Assembly: GCF_008935075.1 (NCBI RefSeq)
Contig: NZ_CP044545.1
Coordinates: 3,351,587 to 3,415,586 of the forward strand
Origin: Pradoshia sp. D12
GTDB lineage: Bacteria; Bacillota; Bacilli; Bacillales; Pradoshiaceae
Direction: 5' to 3'
DNA: 64,000 bases
Shown here: positions 1 to 64,000 of the stretch, piece after piece
Numbering within the stretch: position 1 is the first letter of the stretch
Layout of the letters: each line of letters begins with the position of its first letter
Notes under the pieces: generated by a model
What the model saw: the letters and a program-made list of their open reading frames with translations, nothing else
What the model was told of the DNA's origin: nothing
Databases searched by the model: none
Program-made: the position numbers and the translations under genes

Positions 1-187
1 GAGGTGTTCTTCCCTCCCGCAGTGGCTATCCTTATGACTCGAGGGACTAGGAGTTGAAGCTGGATTATTAAAAGGCTGAAACGGCTGGAAAAGGAACGAA
101 GACTAAGAACGCCACGTCCTGTGGCAACGTCTTCATGACCAACATCCTGTAGCCCTCCGCAGTGGCTATACTTATGTACCGATACCT
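1..187. repeat. Dispersed GC-richer repeat, copy A
   Basis: Bases 15-60 and 96-157 match, in inverted orientation, parts of the second copy at about 17837-18178. Shared blocks include the stretch around 'cctcccgcagtggctat' and the stretch around 'agactaagaacgcca'. The block 'cgcagtggctat..cttatg' occurs twice inside this copy (about 20-36 and 157-174). It is richer in GC than its surroundings, has no open frame and is cut by the left edge of the window. It is a non-coding dispersed repeat of unknown function. Confidence 0.7.
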
Positions 188-196
188 TACGCCTTG

Positions 197-361
197 AAGA
201 GGCTGGGACATAACTAAATTTACTATGTCTAAAGCCGAATGATATATTGGATTTTTATTAATCTAAATAGAAAAAGCCGAACTATTATAAATAATGCTAA
301 CACTGCATTTAATAATAGTTCGGCTTTTTTAGTTATTGGAAACCTTTTGTCCCAGCCTCTT
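197..361. repeat. Nested double-hairpin repeat element
   Basis: The outer arms 197-210 and 348-361 are perfect 14-base complements containing 'ggctgggaca'. Nested inside, 271-287 and 313-329 are perfect 17-base complements containing 'agccgaactatta', with A/T tracts that make a terminator-like hairpin in both directions. Elements with a 'GGCTGGGAC' outer arm are, from memory, widespread between genes in Firmicutes; that link is recall rather than a search. No real gene is supported here. From 362 to 634 I see only AT-rich spacer with a few 'cggctg' echoes. Confidence 0.65.
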
Positions 362-634
362 TTTGATCAACATTCTGTTTTAATAATTGAGCTTGGCTGG
401 AATTTGGCTGGGTCGGCTGGATTTCAATAAGATTCGGCTGAATTCCCATCCAACTTGGCTCTATTTCTATTAAAATACGTGTTTATTTAGAACCGGATTC
501 CCAAGTAAGCAAACATATTGCGGCTAATTGCCTTTATTAGCTGCATTGATTTCTATAGCCTGGTGTGTCTTTAAGAATGCTTTTCCTTTTAAAGGACTTA
601 AAATTAAAATAATCAAATCCTTATGAACAAAACA

Positions 635-692
635 AAGGGGAAACCATAGGTCATTTAACGACTTATGGTTGCCCCCTCATTTTTTATATTTG
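635..692. terminator. Bidirectional terminator after alaT
   Basis: A long hairpin pairs 'ggggaaaccata' (637-648) with 'tatggttgcccc' (664-675), flanked by 'tcatttttta' on the plus side and 'tttgtttt' on the minus side. It lies about 55 bases beyond the alaT stop and probably ends the alaR-alaT transcript. Confidence 0.6.
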
Positions 693-744
693 AAAATCTT
701 TTCCCTATACTCAGAAAACTCTTAGTAAAAGTCCTTAAGGAAAT

Positions 745-1911
745 TTATGAATGATTGTTTAAAAATCGTTCAATCCTGGTTAAGGCTTCCCGTAATTGAT
801 CGATAGATGTAGCGTAAGAGCAACGGATATGCCCTTCTCCGCCTATACCAAATACATTGCCTGGTACTACTGCTACCTTTTCCTCAATCAATAATTTTTC
901 TGCAAATTCTTCAGAGCTCATGCCAGTAGATTCAATGGATGGAAAAGCATAAAATGCTCCACCCGGTGTGTGGCACTTCAAACCAATCTCATTAAATGAA
1001 CTAACAATATAATTTCTTCGATGATTATAGCTCATACGCATTTCTTCCACATATCCCGCCCCATATCGCAGGGCCTCCAAAGCAGCATATTGGGCAGATG
1101 TAGGGGCACACATAATCGCATACTGGTGGATTTTCAGCATAGCTTCAGAGATTTCTTTGTTTGCACATACAAAACCAAGCCTCCAGCCTGTCATAGCAAA
1201 TCCCTTTGAGAAGCCTGATATTAAAATCGTCCGTTCATACATCCCTTCAATGGCTGCAAAGCTGGTATACGCGTCATCATAAACAAGTTCCGCATAGATT
1301 TCATCGGAAATCACAAGAACATCATGTTTAATAGCAATTTCAGCTAATGCTTTCAAATCATCCTTAGACAATTGGGTTCCTGTTGGATTATTAGGTGAAC
1401 AAATCATAATCGCCTTCGTTTTCGGTGTTATAGCTGCTTCTAACTGTTCGGGTAACAATTTAAAATCAGATTCTTTCATGGTTCCAACCGAAACAGGCTT
1501 ACCTCCTGCCAATGCCACTAATGGAGCATAGGATACGAAGCATGGTTCAACGACTATTACTTCTTCTCCTGGGTTGAGAATGGCTCGTAAGGCGATATCG
1601 ATTGCCTGACTTGCACCTACAGTTACAATAATTTGATTTTCAGGGGAGTATGTTACCTGAAAACGTCTACTCATATAGGCTGCAATTTCCTCGCGTAAAT
1701 CAAGCAATCCTGCATTTGCTGTGTAAGACGTATAGCCTTCTTCCATCGAGAGGATAGCAGCTTCCCTGTATCGCCACGGAGTAACAAAATCTGGCTCACC
1801 TACACCAAGCGAAACGATACCTTCCATGCCTGCTGCCAAATCAAAAAATTTACGTATTCCGGAGGGCTTCATTTCTCGAGCCGTATCAGATAGATAACTC
1901 GTTTTAATCAT
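745..1911 (-). CDS. alaT: Alanine aminotransferase family protein (AlaT/YugH-like)
   Basis: This is a 388-residue PLP-dependent fold-type I aminotransferase. Family landmarks visible are the CSPNNPTG substrate/PLP loop near residue 171, SDEIY near 202, and SGFSKGFAMTGWRLG with the Schiff-base lysine at about K236. The C-terminal GHIRCSYAT carries the expected carboxylate-binding arginine. It is the second gene of a two-gene operon: its ATG overlaps the stop of the upstream Lrp-type regulator by four bases (ATGA). That pairing matches B. subtilis alaR-alaT, where AlaT makes alanine from pyruvate. Substrate specificity is inferred from the regulator pairing; the broader annotation is class I/II aminotransferase. 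The length is normal for the family. Confidence 0.85.
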   Translation of the reverse strand: MIKTSYLSDTAREMKPSGIRKFFDLAAGMEGIVSLGVGEPDFVTPWRYREAAILSMEEGYTSYTANAGLLDLREEIAAYMSRRFQVTYSPENQIIVTVGASQAIDIALRAILNPGEEVIVVEPCFVSYAPLVALAGGKPVSVGTMKESDFKLLPEQLEAAITPKTKAIMICSPNNPTGTQLSKDDLKALAEIAIKHDVLVISDEIYAELVYDDAYTSFAAIEGMYERTILISGFSKGFAMTGWRLGFVCANKEISEAMLKIHQYAIMCAPTSAQYAALEALRYGAGYVEEMRMSYNHRRNYIVSSFNEIGLKCHTPGGAFYAFPSIESTGMSSEEFAEKLLIEEKVAVVPGNVFGIGGEGHIRCSYATSIDQLREALTRIERFLNNHS

Positions 1912-2408
1912 GGAGTTATCACAATCCTTTTATCCTCATCAAGAGGTGCAAATACAGTCCCATCATGTTTATACTTTTTAAGAATAAAGTGAGTCGTTGT
2001 AGAAATAACTGAATCAAGAGTCGATAATTTGTCTGAAACAAATCGCGCTACCTCATTCATCGACTTGCCCTCAATGACCACAGATAAGTCATAAGCACCT
2101 GACATTAAATAAACGGATGTGACCTCTTCATAGCGATAAATTCGTTTTGCTGTCTCATCAAAGCCTACGCCTCTTTTAGGGGTTACTTTCACATCAATCA
2201 TGGCAGTAACTCCTTCGTGATCTTTAACTTTCGACCAATCGACCAAAGCGGCATAGCCAACAATAATATTGGATTCTTTCAGTTTTTTTAAGGCTAGTTC
2301 AACTTCCTCTTTAGACATTGCTGTCATTTTTACTATATCATCCAGAGGGATTCTGGCGTTTTCTTCGAGAATATTCAAAATCTCAATTTCCTTAGCTGTA
2401 AGGTTCAT
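1908..2408 (-). CDS. alaR: Lrp/AsnC-family transcriptional regulator (AlaR-like)
   Basis: The product has 166 residues, the size of B. subtilis AlaR/YugG. Residues 1-60 form an AsnC-type winged helix-turn-helix (LTAKEIEILNILEENARIPL at the start, then a recognition helix around SKEEVELALKKL). Residues 70-150 form a RAM/AsnC ligand-binding domain, where amino-acid effectors bind and which drives oligomerisation. The start is set by an excellent GGAGGTGAGGGT site just upstream. It is the first gene of the alaR-alaT operon and probably controls that operon in response to alanine. Two palindromes lie directly upstream of its start and are candidate autoregulatory sites. Confidence 0.87.
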   Translation of the reverse strand: MNLTAKEIEILNILEENARIPLDDIVKMTAMSKEEVELALKKLKESNIIVGYAALVDWSKVKDHEGVTAMIDVKVTPKRGVGFDETAKRIYRYEEVTSVYLMSGAYDLSVVIEGKSMNEVARFVSDKLSTLDSVISTTTHFILKKYKHDGTVFAPLDEDKRIVITP

Positions 2409-2435
2409 ACCCTCACCTCCATTAAAAGTATCATT

Positions 2436-2472
2436 AGATATAAAGATATCTGAAAATTTAATTTAAATTAAA
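2436..2472. promoter_or_regulatory. Paired palindromes upstream of alaR
   Basis: AGATAT-AAAG-ATATCT at 2436-2451 and the perfect 16-base palindrome TTTAATTTAAATTAAA at 2457-2472 lie 28-64 bases upstream of the alaR start. The position suits autoregulatory Lrp-family binding sites, but AT-rich palindromes arise easily by chance. Confidence 0.35.
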
Positions 2473-2640
2473 CTTTTTCCATTATAACACTCATTTTATA
2501 CATATGAATATGTAATCAATTATTTTCATCTCACATACCATATTTATTTGAGAAAACAAGCCAATTAATAAATCTTCTAAAACTGCCAGTCTGTAAATAT
2601 ATGATAAAATAAGGGAATCATATAAAGGCGGGGTGAAAAA

Positions 2641-3810
2641 ATGAATAGTACAACAAATACAGAAACCATTATAGATCGTAAAGGAACAGCTTCGTATAAA
2701 TGGGATAACGTTGATTCATTATTCGCAGGCAGTGACTTATGGCCGATGTGGGTGGCAGACATGGACTGGGCTTCGCCTGTTCAGGTACAGGAAGCTTTAA
2801 TTACCCGCATACAGCACCCAATATTCGGATATACATATGCCTCCGATTCTGTATACCAGGCTATCATAAATTGGATGAACGAAAAGCATAAATGGTCACT
2901 TAAAAGAGAAAATATTTCTTTTAGTCCAGGTGTAGTTCCGTCCTTATCAGCAGCTGTTCTTGCATTTACTGAAGCTGGAGATCAAGTGATGATTCAAACA
3001 CCTGTCTACGGTCCATTTCATAATGTCGTTAAAAGTAATGGCCGAACTCTTGTTACCAATAGAATGAAAATCAACCAAAATCAATTTGAAATTGATTTTG
3101 GAGACTTTGAAAACAAGCTTCGTAATGGAGTAAAATTATTCATCTTATGCAGCCCGCACAATCCTGGCGGAACGGTTTGGGCAAAGAAAGACCTTGAGAG
3201 AATGATTAGCCTATGTCAGCACTATCAAGTGCCTGTCATTTCCGATGAAATTCACGCTGACCTGATTCTTTATGACAATATTCACACACCTGCCGGAATC
3301 ATCAGCAAAGATGTTATTACACTGATGGCTCCTAGTAAAACCTTTAATATCGCTGGATTGCATGGCTCTCTGATCCTAAGTGAAAATAAAGATTACCTCT
3401 TAAAAATGGAACAGCAATTCCTCAAGCAAGGTATTGGGGGCATTAATGTACTTGCCTATACTGCCATGGAAGCGGCCTACACACATGGTGCTGAGTGGGT
3501 GAGTGAGACCGTATCCAAAATTGAAGAGAATATTGAAATCCTGACTGATTATGTTTCTAAGCATTTACCGAAAATAAACATCATGATTCCTCAAGCATCT
3601 TTCCTTGTTTGGATCGATTTACGGGATTTAGGAATATCAGATATTGAAATCACAGAAAGGCTCATCCATAAAGGGAAATTGGCTCTTGAACCCGGTGCGA
3701 AATATGGGCAGGATGGCCAAGGATTTGTTCGAATGAATATAGGGTGCTCTAAGGATACTCTCACTGAGGGCTTGCGCAGATTGCACGAAGCATTCCAAGA
3801 CCTCAACTAA
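2641..3810 (+). CDS. patB: PatB-type cystathionine beta-lyase / C-S lyase
   Basis: This is a 389-residue PLP enzyme of the MalY/PatB class, full length. The N-terminal WVADMDW signature is near residue 37, SPHNPGG near 171, SDEIHADL near 201, and the PLP lysine lies in APSKTFNIAGL (about K233). Family members cleave the C-S bond of cystathionine or cysteine S-conjugates, feeding homocysteine and methionine synthesis or releasing thiols. The gene stands alone and diverges from alaR. The ATG is preceded by a usable 'aaggcgggg' site. A strong hairpin terminator follows it. In B. subtilis patB lies near kapB, as it does here. No S-box leader is visible upstream, unlike the other methionine genes in this window. 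Confidence 0.88.
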   Translation: MNSTTNTETIIDRKGTASYKWDNVDSLFAGSDLWPMWVADMDWASPVQVQEALITRIQHPIFGYTYASDSVYQAIINWMNEKHKWSLKRENISFSPGVVPSLSAAVLAFTEAGDQVMIQTPVYGPFHNVVKSNGRTLVTNRMKINQNQFEIDFGDFENKLRNGVKLFILCSPHNPGGTVWAKKDLERMISLCQHYQVPVISDEIHADLILYDNIHTPAGIISKDVITLMAPSKTFNIAGLHGSLILSENKDYLLKMEQQFLKQGIGGINVLAYTAMEAAYTHGAEWVSETVSKIEENIEILTDYVSKHLPKINIMIPQASFLVWIDLRDLGISDIEITERLIHKGKLALEPGAKYGQDGQGFVRMNIGCSKDTLTEGLRRLHEAFQDLN

Positions 3811-3817
3811 TTATGTA

Positions 3818-3860
3818 ACAAGCATTTGCCAATCAGTCTGGCAAATGCTTGTTTAATTTT
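3818..3860 (+). terminator. Terminator of patB
   Basis: The perfect hairpin 'aacaagcatttgcca' / 'tggcaaatgcttgtt' is followed by 'taatttt', starting 7 bases after the patB stop. Confidence 0.8.
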
Positions 3861-3916
3861 AAGAAGAATCCACTCAGATATCGGCAAAAAAACTGCACAC
3901 TTTGCATGTGCAGCCA

Positions 3917-4120
3917 TCATTGAATATTTTGCTCTTTTAATTTTTCTTCCAATTCCTTTGCCTTCTGTACCTGCTTACGATTATAAACAATGATAAACCG
4001 CATCGTTAACACTGCAAACAATGTAAAAATGGCCATCGTTAATCCGGCTGGAATGTATTCTCTTTTATCTTCAGGAAAATACAAGAATAATCCTATAATA
4101 AACGCTAATGGCTGAGACAT
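3917..4120 (-). CDS. Small membrane protein of unknown function
   Basis: A 67-residue protein, unrecognised. I chose the internal ATG at 4120 because 'ggaaggggtg' sits 8-16 bases before it; the longer reading to 4216 lacks a site. Residues 3-15 (PLAFIIGLFLYFP) and about 24-46 are hydrophobic, giving one or two membrane segments. A basic, charged tail follows (YNRKQVQKAKELEEKLKEQ), likely a short cytoplasmic helix. It sits between patB and the cyclophilin gene and converges on patB. There is no good clue to function; it is probably a Bacillaceae-specific small membrane protein. Confidence 0.6.
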   Translation of the reverse strand: MSQPLAFIIGLFLYFPEDKREYIPAGLTMAIFTLFAVLTMRFIIVYNRKQVQKAKELEEKLKEQNIQ

Positions 4121-4226
4121 GTTTGGAGACACCCCTTCCTGATTTGAAAACATTTGAATTTTAACCATATTATAACACGACCAGGGTGAGTATAAGTGAT
4201 ATTTGATTATCCTCATTTATAAATAA

Positions 4227-4256
4227 GAAAAAAGCTGCCGAGTCATCGACAGCCTA
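4227..4256 (-). terminator. Terminator of the cyclophilin gene
   Basis: On the minus strand an imperfect hairpin 'gctgtcgatgactcggcagc' is followed by 'tttttt', about 20 bases beyond the stop at 4272. Confidence 0.65.
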
Positions 4257-4271
4257 CTTACATTATAGGGA

Positions 4272-5012
4272 TTATTTTAGGATGTTGATTTTTTCAATCA
4301 CTACATCATAAACCGGTTTATCGTTAGGACCTACTTTAGTAGTTGCGATGTCATCTACAACATCCATTCCTTCAGTAACTTGTCCAAACACGGTATGTCT
4401 GTGGTCAAGCCAAGGAGTTCCGCCTATTTCCATGTATTTTTCCACTGCTTCCTGAGGATATCCCGCTTGTTCCATTTGTCCTTTTAGATTCGCTTCAACA
4501 GCACCTTTTTGAACAATAAAGAATTGACTTCCATTTGTACCAGGGCCGGCATTTGCCATAGACAAAGCACCACGGAAATTAAATAAATCCATCGTGAATT
4601 CATCTTCGAATGATTGACCCCAAATGCTTTCTCCACCCATTCCTGTTCCAGTTGGATCTCCGCCTTGAATCATGAAATCATTGATCACGCGGTGGAAAAT
4701 GATCCCCTCGTAGTATCCATTTTCTGCATGAGTCAGGAAATTTTCAACCGCTTTAGGAGCTTGGTCAGGGAATAATTTGATTTGGATGGAACCTTTATTA
4801 GTTACCATCTCCACTAATCTTTCATTACCTTGTACTTCTGTAAATTGAGGTAATACTGTCATTTTATCTTCGCCTTCTTTCTCTTTAATGGTTTGATCCA
4901 GCTTTAAAGTTGTTTGATCACCAGATTGGAATACCTTATCTTTTATATACAGATTCCAAATCGCTGCACCAAGGAGGATTATTAATAATAGTATCATGGT
5001 CTTCCATTTCAT
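4272..5012 (-). CDS. Membrane-anchored cyclophilin-type peptidylprolyl isomerase
   Basis: The protein has 246 residues. Residues 4-23 are a hydrophobic signal anchor ([18 protein letters not shown]) without a lipobox cysteine. A linker of about 40 residues leads to a cyclophilin domain at about 65-246. Active-site landmarks are [19 protein letters not shown] (catalytic Arg in FHR), GSQFFIV and HTVFGQV. Such enzymes catalyse cis-trans isomerisation of prolyl bonds. The anchor places this one outside the membrane, so it probably helps fold exported proteins, unlike the short cytosolic PpiB. It is monocistronic, with 'ggaggtagttt' before the ATG and its own terminator. In B. subtilis kinB precedes kapB; here this gene is beside kapB instead. 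Confidence 0.85.
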
Positions 5013-5141
5013 TTAAACTACCTCCAATTTTTCACTTTACACGATTCTCAAAAAAAAAGCATCTTTCTGAAGAGCTTTTTATAGGATTGATTATGGTACA
5101 TCGGTATGATAGAGAAGAACAGATATGAATGGGGGATAAAA

Positions 5142-5528
5142 ATGAATGAACTCACTATTGGCGACCAAGTGATTGCACATTATAAAACCGGTAAATATGT
5201 AGGCGAAATCACCAATATCCGAACAAATGGATATATGGTTGTTAAAATACTGGCTGTATTAAAGCACCCTATGCAGGGAGATCTTCATCATCCAAAACAA
5301 ACAGAAGTTGATTTTTTCCATGAGCGAAAGGCTTTAGCTTACAGGGAACAAACCAACATCCCGGTAAACATGGTGAAACCGTTTAAAGGGGAAATTCCTG
5401 ATTACACAGAATCCCTGCGCCAGTCTCTTGAAACATTAAAACAGGAATTGCAAAAAGAAGAATCAAAGTGGTCAGATATGTCTTTGTCAGCTATATCGAA
5501 TATAGAGCGCGAGTATTTTCCAATATGA
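5142..5528 (+). CDS. kapB: Kinase-associated protein KapB
   Basis: I start it at 5142, after 'gggggataaaa', giving 128 residues, the length of B. subtilis KapB. The sequence keeps the family core: IGDQVIAHYKTGKYVGEIT near the N-terminus, LAVLKHPMQGDLHHPKQTE in the middle and FHERKALAYREQTNIPVNMV after it. In B. subtilis KapB is needed for KinB-dependent entry into the sporulation phosphorelay. I see no lipobox with this start. kinB, usually just upstream, is not in this window, so the gene stands alone. A bidirectional terminator separates it from the convergent kapD. Confidence 0.88.
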   Translation: MNELTIGDQVIAHYKTGKYVGEITNIRTNGYMVVKILAVLKHPMQGDLHHPKQTEVDFFHERKALAYREQTNIPVNMVKPFKGEIPDYTESLRQSLETLKQELQKEESKWSDMSLSAISNIEREYFPI

Positions 5529-5535
5529 TAAACAT

Positions 5536-5571
5536 AAAAAACCAAATCACTCTTTACTGATTTGGTTTTTT
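5536..5571. terminator. Bidirectional terminator between kapB and kapD
   Basis: 'aaaaaccaaatca' pairs with 'tgatttggttttt', with A and T tracts on the two sides. It serves both convergent genes and touches the kapD stop codon. Confidence 0.8.
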
Positions 5572-6190
5572 ACGTCAACCCATTAAATAACTGTGAAAAA
5601 TCCACAACGTCTCCGATTGTCGTTGGCTTATAGTTATCCACATACCTCCTGTCCTGCTCAATTAATGTAAACAGTTCATAAGTCATTCTGGCATCATCCA
5701 AAGCACGATGCCAAACGCCTTTAGCCTTGTCCCCATATTGCTGAACTGCTTTCCATAGGCCTGTCTGATTTCGGTCACCAAAGAATTTTTGATACTCAAT
5801 CGATAAATCCAATTGCTTTCCCGTTAAAGGGAATATATGTCCTGAATACTGACAGTTTTGCTTTAACACCTTCATATCCATGTTTCCCCATGTAGCAATC
5901 GTTGGAGAGTTAGGATGATCCAATTCTCGCAGTAAACTGTGAAAAACATCAAATTCCACCCCTGTCTTAAGATCATCTTCGGTAATGTGCAAAAAGTTCT
6001 TACATCGGTTCGTTAACGACTGAAATACTCTGGGCAGGACATAAGAATTGTATTGATTGACTATTGTTCCACTCTTTACCTCGATAATTCCATATTCAAT
6101 GATTTCAGGAAAGAACCCATTCGGATTATTTCGATCCTCTGGCATTGTAAATTCAAAATCTATGAATAAATAGTGGTCATCCTTCTTCAC
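5570..6190 (-). CDS. kapD: KapD, DEDDh exonuclease-like inhibitor of the KinA pathway
   Basis: The product has 206 residues, starting with GTG at 6190 after a strong 'aaggaggttg' site. It is a complete DnaQ/RNase T-type 3'-5' exonuclease domain. Exo I is FIDFEFTMPED with the catalytic D and E, Exo II lies near TIATWGNMDMKVL, and Exo III is HRALDDARMTYEL with the H and D. All acidic residues are present, so it should be an active nuclease. In B. subtilis KapD overproduction inhibits the KinA route to sporulation, and kapD lies next to pbpD, the arrangement seen here. Its substrate is unknown. Confidence 0.88.
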   Translation of the reverse strand: MKKDDHYLFIDFEFTMPEDRNNPNGFFPEIIEYGIIEVKSGTIVNQYNSYVLPRVFQSLTNRCKNFLHITEDDLKTGVEFDVFHSLLRELDHPNSPTIATWGNMDMKVLKQNCQYSGHIFPLTGKQLDLSIEYQKFFGDRNQTGLWKAVQQYGDKAKGVWHRALDDARMTYELFTLIEQDRRYVDNYKPTTIGDVVDFSQLFNGLT

Positions 6191-6307
6191 AATGATACAA
6201 CCTCCTTGTTTTCGTGTAATCTATTGCTCCTTCCAAATTTTCCTCTTTTAACCATAAAATCAATACGATATAGTTAAATATACGAATAGAATTCCAGGTG
6301 GGTAAAA

Positions 6308-7832
6308 ATGAGAAAATCAATTGGATTTTGTATGATTTTATTACTGGTTCCATCCTTATACGGATTGAGTACATTAACACTGAATGAGTTTTCCAAATTG
6401 CAAAGCCTCAATCATGTTTTGGACACCAATTTACAAATAGATCAATCAGCCATGCAGCTTAACAGTACAATCACAGATTCCGATGGACAATTATCAGAGA
6501 AATCTATCAAACAGAGAATCGGAAATATATAAAGGATGCTGATATCCCTCAAATTTTAAAGGATATTTACGTAGTTTCAGAGGATCAACATTTTTATTCA
6601 CATAAGGGGTTTGATTTATCAGCTATTAGCAGAGCGTTCATAATTAATACGGAAAGCAGGGGAATTCATCAAGGGGGCAGCACCATTACACAACAGCTCG
6701 CTCGAAATTTATTCCTCACAAATGAACGTACATATAATCGTAAATTAACTGAACTGCTTTACGCCTATCAGCTTGAGCGTGATTTTTCAAAAGATTAACT
6801 ATTAAATACTTACATAATTGCAATTTACTATGGTAACAGTTCCTATGGAATTGAAGCTGCTGCTCATTTTTATTTTTCCAAATCAGCAAAGAATCTCAAG
6901 CATGGTGAACTCTCTTTTCTAGCGGCAATTCCTAATAACCCTAGTCTTTATGACCCGCTGACTAATTTCCAAAATACAAAAAAACGCCAGGTTAGACTTC
7001 TGCAGCAACTTGAGAATAAGAATTTCATAACGAATGGAGAAAAAGAGCAAATTTTAAAAGAATCAATAAAATTAAATCTTTCCAAACGAATCCAAGAATT
7101 TCCTGATTATACCGATTACACGCTGGCTGAATTTCGTCAGCTGGTCGCAGAGCAGGATGGTTATCAGTTTTCTGGTTTATCTGAACAAGAATCTAATCAA
7201 TTAACAGAGAAATTAGATAACCGCATCACGGAACTGCTGCATTCAGGAATTACGATCCACACTTTTTCTCGATTCAGATATTCAGAAAAAGCCAAATCAG
7301 CCGTTAGTAGCATCCTGCCTTATAAAAACGTTGAAGCATCAGCGGTAGTTATTAATCATTCTACTCATGAGCTTGTCTCATTGATTGGGGGAAAAACATA
7401 TAAACCCTCAACATTTAATCGAGCCCATTAAAGTTTTCGTCAGCCAGGATCTACGATTAAACCATTGCTGGTATATGCGCCTTATTTGAAAACTAATAAG
7501 GATCCAAAAAATAGACGCTTCAGCGATATGCATCGAAAATTACTGCCCAGAGAACTATGGTCATTCAACATATAGCAATCTTCCACTCAATCAGGCAATG
7601 GCCAAATCGGTTAATACTGCAGCTGTTCGATTGCTTCAAAAAACAGGTAGCTTATATAGGAGGAAAAACCGGTACAACAAATGATTATCATGATTTATGG
7701 TTTATTGGGATGACTGCTTCGTATACTGGTGGGGTCTGGGTGGGCAAGGATCAGCCGTCCAGTATTGATTTTTTAAATAAAAGTCAGCCGCAAATACAAA
7801 TATGGAAAAGCATGATGTATTCTCTCTATTAG
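6308..7832 (+). pseudogene. pbpD: Decayed pbpD (class A penicillin-binding protein 4)
   Basis: Scattered over three frames are the parts of a bifunctional class A PBP. A signal-anchor start (MRKSIGFCMILLL) is at 6308. The glycosyltransferase motifs EDQHFYSHKGFD and GGSTITQQLARN are in the next frame, as are the transpeptidase serine motif GSTIKPL and later SVN; KTGTTND lies in the third frame. Damage comprises a frameshift near 6530, in-frame TAA stops at 6796-6798 and 7429-7431, a frameshift near 7540 (an A run), and a deletion near 7650 that joins the region just after SVN directly to KTG. About 120 or more residues are missing there. The neighbour kapD identifies it as the pbpD locus. It cannot make a working enzyme. 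Confidence 0.9.
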
Positions 7833-7850
7833 AGGTTCATCATGCTTTTT
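7806..7850 (+). terminator. Terminator at the end of the pbpD remnant
   Basis: 'aaaagcatgatg' pairs with 'catcatgcttttt', overlapping the last codons of the remnant. The terminator has survived the decay of the gene. Confidence 0.7.
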
Positions 7851-7853
7851 CCT

Positions 7854-8401
7854 TTACAGCGGAAGTCCCGCCATTATACTATTATATAATTTTAAGACAG
7901 AGAGACAGACTGCCAATAACAGAACGGCCCAGATAGTTACATGAAAAAATATAATCCCTATCAATCAGGTACCCGATAAGGATGAACTGATTTTATACAG
8001 AAAGTATATAAAAGCGAATAATGAAGTAAGTAAAAAGCAGCCTGCAAGCAACCAAAGACAACATAACATAGATATAAGTCCACCTATCAGAAAAATGATA
8101 GAAGTCCCTCTCAGCTTTTGCAGGTCTTCTCCCACCTTATCCTTTGAGAAAAATAAAAGTGACAGTTCCAAAAAGGTATCGACAAGAAGCTTTAACGCAG
8201 CAAGTAACATAAAAAAACAGATAAAGAACAATAATATTTAATATGGATCTCTGATAACAATCCAGTCATGCCTGAATAGAGCCCATTGCTTTTTAAAAAT
8301 GCAATCATTCTTACCATAAGATGAACAGCAAAGAACAGACTAAATGCCATTATCGATAATAAGGGAAAATAACCTGTTACATATGTATTCTTCATTTTCA
8401 T
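7854..8401 (-). pseudogene. yufK: Decayed yufK-like membrane protein gene
   Basis: Joined across frames, the minus strand gives about 180 residues resembling B. subtilis YufK, a multi-spanning membrane protein of unknown function. The start MKNTYVTGYFPLLSIMAF is at 8395 or 8401, the middle contains ELSLLFFSKDK, and the end is LIGIIFFHVTIWAVLLLAV to the stop at 7854. Two lesions are visible. One is a frameshift within 8192-8231, best explained by a one-base change in the seven-A run at 8211-8217. The other is an in-frame TGA at 7965-7967, with the family sequence continuing in the same frame beyond it. It lies between pbpD and mrp, as in B. subtilis. Confidence 0.8.
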
Positions 8402-8627
8402 TATTCCTTATACTTCACATTTTCCCATTATAAACCATTTATCGGAAAGGAGAATTAAATTTTTAAATTTTTTCCTTCATATAATACATGGTTAAAACAC
8501 ATGAATACCAGTCTTTTCAAGTACAGTCTAATATAAATTTGCTGTATAATTTGCTATGCTGAATGTACGGATTGGTACATTTTGTTGTAATTTTTCAATA
8601 TTTTATAATTTTTTAAGGGAGGTCCTT

Positions 8628-11037
8628 ATGTCAATGCTTCACTTGAGTATATTACTGCCTTTTTTGGCTGCGATATGTATTCCGTTTATAGGCAAATATG
8701 CTCGTAAAATACATACCGGATGGTTCGTACTCATTATACCTATCGTATTATTTGGTTATTTGTTTACGTTCCTGCCTGAAATAACGGATCATCAATCCAT
8801 AACAGCTAGTTTTGAGTGGATTCCTTCACTAAACATATCATTTGATGTTTATGTAGACGGATTAGGCCTGCTCTTCGCTATGCTGATCACAGGTATTGGT
8901 ACACTAGTTATTCTGTACTCCATCTTTTATATGGACAAAACAAAAGAAAAACTGAGTAATTTTTATGTTTATTTACTATTATTTATGGGGGCTATGCTTG
9001 GGGTTGTCCTATCTGACAACTTAATCGTCCTTTATACGTTTTGGGAATTTACCAGCCTTTCTTCCTTCCTGCTGATTGGCTATTGGCATGAGAGAAAAGG
9101 ATCTCGCTACGGAGCGCAAAAATCATTATTAATCACCTTTTTAGGTGGCTTATCCATGCTAGGAGGTTTTATAACCCTCTCTGTAATGGGAAATACCTTC
9201 AGCATCAGAGAATTAATTTCAATGGCTCCTGATTTGGTAAACCATCCTCTTTTTTATTTTTTCGATGATACTCGTTTTATTAGGGGCATTCACGAAGTCT
9301 GCCCAATTCCCATTCCACATTTGGTTACCTGATGCAATGGAAGCACCTACACCAGTCAGTGCATATCTTCATTCAGCAACGATGGTTAAAGCAGGTATCT
9401 ATTTAGTAGCACGTTTGAGCCCTATATTTGCTTTATCAGGTGAATGGGTATGGATTATCGGCCTGGTCGGTATCATAACCTTAATTTGGGGTTCCTTTAA
9501 TGCAGTACGTCAGTATGATTTAAAAGGGATTCTTGCCTACTCAACAGTCAGCCAGCTCGGCTTAATCATGTCCCTGCTTGGCATCGGTGCGGCTTCCCTC
9601 CATTTTGGATCAGCCGAGAATAATGTATATATTGCCGCTGTTTCGGCAGCTGTTTTTCACCTAATTAACCATGCAACCTTTAAAGGTTCATTATTCATGG
9701 CAGTCGGTATAATTGATCACGAAACGGGAACTAGGGATATTCGTAAACTGGGCGGATTAATGACCATAATGCCAATCACTTTTACTATTGCTGCAATCGG
9801 AGCATTCTCAATGGCAGGCTTGCCTCCATTCAATGGCTTCTTGAGTAAGGAAATGTTCTTTGGCAGCCTATTAGATATAACAAAAGCAGATTTTCTTAAC
9901 CTGCAAACATGGGGTAATTTATTCCCTGTTATTGGATGGCTGGCAAGTGTATTCACATTTGTTTACTGTATGATTCTTTTATTTAGAACATTTGGCGGCA
10001 AACTTCAGCCTGAAAAATTAACGAAAAAACCACATGAAGCACCGATTGGATTATTGATTTCACCAATCACGCTTGCAGCCTTGGTTATTATTTTTGGATT
10101 ATTTCCAAACATCCTTACTTCAACAATTATTGAGCCAGCTACTGCAGCTATCCTGCCGAGCCTTTATGAAAACGGAAACCCTCCGCATCTTCATATACAA
10201 ATGTGGCACGGAGTAAATGGCGCATTATTAATGACAATCGGAGTTGTCATCTTAGGAATTATCTTGTATAAGTTCTATCCAAAATGGAGCAAGATTTATA
10301 CGTATTTCTCTGATAAATACACATTAAACAATGCATATAATATGGGATTAAGATCACTGGATACAGGTTCACGTCTCATTACCCGCGGATATATGAACGG
10401 GAGTATCCATGATTATTTAGTTTATATATTTGGCTTCTTGATTATCAGTTTACTTTATACGGTTTGGAAAACCGATAGCTTTGCATTCGAAACAACCAGT
10501 ATGACTCCAATTGGGGTATACGAAGTTATTTTGATCTTTATCTTAGTTCTGGCTTCAATCATGATTCTATTTGCAAAATCGAGACTGACTTCAATCATTT
10601 TAATGGGAGCGGTTGGTTATACGGTATCACTTTTATTTGTTCTATTTAGGGCACCTGATTTAGCCTTAACTCAATTTGTCATTGAAACAGTATCTACATC
10701 GCTGTTCTTGCTTTGTTTCTATCACTTGCCGAAGTATAAACCAAAGGAAAAGCGTATGCGTTTTAAATTGACAAACCTGGCAATCTCTCTCGGTGTCGGA
10801 ATTACGATGACACTTATCGCGCTGGCTTCTCACAGTACGAAGCTATTTGAATCCATCTCTGAATTTTATAAAGAGGTTACGTACAAAGAAGCTGGTGGAG
10901 AGAATATGGTTAACGTAATCCTGGTTGACTTCCGTGGTTTGGATACCATGTTTGAAATCACCGTATTATCCATTGCAGCCATGGGAATTTACACCATGAT
11001 TAAACTCCGTCTCACGAAAAGAGGAGGGGAAGAATGA
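8628..11037 (+). pseudogene. mrpA: mrpA, Na+/H+ antiporter subunit A, split by a one-base frameshift
   Basis: The start at 8628 follows 'aagggaggtcc'. The first part (to a stop at 9332) and the second (from about 9265) are in different frames but join exactly at ...FYF / MILVLLGAFTKSAQFPFH. The span is 2410 bases, one more than 803 codons; deleting one T from the six-T run at 9257-9262 gives 802 residues, the usual MrpA length. All landmarks are kept: FWEFTSLSSFLLIG with the conserved Glu, HSATMVKAGIYL with the conserved Lys, and the MrpB-like C-terminal domain. MrpA is the large proton-translocating subunit, related to NuoL. This is either a true inactivating mutation or a homopolymer sequencing error. 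Downstream mrp genes are intact. Confidence 0.85.
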
Positions 11038-11456
11038 AAACAAATGATTTAATTTTACAGACGGTTACTAAAATCGCAACTTTTATTATTATTTTGTTCT
11101 CTATACACATTTTCTTTGCCGGACACTATACGCCGGGCGGTGGATTTATCGGTGGTCTTATGACTTCTTCTGCCATCATTCTTTTATTGCTGGCATTTGA
11201 TTTAAAAACCGTAAAAAGTTTTCTGCCGGTAAATTATTTATCGTTGATAGCTGTGGGGTTGTTGTTATCTGTCGGGACTGGAGCTGGTGCGTTATTCTTC
11301 GATGCTCCTTTCCTGACGCACGCCTTTGATTATTTTGATTTGCCGCTCCTTGGAAAAACATCCCTTCATACAGCAGTTATCTTTGATACGGGTGTTTATC
11401 TAGTTGTAATCGGCGTGACAATGACCATTATTCAAACGATTGGGGAGAGTGAATGA
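11034..11456 (+). CDS. mrpB: Na+/H+ antiporter subunit MrpB
   Basis: The product has 140 residues and about four membrane helices (about 11-29, 40-60, 68-90, 108-133). It is an MnhB-type subunit with the conserved [18 protein letters not shown] segment at 25-44. It belongs to the hetero-oligomeric Mrp antiporter, which exports Na+ in exchange for protons and supports pH and salt homeostasis. Its ATG overlaps the mrpA stop by four bases (ATGA) and its own end overlaps mrpC. Translation is therefore coupled to mrpA; a frameshift in mrpA could reduce its expression. Confidence 0.92.
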
Positions 11457-11797
11457 TGGAGATTTTAATGTGTTTTGCTATAGGAATTCTATTTACGATT
11501 TCCACCTATTTACTTTTATCAAAAAGCTTGCTTCGTATCATTATTGGAACAAGCATATTGAGCCATGCGGTGAATTTATTGGTTCTTACCATGGGAGGAT
11601 TAAAACAAGGAGCTGTGCCTATCTTAAGTGAACACGCCAAATCCTATGTGGATCCGCTGCCACAGGCATTAATCCTGACAGCGATTGTAATTAGCTTCGG
11701 TGTCACATCTTTCTTCCTGGTATTGGCCTATCGTTCCTATCAGGAACTTGGAACGGATAACATGGATCAACTGAGAGGAAATAAGTCATATGAATAA
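11453..11797 (+). CDS. mrpC: Na+/H+ antiporter subunit MrpC
   Basis: A 114-residue, three-helix protein of the NuoK/MnhC type. The conserved segment [18 protein letters not shown] lies in the middle, and [19 protein letters not shown] near residue 66 is the family signature. It is homologous to the NuoK subunit of complex I and is part of the Mrp antiporter core. Two ATGs in tandem (11453, 11456) are possible starts. It overlaps mrpB by four bases and mrpD by eight, tight coupling typical of the mrp operon. Confidence 0.92.
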
Positions 11798-13274
11798 CCT
11801 TGTTATATTACCTATTTTACTTCCGTTATTGACAGGAATTTTATTGTTATTCCTTGCGAAAAAAATAAATGCCCAACGAATAGTCGCCTTGGCCTCATCT
11901 ATACTGGTCCTGGTAGTTACCTTTTCACTTTTAATAGAGGTAAAAACAAATGGCATTCTAACCTTGCAGGCCGGCAGCTGGGATGCCCCTTTCGGAATTA
12001 GTCTTGTAGCGGATATGCTGGCAGCCTTACTGGTTTTAACTACATCTCTTATTACATTAGTAACGATTATTTATTCTTTTAAAAATATTGATGCAAACCG
12101 TGAAAAATATTTCTACTATGCCCTTATCCAATTTTTAATTGTAGGTGTTAACGGGGCATTTTTGACCGGAGATATATTCAACTTATTTGTATTTTTTGAA
12201 GTAATGCTGATGTCATCTTATGTATTACTTGTGACAGGTGGTACAAAAGTACAGCTTCGCGAGTCTATTAAATATTTGCTTGTAAATGTAATTGCTTCTG
12301 GCCTTTTTGTTGCTGCTGTTGCATTCTTATACTCTGTTGTAGGTACGCTGAATATGGCAGATATCTCAGAAAGAATTGCGGAAGTAGACCAGCCGGGAAT
12401 CATCACGGTTATCGCTGTTCTGTTTCTAATCGTGTTTGGATTGAAGGCAGCCATTTTTCCTTTATATTTTTGGATGCCCGGCTCATACTTTGCGCCGCCA
12501 ATTCCAATCCTGGCTTTGTTTGGTTCATTATTAACGAAGGTTGGTGTTTATTCCATCCTAAGAACCTTTACCATTATGTTTTATCATCATACTGATTATA
12601 CGCATACATTGCTGGAGTACCTTGGAATTTTAACCATTGTATTTGGCTGTATCGGTGTATTGGCCTATATGGATGGTAAAAAAATCATCATTTACAATAT
12701 CGTAATTGCCATTGGTGTTATAATCTTCGGTATTTCAATCATGAATACCGCATCCATATCCGGTTCAATTATGTATACAATTCATGACATGATGATTAAA
12801 GCAGCCCTGTTTCTGCTTATTGGAGTAATGATGGCCAAAACAGGGACAAGTAATATTAAGCGCATGGGTGGGTTAATTCACGAATCTCCACTTTTAGCTT
12901 GGATGTTCTTCATAGCGGCTATATCGTTAGCAGGGGTTCCACCTTTCAGCGGTTTTACAGGAAAATTACTAATCATTCAGGGTGCCTTTGATGAAAGGCA
13001 TTACGTAGGAGGATTGGTAGTCCTATTCTCAAGTTTAATTGTTTTATATTCCGTGATGCGCATTTTCATATTCGCGTTCTGGGGAGAGAAAAAAGTTTAC
13101 GATGAGAACTTCTCCAAGAAAGATAACCGTTTTTTACTATTGCCGATCGGCATTTTACTTGTAGTCTCAATATTGTACGGATTGGGCTCTGAAGTTGTTT
13201 ATACGTATGTTTCTGATGCGGTTGATGTTTTAATGAATCCATCAGATTACATTCAGGCCGTACTAAAGGAGTGA
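11790..13274 (+). CDS. mrpD: Na+/H+ antiporter subunit MrpD
   Basis: The product has 494 residues with about 14 membrane helices and is a NuoL/M/N-like proton-translocating subunit of normal length. [20 protein letters not shown] carries the conserved TM5 glutamate, [19 protein letters not shown] the key lysine region, and [15 protein letters not shown] a further conserved segment. With MrpA it forms the ion-conducting part of the antiporter. It overlaps mrpC and is followed after seven bases by mrpE. There is no sign of damage, unlike mrpA. Confidence 0.93.
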
Positions 13275-13281
13275 TGAAGAT

Positions 13282-13758
13282 ATGTCTTATCAAATATTAT
13301 TAAATGTAATTCTAGCCTTGACCTGGATGTTCCTGACGACGTCAAATACAGCCGCTTCCTTTATTATCGGCTATTTAATTGGGGCGATTATTCTTTTTCT
13401 ATTCAGACGCTTTTTTTCGACTCGGTTTTATTTGCATAAGGTAGTGGCTGTCCTTCACCTTCTGGGGATATTTATACGAGAATTATTGATTGCAAACTTC
13501 GACGTTTTTAAAACAATCATCAGACCAAAGCTTGAACTGAAGCCAGGAATTTTTACTTATGAAACCAAACTTAAATCGGATTGGCAGATCACTCTTCTGT
13601 CCTGTCTGATTACCTTAACTCCCGGTACATTAGTTCTGGATATTTCTTCTGATAACAAAACATTATTCATCCATGCATTAAACATATCGGAGATTCCAGA
13701 GATGCAAGAAAGTATAAAAAATTCATTTGAGCGACTTATTCTGGAGGTGAGTGAGTAA
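13282..13758 (+). CDS. mrpE: Na+/H+ antiporter subunit MrpE
   Basis: A 158-residue MnhE-family protein, two or three hydrophobic segments near the N-terminus and a soluble C-terminal part. SCLITLTPGTLVLDIS, at about 110-125, is the recognisable family segment. It follows mrpD by seven bases and its stop overlaps the mrpF start (TAATG). It is required for full activity or assembly of Mrp complexes in other bacilli. Length and sequence look normal. Confidence 0.9.
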   Translation: MSYQILLNVILALTWMFLTTSNTAASFIIGYLIGAIILFLFRRFFSTRFYLHKVVAVLHLLGIFIRELLIANFDVFKTIIRPKLELKPGIFTYETKLKSDWQITLLSCLITLTPGTLVLDISSDNKTLFIHALNISEIPEMQESIKNSFERLILEVSE

Positions 13759-14039
13759 TGATTAATTTCATCCTTCAGCTTTCTTTAGTCTGTATAGCTA
13801 TTTCGATGCTCATTCTAATTTATAGAGTAATTAAGGGACCAAGCATCCCTGATCGTGTAATGGCATTGGATGCTATTGGCATGAACTTAATTTGCATGAT
13901 TGCCATACTATCTTTATTGCTCAGCACATCCATGTTTTTAGAGGTTATCCTTCTGATCAGTATTCTTTCGTTCACTGGTACGGTTGCCTTTTCGAAATTC
14001 CTGGAGAAAGGGGAAATCATAGAAAATGAACGAAATTAG
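13758..14039 (+). CDS. mrpF: Na+/H+ antiporter subunit MrpF
   Basis: A 93-residue, three-helix MnhF-type subunit. GPSIPDRVMALDAIGMNLIC near residue 28 carries the conserved Asp residues typical of the family. It overlaps mrpE by one base and mrpG by 14 bases. MrpF is needed for antiport and has been linked to bile-salt resistance in B. subtilis (recall). No abnormality is visible. Confidence 0.9.
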   Translation: MINFILQLSLVCIAISMLILIYRVIKGPSIPDRVMALDAIGMNLICMIAILSLLLSTSMFLEVILLISILSFTGTVAFSKFLEKGEIIENERN

Positions 14040-14379
14040 TTCCTATATTTTTGTTTGTATCGTTTTAATCGGTTCTATATTAACCGTTGTATCAGCTCTT
14101 GGAATACTCCGTTTACCCGATGTCTATACGCGGAACCATGCAGCTTCTAAAACATCCACTTTGGGTGTAACCCTTGTATTGCTTGGCACATTCTTATATT
14201 TCTGGATTACAGAGGGCCATTTTAACTCCCGTATCCTGTTAGCTATCTTCTTTATTTTTATGACAGCTCCGGTTGCCGGACATTTAATCAGCCGTGCAGC
14301 CTATAATACAGGCGTTAAATTGTGGAAACATAGTGTGCGTGATGATTTAAAAAAGGCAAAAAAACAAAAAAATAGCTAA
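14026..14379 (+). CDS. mrpG: Na+/H+ antiporter subunit MrpG
   Basis: A 117-residue MnhG-type subunit with three membrane segments. The family core is GILRLPDVYTRNHAASKTST near residue 26, followed by TAPVAGHLISRAAY near 85 and a very basic tail. It is the last gene of the seven-gene operon and overlaps mrpF. A strong terminator begins ten bases after its stop. Confidence 0.9.
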   Translation: MNEISSYIFVCIVLIGSILTVVSALGILRLPDVYTRNHAASKTSTLGVTLVLLGTFLYFWITEGHFNSRILLAIFFIFMTAPVAGHLISRAAYNTGVKLWKHSVRDDLKKAKKQKNS

Positions 14380-14388
14380 TGACAGAAA

Positions 14389-14440
14389 AAGAGGATGCTT
14401 ACAAGATCGCTTTAGACCTTGTAAAACATCCTCATTTTTT
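14389..14440. terminator. Terminator between mrpG and the thioesterase gene
   Basis: 'gaggatgcttacaag' pairs with 'cttgtaaaacatcctc', followed by 'attttttta'. It ends the mrp operon, reaches into the convergent gene's last codons, and probably works both ways. Confidence 0.8.
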
Positions 14441-14818
14441 TATTTGAATAACAGCAAGCGTACATCTGCTGATACATATTAATTCGTTCTCTTCATCCGT
14501 TATTTTAATTTCCCATACCATTGTTTTTTTTCCTCTGTGTACAATATTTCCTGTTGCGGTCACCAAGCCTTCCCTTTTGCTTTTAAGATGATTCGCATTA
14601 ATCTCTAAACCAACGACTGCTTCTTTCTCCTCGTCAACCATTGTATATCCACCAAGACTGGCGACCGTTTCGGCAAGAGCCACCGATGCGCCACCGTGAA
14701 GAAGTCCCATCGGCTGGTGTGTCCGATGGTCAACAGGCATGGTTGCAACAACTCTTCCTTCACAGACCTCAACTATTTCTATCCCTAATGTACCCATCAA
14801 TGTTTTACTTAAATCCAA
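14432..14818 (-). CDS. yuxO: Hotdog-fold thioesterase (YuxO/MenI-like)
   Basis: A 128-residue PaaI-type hotdog thioesterase. The core is HQPMGLLHGGASVALAETVA (about 33-52), with the catalytic HGG and Glu. The start codon appears to be TTG at 14818, after 'ggaaaggatg'. B. subtilis YuxO lies immediately after mrpG, as here, and is annotated as a 1,4-dihydroxy-2-naphthoyl-CoA hydrolase of menaquinone synthesis. That substrate is inferred from the orthologue; other acyl-CoAs are possible. It converges on the mrp operon. Confidence 0.85.
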   Translation of the reverse strand: MDLSKTLMGTLGIEIVEVCEGRVVATMPVDHRTHQPMGLLHGGASVALAETVASLGGYTMVDEEKEAVVGLEINANHLKSKREGLVTATGNIVHRGKKTMVWEIKITDEENELICISRCTLAVIQIKK

Positions 14819-15003
14819 TTAAAGGCATCCTTTCCATTGCTTATTTGTTATGAATTAGATAAAGAGCGGAAAAATAAAGGAGTAAAGCTTTCTTACAACT
14901 GATTCCTATTCTGATTTTTAAGGTGAATCCCTTCGAAAAAAGATGAACTGGATATCTGTAAGACTTTACAAAAAGCATATCTAGATGATGGAGGATTGGT
15001 CAA

Positions 15004-15183
15004 ATGGATCTTCGAGAAGGAATGGTTCCAACTGTATTAGGTACCGCTGTTGCTGCTACTGGTTATGCCCTTAAACAAAAGCATAATAGCAATAAAATGA
15101 TTGCCAATGCACTATTTGGATTTGGGCTTGCCCATATTGCTCTTGGTGTTATTGATTTAGTCGAGCATCGCAACGATATCTAA
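15004..15183 (+). CDS. Small conserved-looking protein, 59 residues, unknown function
   Basis: The frame from ATG 15004 to TAA 15183 encodes 59 residues and is preceded by 'gatggaggattgg', a good ribosome site. The sequence begins MDLREGMVPTVLGTAVAATG and ends in VIDLVEHRNDI. A weakly hydrophobic first segment, a basic linker (KQKHNSNK) and a second hydrophobic segment (ALFGFGLAHIALGVIDL) suggest a two-segment membrane-associated peptide. A terminator follows directly. Similar short proteins occur in bacilli (recall), sometimes with a misleading 'asparagine synthase' label. I assign no function. Confidence 0.7.
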   Translation: MDLREGMVPTVLGTAVAATGYALKQKHNSNKMIANALFGFGLAHIALGVIDLVEHRNDI

Positions 15184-15204
15184 ACGAACATCATCTATCC
15201 CCTA

Positions 15205-15234
15205 AATAAGCAACCTAACCGTTGCTTATTTTTT
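15205..15234 (+). terminator. Terminator of the 59-residue gene
   Basis: 'aataagcaac' / 'gttgcttatt' is followed by 'tttt', beginning about 20 bases after the stop. Confidence 0.8.
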
Positions 15235-15304
15235 GGTCTAATACAATCTACCTTCTCTTATATATAGTTATAAGGTATTTTATTTCGTAAGAGGAGGTGC
15301 CCAT

Positions 15305-15718
15305 ATGTATGCAAATCAACAGTTTTATAACTGGGCTCAAAGTCTAGGTCCTCATTACCACATACCCACATGGATCCATCCATCTGTTACTGGTATGAAT
15401 TCTTATTCTTCATATAACAGAAAAGTTCCTGCTATAGATACAACAAAATTTAAGAATTCTGCCAATCGAACCGCGTCCTATCTGACTGAAGCATTAAGAA
15501 TTGCCAATCAGATCTCTGCATCTCAAGATTTAGCTCGTCAAATTATGGCAGCCTCTGAGTTTAATAACCTAAGCGAAGTGAATCGATTATTGCTTTCAAC
15601 CGGTATTCGAATAGCTCCTTCCATCTATTACGATCCGGAGGGAATTCGGCTGGTTTTTGCTGATAAACAAACCAGTCCTCCCTGTTGTGAAGTTGGGGTA
15701 GTCATACGATGGAGCTAA
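15305..15718 (+). CDS. yuzC: YuzC-like protein of unknown function
   Basis: The product has 137 residues, starting at 15305 after a strong 'gaggaggtg' site. It is soluble-looking with no signal peptide. The N-terminus is rich in aromatic and polar residues (MYANQQFYNWAQSLGPHYH), followed by a helical region and a C-terminal part predicted to form strands (IYYDPEGIRLVFADKQ), ending in CCEVGVVIRWS. It resembles B. subtilis YuzC, which lies in the equivalent place beyond the mrp/com region. I know no function; a spore-related role is possible but unproven. It converges on the Gly/Trp-rich gene at 15763. Confidence 0.65.
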   Translation: MYANQQFYNWAQSLGPHYHIPTWIHPSVTGMNSYSSYNRKVPAIDTTKFKNSANRTASYLTEALRIANQISASQDLARQIMAASEFNNLSEVNRLLLSTGIRIAPSIYYDPEGIRLVFADKQTSPPCCEVGVVIRWS

Positions 15719-15750
15719 AAACCAGCAGTTTGATAACTGCTGGTTTTGTT
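15717..15750. terminator. Terminator after yuzC
   Basis: 'aaaaccagcagtt' / 'aactgctggtttt' is a near-perfect stem with flanking A and T tracts between two convergent genes. Confidence 0.75.
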
Positions 15751-15762
15751 TACAAATTATTA

Positions 15763-15996
15763 TTAATAAAATCCGCCACCATATCCCCATGGGGACCCAT
15801 ATCCATACGGAGGATAACCATATCCATATCCCCATGGTCTGCTAAGCAATGCTCCACCTATTAATCCGCCGGCTAATCCTAAACCAAATCCCCCGATCGG
15901 ACCTCCAAATCCAAAACCAAAACCTGGTCTACCCCATGGTCTTCCCCACGGTCCGCCCCACGGTCTGCCCCATGGTCTTCTCTGTCTGTAATCCAT
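15763..15996 (-). CDS. Gly/Pro/Trp/Tyr-rich low-complexity protein
   Basis: The product has 77 residues and a good 'caggaggtatttt' site before its ATG. Residues 7-25 repeat PWGRPWGGPWGRPWGRP. A glycine-rich hydrophobic centre (about 26-53) follows, then a Tyr/Gly-rich tail with PWGYGYGYPPYGYGSPWGYG. Such composition is typical of surface, spore-coat or matrix proteins that form sheets, sometimes crosslinked through tyrosine, but no family can be named. It is monocistronic. Codon choice follows the repeats, so some of the repetition may be recent. A spore coat or crust role is a guess from composition only. Confidence 0.65.
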   Translation of the reverse strand: MDYRQRRPWGRPWGGPWGRPWGRPGFGFGFGGPIGGFGLGLAGGLIGGALLSRPWGYGYGYPPYGYGSPWGYGGGFY

Positions 15997-16122
15997 CTGT
16001 AAAATACCTCCTGTTTGTTTAAATGCCTACACTATTATGTATGCAGAAACCTAACAGCAGGTAAGGGCGTATGCCCTCTTACAAGGATAACATTCACATT
16101 TAAATCTATTTATGAGATTAGA

Positions 16123-17631
16123 TTAATCTTCACCATCCAAACCAAAACGTTCAACCAATACAGCCAATGTCCTCGCCATTACACCAGTAGCACCTGATGG
16201 TCCAAGTTCATAGCTGGAACGTCTTGTAGATGTACCAGCTATATCTAAATGCACCCATGGAGTCTCCTCGGCAAACTCACCAACAAATGCACCTCCCATA
16301 ATGGCATGCCCCTCTGCTCCCGGCGAATTATTAAGATCAGCTATTTTGCTATTGCGAACACGCGCTTTATCCCTTTCGGTAATTGGCAATCTCCACATGG
16401 GTTCTCCAGCTTCATCAGATGCTTTTAAGACTTCCTCAAACCAGCTTTCATGATTTGTCATCGCACCTGTCATTTCTACACCTAATGCTGTAATAACTCC
16501 CCCGGTTAATGTAGCTACATCAACTAAATAATCCGCTCCATGCTGTTTAGCATATGTAATCGCATCTGCCAACACAAGACGCCCCTCGGCATCTGTATTC
16601 AAGACCTCAATTGTTTTACCAGCCATGGAAACTATGACATCATCCGGTTTGAAGGCATTTCCGGAAATCATATTATCTGTTGATGGAATAACAGCCACAA
16701 CATTTTGTTCAGGTCTCAATTCCCCAATTATCTCCATAGCTCCAAGGACAGCGGCTGCTCCCCCCATATCCGTTTTCATTCCAACTATCCCTGCTTTTGT
16801 CTTTATTGAATATCCGCCTGTATCAAATGTAATTCCTTTGCCAACCAAACCAATTACATCTGTCCAGTCAGATTTCCCTTGATATTTTAGGACAATCATT
16901 TTAGGTGGTTCAGCAGATCCTTGGTTGACGGCAAGCAAGGCTCCCATTCCAAGCTCCTGCATATCTTCTTTTTCAAGGATTTCGCACTCAAACTGATACT
17001 TATCAGCCAGCCCTTTAGCATAATTGGCCATATCTGTAGACGTTAGCATATTACCTGGAAGATTTACTAAAGTCCGAGCTGAATTGGTTCCTTTTCCATA
17101 TGTATATCCAACAAAAAGGGAAGACTCAACTAGCTCTCGGTCGGCTTCCGTATATACAGAAACCTCTTCTATTTTCTGATCTGGTTCATTTTTCTTATGC
17201 TTATATCCTTCAAATTCATACGTAGACAAGGCTAATGCTTCTCCTAAAGCATGTGCTGCATCCTCCACCGTAATGACATCTGTCAGGAATGACGTTAAGT
17301 CGACGCTAATCTTTGTCCATCCACGACCTTCGACTTTCTGAAACATTTTGCCAAATGCTTCTTTCAGCTCTTCGAATGTTAAATCTTTTTGTTTCCCCAA
17401 TCCAACGAACACCAATCTCTCCGGTGGAATAAGATCAAGTGTATGCAATGTCGAAACTTTTTTCTTCCGAGCGGAAATATCTCCAACCTTGGCAAGCTCC
17501 TGAAGCTTACTATTCATCATTTTATCCGCTTCCGATAAAGTCGCTGCAAGCGTAACTGGATGATTAAATGCTCCAGTTACCAAAACAGGCATATGTATTT
17601 GACTCGGATTTTCATTATAAACTTTAAACAT
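16123..17631 (-). CDS. pepA: Leucyl aminopeptidase (M17, PepA/YuiE)
   Basis: A 502-residue M17 metallopeptidase of normal length. Residues 1-160 form the N-terminal macrodomain-like part. The catalytic domain carries the two-metal site: K265 and D270 in [11 protein letters not shown]277, D288 in [11 protein letters not shown], and D347/E349/R351 in NTDAEGRL. The enzyme releases N-terminal residues from peptides, usually as a cytosolic hexamer dependent on Mn2+ or Zn2+. The ATG follows 'aggaggag'. It is monocistronic. B. subtilis YuiE sits in the same neighbourhood, close to yuiC and the esterase gene yuiI. Confidence 0.93.
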
Positions 17632-17804
17632 ACTACTCCTCCTGATCGTTTATCTTTATTCATGCCTTTTCTTACACATTAACTATCCTTACCTATTATC
17701 TTACCATTGACATCATAATTTAGAACAAATGACGCATTCTATTCACTGAAAAATTAAACGATTTACCCCGACATATCTTGCCTATTTTACCCTTCCTTTA
17801 GACA

Positions 17805-17832
17805 TAAAAAAACAGAGGACTATTATCCTCTG
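17805..17832 (-). terminator. Terminator of the feu operon
   Basis: On the minus strand the stem 'cagagga'/'tcctctg' is followed by 'ttttttta'. It lies about 310 bases beyond the ATPase stop, on the far side of the dispersed repeat, so the repeat appears to be transcribed as the operon's 3' UTR. Confidence 0.65.
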
Positions 17833-17836
17833 TGAA

Positions 17837-18178
17837 TTAGTTGCGGAGGCCAACAGGATGTTGGTCACAAAGACGTTGTCACAGGACATGGCGTTCTTAG
17901 TCTTTGTTCCTTGAAATGGTCGCCTCAGCTTTTATGCAATCCAGCTTCAACGGCTAGAAACTCAGGTCATAAGCATGACCTCTACAGGAGGGAAGAACTC
18001 CTCCTTCCGAGCCCCTGTCTTATGCTCCTCGCTTCTGAGCAAGCCGTTTCAGCACTATAGTCAATCCGGCTTCGGCTCCTAGCTCCTCGAGTCATAAGTG
18101 TAGCCACTGCGGGAGGGGAGAACGCCTCCCTACGTGCCTCCTCTTATGCTTGTCGGAGCTGACCAGTCGCCTCAGCAC
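17837..18178. repeat. Dispersed GC-richer repeat, copy B
   Basis: This is an inverted match to copy A at 1-187. The block 17837-17915 corresponds to A 96-157, and about 18060-18110 corresponds to A 15-60. Inside it are two related modules of about 130 bases, each with 'gtcataag', an 'aggaggga/ggaggggagaac' hairpin region and 'cttatgct'. There is no plausible gene in it. The right end runs into the last codons of the feu ATPase gene, whose stop codon at 18144-18146 lies in the repeat. Confidence 0.75.
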
Positions 18179-18950
18179 TATATCCAATACATACCGGTGC
18201 TTGGTCATATGGGTCGATGATGATTCTGGCTTCTATTTGAAATACGGTTTTTAGTACTTCTTGGTTAATGATTTCGGTTGGTGTGCCGGATTTGATTATA
18301 CTGCCGTCTTTCATGGCTATGATATGGTCTGAGTATCTGGAGGCATGGTTAATATCATGAAGAACCATTACAATTGTACTTTTTTCTTGGCGATTGAGTT
18401 CCTGAATAATTTGCAATACATCCAGCTGGTGGGCCATATCCAAGTATGTTGTGGGCTCGTCTAAGAGGATGATATCTGTTTTCTGAGCTAGGGCCATGGC
18501 TAGCCAAACCTTTTGTCTTTGCCCACCAGATAAGCTTGCGATGCTTCGGTTTCGGAAAGGGGATGTTTTAGTTATATCCATTGCCCATTCAATGATTTCC
18601 ATATCTTCATTCGTCATTATTTTATTATTTTTACGATGTGGATAACGTCCATAGGATACCAATTCCTCCACACCCAACAAGCCCGGTGCAACCGGGCTTT
18701 GCGGCAGCATAGAAAGCCGTCTGGCAATCTCCTTCGTTGAAATCGTGTTCATATCTTGCTCTTGCAAAAATACCTTCCCTTGCTTTTGTTTCAGTATACG
18801 TCCCATTGTTTTTAATAAAGTAGATTTTCCACAACCGTTCGGTCCAATAATAGTCGTTATTTTTCCTTTAGTAATGTCTAAGTTTAAATTTTGAAACACG
18901 GTCTTTTTTTCATAACAGGCCTCAAGATTTTCTGTACGCAGAATACTCAT
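18144..18950 (-). CDS. Iron-siderophore ABC transporter ATPase (FecE/YusV-like)
   Basis: A 268-residue cytosolic ATPase starting at 18950, after 'ggggggatatttg'. Walker A is GPNGCGKST (36-44), the signature is SLSGGQRQKVWLAMAL, Walker B is IILLDEPTTYLD, and the H-loop is VLHDINHASR. It is the FecE/FepC type that powers ferric-siderophore import. It is the last gene of feuA-feuB-feuC-ATPase and should pair with the two permeases. B. subtilis feuABC lacks its own ATPase and borrows YusV; here an ATPase is in the operon. The last roughly 12 residues (AEATGQLRQA and neighbours) are encoded by the dispersed repeat, so the natural C-terminus has probably been replaced. Confidence 0.88.
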   Translation of the reverse strand: MSILRTENLEACYEKKTVFQNLNLDITKGKITTIIGPNGCGKSTLLKTMGRILKQKQGKVFLQEQDMNTISTKEIARRLSMLPQSPVAPGLLGVEELVSYGRYPHRKNNKIMTNEDMEIIEWAMDITKTSPFRNRSIASLSGGQRQKVWLAMALAQKTDIILLDEPTTYLDMAHQLDVLQIIQELNRQEKSTIVMVLHDINHASRYSDHIIAMKDGSIIKSGTPTEIINQEVLKTVFQIEARIIIDPYDQAPVCIGYSAEATGQLRQA

Positions 18951-18966
18951 ATCAAATATCCCCCCT

Positions 18967-19989
18967 TTATGCTTTCGCCTTTTTGAGTAAATACAAGAAG
19001 AATGGTACCCCAATAATGGATACGATAATACCAACTGGCAGTTCAGCAGGGGCAATGATTGTTTTGGCAATATAATCAGAAGAGACTACCAACAGCGCAC
19101 CGATTGCTGCACTCACAGGGATAACAAATCTATTTTGAACACCAACAAGATAGCGCGATATATGCGGCGCCATTAAGCCAATAAATCCAATACTGCCTGA
19201 TACTGATACACAAGCGCTTATTAAGCCGATACTGCTGAGAAGTAAGATTGATTTTTCTTTATTAATGGCTATACCTAAACTGATAGCGCTACTATCCTCT
19301 AATTGGAGCAAATCAAGTATATAGGCCTTTTTTAGAATGATCGGTATACATATAAACAGCCAGGGGGCCATGGCAAGTATGTAAAGCCAATTGGCATCAT
19401 AAATGCTGCCTGTGATCCACACAACTGCCATTTCAAAATCAGTTGCTTTCATTTTCAGCGACAAATATAAGGAAACGGCACCAAAAGCTGAACCAATCGC
19501 TATTCCAGTCAAGATGAGTCGTTCTACATCAAGGGAACCATTTTTCCATGAAAAGGCGAATATAATTAAGGCCGCCAGCAATCCTCCAACGAGACCAAAT
19601 AAGGGCATAGCCATAATGGAGAGCCATGTCATTCCTTGAAATACGCTATGAAAGAAAAACATAAATAAAACTACAGCCGTACCAGCACCGGCATTAATAC
19701 CAAGTATTCCTGGATCGGCCAAGCCATTCTTCGTCACTCCCTGAATCACAGCACCGGCTATTCCAAGCCCAATCCCAACCAGACAGCCAATCAGAATCCT
19801 CGGTAACCTAAAATCAAAGATGACCAAATCGTGTTCCGGATTTACGTCTATTCGAGCTAATGTCTTTATTACATCGATAACAGACAATTGAAAGGTTCCG
19901 GCCATCAAGCTATAAACGATGACTGCTGTAATAGCGAGTACAATCAGCCATAATGTTATGTAATATCTTAGTTTTGAAACTTTATGCAA
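18967..19989 (-). CDS. feuC: Fe-siderophore permease FeuC
   Basis: A 340-residue FecCD/BtuC-type permease with about nine or ten membrane helices. Family marks are FRLPRILIGCLVGIGLGIAG (55-74), the GLADPGILGINAGAG turn, and the coupling region GLMAPHISRYLVG. The C-terminal ELPVGIIVSIIGVPFFLYLL is also typical. It forms a heterodimer with FeuB to pass ferri-siderophore through the membrane. Its start overlaps the feuB stop by eight bases, and the ATPase follows after 16 bases. In B. subtilis FeuBC imports Fe-bacillibactin and Fe-enterobactin; the same ligands are inferred here. Confidence 0.88.
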   Translation of the reverse strand: MHKVSKLRYYITLWLIVLAITAVIVYSLMAGTFQLSVIDVIKTLARIDVNPEHDLVIFDFRLPRILIGCLVGIGLGIAGAVIQGVTKNGLADPGILGINAGAGTAVVLFMFFFHSVFQGMTWLSIMAMPLFGLVGGLLAALIIFAFSWKNGSLDVERLILTGIAIGSAFGAVSLYLSLKMKATDFEMAVVWITGSIYDANWLYILAMAPWLFICIPIILKKAYILDLLQLEDSSAISLGIAINKEKSILLLSSIGLISACVSVSGSIGFIGLMAPHISRYLVGVQNRFVIPVSAAIGALLVVSSDYIAKTIIAPAELPVGIIVSIIGVPFFLYLLKKAKA

Positions 19990-20986
19990 GGCCTCTTCCT
20001 CCTTTTGTTCTGATTAAATAGAGGAAGAATGGTACACCAATCAATGCAGTCACAACGCCAATCGGTGTTTCAAAGGGATAATTAATAAACCTGCTTAAAA
20101 CGTCACATAAACCAAGAAATACAGCCCCGAGTATGCCTGCACAAGGAATTATCCATTTATAATCAACGCCGACAAGCATACGGCTAATGTGCGGAATGAT
20201 TAAGCCTACGAAACCAACTTTTCCTACTAATGCAATTGCCGTACCCGTTAAACAAATAACAGACAGAATACAAATTACTTTGACTAATCCGGTACGCTGG
20301 CCCAGGCTGATTGAAACTTCTTCACCAAGAGAAAGAATCGTTACGGATTTGGAAACTAGTAAGGCAAGGAAGATTCCAACTATTCCAATTGGTACAGCCA
20401 GTCCAAGGAGCTCTGAATCTATTTGATGCAATCTCGCATTATACCAAAAACTAATATTCTGGGAGACTTGGTAATAGGAGGCCAATGCTTGAGACAGGCT
20501 GCTCAGAAACGTCCCAATTACAGTACCTATAATTGCCAAACGAACAGGTGATAAACCATTGGGAAGCATAGAGCCAAATCCATAAACAATTCCTGCACCG
20601 AGCGCTGAACCAACCATTGACAACAAAATCATTTCAATAGATGTCATATTCGGTAGGAAAATCATTGATACAGTAATGATAAAAGCTGAACCGTCTGCCA
20701 CCCCCATAATGGAAGGGGATGCAAGATAGTTTCTTGTCATCCCCTGCATTAGTGCACCTGATATGGCAAGGAAAGCTCCAACAAGAAGTGCGCCTATTGC
20801 TCTCGGTAAACGGGATGTCATAATAATGGCATGGTCTACATTACCGGCATCATAATGAAAAAGGGCATTCCAAATCGTTATATAATCTATATTTTTGGCT
20901 CCATAAAAAACGGATAACAGGATGATAAGGAGTATAAGAATGGGTGCCGCACATATTATCAATAAAGGTAATTCCCTCTTATCCAT
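19982..20986 (-). CDS. feuB: Fe-siderophore permease FeuB
   Basis: A 334-residue FecCD-type permease, equal in length to B. subtilis FeuB. SRLPRAIGALLVGAFLAISG (58-77), MQGMTRNYLASPSIMGVADG and the ATPase-coupling segment GLIIPHISRMLVG are clear. The end is TPIGVVTALIGVPFFLYLIR. The ATG at 20986 is 12 bases beyond the feuA stop, so it lies within the operon. Its partner is FeuC and its solute-binding protein is FeuA. It is expected to be induced under iron limitation through the Fur box upstream of feuA. Confidence 0.88.
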   Translation of the reverse strand: MDKRELPLLIICAAPILILLIILLSVFYGAKNIDYITIWNALFHYDAGNVDHAIIMTSRLPRAIGALLVGAFLAISGALMQGMTRNYLASPSIMGVADGSAFIITVSMIFLPNMTSIEMILLSMVGSALGAGIVYGFGSMLPNGLSPVRLAIIGTVIGTFLSSLSQALASYYQVSQNISFWYNARLHQIDSELLGLAVPIGIVGIFLALLVSKSVTILSLGEEVSISLGQRTGLVKVICILSVICLTGTAIALVGKVGFVGLIIPHISRMLVGVDYKWIIPCAGILGAVFLGLCDVLSRFINYPFETPIGVVTALIGVPFFLYLIRTKGGRGLA

Positions 20987-20998
20987 ACACCTTCAACC

Positions 20999-21979
20999 TT
21001 ACTCAGTCAAAGAGCTGGTTGCAGCTTCGAGGAAAGCCGTCTTACTCCATGCCGTACCGCCCTGGGCAAGAGGATCCACAGTATTAACGAATACTTTTTC
21101 GTTTTTAGCAGCATTCATACTTTTCCAAATTGGATTAGCTTCTAGTTCTTCTAATGCTTTCGGTTTATCAGCATTTTCACTTTCTTCGAATTGAAGGAAC
21201 ACATAATCCGGATTCACTTCCGCAAGCTTTTCCATTGAGATAACTTCCTGTGCCTTCGCAGATTTTACCACTTCCGGTACCTCAAGTCCTAAATCATTGT
21301 ATAGAACTGGGTTAAGGTACATACTTTCCGGATACACATAGACATTGCCTCCTCGGATACGAAATACCATTGCCTTTTTCCCTTTCAGAGATTCACCCAA
21401 TTGTTCTTTTGCTTCCTCAGCATCTTTCTTATAACCAGAAATAATCATATCTGCTTCAGTTTCTTTACCTGTCAAATGAGCCATTAAATTTAAGTTATCT
21501 TCCCAATTTGTTGAGATATGGGAGTATGGGAATGTTGGTGCAACCTTCGTTAATTGTTCAGTAACATTCTCCTTCGCTTTGGAAGTCCAAAGGATTACAT
21601 CAGGCTTTAATCCAAGTAACGTTTCATAATTTGGCTGTGTTTTTTCCCCTATCGACTTGGCACCAGCCAAATCTTCAGCCAAATAAGCAGGTAGTTCTCC
21701 GGCAATTGTAATAGCGCCTACAGGCTTAACTCCTAAAATTGCTGCATCCTCCATGGATTCAAGACTCGCTGTAGCAATCTTTTTCACTTCAGAAGGTACC
21801 GTATATTCTTTATCTAGGTATGTAATCGTTTGAGTTTTATCTTCTGATTTCTTGCTTTCATTAGCTTGAACTTTATTGTCGGATTGTTTTATTTGTGTCT
21901 CCGTACCATTGCATGCTGCCAAACCAAGGCAAATCATTGCGGATAAACCCACTATTAATAAATTCTTTTTAATACTCAT
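20999..21979 (-). CDS. feuA: Fe-bacillibactin-type solute-binding lipoprotein FeuA
   Basis: A 326-residue lipoprotein: signal peptide, lipobox LGLAAC with C23, a short polar linker, then two lobes of a class III (FhuD/BtuF-like) binding fold. Very FeuA-like segments are HISTNWEDNLNLMAHLTGKE, IRGGNVYVYPE and VDPLAQGGTAWSKT near the C-terminus. It captures ferric catecholate siderophore outside the membrane and hands it to FeuBC. 'gaggaagagga' precedes the ATG. A perfect Fur box lies 103-117 bases upstream, shared with the divergent esterase gene. The neighbouring esterase supports a trilactone catecholate ligand. Confidence 0.9.
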   Translation of the reverse strand: MSIKKNLLIVGLSAMICLGLAACNGTETQIKQSDNKVQANESKKSEDKTQTITYLDKEYTVPSEVKKIATASLESMEDAAILGVKPVGAITIAGELPAYLAEDLAGAKSIGEKTQPNYETLLGLKPDVILWTSKAKENVTEQLTKVAPTFPYSHISTNWEDNLNLMAHLTGKETEADMIISGYKKDAEEAKEQLGESLKGKKAMVFRIRGGNVYVYPESMYLNPVLYNDLGLEVPEVVKSAKAQEVISMEKLAEVNPDYVFLQFEESENADKPKALEELEANPIWKSMNAAKNEKVFVNTVDPLAQGGTAWSKTAFLEAATSSLTE

Positions 21980-22074
21980 TTTCCTCTTCCTCCATCTAAT
22001 CTTTTTTCTATGTACTCGCTTTCACTCTAACTTAACTATTGTTTTTCCTACCCCCATATTTATCGCAGAAAGTA

Positions 22075-22104
22075 TTGAAAATGATAATCATTATCAAGTA
22101 TTAT
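22075..22104. promoter_or_regulatory. Fur box within the besA promoter, shared with feuA
   Basis: TGATAATCATTATCA at 22082-22096 is a perfect 7-1-7 Fur box. On the plus strand it sits inside the 18-base spacer between a -35 TTGAAA (22075-22080) and a -10 TATTAT (22099-22104), so bound Fe-Fur would block besA directly. The box also lies just upstream of feuA on the other strand. Iron-repressed divergent transcription is the inference. Confidence 0.9.
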
Positions 22105-22217
22105 ATAAAATATATACTAACAAACTGGAATTTTCAATTAATTTTATGTAAATTTTTGAATGATTTATACTTAATTTGTCAAATAATCTTTTGAATCAAA
22201 TGAAAAGAGGTCAATAA

Positions 22218-23069
22218 ATGAGAGAGACACCCAAAAAAAATCCTATGGAAGACAGCTTGCCTTGGCAGCAAAATATTTCTTTACCCAATACCTGGGAAAT
22301 AGATATGTACAATCAGAAACAGGACCGGTTTTATCGTATTTTTATTTACAAGCCGGATACTGTTCCTCCTCCTGAAGGATACCCGGTTATCTATGCGTTG
22401 GATGCAAACTCTGTATTTGGCACCTTTGTTGATGCAATGCGTGTGCAGATGAGAAAGCCGGAAAAAACTGGCGTGTATCCAGCGATTATTGTTGGAATTG
22501 GTTATCACACAGATCAGCCATTCTCTCCTTACCGTGTCTATGATTTTACTAGGGCAATATCAAAAGAGGATTTACCGCCGCACCCAGCAGGCTTGGAATG
22601 GCCGTCTCATGGCGGAGCTGAATCTTTCATTACATTTATTAAAGAGAAAGTTAAACCTGAAATTGAGCGCCATCTGCCGGTCAATATAGACAAACAAACA
22701 CTATTTGGCCATTCACTAGGCGGATTATTTGTTTTACAAACTCTTTTTTCAGAGCCAGATACTTTTCATACATACATTGCAGGAAGCCCCTCTATTCATT
22801 GGGATATACAGTTTTTTAGAAGTGAGAAAGAAGCATTCATCCATAAGGTAAAGCAATCTCAACGGCAAATAAAGATTTTGGTCGGGGTAGGCGAGCTGGA
22901 AAAGCTACACTTTAGCGGAATGAATAAAAATGCTGCTGAAATTTCCGAAGAACTTAATCAATTGCATCAATACGGTATTCACATACAGTTCAGAGAGTTT
23001 ACAGAGGAAAGTCATGTATCGGTATTATTACCACTTATTAATCGTGCAATTAAACTGGGGAGTATATAA
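22218..23069 (+). CDS. besA: Ferri-bacillibactin esterase-like alpha/beta hydrolase (BesA/YuiI)
   Basis: A 283-residue cytosolic esterase of the Fes/IroE/BesA class (esterase D-like). The nucleophile elbow is TLFGHSLGGLF with S166. A late His in EESHVSVLLPL is the likely catalytic base. The N-terminal IFIYKPDTVPPPEGYPVIYA strand region fits the family. No signal peptide is seen. The enzyme hydrolyses the trilactone backbone of imported ferri-bacillibactin or enterobactin so that iron can be released. It diverges from feuABC under a shared Fur box, joining uptake and processing in one locus. The ATG at 22218 follows 'gaaaagaggtc'. Confidence 0.87.
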   Translation: MRETPKKNPMEDSLPWQQNISLPNTWEIDMYNQKQDRFYRIFIYKPDTVPPPEGYPVIYALDANSVFGTFVDAMRVQMRKPEKTGVYPAIIVGIGYHTDQPFSPYRVYDFTRAISKEDLPPHPAGLEWPSHGGAESFITFIKEKVKPEIERHLPVNIDKQTLFGHSLGGLFVLQTLFSEPDTFHTYIAGSPSIHWDIQFFRSEKEAFIHKVKQSQRQIKILVGVGELEKLHFSGMNKNAAEISEELNQLHQYGIHIQFREFTEESHVSVLLPLINRAIKLGSI

Positions 23070-23103
23070 AAAAGCTATATAGCGAACACCGAATTTAAAT
23101 CAT

Positions 23104-23129
23104 AAAAAAACCGCCCATGAGGAACGGTA
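23104..23129 (-). terminator. Terminator of yuiC
   Basis: On the minus strand 'accgttcctcatgggcggt' is followed by 'ttttttta', about 20 bases past the yuiC stop. Confidence 0.75.
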
Positions 23130-23148
23130 AAGGAAGAAAAATATTTCA

Positions 23149-23811
23149 CTACTTGTTATTAATAATTTGATTTCTAAATACTTGCAAGCTCTCTGTTTCA
23201 TTCAAAGCTTTTAGCTCAGGTTCAGTCAGCTTGCCTGTTCCCATACTGACTACATACACCTTCAGCTGCTTTTTCCCCCATTTCTGATATACATCGTCCA
23301 CGGTATCGTAATAAAGATCTATTTTATTCCCCTTTATGGCTGAACCTGTATCAGCAACCACTCCATACCCATAGGATGGGATAAAAAGAATGGTCCCAAT
23401 TGGAAAGACACTTGTGTCCGCTGCAATCGTTGAATATAAGTCACGTTTTACCCTAACACCGGAATAGGTGATTCCGTAGCTGGGATGGTTTGGATTTTTC
23501 CCAGTTGACTCGTATCCTGCTGTATAACCTGTAGCAATCACTTCTTTAGCCGGGTATTTATTCCAATTATCATTTTCTTCCAGCGTGGACGCTGATTTTA
23601 TTTGTTTAACAGAGGAAGTTGTGTCATAGCTTGATAACGATATTTGCTCTTTGGGCTTAGGATTTTCCCTTACTATTTTAGAATGTATATGGCGAAAAAC
23701 AGGAAACTCATGAACACTAATTCCTGTAAAATATGAAAGGGTTACAACGGTAGCCAGTAAGAATAAAAAAACGAGTGAAATTGCTCTGATAAATTTAAAA
23801 GTATGGTCCAT
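23149..23811 (-). CDS. yuiC: 3D-domain muralytic protein (YuiC, stationary-phase survival-like)
   Basis: A 220-residue protein from ATG 23811, preceded by 'aaaggagaaat'. Residues 4-30 are a signal anchor ([20 protein letters not shown]). The C-terminal half is a 3D domain with a double-psi barrel, showing [27 protein letters not shown] and the aspartates of KIDLYYDT. B. subtilis YuiC has this architecture and cleaves peptidoglycan in the manner of lytic transglycosylases; it is a minimal relative of Rpf/MltA proteins. It should act on the wall outside the membrane. It is monocistronic with its own terminator. Confidence 0.85.
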
Positions 23812-23897
23812 GTGACGATTTCTCCTTTCACACAAACCATTTTTCCCAATACCAGATTATCTATTCGTTTTTCAGAACTATCTATATTTTTTCAAAT

Positions 23898-23930
23898 AAA
23901 AAACCCTTTAACGATTGCTCGAAAAGGGTT
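23898..23930 (-). terminator. Terminator overlapping the yuiB stop
   Basis: On the minus strand 'aacccttttcgag...aaagggtt' is followed by 'ttttatt'. The stem begins in the yuiB stop codon. Confidence 0.75.
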
Positions 23931-24252
23931 AAAACATTCTGTATCCCATGGTACGAAGTATTCTTATAACGATACCTGAAACAATCGACCCTGCTAAACC
24001 TGCGGCTAGAATAATTGCATCTGCAGAGGCAAGATTGAATAAATGCTCTTTTAATGATTGAAAGCTAGAAGATGGATTTACAAAGTACTCCGTTAACTTA
24101 ACACTGTTAATAAAATATAATGCTGCCAAAGGATAAATAACGGCCATAATCCATGTCTTTCTAAATAACATATTTAAAATAAAGCCCAATCCGAAAAAAA
24201 GAATAAAGAACAATACAACTGATATAATTACAACCGGAATTGACATGCCCAT
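23929..24252 (-). CDS. yuiB: YuiB-like membrane protein
   Basis: A 107-residue integral membrane protein of unknown function, similar in size to B. subtilis YuiB. Three hydrophobic segments are visible: about 5-28 (VVIISVVLFFILFFGLGFIL), 33-52 and 78-98 (DAIILAAGLAGSIVSGIVI). The start at 24252 follows 'aagggggag'. It lies next to yuiA and yuiC, as in B. subtilis. The hydrophilic loop between segments two and three carries SSSFQSLKEHLF. I know no biochemical role. Confidence 0.7.
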   Translation of the reverse strand: MGMSIPVVIISVVLFFILFFGLGFILNMLFRKTWIMAVIYPLAALYFINSVKLTEYFVNPSSSFQSLKEHLFNLASADAIILAAGLAGSIVSGIVIRILRTMGYRMF

Positions 24253-24339
24253 TCTCTATAACTCCCCCTTAGTCGTACAAAAGTAAGTTTATAGGATGGA
24301 ATAATTTTCGTCAATTGGGTTGTTTTTGAAAAATAACAT

Positions 24340-24462
24340 TTATTTAGTGTTTTTTGTTTTACCACTTCCTCCGCAACATGAGCATGTTTCAGATCCTCCA
24401 AGCAATAATTGAAAATATCCCTTTCCATAGCAATACGGGCACTGATAGGCTTTTTGATTCAT
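24340..24462 (-). CDS. yuiA: YuiA-like small zinc-ribbon protein
   Basis: I start this at ATG 24462, after an 'aggggttgatc' site, giving 40 residues. It contains two DnaJ-type CxxCxGxG-like motifs: CPYCYGKG at about 8-15 and CSCCGGSG at about 27-34. Together they should bind one Zn2+. The rest is short, with a basic C-terminus (KTKNTK). It resembles B. subtilis YuiA, a small protein of unknown function related to the anti-TRAP/DnaJ cysteine-rich fold. It lies just upstream of yuiB. Confidence 0.65.
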   Translation of the reverse strand: MNQKAYQCPYCYGKGYFQLLLGGSETCSCCGGSGKTKNTK

Positions 24463-24598
24463 AATATGATCAACCCCTAATTTAATTGAATTTTCTGATA
24501 ATATAACAGAAAATTTGGTAAATGAAAAGCACCCCAAAAGACTCAGTAATTTAATGTAAGCGTATACAAGTTAAATTTCCTTTTAAATACTCCCTTAT

Positions 24599-24638
24599 AC
24601 ACCGCTTATAAATTATATAAATAATTTATAAGCGGTGT
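24599..24638. repeat. Perfect 18-base inverted repeat over the Nudix gene 3' end
   Basis: Bases 24599-24616 are the exact reverse complement of 24621-24638, around a four-base loop. The stop codon of the Nudix gene and its last codons lie inside. There is no T tract on the minus-strand side, so it is not a classical terminator; it may protect the 3' end or be a small mobile-type repeat. Confidence 0.7.
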
Positions 24639-25095
24639 ATTGAAAGACATCCCCAGGATTGATTCCTTCAAGCGGTTTCTTATGAAGGGATGCATGCTTT
24701 TCATTTAACTCCGTCAATAACAATGAACTGTCCGGATCCTTTTTAATTGTCTCCTGGTCCATAAAAGCGACATCCAATAATTCAGTTTTTTGTATCGAAA
24801 TCTCTCCGGAAATTGGTTCCAATAAAAACAGCAGCATATTATCACTGATTTCATTACGTATAACACCTGTTCTAAGGCCAAATAATCCAATGATTTTCGT
24901 CTCAATCCCCGTCTCTTCTTTAATCTCTCTAACCACTGCTTCATCTGCTGTTTCTCCCGGCTGTACAAAACCTGCCGGCAATGACCATTTCCCTTTTAAA
25001 CCGCCATAAGACTTCTTCACAACAAGCCATCTGCCATCCTTTGTTACGACCAATCCTGCTACACCTAACCAGACATATTTGCTTCTTTCTAACAT
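24613..25095 (-). CDS. Nudix hydrolase
   Basis: The product has 160 residues. The full Nudix box GX5EX7REUXEEXGU is at 42-64, reading GFVQPGETADEAVVREIKEE then TGI, with the Mg2+-binding glutamates present. An N-terminal strand region (VWLGVAGLVVTKDGRWLVVKK) precedes it. Such enzymes hydrolyse nucleoside diphosphates linked to other groups; the exact substrate (ADP-ribose, NAD-type, 8-oxo-dGTP) cannot be read from the sequence. It is monocistronic between yuiA and yumB. Its last codons form one arm of a perfect 18-base inverted repeat. Confidence 0.88.
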   Translation of the reverse strand: MLERSKYVWLGVAGLVVTKDGRWLVVKKSYGGLKGKWSLPAGFVQPGETADEAVVREIKEETGIETKIIGLFGLRTGVIRNEISDNMLLFLLEPISGEISIQKTELLDVAFMDQETIKKDPDSSLLLTELNEKHASLHKKPLEGINPGDVFQYTAYKLFI

Positions 25096-25133
25096 ATGAG
25101 CACCTTTTCCTAGATTTTTTTAATTATCTATAC

Positions 25134-25166
25134 AAAAAGCTGTCTCGAGTATAATCGGACAGCTTT
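25134..25166 (-). terminator. Terminator of yumB
   Basis: On the minus strand 'aaagctgtccgattatact' and 'gagacagcttttt' form a stem ending in a T run, 25 bases beyond the yumB stop. Confidence 0.75.
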
Positions 25167-25190
25167 CTTTCGAAGTATATTATACCTTTA

Positions 25191-26399
25191 TTAGATTAAT
25201 TTAAATTTACCCTTTTTCATGAGAAGCGGCAAGCCACCCATCATGTATAAGGCACGATTATCAATGATTTTTTTCATCGCAGCTGCTTTTGTACCTTTTA
25301 ATTTTTTGCCAAAAACGACTCCAATAGCATCATCATCCCCAAGTGAACATACAGTGCCTTTTGGTTCAAATACGAAATCTTTCATTTTCTCTCCTCGAAT
25401 AAGGGCAGCAATATTTTCAGAGCAAACTTCTGCCTGCTGCATAGAAATTTGAGCTGTTGGTGGGTAAGGACGATTAATCTCTTCATTAATGATTAACGCA
25501 CAATCTCCAATGACAAAAACATTTTCAAGACCGGGCGCCTGCAAAGTAGGCTCTACTTTCACACGGCCTCGCATCGCCTCAATACCTGACTTTTCAATGA
25601 TACTGCTTCCTCTGACACCCGCAGCCCAGATAACTGTACCGGCTTTTATTAATTCTGTATCGTCTTCGCCTTTTCCGACAAGAATTCCCTCTTCCGTGCA
25701 GCCTTTGACTGGTGTGCCAATCATAAACTCAACACCTTTTTTCTCCAATCGTGCAACAGCATATTGTACAAGCTCCGGATCAAAGCCTGGCAATGCTGTA
25801 GGTGCTGCTTCTACACAAATAATACGCGCTTTATTAGGATCAACATCATATTCTTCACAAAGAGCTGGCATACGATTAGCAAGCTCTCCAATAAATTCAA
25901 TACCTGTAAATCCAGCACCGCCTACTATAATAGTCAGTCTTTCTTCCTTTTTATCCGTTTGGTATTGGGAGAACTGATAATCAATATGTTCACGAATATG
26001 ACGTGCTTTATTCACACTGGAAATACTGAATGCATATTCCTTTAATCCTTCAATACCAAATGTTTCAGATTCAGCACCTAAAGCAACTACTAAATAATCA
26101 TATGAAACAGTACCATTCTCGCAAACTATCACTTTCTCATCTTTTTTTATTTCTACAACGGTATCTTCAATCATGGCTACCTTATTACGATCGATGATAC
26201 TGCTAATATCATAACGTACTTTATTGTGATGTATGGTACCCGCTGACGCTTCATGCAGCCAAGTTGTTTCATAATGATAACGATGCTTATTAATTAGTGT
26301 AATTTCAGCTTCATTCACATTAATTTTATTTTGCAAACGCTTAGCTGTTAACAATCCGCCATAACCGGCTCCTAGAATAACAATTTGAGGCTTTTTCAC
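25191..26399 (-). CDS. yumB: Type II NADH dehydrogenase-like protein (YumB)
   Basis: I chose GTG 26399, preceded by 'aaggtggacg', giving 402 residues; B. subtilis YumB is of similar length. It is a two-dinucleotide-binding flavoprotein. The FAD site is [17 protein letters not shown], and the NADH site is [19 protein letters not shown] (about 155-175). [14 protein letters not shown] is the second FAD motif, and a hydrophobic C-terminus is expected to dock on the membrane. NDH-2 enzymes pass electrons from NADH to menaquinone without pumping protons. It diverges from yumC, with an inverted repeat between them that may be an operator. Confidence 0.88.
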
Positions 26400-26447
26400 T
26401 AGTATCACGTCCACCTTTTTTATATGATATAAAAATTCAAACATCTT

Positions 26448-26470
26448 GTGATATCATTCACGTATATCAC
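26448..26470. promoter_or_regulatory. Inverted repeat upstream of yumB
   Basis: GTGATAT (26448-26454) and ATATCAC (26464-26470) are exact complements with nine bases between. A 'tatcacgtc' word also occurs at 26403-26411 and 26465-26473. The position just upstream of the yumB start suits an operator. It only partly resembles a Rex site, so no regulator is named. Confidence 0.4.
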
Positions 26471-26707
26471 GTCAAAAATGTCACAAAATATTAACATTTC
26501 GCTATAGATTACTATATTCTCTTTTGGTTATTTTTTCAAGCACTGGATATAAAAAGGATAAAAAAATAAGTAACGGTATTACCTTTGACTTTTTTGAATA
26601 TTTACTCTTATTATCTTTATATACACACATATCCTTTAGAGGAACGTTATACCAAGATATATGGTACTATTTATTAAAGATTTATTTACAATATAGGGGG
26701 TAATCAA

Positions 26708-27706
26708 GTGAAAGAAGATCAAAAAGTATATGACGTAACGATCATAGGTGGAGGACCTGTAGGATTGTTCACTGCTTTCTATGGTGGTATGAGGCAAGCC
26801 TCAGTGAAAATCATCGAAAGTCTGCCCCAGCTAGGCGGACAATTATCCGCACTCTATCCCGAGAAATATATTTATGATGTAGCGGGTTTTCCCAAAATAC
26901 TCGCTCAAGAATTAGTTAATAACCTAAAGGAACAAATGGCTAAGTTCGATCCAACCATTTGCCTTGAACAAGCTGTCGAGAATGTTGAAAAACAGGCAGA
27001 TGGCGTTTTTAAAGTAACAACCGATAAGGAAGTTCATTATTCAAACACGATCATCATCACAGCCGGTAATGGAGCATTCCAGCCAAGGCGCCTTGAACTT
27101 GAAAATGCGTCTAATTATGAAGGGAAAAATCTTCATTATTTTGTTGATGATTTAAATAAATTTGCCGGTAAAAAAGTCGTCGTATGTGGCGGAGGGGACT
27201 CTGCAGTAGACTGGGCATTAATGCTTGAGCCTATCGCCGAGGAAGTAACCCTTGTTCATCGCCGTGATAAATTCCGTGCCCATGAACATAGTGTGGAAAA
27301 TCTTAAAAATTCAAGTGTAATCATAAAGACTCCATATATACCATCTGAATTAGTTGGCGATGGGGAATCCATTAAACAAATCGTGTTGGATGATGCAACC
27401 GGGGATCATAAAGAAACGATTGATGTTGATGACGTATTAGTTACGTTTGGCTTTGTTTCTTCACTTGGACCTATTAAAGAGTGGGGACTTAATATCGAGA
27501 AAAATTCCATCATTGTGAATAGCAAAATGGAAACTAATATACCTGGTATATATGCAGCAGGAGATATTTGCACATATGATGGGAAAGTGAAGCTAATTGC
27601 CTGTGGATTTGGTGAAGCTCCTACGGCTATTAACAATGCAAAAGCATATATGGATCCTAAAGCAAGAATCCAGCCCCTTCACAGTACAAGTATGTTTAAG
27701 GATTGA
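26708..27706 (+). CDS. yumC: Ferredoxin/flavodoxin-NADP+ reductase (YumC)
   Basis: A 332-residue thioredoxin-reductase-like FNR, starting with GTG at 26708 after 'tataggggg'. The FAD motif is [18 protein letters not shown], the NADPH motif is [15 protein letters not shown] followed by [10 protein letters not shown], and [14 protein letters not shown] is the second FAD motif. There is no CxxC redox pair, which separates it from thioredoxin reductase. YumC-type enzymes exchange electrons between NADPH and ferredoxin or flavodoxin, supplying Fe-S assembly and desaturases; YumC is essential in B. subtilis. The length matches exactly. Confidence 0.92.
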
Positions 27707-27750
27707 TTTATTGAATTAAAACTGGTCAAGACGCGCCATGCAGAATAAAT

Positions 27751-27807
27751 AAAGGAATTCAGGATGTAAGCTCCTATGCTAACACATTCTGAATTCCTTC
27801 TTTTTTT
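27751..27807 (+). terminator. Terminator of yumC
   Basis: 'aaggaattcaggatgt' and 'acattctgaattcctt' pair almost perfectly around a 16-base loop, then 'cttttttt'. Confidence 0.8.
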
Positions 27808-27855
27808 AGAACCCAACCTTCCCTCTTTGTATGTATACAAATTCTTCCCTTACGT

Positions 27856-27908
27856 ACTAGTAAATACCAGAGTCAGGCCCCCTATGAAGCGGGTATGAGT
27901 TACTAGTG
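27856..27908. promoter_or_regulatory. Inverted repeat upstream of the SDR gene
   Basis: ACTAGTAA at about 27856-27863 and TTACTAGT at about 27900-27907 are exact complements ending beside the ribosome site of the gene at 27920. It could be an operator or a leader stem that affects translation. There is no established match. Confidence 0.35.
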
Positions 27909-27919
27909 AGGTGATTACA

Positions 27920-28552
27920 ATGAATGTGTTAATAGTCGGTGCAAACAATCGCACAGGCCAGCGAGTACTTGAGCTTTTGAATAAGTCTTCTCATCAGGCA
28001 TACTGTTTAGTACATGATGAAAATCTTGCTTCATTAGTTAGAAGTCTTGGTGCTGAACCCATGTTCGGAGAAATAACCGATTCTCTCCAATTGGAGGGCA
28101 TGCACGCAGTTATTTACGCAGTCGATGTAACAAATCCTAGTATTCATGATACGATCTCCCATGTAACACAGCACGGAGCTATCCACTTTATACGAGAGTG
28201 TGAAAAAGCGGGCATAGAGCGCTTCGTCATGCTAAGCTCCGTTTATGCTGACAAACCGGATGAAGCACCATGTGTTCTTTATTCCTTATTGGAGGAAACA
28301 AGGATGACGGAGAATTATTTAACTGGATCCAGTAGGTTAAAGTATACAATTGTCCGTCCAGGCAAAATGATTGATTCTGATGGCACATTTAAAATACTGG
28401 CGGCAGAATCTATCGATGATGATGGAATGATTTCACGTAATGAAGTTGCACAGATTTTAGTTGATACATTAGAAATAGATACGACTTTTAATAAAAAATT
28501 TTATTGTATTGAAGGCCCTTTTCCTATTAAGGAAGCCTTGGCTGAAGTGTAA
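27920..28552 (+). CDS. NAD(P)-binding atypical short-chain dehydrogenase
   Basis: I start it at ATG 27920, after 'gaggtgatt', giving 210 residues. The Rossmann motif VLIVGANNRTGQRVLELL is at 3-20. The middle has VIYAVDVTNPSIHD, FVMLSSVYAD and YTIVRPGKM, typical of the YwnB/YhfK 'NmrA-like/SDR_a5' NAD(P)-binding proteins. The YxxxK-type catalytic pair is not evident, so it may sense or bind NADP rather than reduce a known substrate. It is monocistronic with a terminator. It is not part of the B. subtilis order I remember here, so it may be an insertion. Confidence 0.78.
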   Translation: MNVLIVGANNRTGQRVLELLNKSSHQAYCLVHDENLASLVRSLGAEPMFGEITDSLQLEGMHAVIYAVDVTNPSIHDTISHVTQHGAIHFIRECEKAGIERFVMLSSVYADKPDEAPCVLYSLLEETRMTENYLTGSSRLKYTIVRPGKMIDSDGTFKILAAESIDDDGMISRNEVAQILVDTLEIDTTFNKKFYCIEGPFPIKEALAEV

Positions 28553-28571
28553 TATAAAAACAACTAGTCTC

Positions 28572-28606
28572 CCTCTCCCCGCTCTTATTGGGAGAGGTTA
28601 TTTTTG
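28572..28606 (+). terminator. Terminator of the SDR gene
   Basis: 'cctctcccc' / 'gggagagg' is followed by 'ttattttt'. Confidence 0.75.
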
Positions 28607-28643
28607 TATTTAGCAGGAACCTTAAAATGCCTTAGTCTCATAT

Positions 28644-28702
28644 AAAAAATTCCTTCTCAATAGATACCTTTTTGATCGCATCTGTTTAAAGAAGGAATTC
28701 CA
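28644..28702 (-). terminator. Terminator of yutM
   Basis: On the minus strand 'aattccttct' and 'agaaggaatt' pair and are followed by 'tttttat', about 25 bases past the yutM stop. Confidence 0.65.
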
Positions 28703-28727
28703 ACTAAATCAGTATTGATTTGTTAGT

Positions 28728-29099
28728 TTAACATTGCTCTGGATTACCCGTAACTTTAGCTGTACGAAATGAAGACCCACAACCACATGTGGCAATGGCA
28801 TTCGGATTATCAATCGTAAAACCTCCGCCGAGCATCGATTGTTTATAGTCTATACGCGTTCCAGTCAGGATAGGCGCGTCCTCTTTATTCACAAGAAAAT
28901 GAATTTCATGCTGTATGGTTTCAATATCACTATCTTGTTTTTTTTGCTCAAAGTTCATGCCATACGATAAACCGCTGCACCCTCCACCATGGACGGAAAC
29001 ACGCAAATATGGCTGATCTTCCCCGCTTTCTTTTATCATCGTATTTATTTGAAAAGCTGCTGCTTCTGTTACAATAATGACATCATTATTCATTACCAT
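28728..29099 (-). CDS. yutM: A-type Fe-S cluster carrier (HesB/IscA family, YutM)
   Basis: A 123-residue A-type carrier. The three conserved cysteines are present: one in HGGGCSGLSYG (about residue 42) and two in CGCGSSFRTA near the C-terminus. These ligate an Fe-S cluster or iron for delivery to target enzymes. Either of two nearby ATGs (29099 or 29093) could be used after 'aagggggaag'. The gene resembles B. subtilis YutM. Together with yutI and the suf operon in this window it makes up a nearly full set of Fe-S assembly proteins. Confidence 0.9.
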   Translation of the reverse strand: MVMNNDVIIVTEAAAFQINTMIKESGEDQPYLRVSVHGGGCSGLSYGMNFEQKKQDSDIETIQHEIHFLVNKEDAPILTGTRIDYKQSMLGGGFTIDNPNAIATCGCGSSFRTAKVTGNPEQC

Positions 29100-29355
29100 T
29101 CTTCCCCCTTATAAAAAGTTAGAAGGAAATTAAATCCTCTATTTATTAGTATATACATTAACCGGTGTCCTCTCAACCTTAAAACTGCCCATAATATGCT
29201 GCTGTTCGCACGTTTTTGAATAAGATATACGCTTTTAAATAACACTTTACCTAAATGACTATATTATTTTATCCAAAAGATTAATTAATATTTTTTACAT
29301 AAACAGCAGCGGAATGAAAGAAAATAGAAAGACGAAATTGAAAGGAGTTTCCTTG

Positions 29356-30114
29356 ATGCTTTCTTCCGAACAACAATCCAATCTTCAATCAAAATTAGCA
29401 GATGAAAAAAAGGAACTTGAACATCACATTTCCCTGAATAATCATTTTGGCATAGGGGAAGATGAAAATTTTTATAATTATGTAGGAGAACTCTCTACAT
29501 ATGATAACCATCCTGCGGATACCGCCACTGAGCTATATGAACGTGGTAAAGACCTAGCCTTAAATGAACATTTTGAGAATGAACTTAATCAGGTAAATAG
29601 AGCTTTACAGGCAATTGAACAAGGAACCTATGGTAAATGTGAAGTATGCGGTAAAGACATCCCTTTTGAGCGGCTTCAAGCAATACCATCTACCACTTAT
29701 TGCATCGAGCACAGTACTGAGCAAACCGTTTCTCACGAACGTCCAATAGAAGAACAGGTCCTGCATCCATTATATGAAAAAAAGCATGAGACAGAAGTAA
29801 ATGGCTTTGATGAAGAAGATTCCTGGCAGGCTGTTGCGGAGTGGGGGAGTTCAGATACCCCATCTGATTATTATGATCCAAAAGAGCACTATGATCAGGT
29901 CTATTTAAATTCCGATGAATATATTGGATATGTGGAGGATATTGAAAATTTCGCTGGAAACGATATTGAAGGGAAAAATGTTCAAATCTATCCTACAGCA
30001 GAACTTGAGCAATTAAAGGATTTATTGGATGAAGAAGGTATCATGACATCCTTTGGCGATTTAAAACCATATGAGGAAGATCCTTATACTGAAGATACCA
30101 ATGATGATGAGTAA
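29356..30114 (+). CDS. yteA: YteA-like DksA/TraR-type zinc finger protein
   Basis: A 252-residue protein from ATG 29356, preceded by 'aaaggagtttcc'. The N-terminal part is a coiled coil (EQQSNLQSKLADEKKELEHH), followed by GELSTYDNHPADTATELYER, characteristic of the YteA family. A TraR/DksA finger at about 95-120 reads YGKCEVCGKDIPFERL. Only the first CxxC pair is clear; the second position is TYCIEH, with one Cys. The C-terminal region is very acidic (ending EEDPYTEDTNDDE). It may bind RNA polymerase like DksA, but the role in bacilli is not known to me. Confidence 0.82.
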   Translation: MLSSEQQSNLQSKLADEKKELEHHISLNNHFGIGEDENFYNYVGELSTYDNHPADTATELYERGKDLALNEHFENELNQVNRALQAIEQGTYGKCEVCGKDIPFERLQAIPSTTYCIEHSTEQTVSHERPIEEQVLHPLYEKKHETEVNGFDEEDSWQAVAEWGSSDTPSDYYDPKEHYDQVYLNSDEYIGYVEDIENFAGNDIEGKNVQIYPTAELEQLKDLLDEEGIMTSFGDLKPYEEDPYTEDTNDDE

Positions 30115-30126
30115 TTCTTTATACAA

Positions 30127-30177
30127 AAAATAGGGAAGAAATAAGCAGAGTATGCCTATTTCTTCCCTTTTTATTAT
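30127..30177. terminator. Bidirectional terminator between yteA and yuzB
   Basis: 'aaaaatagggaagaaata' pairs with 'tatttcttccctttttatt' with A/T tracts on both sides; the two genes converge here. Confidence 0.8.
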
Positions 30178-30178
30178 A

Positions 30179-30415
30179 TTAAAACATTGGGTTCTCTTCC
30201 AGATATTCATAAATATGATCTACTAATTCTTCCGGACTGTCCCCTGTTACGACTTCTCCATTTACAAGGGCATACATACTGGCAGAGCAAATTCCACAAT
30301 AACTAAGACACCCATATTCAATAACATCCAAATTAGGATCTTTATCTAAAATCTCCATAGCGGCCTGTGAACCGCTGACAAGATTACTGACACAAAATTC
30401 AATTATTGGTTTCAT
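30179..30415 (-). CDS. yuzB: YuzB-like DUF1450 protein
   Basis: The product has 78 residues from ATG 30415, preceded by 'aaggggtgac'; B. subtilis YuzB has the same length. It is a DUF1450 protein with cysteines in EFCVSNL and [19 protein letters not shown]. This cysteine layout is thioredoxin-like ferredoxin in style, and metal or Fe-S binding is possible, but function is unknown. The C-terminus is [14 protein letters not shown]. It lies next to yutJ, yuzD and yutI, as in B. subtilis. Confidence 0.85.
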
Positions 30416-30443
30416 ACTATTGTCACCCCTTAGCACAACCAAA

Positions 30444-30472
30444 ATCCTACTCTAAAATGATATAATAGTCAA
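30444..30472 (-). promoter_or_regulatory. Candidate sigma-A promoter of yuzB
   Basis: On the minus strand TTGACT (30472-30467) and TAGGAT (30449-30444) are 17 bases apart, about 30 bases before the yuzB start. The rest of the 30416-30760 gap is AT-rich and shows no further gene. Confidence 0.5.
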
Positions 30473-30760
30473 TTAATTAAGGTGAATCAGTTACCTTTTT
30501 ATACTCCATCTGCCGAGAGATGTGATAGAGAAAATGTTTTTAAATTAGGACATCCGAAACGGAGTAATAATGTGACTTTTCACAAATTATACACAATTCA
30601 GTTGTTATTTTTTCCTATTTTCGATATACTTTGTATGGAATTTTACAATATTGACATCTATTATAATAATTTAATATTTTTATAGCACTACTTTGAATTT
30701 AGTATTCTAGCATAGTTTAAAATTAGAAAATTGTATCCCAACAAAGGAGTCGTCATTTCT

Positions 30761-31831
30761 ATGAAAAACTTAGTCATCCTCGGTGGTGGGTATGGTGGTA
30801 TGAGAATACTTAACAAGCTCACTGATCATCATTTTCCCGCAGATATTCATGTTACTTTGGTCGATCGAATTCCTTATCATTGTTTAAAAACTGAATTTTA
30901 TGCGCTTGCCGCTGGTTCCATTTCTGACCACACTATTCGTGTATCATTTCCTCAGCACGAAAGAATTCAATACAAGTACGGTGAAGTATCCTCTATCGAT
31001 TTATCAAATAAGAAAGTTCTATTAAAAGATCAGGAACCGCTTACATATGATGAACTGATTATCGGCCTGGGCTGTGAGGACAATTATCATAATGTGCCTG
31101 GAGCCGCAGAATATACCTATAGCATACAGTCTATTGATAAATCTCGCAGTACCTATCAAGCACTGAATAACCTCGGACCAGGTAAAGTAGTTGCCATCAT
31201 TGGCGGAGGATTAAGCGGAATTGAACTAGCTAGTGAATTGATTGAAGGACGCCCGGATTTAAATATTAAGCTTTTTGACCGTAATGACCATATTTTATCA
31301 GCATTTCCTAAAAAACTTAGTAATTATGTGGAAAGCTGGTTTCATGAACATCGTGTAGACTTAGTCCCAAATAGTAATATTACTAAGATAGAACCTAACC
31401 TGCTTTATAATGGTGACGTTTCCATTCCATGTGATGCCATTGTTTGGACCGCTGGCATTCAGCCAGTACAGCCAGTCAGAGAACTGCCTGTTGAAAAAGA
31501 CAGCGGTAACAAAATAAAACTGACAGTCCAGCACACCATCCCAGGCTATCCAGATGTATTTGTCATTGGAGATTGCGCAAGCCTTGGACATGCCCCAAGT
31601 GCGCAATTGGCAGAGGGGCAAGGTGAACAAATTTATCAGGTACTGGTTAAAAAATGGGCCGGAGAACCGCTCCCAGAATCCTTCCCTCCAATTAAACTGA
31701 AGGGAATTCTAGGATCCCTTGGTAAAAAACATGGTTTCGGGCTAATGTCTGAACGTACTATTATTACTGGCAGAATGGCGCGGCTGTTAAAGTCAGGGGT
31801 TTTGTGGATGTACAAGTATCATAATGGATAA
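30761..31831 (+). CDS. yutJ: NADH dehydrogenase-like flavoprotein (YutJ)
   Basis: A 356-residue protein from ATG 30761 after 'aaaggagtcg'; B. subtilis YutJ is 355 residues. It is an NDH-2-family flavoprotein: FAD motif LVILGGGYGGMRILNKL (3-19), NADH motif VAIIGGGLSGIELASELIEG and second FAD motif [12 protein letters not shown]. It is about 45 residues shorter than YumB, and the C-terminus (SGVLWMYKYHNG) is short and aromatic. Electron acceptor unknown; quinone reduction is inferred. It is the second NDH-2-like gene in this window. It converges on yuzD. Confidence 0.85.
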   Translation: MKNLVILGGGYGGMRILNKLTDHHFPADIHVTLVDRIPYHCLKTEFYALAAGSISDHTIRVSFPQHERIQYKYGEVSSIDLSNKKVLLKDQEPLTYDELIIGLGCEDNYHNVPGAAEYTYSIQSIDKSRSTYQALNNLGPGKVVAIIGGGLSGIELASELIEGRPDLNIKLFDRNDHILSAFPKKLSNYVESWFHEHRVDLVPNSNITKIEPNLLYNGDVSIPCDAIVWTAGIQPVQPVRELPVEKDSGNKIKLTVQHTIPGYPDVFVIGDCASLGHAPSAQLAEGQGEQIYQVLVKKWAGEPLPESFPPIKLKGILGSLGKKHGFGLMSERTIITGRMARLLKSGVLWMYKYHNG

Positions 31832-31870
31832 TAGGACCCTATGTTGATGGTTCGAATATATCGATTATTA

Positions 31871-31914
31871 AAAAACAAGCTTGCAGACCCTAAAAGTAGG
31901 CTGCAAGCTTTATC
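31871..31914. terminator. Bidirectional terminator between yutJ and yuzD
   Basis: 'aagcttgcagaccc' pairs with 'taggctgcaagctt', with 'aaaaaac' on the left and 'tat' on the right. The minus-strand side, serving yuzD, has the stronger T tract. Confidence 0.7.
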
Positions 31915-31921
31915 CAAATAA

Positions 31922-32242
31922 TTATTCACTTTTATATCCGTAATCTCGTAAAGCTTCAGTTATTACCTTTAATCGAGGGCTTCCTTCTCCGACTACTTTC
32001 CCGTCCAAGATGACTAAAGGATAAAAATATTCTCCTTCGGCAACTTTCTCAGCTATTTCTTTAATTTTCGGATCTTCTGGTGGGTTAAAAATATCGATGT
32101 ATGTGATCGTTAATGGGTGACTTGGGAATTTTCTCGATAAGGCAGCCTGCAGCCACTCATATGTTTCTTTTGATGATGGCATTCCAACACAGCTTGCACA
32201 TATTTGTGTGGCTCCGTATACATATAAATTTGCAACCGTCAC
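31922..32242 (-). CDS. yuzD: YuzD-like DUF1462 protein
   Basis: I prefer GTG 32242, which has 'aggggg' seven bases before it, giving 106 residues; an upstream ATG at 32284 would add 14. It is a DUF1462 protein with a thioredoxin-like fold. The CASCVGMPSSKETYEW motif near the N-terminus carries a CxxC. ILDGKVVGEGSPRLKVITEA near the end matches the cis-Pro region of such folds. It may be a redox or metal-handling partner of the neighbouring NifU-like protein, but this is inference from position. Confidence 0.82.
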   Translation of the reverse strand: MTVANLYVYGATQICASCVGMPSSKETYEWLQAALSRKFPSHPLTITYIDIFNPPEDPKIKEIAEKVAEGEYFYPLVILDGKVVGEGSPRLKVITEALRDYGYKSE

Positions 32243-32386
32243 CTGTTTTCCCCCTATTTTATCGCTTTTCTTTTCATCATACATAAATTTAATATAGGAA
32301 ACAAATTTTAACTATAAGCTAAGGAATGTAGATAGCTTTTTTAAGGTAAAATCATTATAATATGATTAGGAAAGGAGTCGATAGCC

Positions 32387-32623
32387 ATGGCAGAACAAGA
32401 ATTATTTGGGCAAGTTCAGGAAGTACTAGATAAATTACGTCCATTTCTTCTTCGCGACGGCGGCGACTGTGAGCTGGTTGATGTGGATGATGGAATTGTA
32501 AAATTACGTCTTTTAGGGGCTTGCGGAAGCTGTCCCAGCTCCACAATCACATTGAAAGCTGGCATCGAACGTGCACTTCTTGAAGAAGTTCCAGGCGTTG
32601 TTGAAGTTGAACAAGTTTTCTAA
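32387..32623 (+). CDS. yutI: NifU-like Fe-S scaffold protein (YutI)
   Basis: A 78-residue Nfu domain. [20 protein letters not shown], with the conserved CxxC pair, is at about residues 46-65. The family binds a [4Fe-4S] cluster between two subunits and passes it to target enzymes. A strong 'aaaggagtcg' site precedes the ATG. It diverges from yuzD and ends in a terminator shared with thrB. B. subtilis YutI is somewhat longer (recall), so this may be a minimal form. Confidence 0.9.
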
Positions 32624-32637
32624 TGATCAAAACACAA

Positions 32638-32675
32638 ATAGCAGCGATTCCCCAATTATAGGGGAATCGCTGTTT
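32638..32675. terminator. Bidirectional terminator between yutI and thrB
   Basis: 'agcagcgattcccc' and 'ggggaatcgctgtt' pair, with 'tttaa' following. It lies between convergent genes. Confidence 0.8.
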
Positions 32676-33587
32676 TTAATTTAAATCCGTCAGTTGTATA
32701 ATAGAACCCGTATTGACCATTGGAATATGAAGGATATTCATTTCAGGAAACTCTCCTTTAAGACGTTCACAAATAAGTGGAACAGAATGTGAAGGAGCTA
32801 AAGAAAAAATGGTTGGCCCGGCACCGCTGATTGAACTGCCATAAGCTCCTTCCTCTTTTGCTAAACGTTTAATTCTAGAATAGTGAGGCATTAACTCACT
32901 TCGATACTTTTCATGGAAATCATCTCTTTCCATCATCTCTCCAACCAGTTTCCAATCATTTGTAGCAGCAGCGGCTACCAAAATGTTCGCTGCAGCACTT
33001 GAAGAAACAGCTTGAGAATGGGACAGATGAGTTGGCAATACTTCACGTGCTCTTTCAGTGTTCAACTCAAACGGAGGAATCGTTACAATTGCCCCGACAT
33101 CCCCAATCGGTAATGATACAAGGGTTGATTCACAATCATTATGAATGCCGACAATCATGCCACCGTAAATGGATGCACCCACATTATCTGGATGCCCTTC
33201 CTCTAAACTCGCAAATCTTAGTTTTTCTTCCTTGCTCAAATTCAGATTACAAAAGACATTGGCAAGCTCAAGTCCCGCTACAATTGCTGACGCACTGCTG
33301 CCCAGACCTCTTGCCAACGGTATTTCACTTTTCACCATCAATCTGCAGACCGGCATTTCTGCCCCAAAATAGGCTGCAGCTTTCTTAGCCATACGAACAA
33401 TAAAATTACTTTCATCCGAAGGAGTTTTCTTTAATTCATCCGATTTGATAATAACCATCCATTCATCTGATGGCATTGCTTCTATCGTCAAATACAAGCC
33501 CAGTGCGATTCCAATTGAGTCAAATCCCGGTCCCAGATTGGCTGTACTTGCCGGTATTTTAATACGCAACATGTCAGGCTGGTTCAT
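32676..33587 (-). CDS. thrB: Homoserine kinase
   Basis: A 303-residue GHMP kinase. The ATP loop is [20 protein letters not shown] (about 89-108). The N-terminal motif is [20 protein letters not shown], and the C-terminal glycine loop is [15 protein letters not shown]. It phosphorylates homoserine to O-phosphohomoserine for threonine synthesis. I place the start at ATG 33587, which overlaps the thrC stop as ATGA. It is the last gene of the hom-thrC-thrB operon, the B. subtilis order. Confidence 0.93.
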
Positions 33588-34645
33588 GATGAGACTACAC
33601 CGCCAAAGCATCTTACCAATTCTTCTTCATCGTTTTCAATAACAGTTGGTTGTATTTGACTGTACTCCACAGCCGTATTTGGGTCTTTAAGCCCGTTACC
33701 GGTTAATACTGCGACAACTGTTTGTCCCTTCTTTATTTCTCCTGTTTGCAATTGTTTATAGATACCTGCAATGGAAGCACAGGAAGCTGGTTCGGCAAAT
33801 ATTCCTTCTTTTCTGGCTAATAACTGATAAGCCTTGATAATATCATCATCATTGATTTCATCTATTTTTCCGTTTGATTCCTTTACCGCCTCAACGGCAT
33901 ATTCCCAACTGGCCGGATTTCCGATACGAATCGCAGTGGCTATGGTTTCTGGTTGTTCGAACACCCGATTATGTACAATCGCAGCCGCACCTTCCGCTTC
34001 GAAGCCTCTCATTTCCGGAAGCCCACTCTGGCATTGCTCATGATATTCCTTAAACCCTTTCCAATACGCTGTAATATTACCGGCATTTCCAACCGGTATT
34101 GCGAGCACATCAGGGGCCTTACCCAATTGTTTACATATCTCAAAAGCAGCCGTTTTTTGCCCTTCAATTCTGTAAGGATTCACCGAATTGACAAGTGTGA
34201 TGGGAAATTTGGCACTGATGGAGCGGACCATAGCCAATGCCTGATCGAAGTTCCCTTTAATGGCATAGATTTCGGCTCCATACATAACTGCCTGAGCTAA
34301 CTTACCCATGGCAATTTTCCCATCAGGAATAACAACAATGCAGCGTAGCCCGGATCGGGCTGCGTAGGCTGCAGCTGCAGCGGATGTATTGCCGGTTGAA
34401 GCACATATAATCGTATCACTGCCTTCTTCTATGGCTTTTGCTACTGCCATCACCATTCCCCGATCTTTAAAGGAGCCTGTTGGATTGGCACCTTCATATT
34501 TAACATATAAATCAATCCCCAACTCCTTTGAAAGATTATGACAGCGAATTAACGGCGTATTCCCCTCCAACAGACTTAAATTCGGGGTCTGGTTATTCAC
34601 CGGTAAAAATTCTTTAAATTCCTGCAGTAACCCATTCCAGCTCAT
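33584..34645 (-). CDS. thrC: Threonine synthase
   Basis: The product has 353 residues from ATG 34645. Its ribosome site 'aagggggagc' lies in the last codons of hom, so the two genes are translationally linked. It is a fold-type II PLP enzyme. The Schiff-base lysine is in [13 protein letters not shown] (about K61), and the phosphate loop is [15 protein letters not shown]. It converts O-phosphohomoserine to threonine. All expected segments are present and the length is normal. Confidence 0.93.
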
Positions 34646-34646
34646 T

Positions 34647-35939
34647 CTATGCTCCCCCTTCAACTCGATACGTACTTTTTATGGAGTAAACTTTTTCATT
34701 GGTTTCCAGCTCACGCAATACGTTTTCAAAATTAGCCACTGGAGCCTTATGTGATACAAGTACAATTTCCGATAATTCGTTGACCTTAATTGGCAGCTGC
34801 ATGATTTTCTCAAAGCTTATTCCATGGTTAGCAAAAATAGCAGTTAGCTGTGCAAAAACACCAACTTCATCCTTCACATGAATCCGCAGAAAAAATTTGC
34901 TATTAATTTCTTCATTCGTTTTTAATTTTTTATCAAATTGAGGTATAACTGCACTTCGCCCATTTACATCCAGCCTCATATTTTTCATGATGGCAACAAG
35001 ATCCGATACTACTGCTGTTGCTGTTGGCAGACTGCCGGCTCCAGGTCCGTAAAACATGGTCTCACCAACTGCCTCCCCATATACATACACCGCATTATAT
35101 TCGTCATTTACGGTAGCAAGAGGATGTTCCTCCGGTAAAAGGGTGGGCTGGACGCTCACCTCCACTTTATTTTCGGTTCGATTGGCAAACCCAAGCAGCT
35201 TCATAGTGTATCCAAGCCTTTTGCAGAGCGCTAGGTCCGCATCAGAAACAGTTGTAATCCCCTGTACCTTCACATCTTCCAATCCAATATTCATTGAAAA
35301 GCCCAAGGTTGCCAGAATCGCCATCTTTCTTGCTGCATCTAAGCCTTCTACATCGGCAGTTGGATCTGCTTCAGCAAAGCCAAGATCCTGTGCTTCTTTT
35401 AACGCTTCCTGATAAGAGACTTTTTCCTTGGTCATTTTCGTCATAATATAATTCGTAGTACCATTTACAATGCCCATTATTTTTGTAATATGATCTGATG
35501 CAAGTCCATCTACCAAGCTTCGTAAAATAGGGATTCCCCCAGCTACACTTGCCTCATAAAATAAATCACAGCCATTCTCTGAAGCAGTACGCAATAAATC
35601 CGGTCCATAGACTGCCATCAGATCTTTATTAGCTGTTACTATATGTTTTTTATTATTTAAAGCCTGCATCAGCAACAAGTAAGTATCTTCCACACCGCCT
35701 ATTACCTCAATAACGATATCTATTTCAGGATCAGAGATGATGTCTGTTGCGGAAGTCGTTATAAGTTCGGATGATACATCCATTGCTCTATCTTTATATT
35801 TATCTTTAACAAGGATTCTTTTAATCTCTACCGGGCAACCAACCTGATGCATCAGTTTTTCCTGGTGATTCTGAATGATTTGTACCACACCTGTTCCGAC
35901 AGTTCCCAGTCCCAGTAATCCAATTGTAATTGGTTTCAC
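34647..35939 (-). CDS. hom: Homoserine dehydrogenase
   Basis: I start it at GTG 35939 after 'gggggagatagg', giving 430 residues (B. subtilis Hom is about 433). The NAD(P) site is [14 protein letters not shown]. The catalytic region has TANKDLMA and [16 protein letters not shown]. The C-terminal ACT domain (about 350-425, [20 protein letters not shown]) is expected to sense threonine. It reduces aspartate semialdehyde to homoserine, the branch point to threonine and methionine. It heads the hom-thrC-thrB operon behind a good sigma-A promoter. Confidence 0.94.
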
Positions 35940-35994
35940 CCTATCTCCCCCTTTTTGTCTACCACAAAAATACATTTGTTTATGTATAGAAGAC

Positions 35995-36023
35995 ATTATA
36001 AATATAAACATAACCGTTTACAA
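35995..36023 (-). promoter_or_regulatory. Sigma-A promoter of hom-thrC-thrB
   Basis: On the minus strand TTGTAA (36023-36018), a 17-base spacer and a perfect TATAAT (36000-35995) lie about 56 bases before the hom start. No T-box or other riboswitch is visible. The rest of the gap to 36352 is AT-rich spacer with no further feature. Confidence 0.7.
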
Positions 36024-36352
36024 TATTAAATTAATTAAAAATTAAAATAATTTTACCCTACCGTTCTATTATACACAATATTCTAAAAATATATTTGAAC
36101 CATAAGCAAAGTAAATTCTTCTCCGCATACTAAATGGGTGTCTTCTTATGGATGCAAATTTTATTCAGCAAATAATCACCTCTTATTAGCATGCTTACTA
36201 AGATATAAAAAGAAGAATATTTCATAATTAAAGCGATATGGATTTTACAAAGATTGCAAGGATAGATGATTAGCCGATAAGGAAGAAGGCCTTTTAATAT
36301 GCTCATCAACCACTATTTGTACGTATTATAAATGGAAGTCGGTGTACACTTA

Positions 36353-36850
36353 ATGAAAGATAAATCAATTGATAAAACGGAACAGACTGCAAGACAATGG
36401 CTAATGGATCGCGGCGTATCGGTAAAAGATATCGGTGAATTAGTTATGTATCTCCAGCATAAATACCATGATGATTTGCAATTGGAAGATTGTATTTACA
36501 ACGTGGAACGCGTACTTTCAAAACGCGAGGTTCAAAATGCCATTTTAACCGGCATTCAATTAGATATGTTAGCTGAAAAGGGCTTATTGGAGGAACCAAT
36601 ACAATCCATTATTGGTGTCGATGAAGGTTTGTATGGCGTGGATGAGATTCTTGCATTAAGCATTGTTAATGTATATGGCTCCATTGGCTTTACCAACTAT
36701 GGATATGTAGATAAACTTAAGCCCGGTATCCTGAAGCGATTAAATGATAAATCAACCGGAGAATGTCATACCTTTCTAGATGATATTGTCGGCGCCATCG
36801 CAGCTGCTGCCTCTAGCCGGCTGGCACACCGTATTGAAAACGTGGAGTAA
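36353..36850 (+). CDS. yutG: YutG, phosphatidylglycerophosphatase A family
   Basis: The product has 165 residues from ATG 36353; a start at 36332 would add seven residues but has no ribosome site. It is a PgpA/YutG-type protein. The C-terminal half has YGSIGFTNYGYVDKLKPGIL and CHTFLDDIVGAIAAAASSRL, where the conserved Asp residues bind metal. It is shorter and more soluble than E. coli PgpA. Phosphatidylglycerophosphate dephosphorylation is inferred; the low-GC family is less well characterised. It converges on yutF, and a terminator separates them. Confidence 0.8.
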   Translation: MKDKSIDKTEQTARQWLMDRGVSVKDIGELVMYLQHKYHDDLQLEDCIYNVERVLSKREVQNAILTGIQLDMLAEKGLLEEPIQSIIGVDEGLYGVDEILALSIVNVYGSIGFTNYGYVDKLKPGILKRLNDKSTGECHTFLDDIVGAIAAAASSRLAHRIENVE

Positions 36851-36862
36851 AATCATTAAAGA

Positions 36863-36906
36863 AGGCTCACACTCGAGAATTAATCATGAGTTGTGAGCCT
36901 TTTTTT
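36863..36906 (+). terminator. Terminator of yutG
   Basis: 'aaggctcacactc' and 'gagttgtgagcctt' pair, followed by 'ttttt'. It may also serve yutF from the other side. Confidence 0.8.
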
Positions 36907-36909
36907 AGA

Positions 36910-37680
36910 TTAAATAGTCCATTGATCCAATGAATCAATTGTATAAGTTGGCTTGCGGTCATAGCCTTTTAAATGTTCTCTGGTCGTAACACCAGTATGA
37001 ACAAGCAATGTATCAACCCCAGCATTCATACCAGCCATAATATCCGTATCATAGTTATCTCCAACCATCAACGTCTCTTCTTTAGAGACACCCAGCACCT
37101 TCATCGCCTGTTCCATAATGATTGATTCAGGCTTTCCGATAAATATAGGCTCCGTTTGAGTAGACACAGTAACAACAGAAGTTAATGATCCATTACCTGG
37201 TAAGAGCCCTCTCTCAGTTGGAATGGCAATATCAGCATTGGTAGAAATGAATGTTGCTCCATTACGGACTGCAAGACAGGCAACCGATAATTTTTCATAT
37301 GTAATTCCACGATCAATTCCAGTAATCACAAAATCAGCATCTTCATTCTTAAAGGTAAATCCTTTTTCTTTACAGGCTTCAATGATACCGTCTTCCCCAA
37401 TAATGAAAACAGATGCATCTTGTTTTTTCTCATATATATAATTTGCTGTAGCCATACTTGTTGTAAAAACTTGTTCCCCTGTAGCAGGAATGTCAAATTG
37501 GCGCAGCTTTTCAGCTACCTGCTCAGGAGTACGTGATGAATTATTCGTTACAAATAAATAAGGAATCTCTTGTCTTTTTAGTTCCTGCACAAAATGGACA
37601 GCCTCCAAAATTCGTTCTGTTCCCTTATACATTGTTCCATCTAAATCAATTAAATAACCTTTATACTTTTTCATACGCAT
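36910..37680 (-). CDS. yutF: HAD-family sugar phosphatase (YutF/NagD-like)
   Basis: A 256-residue HAD phosphatase, exactly the length of B. subtilis YutF. Motif I is YLIDLDGTMYKG (nucleophile Asp near residue 12), motif II is FVTNNSSRTPEQ, and the late motif is GKPESIIMEQ with MVGDNYDTDIMAG carrying the metal-binding Asp pair. It is a class IIA (C2 cap) enzyme of the NagD/p-nitrophenylphosphatase type. The natural substrate is uncertain. 'aggagagaac' precedes ATG 37680. It is monocistronic. Confidence 0.9.
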   Translation of the reverse strand: MRMKKYKGYLIDLDGTMYKGTERILEAVHFVQELKRQEIPYLFVTNNSSRTPEQVAEKLRQFDIPATGEQVFTTSMATANYIYEKKQDASVFIIGEDGIIEACKEKGFTFKNEDADFVITGIDRGITYEKLSVACLAVRNGATFISTNADIAIPTERGLLPGNGSLTSVVTVSTQTEPIFIGKPESIIMEQAMKVLGVSKEETLMVGDNYDTDIMAGMNAGVDTLLVHTGVTTREHLKGYDRKPTYTIDSLDQWTI

Positions 37681-37797
37681 TGTTCTCTCCTGGACGTGTT
37701 AGATTTACTTCATTTACTTTACCACAGTAGCATTCAATCGAAAAGCGGAAGCCCGTCTAATTATCTCCTGATGCTAATTAGGACATACCCAAGTAGT

Positions 37798-38056
37798 TTA
37801 ATCCTCTTTTTCTACTTTTAAGCCTTCTATTTGGCCAATTAACTTCCTATAAAATTCCGAACGAATGGAAAATCCACCGAACTCCTCATGTGTAGTACAG
37901 GTGAACCATGCAAAATTGTTCAAGTATTTCTTGTTTATAAGTTAATTCTTTCCGTGTTACAAAATAGAATGTGTCCGAGTAATCACATAAGACTTCTAAT
38001 AATTGCTGATAAGTATTACCTACAGGATTTTCAGTTAAGTTCCAGATTTCCATCAT
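37798..38056 (-). pseudogene. Frameshifted small gene of unknown family
   Basis: Reading from ATG 38056, after 'gaaggtgct', the frame runs MMEIWNLTENPVGNTYQQLL and then on to KELTYKQEILEQF. It breaks at the four-A run 37912-37915 and resumes in the next frame as AWFTCTTHEEFGGFSIRSEF, ending GLKVEKED at 37798. The span of 259 bases is one more than a multiple of three, so a single extra base breaks an 85-residue gene. I do not recognise the family. It lies between yutF and yutE, where I recall no B. subtilis gene. It could be intact if the extra base is a read error. Confidence 0.55.
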
Positions 38057-38132
38057 AGCACCTTCTTTTATCAGGGTATTTAAAATTCAAAAGTACCCAA
38101 AATGTCTAACTCAAACGATTATCACAATCATT

Positions 38133-38164
38133 AAAAAAACGATAAGCATATTGGCTCATCGTTT
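38133..38164 (-). terminator. Terminator of yutE
   Basis: On the minus strand 'aacgatgagcc' and 'gcttatcgtt' pair, then 'tttttta', starting about ten bases beyond the yutE stop. Confidence 0.75.
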
Positions 38165-38173
38165 ATGTACGTA

Positions 38174-38623
38174 TCATTTATCATATGGTTTAAAAGCTGT
38201 TACGACACCTAATTCAGTTTCAATATAGCTTCTTATACATGCAGGGAATTGTTGAATAGTGTTCAAATTTTCATATACTGCTTTTTGCAGTTGCTCGTGA
38301 TGAATAGCTGTGTAGGCTTGCACGAGTTCTTTCCTGTATGGGAGCAATGTTTTTAAATCAATCTCCATCGCTGAATCAATCACTTTTTCATCCAGCAGGA
38401 TATCGATTATGTCTTCATAGCTGCCTGGATCTCTCATAATAAAACCATCTATCATTGAATTCCCTACATCCAGAACGGCATCAATGATGGTTTGAAAGAT
38501 ACGCTCTAATGCCAGTTTCTCAATAGTCGACTCAGTCCATTCTCCTTTACTTTTCAGAAGATTTGTCTGAGTTTCTAAATAAAGCAGTTTATCCTCAATT
38601 GCTTCTCGATCTACGAAGTACAT
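38174..38623 (-). CDS. yutE: YutE, HepT-like DUF86 protein
   Basis: The product has 149 residues from ATG 38623, preceded by an excellent 'gaggaggaata'. It is an all-helical DUF86 protein, similar in length to B. subtilis YutE. The family's RX4-6HXY-like region is weak; LLPYRKELVQAYTAIHHEQ is the nearest segment. DUF86 includes HepT toxins of HepT/MntA systems, but no MntA-type nucleotidyltransferase lies nearby, so this solitary copy is probably not a toxin-antitoxin member. It follows the EAL gene by about 50 bases and may share its transcript. Confidence 0.8.
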   Translation of the reverse strand: MYFVDREAIEDKLLYLETQTNLLKSKGEWTESTIEKLALERIFQTIIDAVLDVGNSMIDGFIMRDPGSYEDIIDILLDEKVIDSAMEIDLKTLLPYRKELVQAYTAIHHEQLQKAVYENLNTIQQFPACIRSYIETELGVVTAFKPYDK

Positions 38624-38673
38624 CCTGTATTCCTCCTCATCAATCTCACCACATATACTATCCATTTTTAAGC

Positions 38674-40014
38674 TTAAATGGTTGCTAATGAAAGTTCAAG
38701 AAATTGGGGTCTCCCATAAAAATAACCCTGAGCAAGGTCTACCTTATTCCGTACCATCACCATAGCCTCATCTTCATTTTCTATTCCTTCTGCAACAACA
38801 AGAGAACCCGTTTCTTTAGCAATGAGCAGCAGACCCTTAAGCATAGATTCTTTCACACTGTTTGAATGAATATTTTGTATAACTGTACGATCGATTTTTA
38901 TGATATCCGGCAATACTTCTCCTATAATATGCAAACTTGCATAGCCAGCTCCTGTATCATCAATAGCTATTCTAATTCCAAGTGAACGTAAATAGCTGAC
39001 ATTTGATCTTAATAGATGAACTCCTTCAATCGAATCTCTCTCGGTTATTTCAAACACTACCACGGATGGTTCAATCTCATATTTTTTTAATAACATCTCT
39101 ACATGGCCAGGAAAATTACGTTCTCCCATTGTTATTGGTGTAAAATTGATATAGATATCACCCTCTATATCCGTCATTTGGATGTGTTGAAATACCTTTT
39201 CCAACACAATCATTTCAAGAGTAAACAATCTGCCAGTTTGTTTAGCGACTGCAAATAACGTTAACGGATTTTCAAGCTTCGTTCCGGACGGTCCTCTTGA
39301 TAGCATTTCCCATGCTTTAACCTTACCCGTTTCTACTTCTAAGATAGCCTGTGACATCAAGCGAATCGATTTATCATGGATAATACCAGTAAGCTGATGA
39401 ATCATATCATTATAATCTGGCTCCACCTCATTACGAGCCATGGAATGAGCTAAAACAAAGGCCCGATTAACCGTTGTTTCAATATTTATATAGGTCCGGT
39501 CACAGTACATATATCCACGTCCGATTGTAAGCTCAATTGGCGAATATCTATATATGTCAGATTCCTGTACTGACTGGTGTATATTCCCTATTATATTATC
39601 CAACTGGTCAGTTCCTGGTGTGCACAAAGGACTCCTTACATACAAGACAATGCTATCCTGATTAAAATCTTGTACTCCCATAATATTTGTTCTGTAAATA
39701 TATTTTTTAATAGCTATTTCAAATTCTTTTTTTAAATCATGAAAGAAGGAGTAATAGGCTTGCTCACCAGCCATTTCCTTTAATTCATCCATTTTGCTAA
39801 TATGAAATACAACAATTGCAATTTCACCTTGATTTCCAAATGCTTTTTTTATCCTTGATACAATTGGGTTTCTTATTGTAAATTTCGGAGGATAGAACAG
39901 AAGTCTCGAATCAAGAAGAAAAATGGACATCCACTTACTCCATTTTGTTCCTCCATTATAGGAATGAACCATATTACACAATCCTCTCACAAAAGCATAG
40001 TTGGGATTTAACAT
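38674..40014 (-). CDS. EAL-domain cyclic-di-GMP phosphodiesterase with degenerate GGDEF domain
   Basis: The product has 446 residues. About 60-190 is a GGDEF-like fold without the GGDEF active loop (the region around DSIVLYVRSPL). About 210-445 is an EAL domain. Metal and catalytic residues are kept: E in AWEMLSRGP (EML in place of EAL), N in YINFTPIT, E in VVFEITERD, DD in AIDDTGAGYASL, K in IIKIDRTVI, E in VVAEGIENE and Q in AQGYFYGRP. It should therefore hydrolyse cyclic di-GMP. No membrane segment is seen. It interrupts the yutE-yutD neighbourhood of B. subtilis, so it is likely an insertion or a lineage-specific gene. The start is uncertain; later ATGs are possible. Confidence 0.87.
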   Translation of the reverse strand: MLNPNYAFVRGLCNMVHSYNGGTKWSKWMSIFLLDSRLLFYPPKFTIRNPIVSRIKKAFGNQGEIAIVVFHISKMDELKEMAGEQAYYSFFHDLKKEFEIAIKKYIYRTNIMGVQDFNQDSIVLYVRSPLCTPGTDQLDNIIGNIHQSVQESDIYRYSPIELTIGRGYMYCDRTYINIETTVNRAFVLAHSMARNEVEPDYNDMIHQLTGIIHDKSIRLMSQAILEVETGKVKAWEMLSRGPSGTKLENPLTLFAVAKQTGRLFTLEMIVLEKVFQHIQMTDIEGDIYINFTPITMGERNFPGHVEMLLKKYEIEPSVVVFEITERDSIEGVHLLRSNVSYLRSLGIRIAIDDTGAGYASLHIIGEVLPDIIKIDRTVIQNIHSNSVKESMLKGLLLIAKETGSLVVAEGIENEDEAMVMVRNKVDLAQGYFYGRPQFLELSLATI

Positions 40015-40162
40015 TAGAGCCTTAAACTTTCAGTATATTCCTATTATATCCTTTTTTTAAAATTTTTTGTTGAAAAATGTTAGAATAAGACTAGAAGTCT
40101 CCAGTATAAAAACCATAGGATTTAGAAGAATCAAATGATAATAACAAAATGGAGGAACCCAT

Positions 40163-40429
40163 ATGTCCGAGCGATTTTTTCTTTACGATGACACGTATGA
40201 TACAAAAACTAGATTTGTCAGTTTCATGGGTGAAAACAGCAGAATTGACCTAGCTTTAACCAGAACCGATCGTTTCTATGGAAAAACACTTGTGTTGGAT
40301 ATGCAAGGGAACCGTTTCGCCATTATTGGACCAGACGATTTAGAGGAGCCCGGCTATTTGGAATATGCTTTTTCTATAACGAGTGATGAGGCATTGGAGT
40401 GGAAAAAATTCTTAGACGAGGTCATTTAA
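40163..40429 (+). CDS. DUF3055 family small protein
   Basis: An 88-residue cytosolic protein, start after 'atggaggaacccat'. Family-like text is FFLYDDTYDTKTRFVSFMGE and TDRFYGKTLVLDMQGNRFAI followed by GPDDLEEPGYLEYAF. I recognise it as the DUF3055 group, which is common in bacilli and staphylococci and of unknown function. It is monocistronic with a terminator and converges on the yutD gene. Confidence 0.75.
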   Translation: MSERFFLYDDTYDTKTRFVSFMGENSRIDLALTRTDRFYGKTLVLDMQGNRFAIIGPDDLEEPGYLEYAFSITSDEALEWKKFLDEVI

Positions 40430-40451
40430 CTCTGCACAGCGGTTAAAATAA

Positions 40452-40486
40452 TAGCCCCTCAATTACGAAGAATTGGGGGCTTTTCA
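40452..40486 (+). terminator. Terminator of the DUF3055 gene
   Basis: 'agcccctcaatt' pairs with 'aattgggggct', followed by 'tttc'. It lies between convergent genes. Confidence 0.7.
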
Positions 40487-40487
40487 C

Positions 40488-40763
40488 TCACTTTTTAGTT
40501 TTCTTTAAAATAAAGTACGAACAGCCAAAGTTACAGTATTCATACAGATATTCTTTGATGGTACTTATTTTATTATCGTAGGATGCTTTCTGATTCTGGT
40601 CATCAAAAAACCCTTTAAGGCGAAGTTGTCCATATCCCCAGTCCCCAAGTATATAGTCATAACGGTTCAATATCTCACTAAAACGGCTTTTAAAGGTCTC
40701 TTCATTAAACCCGTCTCCATGTTCTTCTACAATCTCATATTGAGTGTTATTAATGGTAATCAT
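40488..40763 (-). CDS. yutD: YutD family protein (DUF1027)
   Basis: The product has 91 residues with characteristic YutD text: YEIVEEHGDGFNEETFKSRF near the start, YDYILGDWGYGQLRLKGFFD in the middle and EYLYEYCNFGCSYFILKK at the end. The two closely spaced cysteines are conserved. The function is unknown; it is cytosolic and widespread in Firmicutes. 'aagaggtgaac' precedes ATG 40763. B. subtilis yutD sits close to lytH (yunA) and yunB, as it does here. Confidence 0.87.
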   Translation of the reverse strand: MITINNTQYEIVEEHGDGFNEETFKSRFSEILNRYDYILGDWGYGQLRLKGFFDDQNQKASYDNKISTIKEYLYEYCNFGCSYFILKKTKK

Positions 40764-41005
40764 TTGTTCACCTCTTACTCATTTATTCCGTAATTTGTTT
40801 CCTTATTATATCATTCCCCACATATAACCATGAAGTTTTTTATTTATGATGTGGATTTCTCTAGCCCTCCATTTTCTTTATCCATGTTTACCTACTGTTA
40901 TTATAATGAGCTACCTTACAGATTTTACAATCACTTTCCAATTTCCTACTAAAATAATCATCCTCATTTATCGGTATACTAACGAACAGTAAAGGAGTGT
41001 TCCAA

Positions 41006-41998
41006 ATGTTCTATCGTATATTGATTCTATTCATTCTGGCAGCTTATATCTCCCCCTGCATACCTGTGCAAGCATCAGCCAGTCAAGATGAGCAGCAACT
41101 ATTAAAAAAACGGATGGAAATGTACAAACGTGTAGAAGACTCCACCCAACTCCCTTGGTACTATATAGCTGCTTTTGATCAATATGAACGAAGTATCAGA
41201 TTGGCTCGAAAAGACCTATCGGACCCAAATACACTTGGTATTCTAATTCCAGCAGATAAGTGGACCGGAATCTCAAATCCAAATACCAAAGACACTAACC
41301 CTTTAACCATTTCTTTTTTTGGTGGCATGGGGATTGATGGTGATCAAGATGGTAAAGCAGATCCCTTTAATGAATATGATCAATTAGCTGCGATAAATCA
41401 ATATTTACTATCCTATGGAGTAGATAAAGATAACTTCCGTATCGGTATATGGGAATACTATAAAAGAGATCGAGCAGTAAGTATTATTATGAGCAATGCT
41501 CAATTATTTAAAAAACATCAAACCATTGATTTGCAGAAAAAAGCTTTTCCTGTTCCACTTGGCAGCCATTATACATATACAAGCACATGGGGAGTTGCCC
41601 GTGGCTGGGGTGGCCGTCGTTCTCATGAAGGTACAGATATTTTTGCAGGCTATGGTGTACCCGTAAGATCCACCTGTTATGGAATTATAGAGCTAAAGGG
41701 GTGGAATAAATTTGGCGGGTGGAGAATTGGCATTCGTGATATCAATAACACCTATCATTATTTTGCACATCTAAATGGATTTGCAAAAGGGATTGAGGTT
41801 GGTCAATTAGTTGAACCAGGCACTCTCCTTGGAGGTGTTGGCAGCTCTGGATATGGTCCCCCCGGTACATCTGGAAAATTCCCTCCTCATCTTCATTATG
41901 GGATGTATAAAGAAAACGGCCGCACTGAATGGTCCTTTAATCCATATCCGTATTTAAAGCTTTGGGAAAGAGCTGAAAAAGCCGCGAAGGCAAAGTAA
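41006..41998 (+). CDS. lytH: LytH, sporulation L-Ala-D-Glu endopeptidase (M23)
   Basis: The product has 330 residues from ATG 41006, after 'aaaggagtgttcc'. A signal peptide covers about 1-24. The C-terminal M23 (LytM) domain at about 195-310 has the zinc ligands in RRSHEGTDIFAG (H...D) and HLHYG. In B. subtilis LytH (YunA) trims spore-cortex muropeptides from tetrapeptide to single alanine side chains under sigma-G. A 'ggtatacta' block about 20-30 bases before the start resembles a sporulation -10, but the -35 is unclear. It is monocistronic with a terminator. Confidence 0.9.
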   Translation: MFYRILILFILAAYISPCIPVQASASQDEQQLLKKRMEMYKRVEDSTQLPWYYIAAFDQYERSIRLARKDLSDPNTLGILIPADKWTGISNPNTKDTNPLTISFFGGMGIDGDQDGKADPFNEYDQLAAINQYLLSYGVDKDNFRIGIWEYYKRDRAVSIIMSNAQLFKKHQTIDLQKKAFPVPLGSHYTYTSTWGVARGWGGRRSHEGTDIFAGYGVPVRSTCYGIIELKGWNKFGGWRIGIRDINNTYHYFAHLNGFAKGIEVGQLVEPGTLLGGVGSSGYGPPGTSGKFPPHLHYGMYKENGRTEWSFNPYPYLKLWERAEKAAKAK

Positions 41999-42002
41999 AC
42001 TA

Positions 42003-42046
42003 GAAAGGCTTGGGTCCTGTATAAAACAAGATTCAAGCCTTTTTCT
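42003..42046 (+). terminator. Terminator of lytH
   Basis: 'aaaggcttggg' and 'tcaagccttttt' pair across a long loop, ending in 'ttttct'. Confidence 0.65.
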
Positions 42047-42059
42047 ATTGAACAGACCC

Positions 42060-42833
42060 CTATTTTGCAGGTAGTTGGATAGCAGGGGATCCCCCTGTCC
42101 CACTCCCATTGAAATAAGTAGGAACATGACCGGACACGACTCTCATTCCCATTGGAATAGTGGTTTTAATCTTCGTCGGCTTTGAAGCAAATGGGATAAT
42201 AACCTGGGCATGAACTTCAACCTCTAAATAGACCTTAATCAGGGCGTTATTGATTCCGTATGGCTCCAGGGTCGTTTTGACATCACTTTGTATATCACTG
42301 ATTGTTTCCATTTCCACCGGGATTTTTGGACCAAGATTACCAAGCAAGGCATTATTCGTTGCTTTCCCGAGCGGAACCTCATGTATAATTCCCTTTGAAC
42401 CATTTTCCTTCACCCTTACTCGATCCTTCAGATAGTCAAAGGATGATAAATTACCATTTTCTATTTCACTTAATTGATTTTGGATAAGCAAAGAGGTTTC
42501 CGAACGGATTCTATTAATAATTTCTGTGTTAAACTGGATTCCATCCACAGCTATATCGTCTCCCTGCTTGGGTATATCTGTAATAATTTTGTCCATATCA
42601 TTATGTGTGGAAAGAGTTTCTTTAATTGCTTGATTAATAACCAAGCTGGTAAGTTTTTTCGTTTCAGATTCTGCATAACGCATCAATGTAGGTTCAATAG
42701 CCGCATTCACGATCCAAAGACTGATTAGGCTCGTTCCCATAAAGAACAAAAATGTTATAATAAGGACATGCTTAACCGGCAAGGGACCCCGCATAATAGA
42801 TCGTTTCCTTTTAATCCGTTTACGTCTATACAT
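42060..42833 (-). CDS. yunB: YunB, sporulation protein
   Basis: A 257-residue protein similar to B. subtilis YunB, which is sporulation-controlled and needed for normal spores. Basic residues RRKRIKRKR precede a membrane anchor at about 18-41 (VKHVLIITFLFFMGTSLISL). The rest is an extracytoplasmic domain with IIHEVPLGKATNNALLGNLG and IKTTIPMGMRVVSGHVPTYF near the end. The start at 42833 is odd: its ribosome site AAGGAGGGG forms the 3' arm of the hairpin between this gene and the HD-GYP gene, and the T run abuts the ATG. Translation may therefore be structure-controlled. Confidence 0.85.
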   Translation of the reverse strand: MYRRKRIKRKRSIMRGPLPVKHVLIITFLFFMGTSLISLWIVNAAIEPTLMRYAESETKKLTSLVINQAIKETLSTHNDMDKIITDIPKQGDDIAVDGIQFNTEIINRIRSETSLLIQNQLSEIENGNLSSFDYLKDRVRVKENGSKGIIHEVPLGKATNNALLGNLGPKIPVEMETISDIQSDVKTTLEPYGINNALIKVYLEVEVHAQVIIPFASKPTKIKTTIPMGMRVVSGHVPTYFNGSGTGGSPAIQLPAK

Positions 42834-42880
42834 AAAAAATCCCCTCCTTACAAGTATACCTATGCTTGTAAGAAGAGGTT
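42834..42880 (-). terminator. Terminator of the HD-GYP gene that contains the yunB ribosome site
   Basis: On the minus strand CCTCTTCTTACAAG (42878-42865) pairs over 14 bases, with two G-U pairs, with CTTGTAAGGAGGGG (42854-42841). It is followed by ATTTTTT and then the yunB ATG at 42833-42831. The 3' arm is the yunB Shine-Dalgarno sequence, so one structure can both end upstream transcripts and hide the next gene's ribosome site. Confidence 0.8.
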
Positions 42881-42882
42881 TA

Positions 42883-43995
42883 TTAGCTTAATTTCATTGT
42901 ATGATTGCTGAAGGTTGTATCACATTTTTTAATGGTTACATCCAGCTGTATTTTCAAATCAACTTCATATCTAAATGGGAGCTGCTCACCATTTCTTTCA
43001 TACACTTCTATGACAGGGCGATCACTGTAGCCTGCATTCTGCCTAGATACGATTCCTTTTCGTCCATCATTTAATTCAACAGTGATGCCGACTGGATAAA
43101 TGGCAATCGACCTCTTGAATGCATCCACAATCTCCCGATCAAATTTAGTACCTGTACCTGCATACAACAGTTCCAGAGATTCACTTGGCAGCATCGCTTC
43201 CCGATACACACGTTTAGATGTAACAGCATCAAAAACATCTGCTACAGCAATAATTTTAGCCATGTATAAAATTTCATTGTTTTTTAGTCCTCGAGGATAC
43301 CCGCTGCCATCAAGCCGTTCATGATGCTGATATGCACAATGAGCCACGAGCAATGAAAGATTGTGGACCTGTCTGAGTATATGGAATCCTTCTTCCGAAT
43401 GCCGTTTAATAATTTGGAACTCACTTTCCAGAAGTTTTCCTGGTTTAAAGAGGATTTCCTCCGGAACGGCCATTTTCCCCACATCATGCAAGATTGAACC
43501 AAGTCCCAATGTTTTTAATACATCTGGCTTTAACTTTAATTCCAGACCGATGGCCAGTGAATATAGTGCCACATTTAAAGAGTGGTTAAAAACATAATTG
43601 TCAAATGCATAGATATCAGAAATAATATGAAATAAATCCTGATGTCCTTTTAATTCGGCTGTCAGTTGATCAACCAGCTTTGACATAGTCAATGCAGCCT
43701 TTTCTATGACTATACTTTTAGATTGCTTGACTTCATTCTTCATATTATCAAAGGTATCTTTAATTGTTACAATAGCTCCTCTTCGGATTTTATCTGAAAT
43801 GATATCCTCAGGAATTATATGACTGGTTTCTATATCATCAATATAAACATAAGGAATATTATATTTCTGCAGCCGTTTAATCTGCCAATCTGTAATTTGC
43901 ACACCTTTATGCAACAGGGTACGCCCCTTGATATCAACGATTGGCTTTCCTAAAACGGCACCCGAAGTTAAATAAGCTGTCTGAACGATTCTCAT
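42883..43995 (-). CDS. HD-GYP domain cyclic-di-GMP phosphodiesterase
   Basis: A 370-residue cytosolic protein. Residues about 1-110 are a variable N-terminal region with a GRTLLHKGVQITDWQIKRLQ segment. An HD-GYP domain at about 125-300 shows HSLNVALYSLAIG, LGSILHDVGKMAVPEEIL with the HD pair, HCAYQHHERLDGSGYPRGLK with the HHExxDGxGYP signature, and IIAVADVFDAVTS. All metal ligands are visible, so hydrolysis of cyclic di-GMP is likely. The C-terminus adds a PilZ-unlike strand region. It interrupts the yunB-yunC order of B. subtilis and ends in a terminator reaching the yunB start. Confidence 0.88.
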   Translation of the reverse strand: MRIVQTAYLTSGAVLGKPIVDIKGRTLLHKGVQITDWQIKRLQKYNIPYVYIDDIETSHIIPEDIISDKIRRGAIVTIKDTFDNMKNEVKQSKSIVIEKAALTMSKLVDQLTAELKGHQDLFHIISDIYAFDNYVFNHSLNVALYSLAIGLELKLKPDVLKTLGLGSILHDVGKMAVPEEILFKPGKLLESEFQIIKRHSEEGFHILRQVHNLSLLVAHCAYQHHERLDGSGYPRGLKNNEILYMAKIIAVADVFDAVTSKRVYREAMLPSESLELLYAGTGTKFDREIVDAFKRSIAIYPVGITVELNDGRKGIVSRQNAGYSDRPVIEVYERNGEQLPFRYEVDLKIQLDVTIKKCDTTFSNHTMKLS

Positions 43996-44145
43996 TTTTA
44001 TACCTCTGTTTAGGAAAAGATTTAATGTCTATAATTTGACATCTTATCCTATATTATAACAGATTAACCTAAAATTATTTTCAAATTTTGGAATATATTA
44101 TAAAAAATTGTTTGTTAATCACACTATTCCATTAGTTCGTTAACA

Positions 44146-44178
44146 TAAAAAAAGAGCACCCCTTTAGGAGTTGCTCTA
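44146..44178 (-). terminator. Terminator of yunC
   Basis: On the minus strand 'agagcaactcc' and 'ggggtgctct' pair imperfectly, then 'tttttta'. Confidence 0.7.
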
Positions 44179-44475
44179 CATAAATTGAATTGCATCTTTT
44201 CCAAGCATTCCTGGAACAATCCCTCTTCTTTTGGCTTCTTCCGTTACTGATTCGAGCGGAGCATTCAATAATTCCTCTAGGGTACGTACCCCTACCGCTC
44301 TTCCGGCAATAATCCTACGTTCGTTGAGCCTTTCATTCAATAATCCAATATCCAGTGCTCCGCACATAATATATCCCTTCTGTCCGGCAATTGCCAGTAG
44401 AGATGTCTTTGGAAGCTGTACACTCACACCCTTATATAATTTACCGTCTATTTCAAAGGGCACAAATTCAATCAT
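44176..44475 (-). CDS. yunC: YunC-like DUF1805 protein
   Basis: The product has 99 residues from ATG 44475, preceded by 'aaggggtggtg'; a GTG at 44484 is an alternative. Family text is VQLPKTSLLAIAGQKGYIMC, GALDIGLLNERLNERRIIAG and TEEAKRRGIVPGMLGKDAI. B. subtilis YunC has 101 residues and a known DUF1805 fold but no known reaction. It follows yunD by about 65 bases on the same strand and may belong to a yunE-yunD-yunC transcript. Confidence 0.85.
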   Translation of the reverse strand: MIEFVPFEIDGKLYKGVSVQLPKTSLLAIAGQKGYIMCGALDIGLLNERLNERRIIAGRAVGVRTLEELLNAPLESVTEEAKRRGIVPGMLGKDAIQFM

Positions 44476-44539
44476 GAGCACCACCCCTTATTCCAGTACC
44501 ATTCATAAAGTATATGGCTGCTCACCCTAAAAAATGCCG

Positions 44540-45907
44540 TTAAGATGCAAGCTGCGCTAATTTCCAGGCAAGAATATCTCTAAGAAATTCTGGCATCAAA
44601 TAGGTTTTGTTCTCAACCTCTCTGACTTCCGGAAAAAGATGGCCAAACGTAAACATATCAGGGATGGCCACCCTGTACAGCTCCTGTGTATTAATTTGTT
44701 TACCATTATGTAACCAACAGCTCTGATTATCCCTATCTATCAATTGAACACCGTCATAAACAAATGCTCCCATTATTTTCCCCCTAAAGCCAAGACCCTT
44801 TACTTGCAGATGAGGCCAGTCGGGATTACGAGTCAAATTTAAAATTTGTATTAATTTTTCTCCTGTAATGGTTAATATACATGGATTAATTGGGTGAGGA
44901 CAAATTTTGTGGATATCATATTTAGTCACATCTTTAGCATCCAAACCATCCAATAGTAGACCTGAATTTAATAAGGCGATGTCCACTTCACACCATTCCT
45001 TCACCCCTTGGCAAAGTAATTTAGAAAGATCTGAATCATGAAACCAGTCAGTTTTTAACGGCTGTTCTAGAGTTAGTATCGTTTCATTGAGAGTTGTCTT
45101 TCCGATTTCATACAGTTTATCTGCCATCAACTGATCTGCTACCGTTAATCCATCCGATCGCATATCTACAAGACCGGCCCGTGTAGAAATAAATCCTTCA
45201 TCTATTGTTACTTCTGCATGACCGACGTACATTCCATATTTACCTGCACAACATAAAAGAGTTTGGTTAATCCTTTTTCCACTATGCAAAATATGATGAG
45301 TATGCCCTCCAATAATCAGAGAAATTTCCGGATGTTTGGCTGCGATAACCTCATCACTTGGTAAGCCTAAGTGAGATAATAAAATTATAATATCTGCTTT
45401 TCCCTTTAATTCATTTATAATACGTTCGACCTCATAAAATGGATCTGTGATGGACCACCCTAGGAGATGATACAATTCAGTAAATGGAGCTGTTACGCCA
45501 AAAAAAGCAATACGCCTTCCTTTAGGCGTTACCCTAATATAATATGGAAAAGCCCAGCTAGGTCTGCTTCCATCAGGTTTATAAAGATTGGCAACGGTAA
45601 CTGAAAATTCGGCTTCCTCATATAAATGATCCAATTCATCATGGGGTAATGTAATTCCCTCGTTATTGCCAATCGTTGCACCGTTTATGCCCGCTTCATT
45701 TAATAATTGAATATTTCCTTTTCCCATTGTACCTTCCGTAAAAGGATGAAATCGGTCAACATGATCGCCTATATCGAGCTTAAACACAATATCTCCGGCT
45801 TCCTCATATGCCGCCTGCTGATTATTCATATATGTTACAATTTTATTCCAATGCTCAAAATGACTATGTATATCATTTATATGAAACAAATGAATTGTTT
45901 CCTTCAT
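44540..45907 (-). CDS. yunD: 5'-nucleotidase/2',3'-cyclic phosphodiesterase family metallophosphatase (YunD)
   Basis: The product has 455 residues with no signal peptide, so it is cytosolic, unlike most UshA relatives. The N-terminal two-metal phosphoesterase has HINDIHSHFEHW, VFKLDIGDHVDR, GATIGNNEGIT, ILLSHLGLPSDEV and IGGHTHHIL. About 290-450 is the 5'-nucleotidase C-terminal substrate domain. It hydrolyses nucleotide monoesters; the true substrate is unknown. Its ATG lies ten bases after the yunE stop, so the two are cotranscribed. The length matches B. subtilis YunD (462, recall). Confidence 0.9.
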   Translation of the reverse strand: MKETIHLFHINDIHSHFEHWNKIVTYMNNQQAAYEEAGDIVFKLDIGDHVDRFHPFTEGTMGKGNIQLLNEAGINGATIGNNEGITLPHDELDHLYEEAEFSVTVANLYKPDGSRPSWAFPYYIRVTPKGRRIAFFGVTAPFTELYHLLGWSITDPFYEVERIINELKGKADIIILLSHLGLPSDEVIAAKHPEISLIIGGHTHHILHSGKRINQTLLCCAGKYGMYVGHAEVTIDEGFISTRAGLVDMRSDGLTVADQLMADKLYEIGKTTLNETILTLEQPLKTDWFHDSDLSKLLCQGVKEWCEVDIALLNSGLLLDGLDAKDVTKYDIHKICPHPINPCILTITGEKLIQILNLTRNPDWPHLQVKGLGFRGKIMGAFVYDGVQLIDRDNQSCWLHNGKQINTQELYRVAIPDMFTFGHLFPEVREVENKTYLMPEFLRDILAWKLAQLAS

Positions 45908-45917
45908 ATTCCCACCT

Positions 45918-46742
45918 CTAAATTAACGCTTGTACCCCTTCCCAGATCAATTTTATGCCAACTACTACCAGCATGATTCTGAGTGCGATGACCAAGGTTG
46001 TACTTTTCATTTTCGTATTTACAAAGGCACCCAATTTTGCTCCAATATATCCACCCGGTATTAGCGCCAATGCATAAAGCCAATTGACATGGCCTTGAAA
46101 AATGTGGCTAATGGATCCAATAATGGAAGAGAAGAATATTAACAACATCGATGTCCCGACAGCGACATGGGGAGGAAAATGGAACGCAATCAACATAACC
46201 GGTACCATCAAAGAGCCTCCGCCTATCCCAAATAACGAAGAGAGAAAGCCGACCGCAAAAGAGACCAATATGGCGCTACTTTTTTTGTAACCATATTGAT
46301 GCTCACGCCCTTCCTTATCTATGTATGTACGTGTAACCATCCCGTTGAAATTCTTCTTTTTTGGCTTCAGTTTATTTCTGACCATAAGGAGAAAGGACAT
46401 GAAAACCATAAGGATTCCAAACAGGATATTAAAGGCATCCACATTTAAATAGGAATTGGCCCATCCTCCAATCAAACTGCCTGGCGCAATCCCAATCAAA
46501 AATAAATATGCACTTTTATAGTCCACAGTCTTCTGCTTTAAATAAGCAAGAGTAGAAGACAGCCCCGTAAAAATCAGGGTAAACAGAGAAGTACCCACTG
46601 CCATTTGGGGGCTGAGGGCACCGAGGATTCCACCTGATAAAAATAATAGAATCGGAACGATGATAATACCTCCGCCCAATCCAACAAGGGAACCGAAAAA
46701 GCCGGCAGCTACCCCCACAATTATTAATAAAATATAACTCAT
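45918..46742 (-). CDS. yunE: TSUP (TauE/SafE) family sulfite/sulfonate exporter-like protein (YunE)
   Basis: A 274-residue membrane protein with about eight helices. The two TSUP repeats are visible: LVGLGGGIIIVPILLFLSGG (about 20-39) and LFGIGGGSLMVPVMLIAFHF (about 165-184). The family moves sulfite, sulfoacetate or related organosulfur anions, but substrates vary, so none is assigned. It is the upstream partner of yunD, ten bases away. 'aaggcgga' precedes ATG 46742. Confidence 0.88.
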   Translation of the reverse strand: MSYILLIIVGVAAGFFGSLVGLGGGIIIVPILLFLSGGILGALSPQMAVGTSLFTLIFTGLSSTLAYLKQKTVDYKSAYLFLIGIAPGSLIGGWANSYLNVDAFNILFGILMVFMSFLLMVRNKLKPKKKNFNGMVTRTYIDKEGREHQYGYKKSSAILVSFAVGFLSSLFGIGGGSLMVPVMLIAFHFPPHVAVGTSMLLIFFSSIIGSISHIFQGHVNWLYALALIPGGYIGAKLGAFVNTKMKSTTLVIALRIMLVVVGIKLIWEGVQALI

Positions 46743-46907
46743 ATAATCCGCCTTCCAATGATTTAGTAATAAAGAGACAAAGCTGCTTGATTATAGCTCA
46801 TCGGTTGTTTATATCATTAATAACACCTCGACGTTATTGCAGAGAAAAATCGTCCAGGCGTATCTGCCTAATAAATCCTTGCGATGTTCCTTCCAACCGC
46901 TGGAGGC

Positions 46908-46998
46908 TTTTAACTTGATTCAGTCGAAGTTTGAACTCCTACTGATTTATCTCACGACCTAATCGAGGTGGGGAGACTTCTGCTGAATCAAGTTAAAA
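46908..46998. repeat. Inverted-repeat element at the yunF 3' end
   Basis: TTTTAACTTGATTCAG (46908-46923) is the exact reverse complement of CTGAATCAAGTTAAAA (46983-46998). Between them is 'ctcacgacctaatcgaggtggg', itself partly self-complementary. The right arm includes the yunF stop codon (46993-46995). It is transcribed as the end of yunF and may serve as its terminator. I recall similar elements being multi-copy in Bacillus genomes. The stretch 46743-46907 holds no gene. Confidence 0.7.
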
Positions 46999-47838
46999 CA
47001 AATCCATTTGTCTCGGATTTAAATCTTGATAGCTTATCCCGAGCATTTGTTGAAATTCCTTTGCGTTACCAGCGGCGTCTCCACCGGAATTATTGTTAAA
47101 TAAGACAATGATATCCCTTGTATCCTTTGCTAACTCCTGGATTCTCATTCTCCATTCAAGCAGTTCTTCTTCATTGTATTTATATAAATATCGAACTTCC
47201 CGCCAATTTGCATCATTCGGTTTATTCCAGCCATACACATTTCTTCCATGCATCCGCACAAGTGTAACTTCGGAATCGGTTGCAACTGGTACTGTCGGGA
47301 TTGAACCCTCGCCTGCTTGCGGTTCATCCACAATTGAATGAATCCACCCTTCTTCTTTCATAAAAGACAAGGTTGCTTCACGATATTTCTCACTAAACCA
47401 TGATTGATTTCTGAATTCCAAGACCACCTTACAATCGCCCATCATTTCCTTGCAATACCTTAAATAACTGACGTTTTCTTTTTTACAATCAAACCATGGG
47501 GGAAATTGAAACAAAACCAAGGCCAGCTTATTCGCGTTACTGTACGGCTTTAAGGAATCCTTAAAAGCATGGAACATGTCTTTTTTTGATTCAAAAGGGA
47601 TATCGCCACGCTGATGGCCCGTCATTCCTTGATAGGCTTTAACTATAAATTTAAAAGAATCAGGTGTCTCTTTAACCCATTTCTCAGCGTTCCTAATCGG
47701 CTGTACCGCGTAAAAGGAGGCATCAACTTCCACTACCGGAAAATGGCTGCTGTACTCAGCCAGCTTATCTTTAGGCTTAATAGTTGAAGGATAAAGGGTA
47801 TCATGATCACCCCAACCAGTTACACCAATATAAATCAT
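46993..47838 (-). CDS. yunF: YunF-like DUF72 protein
   Basis: The product has 281 residues, the length of B. subtilis YunF. It is a DUF72 TIM-barrel protein: IYIGVTGWGDHDTLYPSTI at the start, FPVVEVDASFYAVQP, LVLFQFPPWFDCKKENVSYL, VVLEFRNQSWF, VRMHGRNVYGW and IVLFNNNSGGDAAGNAKEFQ. No reaction is known for the family. Its last codon and stop lie in a dispersed inverted repeat. It is monocistronic; 'aggaggagatcc' precedes ATG 47838. Confidence 0.9.
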   Translation of the reverse strand: MIYIGVTGWGDHDTLYPSTIKPKDKLAEYSSHFPVVEVDASFYAVQPIRNAEKWVKETPDSFKFIVKAYQGMTGHQRGDIPFESKKDMFHAFKDSLKPYSNANKLALVLFQFPPWFDCKKENVSYLRYCKEMMGDCKVVLEFRNQSWFSEKYREATLSFMKEEGWIHSIVDEPQAGEGSIPTVPVATDSEVTLVRMHGRNVYGWNKPNDANWREVRYLYKYNEEELLEWRMRIQELAKDTRDIIVLFNNNSGGDAAGNAKEFQQMLGISYQDLNPRQMDLF

Positions 47839-47935
47839 AAAGGATCTCCTCCTACGTCATATAATAGCATATGAATACAGATCCTTGGTGAATGGTGCTC
47901 CTTTGTTATGGAGGACTACATTTAATCCTATATAC

Positions 47936-47970
47936 AAAAAAGACGGCACATTTCATGCCGTCTTTTTTAC
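47936..47970 (-). terminator. Terminator of adhE
   Basis: 'aaaagacggca' pairs with 'tgccgtctttt' in a short perfect stem just past the adhE stop, with A/T tracts on both sides. Confidence 0.85.
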
Positions 47971-47977
47971 CAGATTA

Positions 47978-50581
47978 TTAAACTCCTTTGTACGCTTCTC
48001 TTAAGATTTCTTCCAGTTCACTGATTAGAGGTAATTTTGGATTGGCAGTTGTACATTGGTCTTCAAATGCACGCTCTGCTAATATTTTTACATTTTCCTC
48101 AAATCTTTCTTGAGTTATTCCTTGTCCTTTAATGCTCATATCGATTTCCAATGATTTACCCAGCTCAGTGACAGCCTCTATTAATGACTGAACCCCTTCT
48201 TCAGTTGTGCTTGCAGGTAGTCCCAGTATTCTGGCTATTTGAGCATATCGCTCATCCGCACAGTAGTATTCATATTTAGGGAAGAGCGCATGTTTTCTTG
48301 GACGAATGGCATTGTAACGAATAACATGCGGCATAAGAATTGCATTAGAGCGGCCATGCGGGATATGGAATTCAGCTCCAATCTTATGTGCTAGGCTGTG
48401 ATTAATACCCAGGAAGGCATTGGAGAAGGCCATCCCTGCCATACAGGATGCATTATGCATTTTCTCACGAGCTTCCTCATTCGCTCCGTCATGGTACGCT
48501 GTTTTTAAATTATTAAAGACTAGTTCAATAGCTTTTAAGGCTAAACCATCTGTATAATCATTTGCCATTACAGACACATAAGCCTCAATGGCATGTGTTA
48601 AAACGTCCATCCCTGTATCAGCTGTGATATTTTTAGGAACAGTCATGACAAACTGGGAATCCAGGATTGCTACATCCGGTGTTAAGGCATAGTCAGCCAG
48701 CGGATACTTTACATTCGTTTCTTTATCCGTAATAACCGCAAATGGCGTTACTTCAGAACCAGTACCGGAGGTGGTCGGGATGGCAACAAATTGGGCTTTT
48801 TCACCTAAGTCAGGATATTTATACGTACGTTTCCTGATATCAATGAATTTTTGTTTAATGTTAAAGAATGATGTTTCCGGTTGTTCATAGAATAACCACA
48901 TGCCCTTCGCTGCATCCAGCGCAGAACCACCGCCCAGAGCGACAATTACATCCGGCTCAAAGCTATGCATTAATTTAGCACCCTTGAATACTGTTTCATC
49001 AGATGGATCCGGTTCAACATCCGCAAACATTTCGATTGCTTCAATCCCTTTATTTTTCCATAAATATTCTTTAACAATATCAACATAACCAAGGCTTACC
49101 ATGCCTGGATCCGTTACAATAAAGGCACGTTTGATTCTTCTCATTTTTGCTAGATACTGTGTGGAATACTTCTCAAAATAAATTTTTGGCGGCAATTTAA
49201 ACCATTGCATATTATTACGACGCTGTGTCATCATCTTCACGTTAATCAAGTGAGTAGCTGATACATTTTCAGAAACTGAGTTATTTCCATAAGAGCCACA
49301 ACCAAGTGTTAAAGATGGAATGAAGGCATTATAGATGTCACCAATTCCTCCTTGAGCAGATGGGGAATTTACAATAATACGACATGCTTTCATTTTTATT
49401 CCGTATTCCCGTTGGATTTGTTCATTGGTGCTATGAATAACGGCCGAGTGTCCAAGACCACCTAAGTTCAGCATATCCATACATGCACCAAAGCCCTCTT
49501 CCGTAGATTTAACACGGATACACGCCAATACCGGACTTAATTTTTCACGAGATAAAGGATATTGTGGACCTGCACCATCAATTTCGGCAATTATTATTTT
49601 GGTATGCTCAGGTACTTTAATTCCAGCCATTTCAGCTATCTCATTAGCAGATTTTCCAACAATATGAGCATTAACGGCACATGATTGTTCATCAATAACA
49701 AGACGTTCAAGTTTCTTTAATTCTTTATCATTTACAAAATAGCAGTTATTTTTTATAAACTCTTGTTTAACTTCTTCATAGATCTGATCATCTACAATAA
49801 TAGCTTGCTCAGAGGCACAGATCATGCCGTTATCAAAAGACTTCGATAAAATAACATCATTGACTGCACGCTTTACTTTAGCTGACTTTTCAATATAACA
49901 AGGTACGTTACCAGGACCTACACCTAGTGCCGGCTTACCTGTAGAATAAGCTGATTTAACCATTCCTGCTCCGCCTGTCGCAAGCACTAATGCGATATCT
50001 TTATGATTCATTAATTGCTTTGTAGCTTCAATGGATGGGTGCTCAATCCATTGAATACATCCTTTAGGAGCACCTGCAGCTACGGCAGCATCATGCAGGA
50101 CTTGCGCCGCCTTCTTGGAGCATTCTTGTGCTGATGGATGGAAAGCAAATATAATTGGGTTACGTGTCTTAATAGATATTAAAGCTTTAAACATAGTAGT
50201 CGAAGTAGGATTCGTAACTGGTGTGACACCTGCAACAATTCCGACAGGCTCTGCAATCTCCATGACACCTGTTTGTTGATCTTCACGAATGACACCAACC
50301 GTTTTATCGTATTTAATACTGTGCCAAATATATTCCGTTGCAAACATGTTTTTAGTACATTTATCTTCGTAAATCCCTCTGCCAGTCTCTTCCACCGCCA
50401 TTTTAGCTAAAAGCATGTGTTGATCAAGACCGGCAATTGCCATTTGATGAACAATCTCATCGATTTTTTCTTGATCAAATGTCTCAAATGTACGCAGGGC
50501 CGATTTTCCATTTTCGATTAACTCTTCAATCATCTCAGATACCTTAAGGACTTCTTCTATTTTTTCTTCTTTAACAGCCAT
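47978..50581 (-). CDS. adhE: Bifunctional acetaldehyde-CoA/alcohol dehydrogenase AdhE
   Basis: An 867-residue two-domain enzyme of full length. The N-terminal aldehyde dehydrogenase (about 1-440) has VTPVTNPTSTTMFKALISIK and the catalytic C255 in DNGMICASEQ. The C-terminal iron-dependent alcohol dehydrogenase (about 450-867) has ALGGGSALDAAKGMW, DVLTHAIEAYVSV and GINHSLAHKIGAEFHIPHG with the metal histidines. It reduces acetyl-CoA to ethanol in fermentation, regenerating two NAD+, and usually forms long spirosomes. B. subtilis lacks it at this place. Two Rex-type operators upstream predict anaerobic or high-NADH induction. 'aaggaggaaattg' precedes the ATG. Confidence 0.95.
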   Translation of the reverse strand: MAVKEEKIEEVLKVSEMIEELIENGKSALRTFETFDQEKIDEIVHQMAIAGLDQHMLLAKMAVEETGRGIYEDKCTKNMFATEYIWHSIKYDKTVGVIREDQQTGVMEIAEPVGIVAGVTPVTNPTSTTMFKALISIKTRNPIIFAFHPSAQECSKKAAQVLHDAAVAAGAPKGCIQWIEHPSIEATKQLMNHKDIALVLATGGAGMVKSAYSTGKPALGVGPGNVPCYIEKSAKVKRAVNDVILSKSFDNGMICASEQAIIVDDQIYEEVKQEFIKNNCYFVNDKELKKLERLVIDEQSCAVNAHIVGKSANEIAEMAGIKVPEHTKIIIAEIDGAGPQYPLSREKLSPVLACIRVKSTEEGFGACMDMLNLGGLGHSAVIHSTNEQIQREYGIKMKACRIIVNSPSAQGGIGDIYNAFIPSLTLGCGSYGNNSVSENVSATHLINVKMMTQRRNNMQWFKLPPKIYFEKYSTQYLAKMRRIKRAFIVTDPGMVSLGYVDIVKEYLWKNKGIEAIEMFADVEPDPSDETVFKGAKLMHSFEPDVIVALGGGSALDAAKGMWLFYEQPETSFFNIKQKFIDIRKRTYKYPDLGEKAQFVAIPTTSGTGSEVTPFAVITDKETNVKYPLADYALTPDVAILDSQFVMTVPKNITADTGMDVLTHAIEAYVSVMANDYTDGLALKAIELVFNNLKTAYHDGANEEAREKMHNASCMAGMAFSNAFLGINHSLAHKIGAEFHIPHGRSNAILMPHVIRYNAIRPRKHALFPKYEYYCADERYAQIARILGLPASTTEEGVQSLIEAVTELGKSLEIDMSIKGQGITQERFEENVKILAERAFEDQCTTANPKLPLISELEEILREAYKGV

Positions 50582-50729
50582 TTCAATTTCCTCCTTATAG
50601 AAAACTTAGTATTGGTCGTAAATAGTCCCACAGGGATAAAATACGTCCCTATTAGTGAAAAAAATTACTGAACATCCTATCTGACAATTTAATTTTATCA
50701 GATTATTTAAAATCAGTCTGTAAACAATT

Positions 50730-50769
50730 TGTGAACACCTTCACCTTACAGATTGTGAAATACTTCACA
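50730..50769. promoter_or_regulatory. Two Rex-type operators upstream of adhE
   Basis: TGTGAAATACTTCACA at 50754-50769 is a perfect TGTGAAN4TTCACA palindrome, and TGTGAACACCTTCACC at 50730-50745 matches in all but the last base. The two sites are 24 bases apart, centre to centre. This is the classical recognition sequence of Rex, the NADH-sensing repressor. They lie about 150-190 bases before the adhE start. The exact promoter is not resolved; a TTTACA at 50726-50721 and a following 'tgataaaat' are candidates on the minus strand. Confidence 0.8.
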
Positions 50770-50943
50770 TACTTATTATATGCCTGCTTTATGTATTTGT
50801 CTAACTGTAGTCATTATTTTTTGAATTTAAGTCCTTTGTCATAGATCCACTTCTATCGGATTGACAGAGAAGTCTTTATATTGACAAAATAATAAACTCA
50901 AGTAAAGTAATTCTTAAATAGAACTGAAGGGAGAATGATTCCT

Positions 50944-51249
50944 ATGTACAAAAAAGCCCTCTTACTGGCAGGCTTAGTTTTTTCTTTAACTGCATGCTCT
51001 TCTGGTAATGAAGAAGAATCGCAAAAACCACTAACAGAAGAAGAAAAAATATATGCCAATAACTGTGCTTCCTGCCATGGCAATGCTTTAGAAGGCTATG
51101 CCGGACCAAAGCTTGAGGATATCGGAAATAGTATGAGTAAGGATGAAATCCTGGATATAATCAATAACGGTGCGAAAGGAATGCCTGCAGGAATAATCAA
51201 AGGCGAGGATGCAGAGAAAGTTGCTGCATGGCTTGCTGAGAAAAAGTAG
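50944..51249 (+). CDS. cccB: Cytochrome c-551-type lipoprotein
   Basis: I use ATG 50944, ten bases after 'aagggag', giving 101 residues; an ATG at 50935 is too close to the site. The lipobox LVFSLTAC (C18) anchors it outside the membrane after signal cleavage. Haem attachment is CASCHG near residue 42, and the sixth ligand is the Met in GAKGMPAG. This small class I cytochrome c resembles B. subtilis CccB, which carries electrons near the terminal oxidases. It is monocistronic, with a TTGACA at 50881-50886 that could be its -35, and a terminator follows. Confidence 0.85.
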
Positions 51250-51313
51250 AATAGAGATTTAAAGAGAGATATGGAATCAATGGTTTATGGTTTAATGAAA
51301 ATTAAACAGCACT

Positions 51314-51350
51314 AAGAAATGCCGTTACCACTACGTAACGGCATTTCTTA
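51314..51350. terminator. Bidirectional terminator between cccB and the MscS gene
   Basis: 'aagaaatgccgttac' pairs with 'gtaacggcatttctt' in a 15-base perfect stem between convergent genes. Confidence 0.8.
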
Positions 51351-52217
51351 GTGTTCTATATAATCCTTTTGTCTATCTTGTACGGCAAATTGTTGCGATG
51401 CTAAACCAATACGATTTTCATACATTTTCTGCGCCATAACTTTCTTAGCCATTTGAGCTGCTTCCATATAGTACTCATCGCTTACTGTAGCTTTGATTGA
51501 AAATCGTAAGCCATACAATGAAGATAAGCCATGAACTTGATAGGGTTCGAGATATTCTCCTTTTAAATCAGTTTTGAGATAATGGATTTGCTTTTGGTTG
51601 AGTTCATCACATACCTCAGCAAGTAACTCTTCTATTTTTGCAGGATTCTCTTGGAAACTAACAATTACGCTCTCAAAAATTCTTCTCCTTTCAACATTTC
51701 CGTTTTCTACTTTGCGAATTTCACCATTTGGAACTGTCATTAGTTTTCCGTTAAGTAATCGGATTTTCACCACTCTAAATCCCATATCCTCTACTGTCCC
51801 ACCATCTATTTCCCCATTTACGTGGACAAAATCCCCTCGCTGAAATTGTTTTTCGAATATCATAAAAAACCCTGCCAGAAGATCAGTCATAATTTTTTGG
51901 GCACCCAGTCCAACTACAATTCCTACCACTCCACCGGCAACCAGTATATTTTTGATATCCACGAAGGGTTTAATCATAGCAAGAATAATAATAAAGAAAC
52001 CCAAATAATTAGACGTGTTGCGTACTACAGATTCAATTGTTTGTTCCTTTTTCTCAATCAAAAAATTTGTATGCTTAAAGAACTTGTGAAGAATAAACCT
52101 GACGAGATAAATCAAAGCATAGGTGATGATAAAAGTGTATAGGATTGTTAATCCATAACTTTTGAGTTGAGGCCAATCAATGCTGATATAACTTTGTAAC
52201 CTGTTAATAAAGTCCAT
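51348..52217 (-). CDS. Small-conductance mechanosensitive channel (MscS family, YkuT-like)
   Basis: A 289-residue channel. The first helix (about 20-45) is followed by two more. The pore-lining TM3 is Gly/Ala-rich: ILVAGGVVGIVVGLGAQKIM near 91-110, then DLLAGFFMIFEKQFQRGDFV. Next comes the MscS beta domain (FRVVKIRLLNGKLMTVPNGE) and a C-terminal alpha/beta domain. It releases solutes on hypo-osmotic shock. It resembles B. subtilis YkuT more than YhdY in size. 'agggaggatag' precedes ATG 52217. Confidence 0.88.
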   Translation of the reverse strand: MDFINRLQSYISIDWPQLKSYGLTILYTFIITYALIYLVRFILHKFFKHTNFLIEKKEQTIESVVRNTSNYLGFFIIILAMIKPFVDIKNILVAGGVVGIVVGLGAQKIMTDLLAGFFMIFEKQFQRGDFVHVNGEIDGGTVEDMGFRVVKIRLLNGKLMTVPNGEIRKVENGNVERRRIFESVIVSFQENPAKIEELLAEVCDELNQKQIHYLKTDLKGEYLEPYQVHGLSSLYGLRFSIKATVSDEYYMEAAQMAKKVMAQKMYENRIGLASQQFAVQDRQKDYIEH

Positions 52218-52404
52218 ATCTATCCTCCCTAATTATAAAAACAATATAAGGATTACTAAATACTACTAAATATTCTTTTATTATCCAAGTGTTATTGTTT
52301 AATAAAATCCATTAGACCTATTTAAATAAAATAGAGGCAGATGCTATGGAGTCTAAATTATATGGTTCATGGCTAATATAAGTTGCATTGCTTATTCTTC
52401 CTTC

Positions 52405-52510
52405 GGTAAAGATGGGGCATAGCCGCGTCATAGGTGGCTTCCTCCACCTTTCCTGCACCTTTACCCCGGTATAGGTGGGGCATAACTACGCCATAGGTAG
52501 GGTATAGGTG
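52405..52510. repeat. Short tandem-type repeat unit, two copies
   Basis: A unit of about 33 bases occurs at about 52405-52438 and 52468-52502, 63 bases apart. Both copies carry 'ggt(a)ta/aaag..tggggcata', 'cgccataggt/cgtcataggt' and related words. It lies between the MscS gene and sufB, on no plausible gene. The high-GC content and 'cataggtgg' echoes suggest a dispersed repeat fragment. Confidence 0.55.
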
Positions 52511-52536
52511 ATTCCCCTTCAACTTTGGAGACGATA

Positions 52537-52574
52537 AAAAAAGAATCCGAAAATAAATTCGGATTCTTAATATA
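52537..52574 (-). terminator. Terminator of the suf operon
   Basis: On the minus strand 'aagaatccgaa' and 'ttcggattctt' pair perfectly and run into 'ttttttat'. Confidence 0.85.
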
Positions 52575-52595
52575 GTGGAAAGAGTTGTCTCAGTA

Positions 52596-53993
52596 TTAAC
52601 CGATAGAACCTTCCATCTCAAATTTAATTAATCTGTTCATTTCAACTGCATATTCCATTGGAAGTTCTTTTGTGAACGGTTCAATGAATCCCATAACGAT
52701 CATTTCTGTTGCTTCCTGTTCTGAGATACCGCGGCTCATTAAATAGAAGAGCTGCTCTTCAGATACTTTGGAAACTTTCGCTTCATGCTCAAGTGAGATA
52801 TTATCATTGTGGATTTCATTGTATGGAATCGTATCAGAAGTTGATTGATTATCCATAATGAGTGTATCACACTCGATATTAGAGCGTGCTCCATCAGCCC
52901 TTTTACCAAAGTGCACAACCCCACGATAGCTCACTTTACCGCCATGCTGAGAAATTGACTTAGATACAATCGTAGAAGATGTATTTGGAGCTAAGTGAAT
53001 CATTTTAGCACCTGCATCCTGGTGTTGACCTTTACCTGCAATAGCAATGGAAAGCGTCATACCACGGGCACCCTCACCGCGTAAAATACAAGCTGGATAT
53101 TTCATGGTAAGCTTGGAGCCGATGTTTCCATCTACCCATTCCATTGTACCGTGAGCATCTACTACTGTACGTTTAGTAACAAGGTTATATACATTGTTTG
53201 CCCAGTTTTGGATTGTTGTGTAACGGCAATAAGCATTTTCTTTAACAATGATTTCAACAACAGCACTGTGAAGTGAATTTGTTGTATAAACAGGAGCCGT
53301 ACAGCCTTCTACATAATGTACGGACGCATCTTTATCAACGATGATTAAAGTACGCTCAAACTGACCCATGTTTTCAGAGTTAATACGGAAATATGCTTGC
53401 AATGGTGTATCTACTTTAATACCTGGTGGGACATAGATAAATGATCCACCGGACCAAACTGCAGAGTTCAATGCAGCAAATTTATTATCAGATGGCGGAA
53501 TTACTTTAGCAAAGTGTTCACGGAAAAGATCTTCATTTTCACGTAAAGCGGAATCTGTATCTTTGAATACGATTCCCATTGCTTCCAGGTCTTCCTTCAT
53601 ATTATGGTACACAACCTCGGATTCATATTGAGCTGATACACCGGCTAGGTATTTTTGTTCAGCTTCAGGAATACCAAGTTTATCGAATGTACGTTTAATT
53701 TCCTCAGGAACTTCATCCCAAGATTTCTCAGACTTCTCAGATGGTTTTACATAATACGTAATCTCATCAAAGTTTAAGTCTGAGAGATTGCCTCCCCATT
53801 GTGGCATTGGCATTTTATAAAAATGTTCAAGAGACTTCAAGCGGAAGTCAAGCATCCATTGTGGTTCGTTCTTCATACGAGAGATTTCTTCAACAATCTC
53901 TTTAGTTAAACCGCGTTTAGAACGAAAGATGGAAACGTCCTTATCATGAAAGCCATATTTATAATCACCGATATCAGGCATTTTTTTAGCCAT
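52596..53993 (-). CDS. sufB: Fe-S assembly scaffold protein SufB
   Basis: The product has 465 residues, the usual length in bacilli. Family landmarks are [20 protein letters not shown] at the start, [36 protein letters not shown] with a conserved Cys, [20 protein letters not shown] and [20 protein letters not shown]. SufB forms the SufBC2D scaffold where new clusters are built. It is the last gene of sufC-sufD-sufS-sufU-sufB, 63 bases after sufU, with its own 'aaggaggaagcg' site. In Gram-positives this is the main Fe-S pathway and sufB is essential. Confidence 0.95.
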
Positions 53994-54056
53994 CGATCGC
54001 TTCCTCCTTCTTACTTAGTTTTAGCTGTTTTTCACTCTCAGCTAAAACATGTCATT

Positions 54057-57014
<2,958 letters not shown>

Positions 57015-57031
57015 AACGATCCTCCTATTGC

Positions 57032-57817
57032 TTATGCTTCAATTCCTACTGTTTCGTCTTCAATACCTAATTCTTTTTTAATCCAGTCATATCCTTCTGC
57101 TTCTAAGCGTTGCGCTAGTTCTGCTCCACCGGATTTCACGATTTTACCTTGCATCATTACGTGAACATAATCTGGAGTAATGTAGTTCAATAAGCGTTGA
57201 TAGTGAGTAATCATTAGGCAGCCAAAATCTTCGTTTCTCATTTGGTTGATTCCTTTGGAAACAACTTTCAGCGCATCAATATCTAAACCGGAGTCGATTT
57301 CATCAAGAATCGCAATGGCTGGTTGCAGCATTAATAATTGAAGAATTTCATTACGTTTCTTTTCACCGCCGGAAAAGCCTTCATTTAAATAACGTTGAGC
57401 CATATCTTGATCCATTTCTAATAGATCCATTTTTTTATCCATTTCTTTAATGAATTTCATTAAGGAAATTTCGTCTCCTTCTTCACGTTTACTGTTAATA
57501 GCAGAACGCATGAAGTCGGCATTAGTAACCCCAGTAATTTCACTTGGGTATTGCATTGCTAAAAATAGACCGGCACGAGCACGTTCGTCAACTTCCATTT
57601 CAAGAACATCTTCACCGTCCATTGTGATGGAACCACTTGTTACTTCATATTTTGGGTGACCCATGATAGCAGATGACAATGTAGATTTTCCTGTACCATT
57701 TGGCCCCATAATTGCATGGATTTCTCCACCTTTAACTTCAAGGTTTACCCCTTTAAGAATCTCTTTACCTTCTATTGAAACATGTAAATCTTTAATTGTA
57801 AGAACTGAACCAGCCAT
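57032..57817 (-). CDS. sufC: Fe-S assembly ATPase SufC
   Basis: A 261-residue ABC-type ATPase. Walker A is GPNGTGKST (38-46), the signature is GFSGGEKKRNEILQ, Walker B is AIAILDEIDSGLDIDAL and the switch His is MITHYQRLL. SufC has no membrane partner; it drives SufB-SufD rearrangement during cluster assembly. It is the first gene of the five-gene suf operon, with 'ggaggtataag' before the ATG. A direct repeat TATTCTCA on the plus strand lies 46-64 bases upstream. Confidence 0.95.
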   Translation of the reverse strand: MAGSVLTIKDLHVSIEGKEILKGVNLEVKGGEIHAIMGPNGTGKSTLSSAIMGHPKYEVTSGSITMDGEDVLEMEVDERARAGLFLAMQYPSEITGVTNADFMRSAINSKREEGDEISLMKFIKEMDKKMDLLEMDQDMAQRYLNEGFSGGEKKRNEILQLLMLQPAIAILDEIDSGLDIDALKVVSKGINQMRNEDFGCLMITHYQRLLNYITPDYVHVMMQGKIVKSGGAELAQRLEAEGYDWIKKELGIEDETVGIEA

Positions 57818-57862
57818 TCTTATACCTCCAATATATAGTCATCTAAAGTTTTAGATTATTTC

Positions 57863-57881
57863 TATTCTCAATTTATTCTCA
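57863..57881. promoter_or_regulatory. Direct repeat upstream of sufC
   Basis: TATTCTCA occurs at 57863-57870 and again at 57874-57881, a spacing of 11 bases (one helical turn). On the minus strand this reads TGAGAATA twice. It lies in the promoter region of the suf operon, so it could bind a regulator. No known site matches clearly. Confidence 0.3.
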
Positions 57882-58084
57882 TTACAATCTTATAACAAAT
57901 CAAATCTAGATTCAACTTTTTGAAACGAGAAAATTACATAAAATGGACATAATATTTTAACATAATACTTAGCTTTACTGACATTATAATGTTAATTTTC
58001 ACGAAAGAAAAGAACCAGCATGATCTTTACCAACCACCCTGATTTTAAAGACGGCAGTAACATTTTTGCACTAATTGAAAACAT

Positions 58085-58132
58085 AAAAACAGGTAGAAGG
58101 AGAAATTGATTTTTCTTCCGCTACCTGTTTTT
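58085..58132. terminator. Hairpin downstream of the broken small gene
   Basis: 'aaaacaggtag' pairs with 'ctacctgttttt', and the inner 'aagg/cctt'-like parts extend it; both sides carry A or T tracts. On the minus strand it lies about 45 bases beyond the stop at 58177, a natural position for that gene's terminator. Confidence 0.6.
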
Positions 58133-58176
58133 ATGATTATCACTTTTAGAATTATTCACTTTATCACTTGATTCAT

Positions 58177-58378
58177 TTACCCATGTACTCTTCTATTCAC
58201 ATCATTTAAGATTTGATTACTCTTCATATAACTACGTTCACGCTTCTCTTCTACTTTCATACGCACTTCAAGATTCTGACTGTAAACTTCATAGCCAACT
58301 CCATGTGCCTGCCTCATCGCTTTTTCCATTTCATCTGTTACTCTAAGCTGTAACTGATTGTCAAAGATAATGAATCAT
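58177..58378 (-). pseudogene. Frameshifted small gene between suf and met operons
   Basis: On the minus strand ATG 58378 follows 'ggaaagga' and a TATAAT-like block. After five codons the frame meets TGA, but the next frame is open to 58177. It reads DNQLQLRVTDEMEKAMRQAH and ends ILNDVNRRVHG. The span is 202 bases, one more than 67 codons; removing one base from the AAA/TTT run at 58363-58365 restores a 66-residue protein beginning MIHYLDNQLQLRV. The promoter-like block, ribosome site and downstream hairpin support a former gene. The start resembles a ribbon-helix-helix protein, but I cannot name a family. An intact 50-residue product from ATG 58329 is possible. Confidence 0.45.
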
Positions 58379-58567
58379 TCCTTTCCATTTATTATAATAA
58401 GGGTATCACTTTGCAGAAGAACCCTCAAAGTCTATATACCACACTGAGCACATCTTAAAAGTGATATTGCGTATTTCTTCTAGGAAATCCTTGATTATCC
58501 TGAAAAATAATACCAGAGAAGAAAATAATTCATTGGAAAAGCATCTTATAATACACCTATTATATGA

Positions 58568-58607
58568 TAAAAAAGGTGCAGCTAAATGAATAGCTGCACC
58601 TTTTTTG
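58568..58607 (-). terminator. Terminator of metNPQ
   Basis: On the minus strand 'aaaaaaggtgcagct' (read from the plus strand) and 'agctgcacctttttt' form a near-perfect stem with T run, just beyond the metQ stop. Confidence 0.88.
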
Positions 58608-58611
58608 TCTA

Positions 58612-59445
58612 TTATTTATTTGATGGGATAACGGACCCTTTGTAGTTTTCATTAATGAAATCCTGGATATCTTTAGAATGAAGAACTTCAACCAATGTTT
58701 TAATTTCTTCCTTATTCTTATCCTCAGATCTAACAGCAATAATGTTTACGTATGGATTATTATCAGCACTTTCCAATGCAATCGCATCCTCAGCTGGTAC
58801 AAGATCCGCTTCAATGGCATAGTTGGAATTAATCAGTACTGCATCGCCTTCATCATTATTGTAAACCTGCGTAAGCATAGGTGCTTCAATATCCGTTTTA
58901 AACTTTAAATTCTTCGGATTTTCCGCAATATCATCCACAGTTGCTTTAGTTTTATCAATGCCTTCTTTTAGCTTTATTAAGCCTTCTGTTTCCAGCATAG
59001 ATAACATACGTCCATGATCAGCTACTGAGCTGCTCATAATGATGCTTGCGCCTTTTGGTAGGTCATCCAGGCTGTCGTATTTTTTAGAATAAACACCAAT
59101 CGGTTCAATATGGATTCCGCCTGCATTGGCGAAATCATACCCATTATCCTTCACTTGACTCTCAAAATAAGGGATGTGTTGGAAATAGTTAGCGTCAATT
59201 GAGCCATCTTCCAATGCTTTATTCGGCATTACATAGTCTGTAAATACTTCAACTTCAAGTTTAATACCTTTTTCTTCAAGAAGAGTTGCTGCTTCTTCCA
59301 ATATTTCTGCATGTGGAACATTTGATGCGCCAATTTTAATCGTTTTTAGTTCTTTGTCCCCGGAATTGGATTCATCTCCTGATCCACCGCAGGCTGCCAA
59401 TAATAGGGTTAATCCTAAAACAAGTATGAACGATAACTTTTTCAC
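58612..59445 (-). CDS. metQ: Methionine-binding lipoprotein MetQ
   Basis: A 277-residue lipoprotein of the NlpA/MetQ family. The signal peptide ends in LLLAAC (C19). Mature marks are KIGASNVPHAEILEEAATLL, EVFTDYVMPNKALEDGSIDA with NYFQHIPYF after it, and VLINSNYAIEADLVPAEDAI. It binds D- or L-methionine outside the membrane and hands it to MetP/MetN. It is the last gene of metN-metP-metQ, 13 bases after the permease. The B. subtilis order is the same (yusC-yusB-yusA). Confidence 0.93.
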   Translation of the reverse strand: MKKLSFILVLGLTLLLAACGGSGDESNSGDKELKTIKIGASNVPHAEILEEAATLLEEKGIKLEVEVFTDYVMPNKALEDGSIDANYFQHIPYFESQVKDNGYDFANAGGIHIEPIGVYSKKYDSLDDLPKGASIIMSSSVADHGRMLSMLETEGLIKLKEGIDKTKATVDDIAENPKNLKFKTDIEAPMLTQVYNNDEGDAVLINSNYAIEADLVPAEDAIALESADNNPYVNIIAVRSEDKNKEEIKTLVEVLHSKDIQDFINENYKGSVIPSNK

Positions 59446-59458
59446 TTTGGTTTCCTCC

Positions 59459-60127
59459 CTAGCGCTTATCTAATTTTCTTGTTATAAAATCTCCAATAAA
59501 TTGGAGAATAAACACAATAATCAATACTAAAATAGTAGCAACAATCGTGACATCTGTCTGTCCGCGGCTAAACCCTTCCAAATAGGCAAGGTTTCCAAGT
59601 CCGCCCGCACCAATCATACCTGCCATCGCTGTATAACCTACAAGCGCAATTGCCGTAACTGTGATACCAGAAACAAGTGCAGGCAGAGATTCAGGAATTA
59701 GCACCTTCCATATGATTGTAAAGGAAGTGGCCCCCATCGATCTTGCTGCTTCGATTACACCTTTATCAATTTCACGCAATCCAATCTCAACCATTCGCGC
59801 ATAGAATGGAGCAGCACCTATAATTAAAGCTGGCAAAGCCGCATTGACACCGATAATACTTCCTACTAATGCCTTTGTGAAAGGAATTAACAACACGATT
59901 AGAATAATGAATGGAATGGAACGGAATATGTTAACGAAAGCACCTACAATTCCGTAAATCACTTTGTTTTCCCACATATTCCCCTTTGAGGTCAAGAATA
60001 ATAGCAGACCCAATATAATTCCAAGGAAAAAAGTTGCGATTAATGAGACACCTGTCATATACAAGGTTTCCCATGTCTTTTCATAAATTCGTTCCCAAAC
60101 TACATTTGGTAATAATGTTTCCATCAT
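59459..60127 (-). CDS. metP: Methionine ABC transporter permease MetP (MetI)
   Basis: A 222-residue permease with five membrane helices. The coupling (EAA-like) segment is IEAARSMGATSFTIIWKVLI (about 132-151) with PESLPALVSGITVTAIALVG after it. LGNLAYLEGFSRGQTDVTIV is typical of the MetI family. The start is ATG 60127 or 60124; the first overlaps the metN stop as ATGA. It moves methionine through the membrane together with MetN and MetQ. Confidence 0.93.
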   Translation of the reverse strand: MMETLLPNVVWERIYEKTWETLYMTGVSLIATFFLGIILGLLLFLTSKGNMWENKVIYGIVGAFVNIFRSIPFIILIVLLIPFTKALVGSIIGVNAALPALIIGAAPFYARMVEIGLREIDKGVIEAARSMGATSFTIIWKVLIPESLPALVSGITVTAIALVGYTAMAGMIGAGGLGNLAYLEGFSRGQTDVTIVATILVLIIVFILQFIGDFITRKLDKR

Positions 60128-61155
60128 TCTGAAATCACCTCCACACCAATTTCCTGATTGTGGAGATAGTCAATCGCTTTCGCCACTTCAGCAGCATCAC
60201 CGTCTACATGAATAAATAACGTTCCATAGGACCCGTGCTGAGTCTGCGAAATTTTACCCTGTAATATGTTTACATTGATTTTGTAAGAGCGGATAACCTC
60301 TGATAAAACAGGGGTTTCAGCTGATTCGCCAATAAAGGATAATTGTACAACTTTCCCCGTCGGATATTCAGCAAGCAAATGCTCAATCGTCTCTTTCGTT
60401 TCTTCTGGCTCAGTCACTTGCTGTACAAATCGTTTAGTAATCGGAGCATTTGGTTTTTTAAATACATCAAGTACTTTTCCGCTCTCGACCACTTTCCCCA
60501 TCTCCATCACAGCAACGCGATGACAGATTTTACGAATAACATGCATTTCATGTGTAATTAATACGATTGTCAAGCCAAGTCTTTTATTTATATCAACGAG
60601 CAAATCCAAAATATCGTCTGTAGTCTGAGGATCAAGTGCTGATGTCGCCTCGTCACAAAGAAGAACCTGTGGATTGTTCGCTAATGCGCGCGCTATACCG
60701 ACCCGCTGCTTCTGACCGCCGCTCAACTGAGATGGATAAGCATTTTCACGGCCATCTAATCCTACCAGACTTACAAGTTCCTTCACTCTTTCTTTACGTA
60801 CCTTGCTTGGTACGCCCGCAATTTCTAAAGGAAACTCTATATTTTCGCTGACTGTCCTTGACCAGAGGAGATTAAAGTGTTGAAAAATCATACTTATTTC
60901 CATTCTGGCTTTTCTTAATTCAGCGCCTTTTATAGCAGCCATATCTTTGCCTGCCACCAAGACACTGCCTTCTGTTGGCTTCTCTAAACCGTTCAGCATT
61001 CTAATGAGGGTACTTTTTCCCGCACCGCTGTACCCAATAATTCCAAAGATCTCGCCTTTTTCAATAGATAATGAGACTTGATCCACTGCTTTGACAGCTG
61101 ATGAACGTTTAAATGTTCCTGAGAAGGTCTTCGATACATCACGTAATGTAATCAT
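60124..61155 (-). CDS. metN: Methionine ABC transporter ATPase MetN
   Basis: The product has 343 residues from ATG 61155, after 'gcaggtgaac'. Walker A is GYSGAGKSTLIRMLNGLEKP, the signature is QLSGGQKQRVGIARALANNP, Walker B is VLLCDEATSALDPQTT and the H-loop is ITHEMHVIRKI. About 265-343 is the NIL regulatory domain that binds methionine and causes trans-inhibition. It heads the metN-metP-metQ operon behind a SAM-I riboswitch, so its synthesis should fall when SAM is plentiful. Confidence 0.94.
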   Translation of the reverse strand: MITLRDVSKTFSGTFKRSSAVKAVDQVSLSIEKGEIFGIIGYSGAGKSTLIRMLNGLEKPTEGSVLVAGKDMAAIKGAELRKARMEISMIFQHFNLLWSRTVSENIEFPLEIAGVPSKVRKERVKELVSLVGLDGRENAYPSQLSGGQKQRVGIARALANNPQVLLCDEATSALDPQTTDDILDLLVDINKRLGLTIVLITHEMHVIRKICHRVAVMEMGKVVESGKVLDVFKKPNAPITKRFVQQVTEPEETKETIEHLLAEYPTGKVVQLSFIGESAETPVLSEVIRSYKINVNILQGKISQTQHGSYGTLFIHVDGDAAEVAKAIDYLHNQEIGVEVISE

Positions 61156-61210
61156 GAAAAGTTCACCTGCTCTTTCTATCAACCTATAATTAAAGAATAA
61201 CTTCAGTTAA

Positions 61211-61245
61211 ACAAAAATGCCTTTCTGCGGAGGCAGAAAGGCATG
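61211..61245 (-). terminator. Regulatory terminator of the metN SAM riboswitch
   Basis: On the minus strand ATGCCTTTCTGC (61244-61233 region), a four-base loop and GCAGAAAGGCAT form a perfect 12-base stem, then TTTTTG. It lies between the aptamer and the metN start, as expected for a transcriptional S-box. Confidence 0.88.
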
Positions 61246-61266
61246 ATTTATTTATAACATGTTCCT

Positions 61267-61382
61267 TTCTCTCATCTCCCAGGATTTATTATCCTGTGTG
61301 AATTGGCACCTTTTCAATCATAAATGATTGCCGGTTGCCGGGCGTCAAAGGGCACTTCCCTCGGCCTCTCTTGATAAGAGTA
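61267..61382 (-). ncRNA. SAM-I riboswitch (S-box) of metNPQ
   Basis: On the minus strand all conserved blocks occur in order: CTTATCAAGAGAGGCCGAGG, the CCCGGCAACCGGC junction, AGGTGCCAATTC and GGGAGATGAGAG closing P1. The aptamer binds S-adenosylmethionine and, in bacilli, then favours the downstream terminator so that methionine uptake stops. It is followed by a perfect terminator stem and the metN gene. Confidence 0.95.
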
Positions 61383-61474
61383 CTTAAACTATTCAATTAA
61401 ATCTAACTGTCTGCTATCCTATCATGTTGAAGAAAGAACTGTCAACACCAAAGTCTGCATAGCATGTTCAATAT

Positions 61475-62794
61475 TTATTTCACAACCACCTCAGTGGAAG
61501 CTATACCTGTTGCTTTTTCAATCGCAAGCTCCAATTCTTCAATTAGATCTTCTGCATGTTCAATTCCAACAGACAGTCTGATTAAATCCTCCTGTACACC
61601 TGATGCTTTTAATCCCTCTTCACTTAGTTGCTGATGAGTCGTGCTTGCCGGATGGATAATTAGGCTCTTTGCATCTCCCACATTGGCCACATGGGACCAC
61701 AGTTCAACGGAATCAATCAGTTTTTTACCTGCCTCACGTCCACCCTTTATTCCAAAAACAACGACTGCTCCAGCACCTTTGGGTAAATATTTCTTCGTTT
61801 TTTCGTAATCAGGGTGATCTGAATCTCCTGGATACAAGACCCACGATACAGCCGGATGCTGTTTTAAATAGTCAACTATTAATCTCGTATTGGCTACATG
61901 CTCCTTCATCCTCACATGCAGAGTTTCCAATCCGAGAATAAATTGAAAGGCATTGTACGGGCTTAAGGAAGGACCTAAATCTCTCAACAGCTGAACTCTG
62001 GCCTTCACAATAAATGCTGCTGCACCAATTGCTTCACTGTAAATCAGATCATGATAGCTTGGATCGGGTTCAGTAAAGCCCGGAAATTTAGATGAATTCC
62101 AGTCAAACTTCCCTCCATCGACTATGACCCCGCCTAATGTGGTTCCATTTCCAAGCAGCCATTTCGTAGCTGAGTGTACGACGATATCCGCTCCAAACTC
62201 AATCGGACGGGATAAATAAGGAGTTGCAAATGTATTATCAATGATTAACGGAATTCCAGCTTCATGAGCAATTTCCGCCACCCGTTCAATATCAAGAACC
62301 TGCAGGCTTGGATTTCCAATCGTTTCTCCAAAAATAGCTTTGGTCTTTGATGTAATCGCTTCTCTAAAATTTTCAGTGTCACTTGGATCCACGAACCTTA
62401 CGTTAATACCATACTTAGGGAGAGTATTGGCAAATAAATTGTAGGTTCCGCCGTATAGAGTGGACGCAGAGATAATTTCATCACCTGCTCCCGCAATATT
62501 TAGGATTGAGAGTGTTATAGCTGCAGCACCACTTGATACCGCTAAAGCTCCAATGCCACCTTCTAATTCTGCTATACGTTCTTCGAATACACTTGAAGTT
62601 GGATTATGGATTCTAGTATAAATATAGCCAGTCTCAGCTAATCCAAATAAATCCGCAGCATGATCTGTGTCTTTAAATAAATAAGCATTCGTCTGGTAAA
62701 TCGGCACGCTTCTCGCTCCAGTTACCGAATCCTGCTGCAATCCTCCGTGTATACCTACTGTTTCAAACCGATACTTCTTTTCTTCATTTGCCAT
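61475..62794 (-). CDS. metY: O-acetylhomoserine sulfhydrylase (Cys/Met PLP family)
   Basis: The product has 439 residues from ATG 62794, after 'ggagagatg'. It is a gamma-family PLP enzyme. [12 protein letters not shown] is the start region, then [20 protein letters not shown], and the PLP lysine is in [20 protein letters not shown] (about K211). The length and the long C-terminal half fit O-acetylhomoserine (thiol)-lyase rather than the shorter cystathionine gamma-synthase. It joins sulfide or methanethiol to O-acetylhomoserine to give homocysteine or methionine. A SAM-I riboswitch controls it. Exact sulfur donor is inferred. Confidence 0.88.
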
Positions 62795-62837
62795 TCTACA
62801 TCTCTCCATTTCATTTTAAGTAGAGAAGTGAGTAAAT

Positions 62838-62865
62838 GAAAAAACCTCTTCACATAAGAAGAGGC
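62838..62865 (-). terminator. Regulatory terminator of the metY SAM riboswitch
   Basis: On the minus strand CCTCTTC-TTATGT-GAAGAGG is followed by TTTTTTC, between the aptamer and metY. Confidence 0.85.
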
Positions 62866-62881
62866 AGGCATTTTCCATCTC

Positions 62882-62992
62882 TCCTTATCTCCCGGATTTA
62901 TTTGTATCCGCAGGAATTGGCACCGTGTATTATAAAAATACCGGTTGCCGGGCTTCAACGGGCCAGTCCCTCCACCTCTCTTGATAAGAACC
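62882..62992 (-). ncRNA. SAM-I riboswitch (S-box) of metY
   Basis: On the minus strand TTCTTATCAAGAGAGG, a CCCGGCAACCGG junction, GGTGCCAATTCCTGCGG and GGGAGATAAGGAG occur in order, with CTTATC/GATAAG forming P1. It is the second S-box in the window. From about 63000 to 63267, upstream of it, I see no gene or other signal beyond AT-rich spacer. Confidence 0.94.
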
Positions 62993-63267
62993 AAGTATTA
63001 AGTTGTTAAAACTATAGCATATGGAAAAATATGAGTCAATTGATTATTCAGAATTTTCGAATTAAATAACGAGGAGCTTCTTTTACTATAATAAATGCCT
63101 CCAGTTAGCCACTTAACAATCGTCTAATCGGTTGAGATTACAGGCTATTATAGAGAATTCTACAAATCAATTAAAACTTCTGACATAGACAGCGTAAAAT
63201 AGAAACAGCACCTTTAAAAGATTCTAGTTAAATATTCATCGACATATTTCCTGAGAAATAACTGCTC

Positions 63268-63549
63268 TTATTCTGTAATTCTCTTTAATTGATCAACAAG
63301 ATAGGGAACTGAGTGGAAGGCATAGATTTTCTCGATTAGCTGGTTATCCTTGATTAAAATGAGGCATGGTACACTTTGAATTTGATATTCTTCTGCAAGT
63401 TCCTTAGCATAGTTAAGATTGACTTTTTCCAAAGAGGCATTTGGGAGGACTTCCTTTGCAATATCAAGCATTTTACCTGCTAATTGACATGTTCCGCAAA
63501 GAGGAGTAAAAGTATAGATCGCTTTATTTATCGTGGTTTGATTGTTCAT
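63268..63549 (-). CDS. yusE: Thioredoxin-like protein (YusE)
   Basis: A 93-residue minimal thioredoxin fold. The active-site motif is TPLCGTCQLAGKML with C18 and C21. The cis-proline region is YQIQSVPCLILIKDNQLIEK. It lacks a signal peptide, so it is cytosolic. It resembles B. subtilis YusE, which follows the met genes and precedes yusF, as here. The redox partner is unknown. It overlaps yusF by 26 bases, so they form one operon. Confidence 0.85.
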   Translation of the reverse strand: MNNQTTINKAIYTFTPLCGTCQLAGKMLDIAKEVLPNASLEKVNLNYAKELAEEYQIQSVPCLILIKDNQLIEKIYAFHSVPYLVDQLKRITE

Positions 63550-63919
63550 TTTTCATTACATCCTTCATTTGTTTTAAAAATTCGGCTTTTACATCTATAT
63601 TGGCTGCCAAAAGAACCGTTGCTAAATGATATCTTGGCGCATTAGCAACTTCACGGTATGTACGATCAATATATATGTGAGATGCATTTGGCATTTCTCG
63701 TCTTAACTGTTTTCTCAGCTTTTCTCCGGATTCATCTGCATCAGCCAAAATATACACGTCTCTCTGTTCAAGTTCGTCTACTAATTCATCCATTTTCGAT
63801 AGACTGATGGTTCCATTTGTACATCTTATATCGACAGATTCGTTAAGTACAGATTGTATTTTTTGGCGGTCGGTAGAACCTTCCACAATAATTACTTTCT
63901 CACTTTGAGCATCCTGCAT
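63524..63919 (-). CDS. yusF: TOPRIM domain protein (YusF)
   Basis: A 131-residue protein made almost wholly of a TOPRIM fold. The conserved acidic residues are E13 in VIIVEGSTDRQK and the DxD pair in VYILADADESGEKLRKQL. It resembles the small TOPRIM nucleases of the RNase M5/OLD/YusF group, so it may cut or bind RNA or DNA in a Mg2+-dependent way, but no substrate is known. B. subtilis YusF is slightly longer. It is followed by yusE; 'aggtgatcaatc' precedes ATG 63919. Beyond it the window ends without another gene. Confidence 0.85.
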   Translation of the reverse strand: MQDAQSEKVIIVEGSTDRQKIQSVLNESVDIRCTNGTISLSKMDELVDELEQRDVYILADADESGEKLRKQLRREMPNASHIYIDRTYREVANAPRYHLATVLLAANIDVKAEFLKQMKDVMKNEQSNHDK

Positions 63920-64000
63920 GATTGATCACCTTTTATTAGGAGAGTACGTTCTATGTGATTGGACAATTGCCTTCGTCTTTTTCATTATATGTATCTTACC

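Follow-up and report, generated by a model that had tools for sequence, protein, structure and literature searches.

The window analysed here, a stretch of 64,000 nucleotides from Pradoshia sp. D12, carries on its minus strand an HD-GYP gene followed by the sporulation gene yunB. The stop codon of the HD-GYP gene (42885-42883, minus strand) lies 49 nt from the yunB start, and this gap is made up of 4 bases, a 14-base arm, a 10-base loop, a second 14-base arm, and an A with six T. The features of the locus are as follows.

42060-42833, minus strand: yunB open reading frame, with its ATG at 42833-42831 (PF09560 Spore_YunB, E 6.7e-28)
42834-42840, minus strand: A (42840) and TTTTTT (42839-42834), leading from the stem to the yunB ATG; terminator-like U tract
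42841-42854, minus strand: 3' arm, CTTGTAAGGAGGGG, which holds the yunB Shine-Dalgarno sequence (SD), AAGGAGGGG, at 42841-42849
42847-42851, minus strand: predicted start zone of the sporulation transcript, in the 3' arm, 13 to 17 nt after the C of CATA (promoter geometry)
42855-42864, minus strand: loop, CATAGGTATA (sequence reading and fold)
42857-42864, minus strand: putative mother-cell -10 element, CATAGGTA, in the loop; its CATA is conserved in the leaders
42865-42878, minus strand: 5' arm, CCTCTTCTTACAAG (sequence reading and fold)
42881-42883, minus strand: putative -35 core, ATA, 16 nt ahead of CATA; it shares the final base of the HD-GYP stop codon
42883-43995, minus strand: HD-GYP open reading frame, co-directional and upstream (PF13487 / PF01966)

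As seen, the minus strand can form a hairpin of 14 pairs, two of them G-U, closed by a 10-nt loop and followed by A-TTTTTT-ATG, with the SD forming the end of the 3' arm. A preliminary description of this DNA had reported a 14-base stem between the two genes, with the SD as its 3' arm and a T run abutting the yunB ATG, and both its coordinates and its wording are correct. Folding of 63 nt of minus-strand RNA returned exactly the 14-pair stem at -20.2 kcal/mol (z -4.28), and 0 of 200 shuffles were as good; longer spans gave z -4.13 (81 nt) and z -2.74 (131 nt). The fold of the plus strand (z -1.59) was rejected as belonging to the wrong strand and serves as a contrast only. The layout of 14 pairs followed by A and six T is that of an intrinsic terminator; the 10-nt loop and the A ahead of the T run make it less than ideal as one. 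The hairpin was missing from a simple terminator scan because the rule of that scan accepts loops of 3 to 8 nt. No cis-regulatory family of Rfam matched the hairpin site at gathering scores, and a plasmid search with the window hairpin gave no match.

Several other features of the window were recorded. Some 3 kb separate an EAL-domain protein gene (38674-40014) from the HD-GYP gene, such that an M23 peptidase gene and yunB are flanked by two putative cyclic-di-GMP genes (EAL and HD-GYP). Upstream of yunE, an open reading frame (46995-47838, minus strand) has a CATATG dyad and its SD in a weaker hairpin (GGATCT...AGATCC). The window also holds two Bacillaceae-1 RNAs (RF01690; 87-153 on the plus strand and 17850-17916 on the minus strand) and two SAM riboswitches (RF00162; 61269-61380 and 62882-62990, minus strand).

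Conservation and covariation of the yunB hairpin

YunB (PF09560) was present in 146 of 150 genomes of the order, and 159 yunB loci were compared: 3 from the same genus, the window's own included, 12 named loci from Rossellomorea, Bacillus and Jeotgalibacillus, and 144 from the order. By a loose criterion, at least 4 of the 6 SD bases paired upstream, the hairpin was found at 153 of the 159 loci; this criterion alone is a weak discriminator, with 132 of 159 still reaching it after the upstream part was shuffled. Under a strict criterion, an SD pairing probability above 0.8 together with an MFE of -15 or lower, the count was 128 of 159, compared with 22 of 159 for shuffled upstream parts. The same strict values were found for 7 of 38 control genes of the window, one of the seven being yunB itself. 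The yunB hairpin is beyond chance and is not a local oddity of the window. Motif, arm and context counts given below refer to a set of 111 non-redundant yunB leaders. Some genomes hold two yunB copies (G139, G071, G043, G040, G079 and G108), and the second copies of G040 (L144) and G079 (L145) are without the hairpin.

In a phylum-wide draw, YunB was found in 62 of 81 genomes, and 13 of the 30 yunB loci fetched from it had a hairpin by the strict criterion. The T run is absent from some of these phylum-wide hairpins, and at four loci (L300, L312, L316 and L321) unrelated stems surround the CATA loop, which suggests that the hairpin arose repeatedly.

Arm sequences vary widely between genera, and their complementarity is kept. 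For an arm-swap test, 106 of the 111 leaders could be split at CATA, and foreign arms were those less than 60% identical. Own 5' arms paired with their own 3' halves at a mean of -16.9 kcal/mol, against -13.1 kcal/mol with foreign arms (p 3e-13). The foreign arms also pair well because every arm complements an SD, and 23 of the 106 own arms fall in the worse half of the ranks. Among 28 leaders picked for equal register, that is, rows selected for the structure, changes on both sides were seen at 11 of 15 pairs, and all five measures gave 0 of 500 shuffles. These two results are the compensating stem changes in relatives that the preliminary description had proposed to look for. RNAalifold, run on a plain MAFFT alignment of 104 leaders, returned 0 pairs because stem lengths differ between leaders. 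In addition, the difference between sense and antisense energies was -4.1, compared with -1.65 in shuffles (p 1.6e-12). The advantage of the yunB strand over its complement goes beyond what composition explains and is what tolerance of G-U pairs on the yunB strand would produce; this energy gap indicates selection acting on the RNA of that strand.

A promoter-like motif in the loop

The tetramer CATA, which the preliminary description had not mentioned, occurs in 106 of the 111 leaders; its median position is -30 relative to the start codon, its sequence context is GCATA(C/T)AnAT, and in 99 of 103 leaders it falls within the hairpin. A weak ATA-like signal lies 16 nt upstream of it: relative to CATA, position -18 is T at a frequency of 0.61 and position -17 is A at 0.69 (106 leaders), and the -35 signal is weak overall. 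The consensus of the family fits the sigma-E -10 element CATACAnT; CATAGGTA, the copy in the window, matches it weakly and has its ATA at 16 nt. In C. difficile, according to the available part of one study, ATA is the mark of sigma-E -35 elements and AC that of sigma-K, the -10 elements being similar (PMC3789822). The same source places C. difficile YunB (CD0782) in the sigma-E regulon, with no promoter mapped in the part available, and reports CD0782 as lowered in a sigE mutant (PMC3789822). The putative promoter nested in the hairpin is probably of the sigma-E type, and its transcript would be without the 5' arm.

The exposure of the SD was computed for both kinds of RNA. In read-through RNA, the probability that the SD is unpaired was 0.0007 in the window, with a median of 0.01 over 102 leaders. 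In RNA started at +15 past CATA it was 0.79 in the window, with a median of 0.37 over 88 leaders. The SD was freer in the short transcript in 78 of these 88 leaders, and its unpaired probability exceeded 0.5 in 30 of the 88, such that the SD of the predicted short transcripts is often not fully open. Both halves of the earlier suggestion, that read-through RNA hides the yunB SD and that transcripts starting inside the hairpin free it, agree with these computed values.

We consider it likely that the 49-nt gap is a read-through insulator, a terminator and SD mask in one, with the nested developmental promoter as its bypass. RNA polymerase arriving from the HD-GYP gene would make the complete hairpin and could terminate at the U tract, and in any RNA reading past this tract the 3' arm would keep the yunB SD paired. 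In sporulating cells, the promoter inside the gap would be used by a mother-cell sigma factor, most probably sigma-E; the -35 element of this promoter would fall on the last bases of the HD-GYP gene, and its -10 element (CATA...) would be the hairpin loop. The sporulation transcript, for which we infer a start in the 3' arm, would be neither terminated nor silenced, because without the 5' arm no hairpin would form. The same 50 bases would then give two outcomes depending on where transcription starts, silent when read through and active when started inside.

Dependence on the upstream neighbor and alternative readings

Upstream genes were classified for 107 of the 111 leaders. A co-directional gene ending within 100 nt, and therefore a putative source of read-through like the HD-GYP gene of the window with its stop at 49 nt, precedes 71 of them; 25 have a co-directional gene farther away, and in 11 the upstream gene is divergent or none was found. 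Own arms reached a pairing energy of -12 kcal/mol or lower in 67 of 71 leaders with a close co-directional gene, 17 of 24 with a farther one, and 3 of 9 with a divergent or absent one. Since related genomes share context, the comparison was also made within GTDB families: co-directional members were more stable in 6 of the 7 families holding both contexts (one-sided p 0.016), the remaining family, f4, running opposite to the trend. One locus (L069) keeps a strong hairpin, and no clear co-directional gene was found there. The hairpin is kept with a close co-directional neighbor and is usually weak or missing otherwise. Relatives that retain the SD and lack the 5' arm, the case against its idea named in the preliminary description, do occur in a minority (for example L121, L134, L150, L130, L113 and L144); they lie mostly where no co-directional gene is close upstream, which fits the idea of a silenced yunB rather than refuting it. 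Two of them, L150 and L130, lack the arm despite a co-directional open reading frame, 133 and 358 nt away, respectively.

The tail follows the neighbor as well. It is T-rich in 60 of 71 leaders with a close co-directional gene, compared with 12 of 25 with a farther one (p 0.0017), and in 4 of 11 with a divergent gene or none. A run of at least five T beside the start was seen in 46 of the 111 yunB leaders, versus 11 of 526 genes sampled from the same genome. Such tails, and a gap of only 49 nt, would be expected if the hairpin served as intrinsic terminator for the gene before it, with SD and promoter simply reusing its bases and the masking having no role. This economy of sequence, also raised in the preliminary description, fits less well when taken alone, and we regard it as unlikely. 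At 5 of the 71 close co-directional loci (L033, L077, L081, L106 and L156), a strong hairpin is followed by fewer than four T in the tail, and several of the 13 phylum-wide hairpins have no T run. The upstream gene, moreover, is mostly HD-GYP, YunC or YunD, but in a whole set of loci it is a dihydrofolate reductase gene, two cases being confirmed by Pfam and ten further open reading frames being called similar to dihydrofolate reductase by eye. Upstream genes differ while the hairpin stays; therefore, the element belongs to yunB and not to the gene before it. The loci with a dihydrofolate reductase gene, rather than yunC or HD-GYP, before yunB are L026, L028, L035, L041, L066, L081, L082, L087, L095, L109, L125 and L156.

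The inverted repeat might instead act as DNA, with a repressor such as SpoIIID binding around the -10 element and the RNA pairing being a by-product. The dyad is indeed centered on the -10 element, some yunB arms contain ACAAG, the core of the SpoIIID motif, and the arms of a second gene, ypjB (CTTGTCC/GGGACAAG in relatives), resemble paired SpoIIID sites and show no arm covariation. An operator of this kind is nevertheless hard to reconcile with yunB arms that differ widely between genera yet stay complementary, or with the preference for yunB-strand RNA over antisense. It also does not predict a repeat that is usually weaker when the upstream gene is divergent, and we judge it improbable, more so than economy of sequence. 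Far less probable again is a leader attenuator or riboswitch, in which a promoter further upstream would be used and a signal would open the hairpin: the hairpin itself, terminator-like and with an SD-sequestering 3' arm, would suit an expression platform, but 49 nt is too short for an aptamer or antiterminator, the Rfam search described above gave no match at the site, and the promoter-like motif lies in the loop and not upstream. Chance, the tendency of pyrimidine-rich stretches to pair with a strong SD, explains why shuffled leaders so often pass the loose criterion and why foreign arms still reach about -13 kcal/mol, but it is already disfavored by the order-wide data (128 versus 22 of 159 by the strict criterion, together with covariation and context dependence), and we give it an equally slight probability.

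Similar hairpins at other genes and comparison with known systems

A covariance model of the yunB element gave yunB as the best match in its own genome (49.5 bits). The other matches there were mostly like ordinary terminators, one of them preceding a YpjB open reading frame, and in other genomes the second-best matches precede YqfC. Both yqfC and ypjB are genes of sporulation, and by the strict fold criterion, hairpins were found at 14 of 29 yqfC and 24 of 30 ypjB loci. Arm swaps revealed no covariation for yqfC (p 0.48, 26 leaders) or ypjB (p 0.97, 18 leaders); for this reason, and since the ypjB arms resemble SpoIIID sites, both genes are leads only and are not claimed as cases of the same device. 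For B. subtilis, yqfCD is given in the available part of one study as controlled by sigma-E and repressed by SpoIIID, and fragments of ypjB and yqfC were used there in gel shifts (PMC517825). A CATA-loop hairpin, often with a T run, precedes yqfC in about half of the genomes (L176-L184, L191 and L196-L225), and at the ypjB gene of the same genome as the window (G000:C1:2386872-2386917; L174, L254), CATACGAT lies in the loop of a hairpin that pairs the SD. This genome was sampled as 40 stretches of 20 kb, two of them chosen for ypjB and yqfC, together with the window itself; the sample contained 526 genes and 17 loose CATA-plus-SD hairpins, against 3 to 10 with shuffled upstream sequence; therefore, the arrangement is rare in this genome.

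We tentatively raise a wider possibility, to which we give somewhat less than even weight, that endospore formers have a general device in which a mother-cell -10 element forms the loop of an SD-masking and often terminating hairpin, allowing developmental genes to sit leak-free in vegetative operons. It might have originated repeatedly, for yunB in Bacillales and in other classes with unrelated stems, for yqfC, and perhaps for ypjB, and come and go as the upstream gene changes orientation. If true, the proposed insulator would explain how a sporulation gene can lie behind housekeeping genes such as dihydrofolate reductase without yielding its product during growth. It would also predict, for any genome, that the hairpin vanishes when the neighbor is turned round, as holds in six of the seven families compared.

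Hiding an SD in read-through RNA and freeing it through an internal promoter is a principle already known from late genes and homing endonucleases of phage T4 and proposed for sigG. In the B. subtilis sigG (spoIIIG) leader, as described in the accessible text, read-through transcripts from PspoIIG were proposed to go untranslated because of a large hairpin, which transcripts from sigG's own promoter cannot form (PMC5942855). As at yunB, a sporulation gene stands behind another gene, and the hairpin would form only in read-through RNA. However, that text names no terminator role, and the sigG promoter is of the sigma-F/sigma-G kind (PMC5942855), whereas at yunB the loop is the putative -10 element, the 3' arm leads into a U tract, and sigma-E is the candidate factor. 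Late hairpins of T4, in the excerpts at hand, precede I-TevI, I-TevII, I-TevIII and segB, with a further one at mobE of phage Aeh1, and SD-sequestering structures also occur at soc and e (PMC2988022). There too, early and middle read-through RNA hides the SD, and the late promoter leaves late RNA without enough of the hairpin. These excerpts concern phage genes and a phage late promoter and describe no terminator tail (PMC2988022); yunB, in contrast, is a bacterial developmental gene whose hairpin is kept over an order and recurs in other classes. For the literature on terminator-embedded promoters and read-through hairpins, the portions available contain no description of the yunB arrangement, and relative to them the proposed nested promoter and the wide conservation look new.

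Two more familiar elements share part of the layout. Expression platforms of the riboswitch type combine a terminator with SD sequestration, in a terminator-like hairpin with the SD in its 3' arm. Unlike these platforms, the yunB element is without an aptamer or an alternative fold, and the choice would be made by the promoter that is used. With an ordinary intrinsic terminator between operons it shares a GC-containing stem and then a U tract, but its 3' arm is the SD of the next gene, its loop is the putative -10 element of that gene, and its tail abuts the start codon. Overall, what sets yunB apart is the combination of a loop that doubles as a putative -10 element, a stem with a terminator tail, retention across an order, and a presence that follows the orientation of the upstream gene.
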